Assembly: GCA_002336405.1 (NCBI GenBank)
Contig: DDEJ01000137.1
Coordinates: 1-12,355, forward strand
DNA length: 12,355 bases
Direction of reading: 5' to 3'
DNA from: Rhodobacteraceae bacterium UBA1957
GTDB taxonomy: Bacteria > Pseudomonadota > Alphaproteobacteria > Rhodobacterales > Rhodobacteraceae
How positions within the stretch are numbered: position 1 is the first letter of the stretch; each line of letters opens with the position of its first letter. Under the pieces are notes generated by a model that saw only the letters and a list, made by a program, of their open reading frames with translations, did no database searches and was not told the origin of the DNA. This document shows, in pieces, positions 1 to 12,355 of the stretch. Made by a program: the position numbers and the translations under genes.

Positions 1-10
1 TCGCAACAGC

Positions 11-46
11 GTTTGACGGTTATGCAGAGCTTCCGTTCAGTCAAAC
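11..46. other. Inverted repeat downstream of hemE
   Basis: A perfect 7-bp inverted repeat, GTTTGAC (11-17) and GTCAAAC (40-46), encloses a 22-nt loop in which ACGG (16-19) can alternatively pair with CCGT (33-36). It lies about 70 nt past the hemE stop codon. There is no T-run, so it is not a classical intrinsic terminator. It could take part in transcript ending for hemE or belong to the 3' or 5' region of a gene beyond the left edge. Function is unproven. Confidence 0.3.
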
Positions 47-68
47 TGCATCTTTGGGATTCGAACCG

Positions 69-91
69 CCGCAAGTTGGTAACTTTTGCGG
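69..91 (-). terminator. Hairpin just after hemE stop, possible terminator
   Basis: CCGC-AAGTT-GGT-AACTT-(TT)-GCGG folds into a stem of 4 plus 5 pairs with a 2-nt bulge and a 3-nt loop, starting 26 nt beyond the hemE TAA (117-119). The position fits a transcription end for hemE. No downstream U-tract is visible in the hemE direction, so Rho dependence or a mere 3' stabilising hairpin is equally possible. Confidence 0.4.
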
Positions 92-116
92 ATGCTCGCC
101 GGTCACGGCTAGCGGC

Positions 117-1151
117 TTAATTGTCGCGCACAGCATCAATCATACGCTGAACATTATCGGGATCAGCCTGCGGGGTGATCCCATGTCCCAAGTTGAAAAT
201 ATGCGGTCCGTTGCGGAATGCGGCCACAATACGCTTTGTGTCTTCGACCAAAGCCGGACCCCCGCTGACCATATGTGATGATTTTAGGTTGCCCTGCACA
301 CAGCCATCTGGTTGTAGATGTGCGGCAGCCCACTGGGGGTCAACCGAATTATCCAAGGCCAGACAATCTGCTCCGGTGGCTTTGGCAAACCCCAAGTACT
401 TCTCTCCAGCCTCGCGGGGAAAAGCAATTACCGGTGTGTTGGGATGGCGGGCTTTCAGCGCGGTTATAATCCTGCGGATTGGCGCCAACGAAAACCTCTC
501 AAAATCATTGCCCTTCAGAGATCCGGCCCAGCTGTCGAACAATTTTACCACTTCGGCACCGGCGTCAATCTGTTTGCTGAGATAGTCAATCGTGGCCTCG
601 GTCAACAGATCAATTAACCTTTCAAACACGTCTGGGTTTTCTGTCATCAATTTATGCGCCGGTCCCTGATCTGGGGTGCCACGACCGGCAATCATATAAG
701 TCGCCACTGTCCAAGGCGCACCGGCAAAACCAATAAGTGTGGTTTCGGCAGGAAGCGCGCGCGACAGAATCCGCAATGTTTCGTAAATCGGATTGAGCGT
801 GGCATCGGTTTCATCGGCGGGTCTGAGCTGGTCTAAATCTGCCGCACTGGTCACTGTCGACAGCCGCGGTCCCTCACCAGTGACAAACCATAAGTCGGCC
901 CCCAGCGCCTGTGGGATTAACAAAATGTCGGCAAACATAATAGCTGCATCAAAGCCATAGCGGCGAATTGGCTGCAAGGTGACCTCTGCGGCCAATTCGC
1001 TGTTGTAACACAGCGACAAAAAATCGCCTGCCTGTGCCCGGGTTGCGCGATATTCTGGCAAATAGCGCCCGGCTTGGCGCATCATCCAAATTGGCGGTAC
1101 GGATTGCGTCTGACCTGCCAAAGCGCGCAGGATGGTTTTTTGTGTGGCCAT
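117..1151 (-). CDS. hemE: Uroporphyrinogen decarboxylase
   Basis: HemE removes the four acetate carboxyl groups of uroporphyrinogen III to give coproporphyrinogen III, in the cytosol, without a cofactor. The 344-residue product has the usual family length. The first UroD signature [11 protein letters not shown] is at residues 24-34, with R25 and R29 as substrate-binding arginines. FADIL carries D75, the residue matching the catalytic aspartate (human D86). The second signature [12 protein letters not shown] is at 141-152 with Y152 (human Y164). DSW carries S207 (human S219) and LGHGI carries H323 (human H339). All key residues are therefore present. The ATG at 1149-1151 is chosen because AAGGA sits about 6 nt upstream and the protein starts where the family starts. 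hemE is divergent to hemC across 97 bp and is apparently single, with hairpins following its stop. Confidence 0.97.
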
Positions 1152-1192
1152 GTTATTTCCTTAAGCTTAGCCTGTGGTCGCCAGCATGAGGC

Positions 1193-1242
1193 ATAATGTC
1201 AAGTGAGATACGCTTGTCAGGGCACTCTGACGCGATTACACA
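1193..1242. promoter_or_regulatory. Overlapping divergent promoters of hemE and hemC
   Basis: Within the 97-bp intergenic region, TTGTCA (1214-1219, plus; 5/6 to TTGACA) is followed after 17 nt by TACACA (1237-1242; 3/6 to TATAAT), pointing to hemC. On the minus strand CTGACA (1215-1220) is followed after 16 nt by CATTAT (1193-1198), pointing to hemE with a leader of about 35 nt. The two -35 boxes share the same bases. A perfect minus-strand TTGACA (1197-1202) is an alternative -35 for hemE but has no good -10. These assignments rest only on consensus matching. Confidence 0.35.
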
Positions 1243-1248
1243 AAGCCT

Positions 1249-2193
1249 ATGATTACGAATTTTCCCTCCCCCAAGACGCCGCTGCGCATTGGCACCCGTG
1301 GATCGCCATTGGCGCTGGCGCAAGCCCATGAGACCCGCAGGCGTTTGGCGCAGGCCTTTGATTTGCCCGACGCGGCGTTTGAGATTGTGGTGATTAAAAC
1401 CACAGGTGACCGCATACAAGACAGGCCGTTGCGTGAGATTGGCGGCAAGGGGCTGTTTACCCGCGAGATCGAGCAAGATCTGCTCTCGGGGGCGATTGAT
1501 ATTGCCGTTCATTCGATGAAAGATATGCCGGTGCTACAGCCCGATGGGTTGGTGTTGTCGACCTATCTGCCGCGTGAGGATGTGCGCGATGCGCTGATTT
1601 GTCCAACTGTAAGCGATTTGGATGATTTGCCCACCGGCGCCCTCGTGGGCACGTCTAGCTTGCGGCGTAAGGCGCAAGTGCTACTGCGCCGGCCCGATTT
1701 GACCGTGGTTGAGTTTCGCGGCAATGTGCAGACACGCGTCAAAAAGCTAGAGGCGGGTGTGGCGCGCTGCACGTTTTTGGCGATGGCGGGTTTGAACCGT
1801 TTGCATCTAACCGACATTGCAGCAACGCCGGTCGCGCCGGAAGAGATGCTGCCAGCAGTGGCGCAGGGTGCGATTGGTATCGAACAGCGCGTTGACGACT
1901 CACGATGTTCTGCGCTGCTTGCGGCGATTGATCACCGGCCAACGGGCGTTTTGCTTGCGGCCGAGCGGGCCTTTTTGGCAGGGTTGGACGGCTCTTGTGA
2001 AACTCCAATTGCGGGTTTGGCGACACAAGACGGCGGGCAGGTTTTGTTGCGTGGGGAAATTCTGCGCCCTGACGGATCAGAGCATCTTTGTGATGCGCAA
2101 TCGGCCCCGGCCGAAGATGTTGCAGAGCTTGGCGCTGAGATGGCGGCCAAGTTGCGCGGACTTGCAGGGCCAGGGTTTTTTGAGCTGCCCTAG
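1249..2193 (+). CDS. hemC: Hydroxymethylbilane synthase (porphobilinogen deaminase)
   Basis: HemC condenses four porphobilinogen molecules head-to-tail into hydroxymethylbilane in the cytosol, using a covalently bound dipyrromethane cofactor. The 314-residue protein has the normal length. It opens with RIGTRGSPLALAQA (13-26). It carries AVHSMKDMP with catalytic D92 (E. coli D84), GTSSLRRKAQ with R139 and R140 contacting the growing chain, EFRGNV at 155-160, and the cofactor-attachment motif GLDGSCETPIAG with C250. The start at 1249 gives the expected short lead before the RIGTRGSP motif, but no Shine-Dalgarno sequence is visible upstream (see the leaderless finding). The gene diverges from hemE and converges on the sugar dehydrogenase gene. 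hemC and hemE are not consecutive steps; the intervening hemD product is not in this window. Confidence 0.97.
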   Translation: MITNFPSPKTPLRIGTRGSPLALAQAHETRRRLAQAFDLPDAAFEIVVIKTTGDRIQDRPLREIGGKGLFTREIEQDLLSGAIDIAVHSMKDMPVLQPDGLVLSTYLPREDVRDALICPTVSDLDDLPTGALVGTSSLRRKAQVLLRRPDLTVVEFRGNVQTRVKKLEAGVARCTFLAMAGLNRLHLTDIAATPVAPEEMLPAVAQGAIGIEQRVDDSRCSALLAAIDHRPTGVLLAAERAFLAGLDGSCETPIAGLATQDGGQVLLRGEILRPDGSEHLCDAQSAPAEDVAELGAEMAAKLRGLAGPGFFELP

Positions 2194-2319
2194 GATCGGG
2201 TTCATTCCCGCCAGATTGTCTTAAAGACTTGATGTGATCCTTACCTAAATAACGAACCACGGTCGTTCCCTAAATATTTTGGTGATTTAACGCTCCCCGA
2301 GTGCCCCGTAATTGAAATC

Positions 2320-2343
2320 TGTTATAGTTGTATACCTATAACA
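2320..2343. terminator. AT-rich inverted repeat between convergent genes
   Basis: TGTTATAG (2320-2327) and CTATAACA (2336-2343) form a perfect 8-bp stem around an 8-nt loop that includes GTATAC. It lies in the 163-bp gap between the hemC stop and the stop of the minus-strand dehydrogenase gene, 14 nt past the latter. The position suits a bidirectional transcription end, but the stem is AT-rich and not followed by a T-run on either strand, so a protein-binding site is also possible. Nothing else was recognised in 2194-2356. Confidence 0.4.
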
Positions 2344-2356
2344 CGCATTGATAGGC

Positions 2357-3430
2357 TCATCGGTAAAGTCGGTAAATTCCACCACGATCCTCGTCTGTTA
2401 AAATCAGAATACTTCCATCGGCTGCAATTTCAATATCGCGGATGCGCCCAATTTCATTTTTTAAAATAGCGGTTTCTTTTATTGGTTTTCCATTGTCTAT
2501 ATCGACCAGATAGATGCTGCGAAATTTCAGCGAGCTGACCAATAGTTTGCCGGCGAATTCCGGGAACATTCCCCCCTCGTAAAACGCCATGCCCGAGGGA
2601 GCTATTGACGGCGTCCAATGCCAGACCGAATCCACATATCCCTTTTTCGATGTTTCTCCCCCGCCGACTTGACCGCCTGAATATTCCTGTCCAAAACTTA
2701 AAAGAGGCCAGCCATAATTTTCGCCAGGTTGTAAAATGTTAATTTCATCGCCGCCTTTCGGGCCATGTTCATTGACCCAAATATCGTCAGTTTTGGGGTG
2801 AACCGCCATGCCCTGAGGATTCCTATGGCCCTTGGTTAACAGCTCTGGCAACCAGTTTTCTTTGCTATGATTGTCGTCTGGAATCGTCCCGTTCAACTTA
2901 ATACGCACCACCGAGCCGCCGTGGGAAAGCCCATCTTGAGCACTGTGTCTTTGGCCGCGATCCCCCAAGGAAACAAATAGATGTCTATTTACAATTGCTA
3001 AGCGACAGCCAAAATGAATACTATCCCACGAGCTGTTATTGGCTGTAAAAATAACGTCCTGTCGCACCAAAGTATCGCCGTCTAGTACTGCTCTGTTCAC
3101 GGCAGTTGCCGCTCCATTTGGAGTGTGGCGACTGTAGCAGAAGTATATGTCAGGCTTTGGTGTGTCTGGATTATGAACAAGAATATCGAGCAGGCCACCC
3201 TGTCGTTCTGTAAATGCCTTTGGCAGGTTGGAAATTTCGCGGCGCTCACCGGTTGACAGGTTGATCCGAAATAATTTTCCGCGCCGCTCGGTCACCAAGG
3301 CTTCGGTGTCATTGAGCAGGCTCATGCCCCAAGGGTGAAATAGGGTGCTGCCCACCCGCTGTAATTTCACCTCGGCTATACAGCCTGATGAAATCAGCGA
3401 ACAAAGCAGAGAAAAAATCAGAATGCGCAT
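2357..3430 (-). CDS. Exported PQQ-dependent sugar dehydrogenase (glucose/sorbosone dehydrogenase family)
   Basis: The protein (357 aa) belongs to the soluble aldose-sugar-dehydrogenase type of six-bladed beta-propeller (GSDH domain, like E. coli YliI). Members oxidise aldoses in the periplasm with PQQ and calcium. Visible family motifs in order are HPWGM at 32-36, IHFGCRLA with H139 at the place of the catalytic histidine, GDRGQ at 156-160, GHRNPQG with R203 (PQQ contact), NEHGPKGGDEIN at 220-231, and NYGWP near 248-252. Residues 1-19 are a hydrophobic export signal. It could be cut after CIA (SPase I) or lipidated at C17, though SSGC is a poor lipobox because -3 is Ser rather than Leu. The start has only a weak ribosome-binding site. 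Substrate specificity cannot be read from sequence, and no PQQ biosynthesis gene is in the window. The family call is firm; the exact substrate is not. Confidence 0.9.
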   Translation of the reverse strand: MRILIFSLLCSLISSGCIAEVKLQRVGSTLFHPWGMSLLNDTEALVTERRGKLFRINLSTGERREISNLPKAFTERQGGLLDILVHNPDTPKPDIYFCYSRHTPNGAATAVNRAVLDGDTLVRQDVIFTANNSSWDSIHFGCRLAIVNRHLFVSLGDRGQRHSAQDGLSHGGSVVRIKLNGTIPDDNHSKENWLPELLTKGHRNPQGMAVHPKTDDIWVNEHGPKGGDEINILQPGENYGWPLLSFGQEYSGGQVGGGETSKKGYVDSVWHWTPSIAPSGMAFYEGGMFPEFAGKLLVSSLKFRSIYLVDIDNGKPIKETAILKNEIGRIRDIEIAADGSILILTDEDRGGIYRLYR

Positions 3431-3552
3431 GCGAAATCAAAGACATTTGGGGGTCGGGAAGTCAAGTCTTGAGACTGCTTGCTTAGGTGCCGGCGAATTG
3501 TAATGAGCGATAGTATTTTGGTGGTTCAGTGCGATGGGCTGTATTTTTTACT

Positions 3553-3617
3553 TTGGACTGATCTGAATTTTAAAATATACCACTTTTAATATGAGCATCA
3601 AAAAAATCTGGTATAAA
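3553..3617 (+). promoter_or_regulatory. Candidate promoters for the MORN gene
   Basis: In the 277-bp AT-rich region between the divergent dehydrogenase and MORN genes, TTGGAC (3553-3558), a 17-nt spacer and TATACC (3576-3581) give one sigma-70-like promoter with a leader of about 120 nt. A second candidate is the extended -10 TG-G-TATAAA (3609-3617), without a good -35. On the minus strand TACAAT (3497-3502) is a possible -10 for the dehydrogenase gene. No small ORF or clear operator was found in 3431-3707. All are consensus matches only. Confidence 0.3.
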
Positions 3618-3707
3618 CTAGCTTTAAGTCGTTACCTTACTCCGCTCGGACTACACAACTGGGGAAATGACTGATACGGATAGTCAAATGCCTATTACGG
3701 GGTTTGT

Positions 3708-6584
3708 ATGAAATATGTGATCTTTATTTTGCAACTTGGGTTTGTTGCTTTTGTTTTAAGCGCTGGGCAGAGTTCTGCTCGTACTGTTTGTATGGGGCCT
3801 GCCTCAACATGGGATGAATGCTATCGCACAGTAACAGACGCGGATGGCAATAAATACGTTGGAACATTTAAAAACGGCAAGTTCGAGGGTGAGGGGAAAT
3901 ATAGTGAAGCCAATGGCAATGTGTATATTGGCACCTGGAAGAACGGCATCTTTCATGGTGAAGGTGTACGCAGTACTGCGGATGGCGCAAAATATACCGG
4001 CGCTTATCGCGATGGCCTGAAGCATGGGGCTGGGACCTATATCTCGCCTACGGGCGCCACGTATCTAGGCGACTTTAAAAACGGAAAATACGATGGGCGT
4101 GGGGTTTTAACAAAAGCAAATGGCGCGGTATATACCGGTGTTTGGGCGTTTGGAAAAATGCAGGGACAAGGCACATATGCCTCGCCTAAAGGGCACCGGT
4201 ACAAAGGGCAGTTCAAGCGCAGTGAATTTGATGGGCAAGGCACTTTTTATGCGAGCAGTGGAGCAATTTATAGCGGCTTGTTTAAAGGCGGTCAGTTTCA
4301 CGGCCGTGGTGCTTTTACGGCTGCTGATGGCAGTAAATATTATGGGCTGTGGCGCGCGGGAAAACGTCATGGAACCGGCACTCAGGCTTATGTTGATGGT
4401 GGTAAATATGTCGGTCAGTGGGGCGATGACAAACGTGAAGGTATAGGAACCTACAGTGATGCTGATAGTGGCATCTATGATGGTACGTGGCAGGCAGACA
4501 CGCGCTATGGCCGGGGCACTCAGACCTATGCGGATGGCGGTGTGTATGAAGGTGATTTCAACGATGACCTCGTGGATGGTCTGGGCGTATATATCTATCC
4601 TGATGGCAGTCGCTATGCGGGTGAGTGGCAAATGGATTCTCCCGAAGGTCAGGGCCTGTATGTTTCTGTCGCGGGCGATACCTATATTGGCGAATTCAAA
4701 CGAGGTTCGTTTGATGGGCAGGGTGACTACATCGCGGCCGATGGGCAGACCTATGCTGGTATGTGGCGCAGTGGTAAACGCCATGGTCGCGGCACTCAAA
4801 CAGATCCCTCAGGCGCGGTTTATACCGGCGATTTCGACGCGGACTTTCGCCAGGGGCAAGGGGTTTCCACCTATCCTGACGGCAGCACGTACGCCGGTGC
4901 ATGGCAGGCTGATCAATATAAGGGTCAAGGCAGCTTTGTTACCGCCAAAGGAGACACATATGTCGGACATTTCACTGATAGCCTTTTTGATGGGAACGGC
5001 ACGTATACAACGGCAGATGGTGCAAAGTACTCTGGTGCATGGCTGAGCGGGAAACGTCAGGGGCGGGGCACTCAAACCTACGTAGATCAGGGCGTATACA
5101 AGGGTAATTTTAATGACGATATGGCTGAGGGCCTTGGCCAATATCGCAGTTCGGATGGCAGCGCATATGCCGGTGAATGGTTTGCGGGAATGCGCCGGGG
5201 GCACGGTTTGTATGACTCGGCTGCCGGTGACCGCTATATTGGCAGTTTTATCGCCGACCTGTTTGATGGAGACGGCACTTATGCGGCGGTAAACGGCGAC
5301 CATTATACTGGCCAGTGGCGTGGCGGGAAACGGGCCGGGCGGGGTGTTCAGACCTATGCCGACGGTGGTGTTTACGACGGCGATTTTACCGATGATATCC
5401 GCGCTGGGCTGGGCCTGTATCGCGATCCTGATGGTGGGATTTACACAGGCGAATGGGTCGGCGATGCCGGCAGTGGCCAGGGTCTGTTTGTCGCCCCGAA
5501 CGGTGACCGATATATTGGTGCCTTTGCCGGCAACCTGTTTGAGGGGCAAGGGGTCTATGAAGCCGTGGTGGGTAATCTGTACCAAGGCGCATGGTTGGCT
5601 GGAAAACGCAATGGGCGTGGCACCGAAGATTATGCGGATGGTGGCACCTATGACGGTGATTTTGTCGATGATATTCGCAAAGGAATCGGTCATCACGTCG
5701 CGGCGGATGGGGGCAGTTATGCTGGCGAATGGAACTTGGACATGCGCAACGGACAGGGCCTTTATATCGCGCCTGACGGGGACAGCTATTGGGGTGAGTT
5801 CGCCGATAACCTGTTTGAGGGCGAAGGGCGCTATGCGGCAGTGGATGGCGATGTCTATCAAGGTGCATGGCTGACCGGCATGCGCAACGGCTATGGCACT
5901 CTGCGCTATTTGGATGGTGGCATCTATGAGGGTGACTTTCGCGATGATGACCTAATGGGGCAAGGCCACTATCGATTTGCGGATGGCAGTGTCTATGTCG
6001 GTGAGTTTTCCGCGAATCTATTTGAGGGAACCGGCACCCACACTGCACCGAACGGCGATCAATATGAAGGGTCCTGGCGGGCTGGCAAACGCCATGGTCG
6101 TGGCGCCCAAAGTTACAAGAGCGGTGACAGCTATAGTGGTGACTGGAACGCGGACGTGCAATCGGGGCAGGGCGTCTATCGTGCCGCCTATGGCGATGTT
6201 TATACCGGACGTTTTGAAAAAAACCAATTCAATGGCCATGGTGAATATCTTTGGGCGAGCGGCGCGCGTTATGACGGAAAATGGGTAGATGGTCAACGGA
6301 CGGGCGAAGGTACCTATTTCTATGTTAATGGCCGTAAATATGTTGGTCTTTGGAAGCAAGACAAACGTCATGGGACGGGCAGCTATAGCTTTGCCAATGG
6401 CAATGTATATCTTGGTAAATGGAAAGACGACCAAAGGAACGGTACGTTCACAGTGACCTATGGCAACGGAAATACCTATGTTGGGGAACTCAAGAACAGC
6501 TGTTTCCATGGCAGAGGAAAATTCACTTTTGCCGATGGTACGGTCAAACAGGGCCTTTGGAAGAATTGCAAATTGATCGATTGA
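3708..6584 (+). CDS. Giant exported MORN-repeat protein
   Basis: This 958-residue protein consists of a signal peptide (about 1-24, hydrophobic 3-19, cleavage after S-S-A), an N-terminal cap with C28 and C38, and 39 complete MORN repeats of exactly 23 residues from Y50 to residue 946. A truncated fortieth unit ends the protein. The unit is roughly YxGxW/FxxGxxxGxGxYxxxDGx. No enzymatic domain, transmembrane anchor or sorting motif is visible after the signal peptide. Only four cysteines are seen in the mature chain: C28 and C38 at the start, C932 and C954 at the end. MORN arrays fold as elongated beta-hairpin solenoids and usually act as scaffolds or membrane/partner binders, so a periplasmic or surface role is inferred but unknown. 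The ATG at 3708 follows GGGG (3699-3702) at 5 nt. The gene stands alone: it diverges from the dehydrogenase gene and is followed by gene-poor DNA. A weak GAAAC/GTTTC hairpin (6591-6609) follows the stop. Confidence 0.93.
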   Translation: MKYVIFILQLGFVAFVLSAGQSSARTVCMGPASTWDECYRTVTDADGNKYVGTFKNGKFEGEGKYSEANGNVYIGTWKNGIFHGEGVRSTADGAKYTGAYRDGLKHGAGTYISPTGATYLGDFKNGKYDGRGVLTKANGAVYTGVWAFGKMQGQGTYASPKGHRYKGQFKRSEFDGQGTFYASSGAIYSGLFKGGQFHGRGAFTAADGSKYYGLWRAGKRHGTGTQAYVDGGKYVGQWGDDKREGIGTYSDADSGIYDGTWQADTRYGRGTQTYADGGVYEGDFNDDLVDGLGVYIYPDGSRYAGEWQMDSPEGQGLYVSVAGDTYIGEFKRGSFDGQGDYIAADGQTYAGMWRSGKRHGRGTQTDPSGAVYTGDFDADFRQGQGVSTYPDGSTYAGAWQADQYKGQGSFVTAKGDTYVGHFTDSLFDGNGTYTTADGAKYSGAWLSGKRQGRGTQTYVDQGVYKGNFNDDMAEGLGQYRSSDGSAYAGEWFAGMRRGHGLYDSAAGDRYIGSFIADLFDGDGTYAAVNGDHYTGQWRGGKRAGRGVQTYADGGVYDGDFTDDIRAGLGLYRDPDGGIYTGEWVGDAGSGQGLFVAPNGDRYIGAFAGNLFEGQGVYEAVVGNLYQGAWLAGKRNGRGTEDYADGGTYDGDFVDDIRKGIGHHVAADGGSYAGEWNLDMRNGQGLYIAPDGDSYWGEFADNLFEGEGRYAAVDGDVYQGAWLTGMRNGYGTLRYLDGGIYEGDFRDDDLMGQGHYRFADGSVYVGEFSANLFEGTGTHTAPNGDQYEGSWRAGKRHGRGAQSYKSGDSYSGDWNADVQSGQGVYRAAYGDVYTGRFEKNQFNGHGEYLWASGARYDGKWVDGQRTGEGTYFYVNGRKYVGLWKQDKRHGTGSYSFANGNVYLGKWKDDQRNGTFTVTYGNGNTYVGELKNSCFHGRGKFTFADGTVKQGLWKNCKLID
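3855..6545 (+). repeat. 39 tandem 69-bp MORN units
   Basis: The MORN units run at an exact 69-nt period, with no insertion or deletion in 39 copies (39 x 69 = 2691 nt). The copies have diverged at nucleotide level, so this is an old coding array rather than a recent satellite. The open reading frames opposite and beside this gene (for example minus 4809-5861) arise because Gly, Asp and Tyr codons rarely give stops on the other strand. Confidence 0.93.
4476..5993 (+). repeat. 276-bp (four-MORN) higher-order repeat block
   Basis: Repeats 10-31 cycle through four types. Type B has W at position 5 and GKRxGRGTQ. Type C has DF, DD and often GLG. Type D has EW and GQGLY. Type A has F at position 5 and LFDG or LFEG. 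The order B-C-D-A recurs five times (repeats 10-29), followed by B-C. For example, the 92 residues starting at repeat 22 and at repeat 26 agree at about 54 of 92 positions by hand alignment. The pattern implies growth by duplication of four-unit blocks. Confidence 0.8.
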
Positions 6585-7259
6585 GTTGGTGAAACCCGGT
6601 TGCTGTTTCAAATCCGGTCTGTGCTTTCTCAGATTCTAAAACGTGGTTCGATTGTGCGGTCTATAAAAATGCACAATGCTGACAGGGCAAAAAAGTAAGC
6701 GTCGGCTTTTGTTTTGGAACAGTTTTTTTGACATCGGCAGGATGGGCAGAAAAATGTATCGATATCGTTCCCGTATTCTGCGCTATCTGATACAATTTTA
6801 TCGTATTGGTGTTTTGATTTGTGGTATATTTGCCCGCATTTATGGCCCCAGATCGCGTATTAGCGCCACTGATTTTGCCGGTTTTGATCACCGGTTCACA
6901 TTCGTCGATACTGCGCTGTTTGCAACCCCAGTGATCTTGTTCGTCGGTCACGGTCCCAAAATCCCGATCAAACAGCGTCATATTTTTGACAGGCTGTTCC
7001 TTTTTGCAAGGATCGATGATTTTTTATTGGCAATCGCGTGGCGTAAGAGGGATCGTCTAATCAATCTGGCTCCGGAGGTTGGTGAACTAAAGACGACAGC
7101 ACTATGGTGTAAAGCATCTGGACATCCTCATATGCTTATCCCTACTCCCCCCCTTTTTGCTTTTGTGCAATACCTTTGCTCTTGCGGTGATAAAGCGGCA
7201 CTGGCACTCGTTAATATAGGGTGGTAAACAAAGAAATCTCAAAACGGAGCAGTATAAAA
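6585..7259. other. Gene-poor region with one doubtful long frame
   Basis: No gene is confidently supported in these 675 bases. The plus frame from 6676 (or ATG 6742 or 6754) to 7227 is open for up to 183 codons. Its product is rich in F, I, L and R, with a basic stretch MGRKMYRYRSRILRY followed by a hydrophobic segment (about LIQFYRIGVLICGIFARI). I recognise no family, and no good ribosome-binding site precedes any start. The opposite strand holds a 106-codon frame (6661-6981) of equally unremarkable composition. This may be a lineage-specific gene, a decayed gene, or the leader region of the small ORF at 7260. Confidence 0.35.
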
Positions 7260-7463
7260 ATGGAGACAATGATCTCGGTAAACGGTGTGAAAATGACTGT
7301 GAGACAGTTTTATTCACAGACCCATTATGATCAGGATGGTGATGAGTTAATCTTAATCGGTGCCGGTACGATGAAACTCAAAGATTTTAAGGTGTTGACC
7401 CCAGAGCAGCAGGACATGCTTGATCCGCGCCCCGATCTTTCAGCCCAAAACAACGATAAATAA
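7260..7463 (+). CDS. Small acidic hypothetical protein (66 aa)
   Basis: I do not recognise this protein. The ATG at 7260 is preferred over the upstream ATG at 7221 because GGAG (7246-7249) lies 10 nt before it. The product begins METMISVNGVKMTVRQFYSQ, has a central DQDGDELILIGAG segment that looks like beta-strands, and ends in a polar tail with PRPDLSAQNNDK. There is no signal peptide, membrane helix or cysteine. Amino-acid composition and codons look genuinely coding. It lies downstream of the gene-poor region and converges on the 78-residue ORF (7533-7769). A cytosolic small protein of unknown role is the most that can be said. Confidence 0.5.
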   Translation: METMISVNGVKMTVRQFYSQTHYDQDGDELILIGAGTMKLKDFKVLTPEQQDMLDPRPDLSAQNNDK

Positions 7464-7532
7464 GCCGGAATTTTTGGCGCCAGTGCGTGCGTAGCCCACA
7501 ATTGCGCTGTTTTGCAAATTTGTGGCTGGGTT

Positions 7533-7769
7533 TTAAGCCCGCAGAGCTGAATAGGTCAGCGGCTTTTGAATCGCGTTATCACCCGCCATCCGTGCCCGGG
7601 CGGCAGCGCTTATTTCGACGATCACACTTGGTGTGCCGCGAAAGGTCTTTTCTGCCCCACCCGGTTTGTTTGTCGCATCCCCGGTTTTTATTCTGGAATA
7701 GAGATTTTGGTATTTCATATAGGTCGCGATGACATGGGAAACGCCGGTTCTTAAACTATCCCAAGCCAT
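7533..7769 (-). CDS. Small hypothetical protein (78 aa)
   Basis: Starts MAWDSLRTGVSHVIATYMKYQ and carries a Pro/Gly-rich linker (NKPGGAEKTFRGTPS), then VEISAAARARMAGDNA and a C-terminal LTYSALRA. The second half reads like an amphipathic helix of the kind seen in many short alphaproteobacterial proteins, but I cannot name a family. AGGG lies about 9 nt upstream of the ATG on the minus strand, and codon choice looks coding. No signal peptide or membrane segment is visible. It is divergent from the MFS transporter gene, separated by a 271-bp region holding two dyads, so its promoter region may share those sites. Confidence 0.55.
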   Translation of the reverse strand: MAWDSLRTGVSHVIATYMKYQNLYSRIKTGDATNKPGGAEKTFRGTPSVIVEISAAARARMAGDNAIQKPLTYSALRA

Positions 7770-7915
7770 GTGTTGTAACCCTGTTTATCTGCTTAATACC
7801 TCGTAACAGCTCAGATATGCAAAAAATTAGCCAGTCTAGTCAATTGTGTGTAAATTTTTTTGCTGTAGGCCCATTTAAAGTGAGTTTTAACCTTATGCCA
7901 AGCGGCAAGACCCGT

Positions 7916-7931
7916 CTTTTGTGCACAAGAG
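7916..7931. promoter_or_regulatory. 16-bp near-perfect palindrome upstream of MFS gene
   Basis: CTTTTGTGCACAAGAG has a perfect 10-bp core TTGTGCACAA and only one mismatched pair in 8. It lies 110-125 nt upstream of the MFS ATG and about 147 nt upstream of the divergent 78-aa ORF start, in non-coding DNA. It could be the binding site of a dimeric regulator. No known regulator is matched. Confidence 0.3.
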
Positions 7932-7992
7932 CGGATTGCCTGTTCAGATAAAAGTCAACTCAAAGTGGCGGTCATAAGCAATTACTCGAACC

Positions 7993-8012
7993 TGTACCAA
8001 CCGGTCTATACA
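7993..8012 (+). promoter_or_regulatory. Operator-like dyad overlapping the MFS promoter
   Basis: TGTACCAACCGGT (7993-8005) contains ACC-N4-GGT and is followed by TATACA (8007-8012), a plausible -10 that would give a leader of about 20 nt. The right arm GGTCTA resembles half-sites of TetR-type operators; no strong -35 is visible. The same 13 bases recur upstream of lysR (12224-12236). Confidence 0.45.
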
Positions 8013-8040
8013 AGCTGCCCGAGATGGTTACGGTGGCACG

Positions 8041-9258
8041 ATGGACAGGTTGAAAATCCTTGATACTGCGTATTCTTGGCAGAGGTTGCTTGTGGCACTG
8101 GTGATCGGTCTTGTGGCCAATGCTGGCATGTGGGCTGTGGTGGTAATCATGCCCGCAGTTGAAGCAGAATTTGCGCTGACACGAGCTGAGACCTCGCTGC
8201 CCTATATGTTGTCGATGCTGGGCTATGGTTTGGGCAATTTCATCATCGGCCGCTGGGTGGACCGGGTTGGTATTGCAACCGCGCTGATCGGTGCAAGCTT
8301 TGGCATTGCGGTAAGCTTTTTTGCGGCAACGCAGGCCAGCGATATTGGCGTACTGGCGGCTGTGCATTTTGTTTTAGGTCTGTTTGCAGCGGTTGGCTTT
8401 GCGCCCTTGATGTCAGATATATCGCATTGGTTTCTCAAGTGGCGCGGGACCGCAATGGCTTTGGTGGCCAGCGCAAATTACCTGTCAGGGGCGGTTTGGC
8501 CCACCGTGCTGGCGGGTGTTCTGGCGCAGAGCGGTTGGCGAGCGGTTTATCTGACCTTGGCGGTGATCACCGTTGTTGTGGTGCCTTTTTTGGCGATGCT
8601 ATTGCGCCGTCAGGTGCCAGATGCTGCCGTCGGGGCAACGGTTGAGACGATATCTAATAGCGCCAATATCAGCATGTCTCCGGCGCGATTGCAGATCTGT
8701 TTGGGCTTCGCTGGGGTCGCGTGTTGCGTGGCGATGTCGATGCCGCAAGTGCATATCGTCTCCTATTGTGTGGGTCTGGGATATGGGCCTGTTGCCGGCG
8801 CTGAAATGCTGGCTTTGATGCTGTTTGGCGGGGTTTTGTCCCGCATCTTTTTTGGGCTGCTTTCAGACCGTCTGGGTGGGGTGCGAACGCTGCTATTAGG
8901 ATCTGCGTTGCAATGTCTTGGGTTGGCGTTTTATCTGCCCTACGACGGTTTGGTGTCACTTTATACGGTGAGCTTGATCTTTGGTTTGTCGCAAGGTGGG
9001 ATTGTACCAAGTTATGCGCTGATCGTACGCGAATACATGCCTGCAAAAGAGGCGGGCGCCCGGGTGGGCTTTGTGCTGATGATGACCATTTGGGGTATGG
9101 CGCTTGGTGGATGGATGTCGGGTTGGATCTATGACGTATCTGGCAGCTATCAAATGGCATTTTTGAACGGTATTATGTGGAACTTGATCAATATCGGGCT
9201 GGTGGTGGCACTGTTTTTTCGCAAACCTGCGCCACATCACCCAATTGCGGCAGGTTAA
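8041..9258 (+). CDS. Major facilitator superfamily transporter
   Basis: A 405-residue integral inner-membrane protein with about 12 hydrophobic segments, the first near residues 14-38, and a short polar central loop (about 190-215) between the two six-helix halves. The MFS motif A is visible as G70-RWVDRVG-77 between helices 2 and 3. Its repeat in the second half is G272-LLSDRLGGVR-282. The overall pattern resembles the monocarboxylate/oxalate-formate antiporter-like branch, so a small organic anion is a reasonable guess, but the substrate cannot be read from sequence. The ATG is preceded by GGTGG (8032-8036). The gene is probably transcribed alone: htpG starts 126 bp downstream. A candidate operator lies over its promoter and recurs upstream of lysR, hinting at substrate-responsive control. 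Confidence 0.88.
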   Translation: MDRLKILDTAYSWQRLLVALVIGLVANAGMWAVVVIMPAVEAEFALTRAETSLPYMLSMLGYGLGNFIIGRWVDRVGIATALIGASFGIAVSFFAATQASDIGVLAAVHFVLGLFAAVGFAPLMSDISHWFLKWRGTAMALVASANYLSGAVWPTVLAGVLAQSGWRAVYLTLAVITVVVVPFLAMLLRRQVPDAAVGATVETISNSANISMSPARLQICLGFAGVACCVAMSMPQVHIVSYCVGLGYGPVAGAEMLALMLFGGVLSRIFFGLLSDRLGGVRTLLLGSALQCLGLAFYLPYDGLVSLYTVSLIFGLSQGGIVPSYALIVREYMPAKEAGARVGFVLMMTIWGMALGGWMSGWIYDVSGSYQMAFLNGIMWNLINIGLVVALFFRKPAPHHPIAAG

Positions 9259-9384
9259 AGCCCTGACCTTGCGCAGTCTGGTTGATTTAAGACAGGTTTT
9301 GTACATTCAACCTGATACAAGCATTGAATCCATCTCAAATGCGCTTAAATACGATCAGACATCAACATTGGCAGGTACATTAAC

Positions 9385-11244
9385 ATGACTATTTCCAACC
9401 ATGCGTTTGAGGCCGATACCGGTAAAATCCTCGATATCGTTATCAACTCTCTGTATTCACAAAAGGAAATTTTCCTACGAGAACTGATTTCAAATGCCTC
9501 TGATGCCCTGAATAAACGCCGTGTTGAAGGTAGTGTTGACGGAGCGCTGTTGGCAGAGACTGCAGGAGAAATTGTTCTCGAAGCGCATGAAAAGAAAAAG
9601 ATCCTGAAAATTTCCGATAATGGTATCGGGTTGGACGAGGCAGATATGGTTGAGGCGCTGGGCACCATAGCCCGCTCGGGCACCAAGGCTTTTTTAGATA
9701 ATTTGCAAGCCAATGGTGACAAAGACGCCGGTGAGACAAACCTGATTGGCCAGTTTGGTGTCGGCTTTTATTCAGCTTTTATGGTTGCCGATAAGGTCGA
9801 GGTTGTTTCAAGAAGAGCTGGAACCGACGCAGCGTTTAAATGGGAAAGTGATGGCGCGACCGGCTATTCTATTGAACCTGCAGAACGTGATGCCGCGGGA
9901 ACGACGATTACGCTGCACCTTAAAAAGGCAGATAAAGAATATGCCAGCGATGTACGTTTGCGGCATCTGGTCAAAAAATACTCTGATCACGTGGCTCATC
10001 CGATTAAGTTGGTCGATGACAAAGGCGAGATGACCACGTTAAACACGGTTGAGGCGCTTTGGACGAAGGCACCAAAAGACATCAGCACCGAAGACTATAA
10101 ATCGTTTTATAATTCGGTCGGGGCCACGTATGACGATCCGTTTTTGACCATTCATAACAAAGCAGAGGGGGCGATTGAATTTACCAATCTGTTGTTTGCA
10201 CCTTCGACGCCGCCGTTTGATCTGTTTGACCCAGAACGCAATTCAAAAATAAACCTCTATATAAACCGAGTGTTTATCACCGATGATTGCAATGATCTGG
10301 TGCCAAAATGGCTGCGGTTTTTGCGTGGTGTGGTAGATACCCCAAGCCTTGATTTGAATGTCAGCCGCGAGATGCTGCAGCAAAGCGTGTCTATGGGTAA
10401 GATCCGCAAGGCAATCGTTAAAAAGGTCATGTCCGAAATCAAGAAGAAGATTAAGAAAGACAGCGACGCCTATGACGTGTTTTGGGGCAATTTTGGCAAA
10501 GTGATCAAAGAGGGCTTGTATGAGGACGATGAAAACCGCGAAAAAATTGTTGAGATTTGCCGGTTCCACTCGTCGCAAAAAAGCGCTCTGATTTCATTGG
10601 AAGCCTATATCGAGGCAATGCCTGATGGGCAGTCAGATATCTATTATTTGACCTCTGATGACATGGCCAAAGCGGTCGTGAGCCCACACCTCGAAGGCTT
10701 TGCTGCCAAGAGCATTGATGTTTTGCTTTTAACCGACCCAATCGATGAGTTCTGGATCGGGATGATGCCAGTTTATAAAGACAAGAAATTTATCTCGATC
10801 AGTCGCGGTGAAATCGATATTGACGGTATCAAGGGCGCGGATGCACCGAAAGAAGATAGCCCCGATGCGGATGATTTTGTCGATTTGATCGCGATGATCA
10901 AAGCCGATCTTGACGAGCTGATTTCGGATGCTCGGATTTCCAAGACCCTGACTTCCAGCCCGTCGCGGTTGGTGGCGGTTGAAAATGGAATGGACATCCA
11001 GATGGAGCGGATGATGAAAGCGCAGAACCCAAATTTCGAGGGCGCGCCGAAAATTTTAGAAATCAATGGCGGTCACGATCTAATCAAAGCGATGCAGGCG
11101 GCCAAGCCGCAAGATCAATCTGAGGTTTTGAAGGATTTGTCGCTGTTGTTGTTTGAGCAAGCCCAGATATTGGATGGTAAAATACCGCATGATACGCAGG
11201 GATTTGCACGCCGGTTGACCAAGGTGATGCACCTCAGTCTGTGA
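9385..11244 (+). CDS. htpG: Molecular chaperone HtpG (bacterial Hsp90)
   Basis: A 619-residue cytosolic ATP-dependent chaperone, close to the usual family length. The N-terminal GHKL ATPase domain shows LRELISNASDAL with E33 (catalytic) and N37. It also has ISDNGIG with D78 (adenine contact), GTIARSGT at 93-100, the glycine-rich lid end IGQFGVGFYSAF at 121-132, and GTTITLHL near 172-179. The middle domain has LWTK, the RVFITDDCNDLVPKWLRFLRGVVD stretch and SREM with R328, matching the arginine that contacts ATP phosphate. The C-terminal dimerisation domain has NGGHDLIKAM. As expected for bacteria there is no MEEVD tail. The start has a weak AGG 9 nt upstream. Upstream (9259-9384), CCATCT (9330-9335) resembles a sigma-32 -10, but the best -35 (CCTGAT, 9311-9316) is poorly spaced, so heat-shock control is only suggested. 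Confidence 0.96.
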   Translation: MTISNHAFEADTGKILDIVINSLYSQKEIFLRELISNASDALNKRRVEGSVDGALLAETAGEIVLEAHEKKKILKISDNGIGLDEADMVEALGTIARSGTKAFLDNLQANGDKDAGETNLIGQFGVGFYSAFMVADKVEVVSRRAGTDAAFKWESDGATGYSIEPAERDAAGTTITLHLKKADKEYASDVRLRHLVKKYSDHVAHPIKLVDDKGEMTTLNTVEALWTKAPKDISTEDYKSFYNSVGATYDDPFLTIHNKAEGAIEFTNLLFAPSTPPFDLFDPERNSKINLYINRVFITDDCNDLVPKWLRFLRGVVDTPSLDLNVSREMLQQSVSMGKIRKAIVKKVMSEIKKKIKKDSDAYDVFWGNFGKVIKEGLYEDDENREKIVEICRFHSSQKSALISLEAYIEAMPDGQSDIYYLTSDDMAKAVVSPHLEGFAAKSIDVLLLTDPIDEFWIGMMPVYKDKKFISISRGEIDIDGIKGADAPKEDSPDADDFVDLIAMIKADLDELISDARISKTLTSSPSRLVAVENGMDIQMERMMKAQNPNFEGAPKILEINGGHDLIKAMQAAKPQDQSEVLKDLSLLLFEQAQILDGKIPHDTQGFARRLTKVMHLSL

Positions 11245-11264
11245 CGACGATTGCCCGCCTAAAG

Positions 11265-11295
11265 CGTCCAAGGGGCCGTTGCGATCTCTTGGACG
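11265..11295. terminator. Bidirectional terminator-like hairpin between htpG and lysR
   Basis: CGTCCAAG (11265-11272) and CTTGGACG (11288-11295) form a perfect 8-bp stem around a 15-nt loop. It lies in the 67-bp gap between the htpG stop and the stop of the convergent lysR gene. The place is right for ending both transcripts. No U-tract follows on either strand. Confidence 0.55.
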
Positions 11296-11311
11296 TCAGC
11301 TTGTGCGGAGT

Positions 11312-12187
11312 TCAGGACCAATCATAGCTTGTCGCTGCGCGGTAGAATTGTTGAACCACTTTGGAAAACTTGCGCCCGGGCATTGAAGCGATTTGGATTT
11401 GGCGTGAAAGTTGCGCGTCGCTGATGGGACGCTTGATTACATTTTCGACCAAAACGGCGTGCTCGGGAATGAAAGCAAACCCAAGACCGGCCGCGACCAT
11501 GGATTGGACCCAATCCTCGCGTTCGGACCGAAACTTGGCATAGAGTTCGATACCGGATGCCTCACAGACTGCCAGCATTTTTGTCCGCATTTCACACGCC
11601 AGCCGATCGACATAATTATGCCCTGATAGCTGCGAGAGTTTCAGAGTTTCAAAATCTGCAAGATCATGGTTCTTCGGTAATAAAATCATATATTTTTCGC
11701 TATATAGCGGCCGCAGAGTGTAGTCATCCACCCGCAGTCCGGCCGGGTTCATGATTGCCAGATCAATTTCGTCTGCTTCCAGTGCTTTTTGCAAATCTGG
11801 CCAGGACATTTCGGTAACTTCCAATTCACTGTCACGGCTTTTTGCACTATGGCTTGACATCAGTTTGGCGATTTTTTTATGGCTGATTGATGACATCATC
11901 CCAAGCCGGATCGGTTTGCGTTTTAACAGCCGAAACGAATGTGCCACTTTTTCCGCAGCTTGGGTTTTTTCGAGAATATTTTGCATTGGGACCACCATCT
12001 CGTGGCCAAAATCTGTTAAAAATACCCTGCGTCTTTCGCGAATAAACAGCGGGGCTCCAAGCTCAACCTCAAGGTTCTTGATTGATTTTGTCAATGCAGG
12101 TTGCGAAATATTAAGCTCCGTTGCCGCGCGGGTAAAATTTAAACCGCGCGAAGCAGCAACGAAATATTTTATTTGTGCGAGTTCCAC
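11312..12187 (-). CDS. LysR-type transcriptional regulator
   Basis: A 291-residue DNA-binding regulator of normal LTTR length. The winged helix-turn-helix is at residues 1-60, with FVAASRGLNFTRAATELNISQPALTKSIKNLE (recognition helix about 28-40) and the wing LFIRERRRVFLTDFG. The linker helix is about 62-88, and the periplasmic-binding-protein-like effector domain runs from about 92 to the end. The GTG at 12185-12187 is chosen because AAGGAG (12194-12199) lies 6 nt upstream and the protein begins with the usual MELAQIKYF. The only two cysteines, C188 and C198, sit in the effector domain. The gene is convergent with htpG. Two dyads lie upstream, one shared with the MFS promoter, suggesting autoregulation and possibly control of the transporter or of a divergent gene to the right. 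The effector is unknown. Confidence 0.93.
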   Translation of the reverse strand: MELAQIKYFVAASRGLNFTRAATELNISQPALTKSIKNLEVELGAPLFIRERRRVFLTDFGHEMVVPMQNILEKTQAAEKVAHSFRLLKRKPIRLGMMSSISHKKIAKLMSSHSAKSRDSELEVTEMSWPDLQKALEADEIDLAIMNPAGLRVDDYTLRPLYSEKYMILLPKNHDLADFETLKLSQLSGHNYVDRLACEMRTKMLAVCEASGIELYAKFRSEREDWVQSMVAAGLGFAFIPEHAVLVENVIKRPISDAQLSRQIQIASMPGRKFSKVVQQFYRAATSYDWS

Positions 12188-12223
12188 TTGTTACTCCTTT
12201 AAAAACGCCACAAAGCAAATTTT

Positions 12224-12238
12224 TGTACCAACCGGTAC
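12224..12238. promoter_or_regulatory. Operator-like dyad upstream of lysR
   Basis: TGTACCAACCGGTAC contains a perfect GTACC-N4-GGTAC inverted repeat (12225-12238). Its first 13 bases are identical to 7993-8005 upstream of the MFS gene. It starts 37 nt upstream of the lysR GTG. On the minus strand it runs into TACAAA, a possible -10 for lysR, so bound protein would block or modulate that promoter. TATGAT (12240-12245) on the plus strand is a possible -10 in the other direction. Confidence 0.5.
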
Positions 12239-12245
12239 TTATGAT

Positions 12246-12267
12246 TTGTATATCACAGGAAATACAA
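12246..12267. promoter_or_regulatory. Candidate LysR-family binding dyad
   Basis: TTGTAT (12246-12251) and ATACAA (12262-12267) form a perfect interrupted dyad with a 10-nt spacer, about 60-80 nt upstream of the lysR start. LysR-type regulators usually bind interrupted AT-rich dyads of about this size (T-N11-A class) in the intergenic region next to their own gene. The spacing differs by one from the strict T-N11-A form, so this is a candidate only. Confidence 0.4.
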
Positions 12268-12304
12268 CCATTCCAAAGAGAAATTGATTCATATTAATAT
12301 ATAT

Positions 12305-12355
12305 ATGTCTCTTAAAGTGAGTCTTTCCAAGGTAATGGGTCCTATGGGAAATTTT
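12305..12355 (+). CDS. Possible start of a divergent gene, cut by window end
   Basis: An open plus-strand frame starts at ATG 12305 and runs off the window as MSLKVSLSKVMGPMGNF. In-frame ATGs at about 12335 and 12344 are alternative starts; AAGG lies about 11 nt upstream of the last. No clear Shine-Dalgarno sequence precedes 12305. Divergent placement next to a lysR gene is where a regulated target is often found. With only 17 codons visible, neither coding status nor function can be asserted. Confidence 0.25.
   Translation, partial: MSLKVSLSKVMGPMGNF

Follow-up and report, generated by a model that had tools for sequence, protein, structure and literature searches.

As described in the available part of one report, MORN repeats range from 2 to over 20 per protein, the MORN groove binds protein in other organisms, and rods of MORN1 form tail-to-tail dimers (PMC7725318). 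The available part of a second report places TIC100, a MORN protein, in the chloroplast intermembrane space and assigns it to a 1-MDa complex (PMC9338805).

The locus described here is bacterial and encodes a MORN protein of 958 amino acids with a signal-like N-terminus (3708..6584, plus strand; open reading frame and Pfam). It lies in a stretch of 12,355 nucleotides from Rhodobacteraceae bacterium UBA1957, which is called the window and to which the coordinates refer. An ortholog is present in a second genome of the same genus (G001; L034:6090-8966).

A MORN array in unbroken register

The array consists of 39 complete MORN units, each exactly 23 residues long (residues 50–946; 3855..6545, plus strand), as judged from the register and the predicted models. 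The units follow one another with zero insertions or deletions and are succeeded by 12 residues of a 40th unit. The framework residues Y1, G3 and G12 are present in 39/39 units, G14 in 38/39 and G21 in 37/39. Unit position 5 is aromatic (W, F or Y) in 38/39, and the 23-residue unit contains both YxGxW and GxG. Counted with a strict motif, the protein has 39 units; 300 composition-shuffled versions average 2.6 and do not exceed 7.

MORN (PF02493) is the sole Pfam family on the protein and scores 507.4 bits, with a curated cut-off of 22.5. In a six-frame search of the genome, 24 of the 39 units are recognised singly at an E-value of 1e-3, so that approximately 15 units owe their recognition to the register and the adjacent units and do not reach this threshold by themselves. 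In the Pfam scan of the protein, 11 stretches individually reach an E-value of 1e-3. The initial annotation had described 39 indel-free units of 23 residues in a pure array without any enzymatic or anchoring domain. The register, the MORN-only Pfam result and the strict count against shuffles bear this out. Two features are absent from that description, namely a four-unit super-period and the confinement of all four cysteines to the end modules.

Predicted structure

AlphaFold predicts a canonical MORN β-hairpin solenoid (pLDDT 84.3 for the whole protein). A model of units 18–31, which span the weak stretch of the whole-protein model, has a mean pLDDT of 96.7. This supports the single continuous rod of the initial annotation, and the protein is predicted to form one continuous rod or ribbon of β-hairpins. 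The pTM of the whole-protein model is 0.39 and thus curvature and length of the rod are not fixed by the model. If straight, the rod would be about 35 nm long.

The best PDB matches of the predicted models are MORN1 structures. Rhs chains retrieved by Foldseek align over the whole length, but with query TM-scores of 0.12–0.16 and r.m.s. deviations of at least 50, and no RHS repeat is reported by Pfam in the protein. As modelled, the protein would provide a long, regular β-solenoid for structural work.

The end modules

Residues 1–25 (3708..3782, plus strand) form a probable Sec signal peptide according to hydropathy, the ortholog and the model; placed by eye, cleavage would occur between SSA and R. 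The maximum hydropathy over 15 residues of this N-terminus (MKYVIFILQLGFVAFVLSAGQSSA) is 2.57, compared to at most 0.71 elsewhere in the protein, which agrees with the signal peptide proposed beforehand. The hydropathy scan yields no second hydrophobic stretch. Residues 3–18 are modelled as a helix by AlphaFold, and the N-terminus of the ortholog is similar. A hydrophobic start is also found in five further MORN proteins of G001 and of G000, the genome that holds the window protein; these are all the N-termini scored besides the ortholog pair.

The N-cap (residues 26–49; 3783..3854, plus strand), delineated from the sequence and the ortholog, contains Cys28 and Cys38 in the arrangement C..W-x-x-C. 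Inspection by eye showed a comparable cap, with two cysteines and often a Trp at the third position ahead of the second one, in other MORN proteins of G000 and G001 and among the database hits. By a loose pattern, a Cys pair precedes the first unit in 31/155 proteins. The C-terminal module (residues 832–958; 6201..6581, plus strand; 90% in the ortholog) includes the partial 40th unit as well as Cys932 and Cys954. It is matched at 75% over 129 amino acids in the metagenome protein P0010 and at no more than 47% in the other 27 of 28 hits. Positions 28, 38, 932 and 954 are the only cysteines in both species and all of them lie in the end modules. The Cys pairs at both ends may form disulfides.

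Gene neighbourhood

The MORN gene is divergent from a GSDH gene. A MAFFT alignment of the intergenic region and the 5' leader (3431..3707, plus strand) with the sister genome shows strong conservation over the last ~110 bases of the leader (3595–3707); no Rfam family matches the leader. Neither an operon nor a partner nor an informative neighbour was found, and none of the seven neighbours scanned with Pfam is a secretion gene. The Pfam scan of the neighbours is uninformative, as anticipated in the initial annotation, which saw no hint of function in them.

Two small ORFs were also observed in the window. One encodes 78 amino acids (7536–7769, minus strand), and 78/78 residues are identical in the sister genome despite a DNA identity of 92.7%, so that it is probably a real gene. 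It is present in 2/41 genomes and has no Pfam or NCBIfam family above cut-off. The other encodes 67 amino acids (7260–7463, plus strand), has 91% DNA identity to the sister genome over 199 bases and is without match in Pfam and NCBIfam.

Conservation in a sister species

The ortholog in G001 also comprises 958 amino acids. Both proteins align without gaps and 846 of 958 residues are identical (88%). In the ortholog 39/39 units are in register, each matching its own counterpart best. The surrounding 12 kb are collinear, with the same gene order and 84% nucleotide identity, and the DNA of the MORN gene has diverged by 13% between the two species with the unit number unchanged. The NG86 method gives dN 0.061, dS 0.52 and dN/dS 0.12; by YN00 the values are 0.076, 0.294 and 0.26, a less strict ratio.

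The initial annotation had named a fusion or mis-assembly, to be recognised in close relatives, as the objection to a single array. G001 carries an array of identical length. Because this ortholog is 88% identical, lies in the same gene order and has all of its units in register, the 39-unit array is not an assembly artefact.

A four-unit super-repeat

By lag-4 analysis, units 10–29 form five A-B-C-D super-repeats of four units, or 92 amino acids, each (4476..5855, plus strand). According to nearest-type scores, units 30–36 continue as A-B-D, A-C-D and A (5856..6338, plus strand); here whole units are skipped and the register is kept, and the type assignment of units 35 and 36 is weak. The lag-4 similarity of the units is 10.03 of 23, compared to 8.37 (sd 0.32) in shuffled order, and 0/5000 shuffles reach 10.03. 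Within units 10–31, lags 4, 8 and 12 score 12.5, 12.1 and 11.8, whereas other lags score 7.3–8.4. Across units 10–31 of both orthologs, position 5 alternates between W and F.

The unit types differ in charge and in turn residues. Their net charge averages +1.3 for type A, −3.5 for type B, −1.8 for type C and −3.0 for type D. Type A is basic, with KR in 4/6; type B is acidic with GDF..DD; type C has GEW..D and type D has LF in 4/5.

The lag analysis covered 154 sequences (148 proteins and six frames), 113 of which have at least 14 strict units. Among these 113 arrays the highest lag-4 z-scores belong to the window protein (4.5) and its ortholog (4.3), followed by P0049 (3.8) and P0016 (3.7). 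At some other lag, seven other arrays have z-scores above 4. Thus, super-periods or block duplication are not special to the window protein.

Codons at sites with the same residue agree in 111/225 cases at lag 4 and in 667/1424 cases at lags not divisible by four. This agreement is about equal, and the four-unit duplications are therefore old. Between the orthologs, type-specific residues are kept at 113/119 sites, compared to 214/277 of the other non-framework sites (Fisher p 5.5e-6); since the type-specific sites were picked from the array itself, general constraint may account for part of this difference. Apparently, the super-repeat pattern is kept by selection.

Array length and regularity among MORN proteins

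The array was compared within a sample of 155 proteins, which is not random. It comprises the window protein, 147 distinct database proteins (120 of 488 hits listed plus 28/28 from a search with the C-terminal module, one being in both) and seven chosen frames from G000, G001 and G059. The longest unbroken run of exact 23-residue spacing is 39 units, in the window protein and its ortholog, followed by runs of 26 and 19. Within this sample the exceptional feature is the unbroken 23-residue register.

The length of the array, on the other hand, is not exceptional as the initial annotation had claimed. Giant MORN frames in G001 (L035, L036) have 94, 74 and 47 units; they are cut by contig ends and contain ambiguous bases, and their spacings of 23, 28 and 24 residues are mixed. 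P0002 and P0003 were considered as arrays of 41 units and rejected, as this count comes from the loose finder only, which counts as many as 18 units in shuffled sequences (300 shuffles); the strict finder gives 36 for P0002.

Relatives in the protein database have 25–41% identity over part of the query among the 120 of 488 hits listed, and the 88% identical ortholog is not among these listed matches, being either absent from this database or outside the listing. In the bacterial MORN literature, among the matches listed and mostly open access, no paper on signal-bearing MORN proteins of Rhodobacteraceae was found. Within the same scope, the combination of a 39-unit indel-free array, Cys in both end modules and a four-unit pattern was not found either.

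Distribution and related MORN proteins

The protein was used as the query against 60 related genomes (E-value 1e-3). A MORN match is present in 36/36 genomes of the same family, including G001, and in 5/24 genomes that belong to the class but not to this family. MORN proteins with a signal-like start appear to occur throughout the sampled Rhodobacteraceae (36/36 relatives with a MORN match). At 22 family loci the frames were read and each has a MORN frame of 14–18 units by a rough count. It is 467–599 amino acids long at 21 loci and a 5'-open frame of 869 amino acids at one.

The counterpart of this frame is found at a separate locus in G000 and G001, besides the gene of the 958-aa protein. 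This family protein of ~490 amino acids (G000:C165, G001:C41 and relatives) resembles the window protein in its signal-like N-terminus (scored for G000) and its exact 23-residue spacing, with 18 units in the two genus members compared to 39. It differs in that it is without Cys caps, has a tail rich in D, E, P and T (by eye) and lies in another gene neighbourhood. A few genes away, in both genomes, is a gene which we take to be 2-isopropylmalate synthase-like (L037, L038). Both genomes hold both MORN genes at separate loci, and the ~490-aa protein was rejected as an ortholog.

The C-terminal module has a match in 269 of 394 family genomes at an E-value of 1e-18. Likeness beyond the generic level is confined to G000 (100%) and G001 (90%); other genera reach at most 45% among the matches listed. 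The 958-aa protein is found in one genus only, in two genomes, with G001 being the sole other genome of the genus in the 60-genome and 394-genome searches.

The giant frames of G001 share with the window protein the MORN units and, in the two that were scanned, the absence of any other Pfam domain above cut-off. Two of them retain the N-terminus and have a signal-like start and a CP..W..C cap. In contrast to the window protein their spacing is mixed, and the lag-4 z-scores of the two frames listed are 2.7 and 1.1 compared to 4.5.

The proteins P0010, P0004, P0009, P0012 and P0026 are fusions with a trypsin-like domain, which is absent from the 958-aa protein according to Pfam. By eye, P0004, P0009, P0012 and P0026 share its N-terminal Cys-pair cap. 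PF13365 occurs together with MORN in 15 of 120 database hits listed. P0010 combines the trypsin-like domain with units that are 78% like a stretch of a G001 giant array and with a C-terminal module like that of the window protein. It is a mosaic of two array types, natural or from assembly. As it lies on a metagenome contig of 3,063 bases, it could be chimeric.

Two further MORN proteins of G000 were inspected for PG_binding_1, which is absent from the 958-aa protein in the Pfam scan. The frame L039 2-679 (G000:C157), cut by the contig start, ends in a match to this domain with 23.0 bits (cut-off 23); the small MORN protein of G000:C99 (L041) scores 18.5 bits, below the cut-off. A MORN frame of 955 amino acids with an eight-unit period was observed in G059, a genome of the class of ~1.2 Mb (L042, G059:C33). 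This genome contains 25 matches to the window protein.

Possible function

As a tentative best explanation, the protein may be an exported, end-stapled multivalent structural scaffold with repeated docking sites. As far as can be read from the sequence alone, it would be exported by Sec and the two Cys pairs would form disulfides that staple both ends of the rod. The groove of the rod would be lined with aromatic residues as in MORN1. Four unit types recur in the middle of the array, so that an identical patch would return about every 3.6 nm. In the periplasm or on the cell surface, the mature rod would then offer a multivalent platform for docking, to which several copies of one partner, or a second copy of the rod, may bind in register. 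Besides the array, its conservation and the four-unit period, this reading is favoured by the hydrophobic starts of the five further MORN proteins, by the borderline PG_binding_1 match of G000:C157, by the protein-binding MORN groove of another system and by TIC100 as a precedent in an envelope space. Against it stand the search for a partner, operon or informative neighbour, which found none, the super-periods of other arrays, the less strict YN00 ratio, the low pTM and the occurrence in only two genomes. An envelope molecular ruler is a further possibility, although an unlikely one. Here, a Cys-stapled rod of fixed length with docking sites every 3.6 nm would set the spacing or number of its partners. 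It would be one member of a class of exported MORN rods, so far unrecognised, which in the genus extend to more than 90 units.

A surface or extracellular fibre or adhesin, released or held outside and binding polysaccharide or cells via aromatic and acidic faces, is likewise unlikely. The signal-like N-terminus without a second hydrophobic stretch and the giant frames of the sister genome are consistent with it, but Pfam reveals no autotransporter barrel or anchoring domain and no secretion gene is found among the seven neighbours. MORN2 and MORN are different Pfam families, which weakens any precedent drawn from MORN2. Such a precedent is provided by Fusobacterium, where MORN2 proteins are found in outer-membrane vesicles; in the available part of that report the authors call a role in adhesion not proven (PMC10434195).

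It is quite unlikely that the length of the array has no specific role and that the array is a block-duplicated spacer kept for folding and solubility only. The old four-unit block duplications point to such an expansion, as do the other long MORN arrays of mixed spacing in the sister genome and the differing super-periods of other arrays. However, 39/39 units remain in register despite the 13% DNA difference between the species, dN/dS is 0.12 to 0.26 by two methods and the type-specific residues are conserved.

The protein might instead be an enzyme-free relative of secreted protease-MORN proteins, its array being the binding arm minus the trypsin-like domain. P0010, which couples such a domain to MORN units and to a C-terminal module 75% alike over 129 amino acids, argues for this relationship, as does PF13365 in 15 of the 120 listed hits. 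The explanation is nevertheless distinctly improbable: P0010 is possibly chimeric, and its matches in G000 and G001 begin at residue 593, past the protease part. An envelope rod that binds or bridges lipids with its aromatic groove is hardly to be expected.

Comparison with known MORN proteins

Neither the fold nor the repeat is new. MORN1 of Trypanosoma, Toxoplasma and Plasmodium is eukaryotic and its crystal structures (PDB entries 6t4r, 6t68, 6t6q, 6t69 and 6t4d) comprise repeats 7–15, as far as described in the available part of the source. The 958-aa protein, by comparison, is bacterial and has 39 units, a signal-like N-terminus and Cys in both end modules. TIC100, which belongs to the TIC complex of chloroplasts, is also eukaryotic and has three recognised MORN domains in the available part of its report (PMC9338805). 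As a natural 39-unit indel-free array that is constant in two species and has a four-unit pattern, the window protein is a clean model for questions of MORN binding and rod length. What is new here is the four-unit super-repeat; its combination with the 39-unit indel-free array and the end-module cysteines is absent from the literature matches listed.
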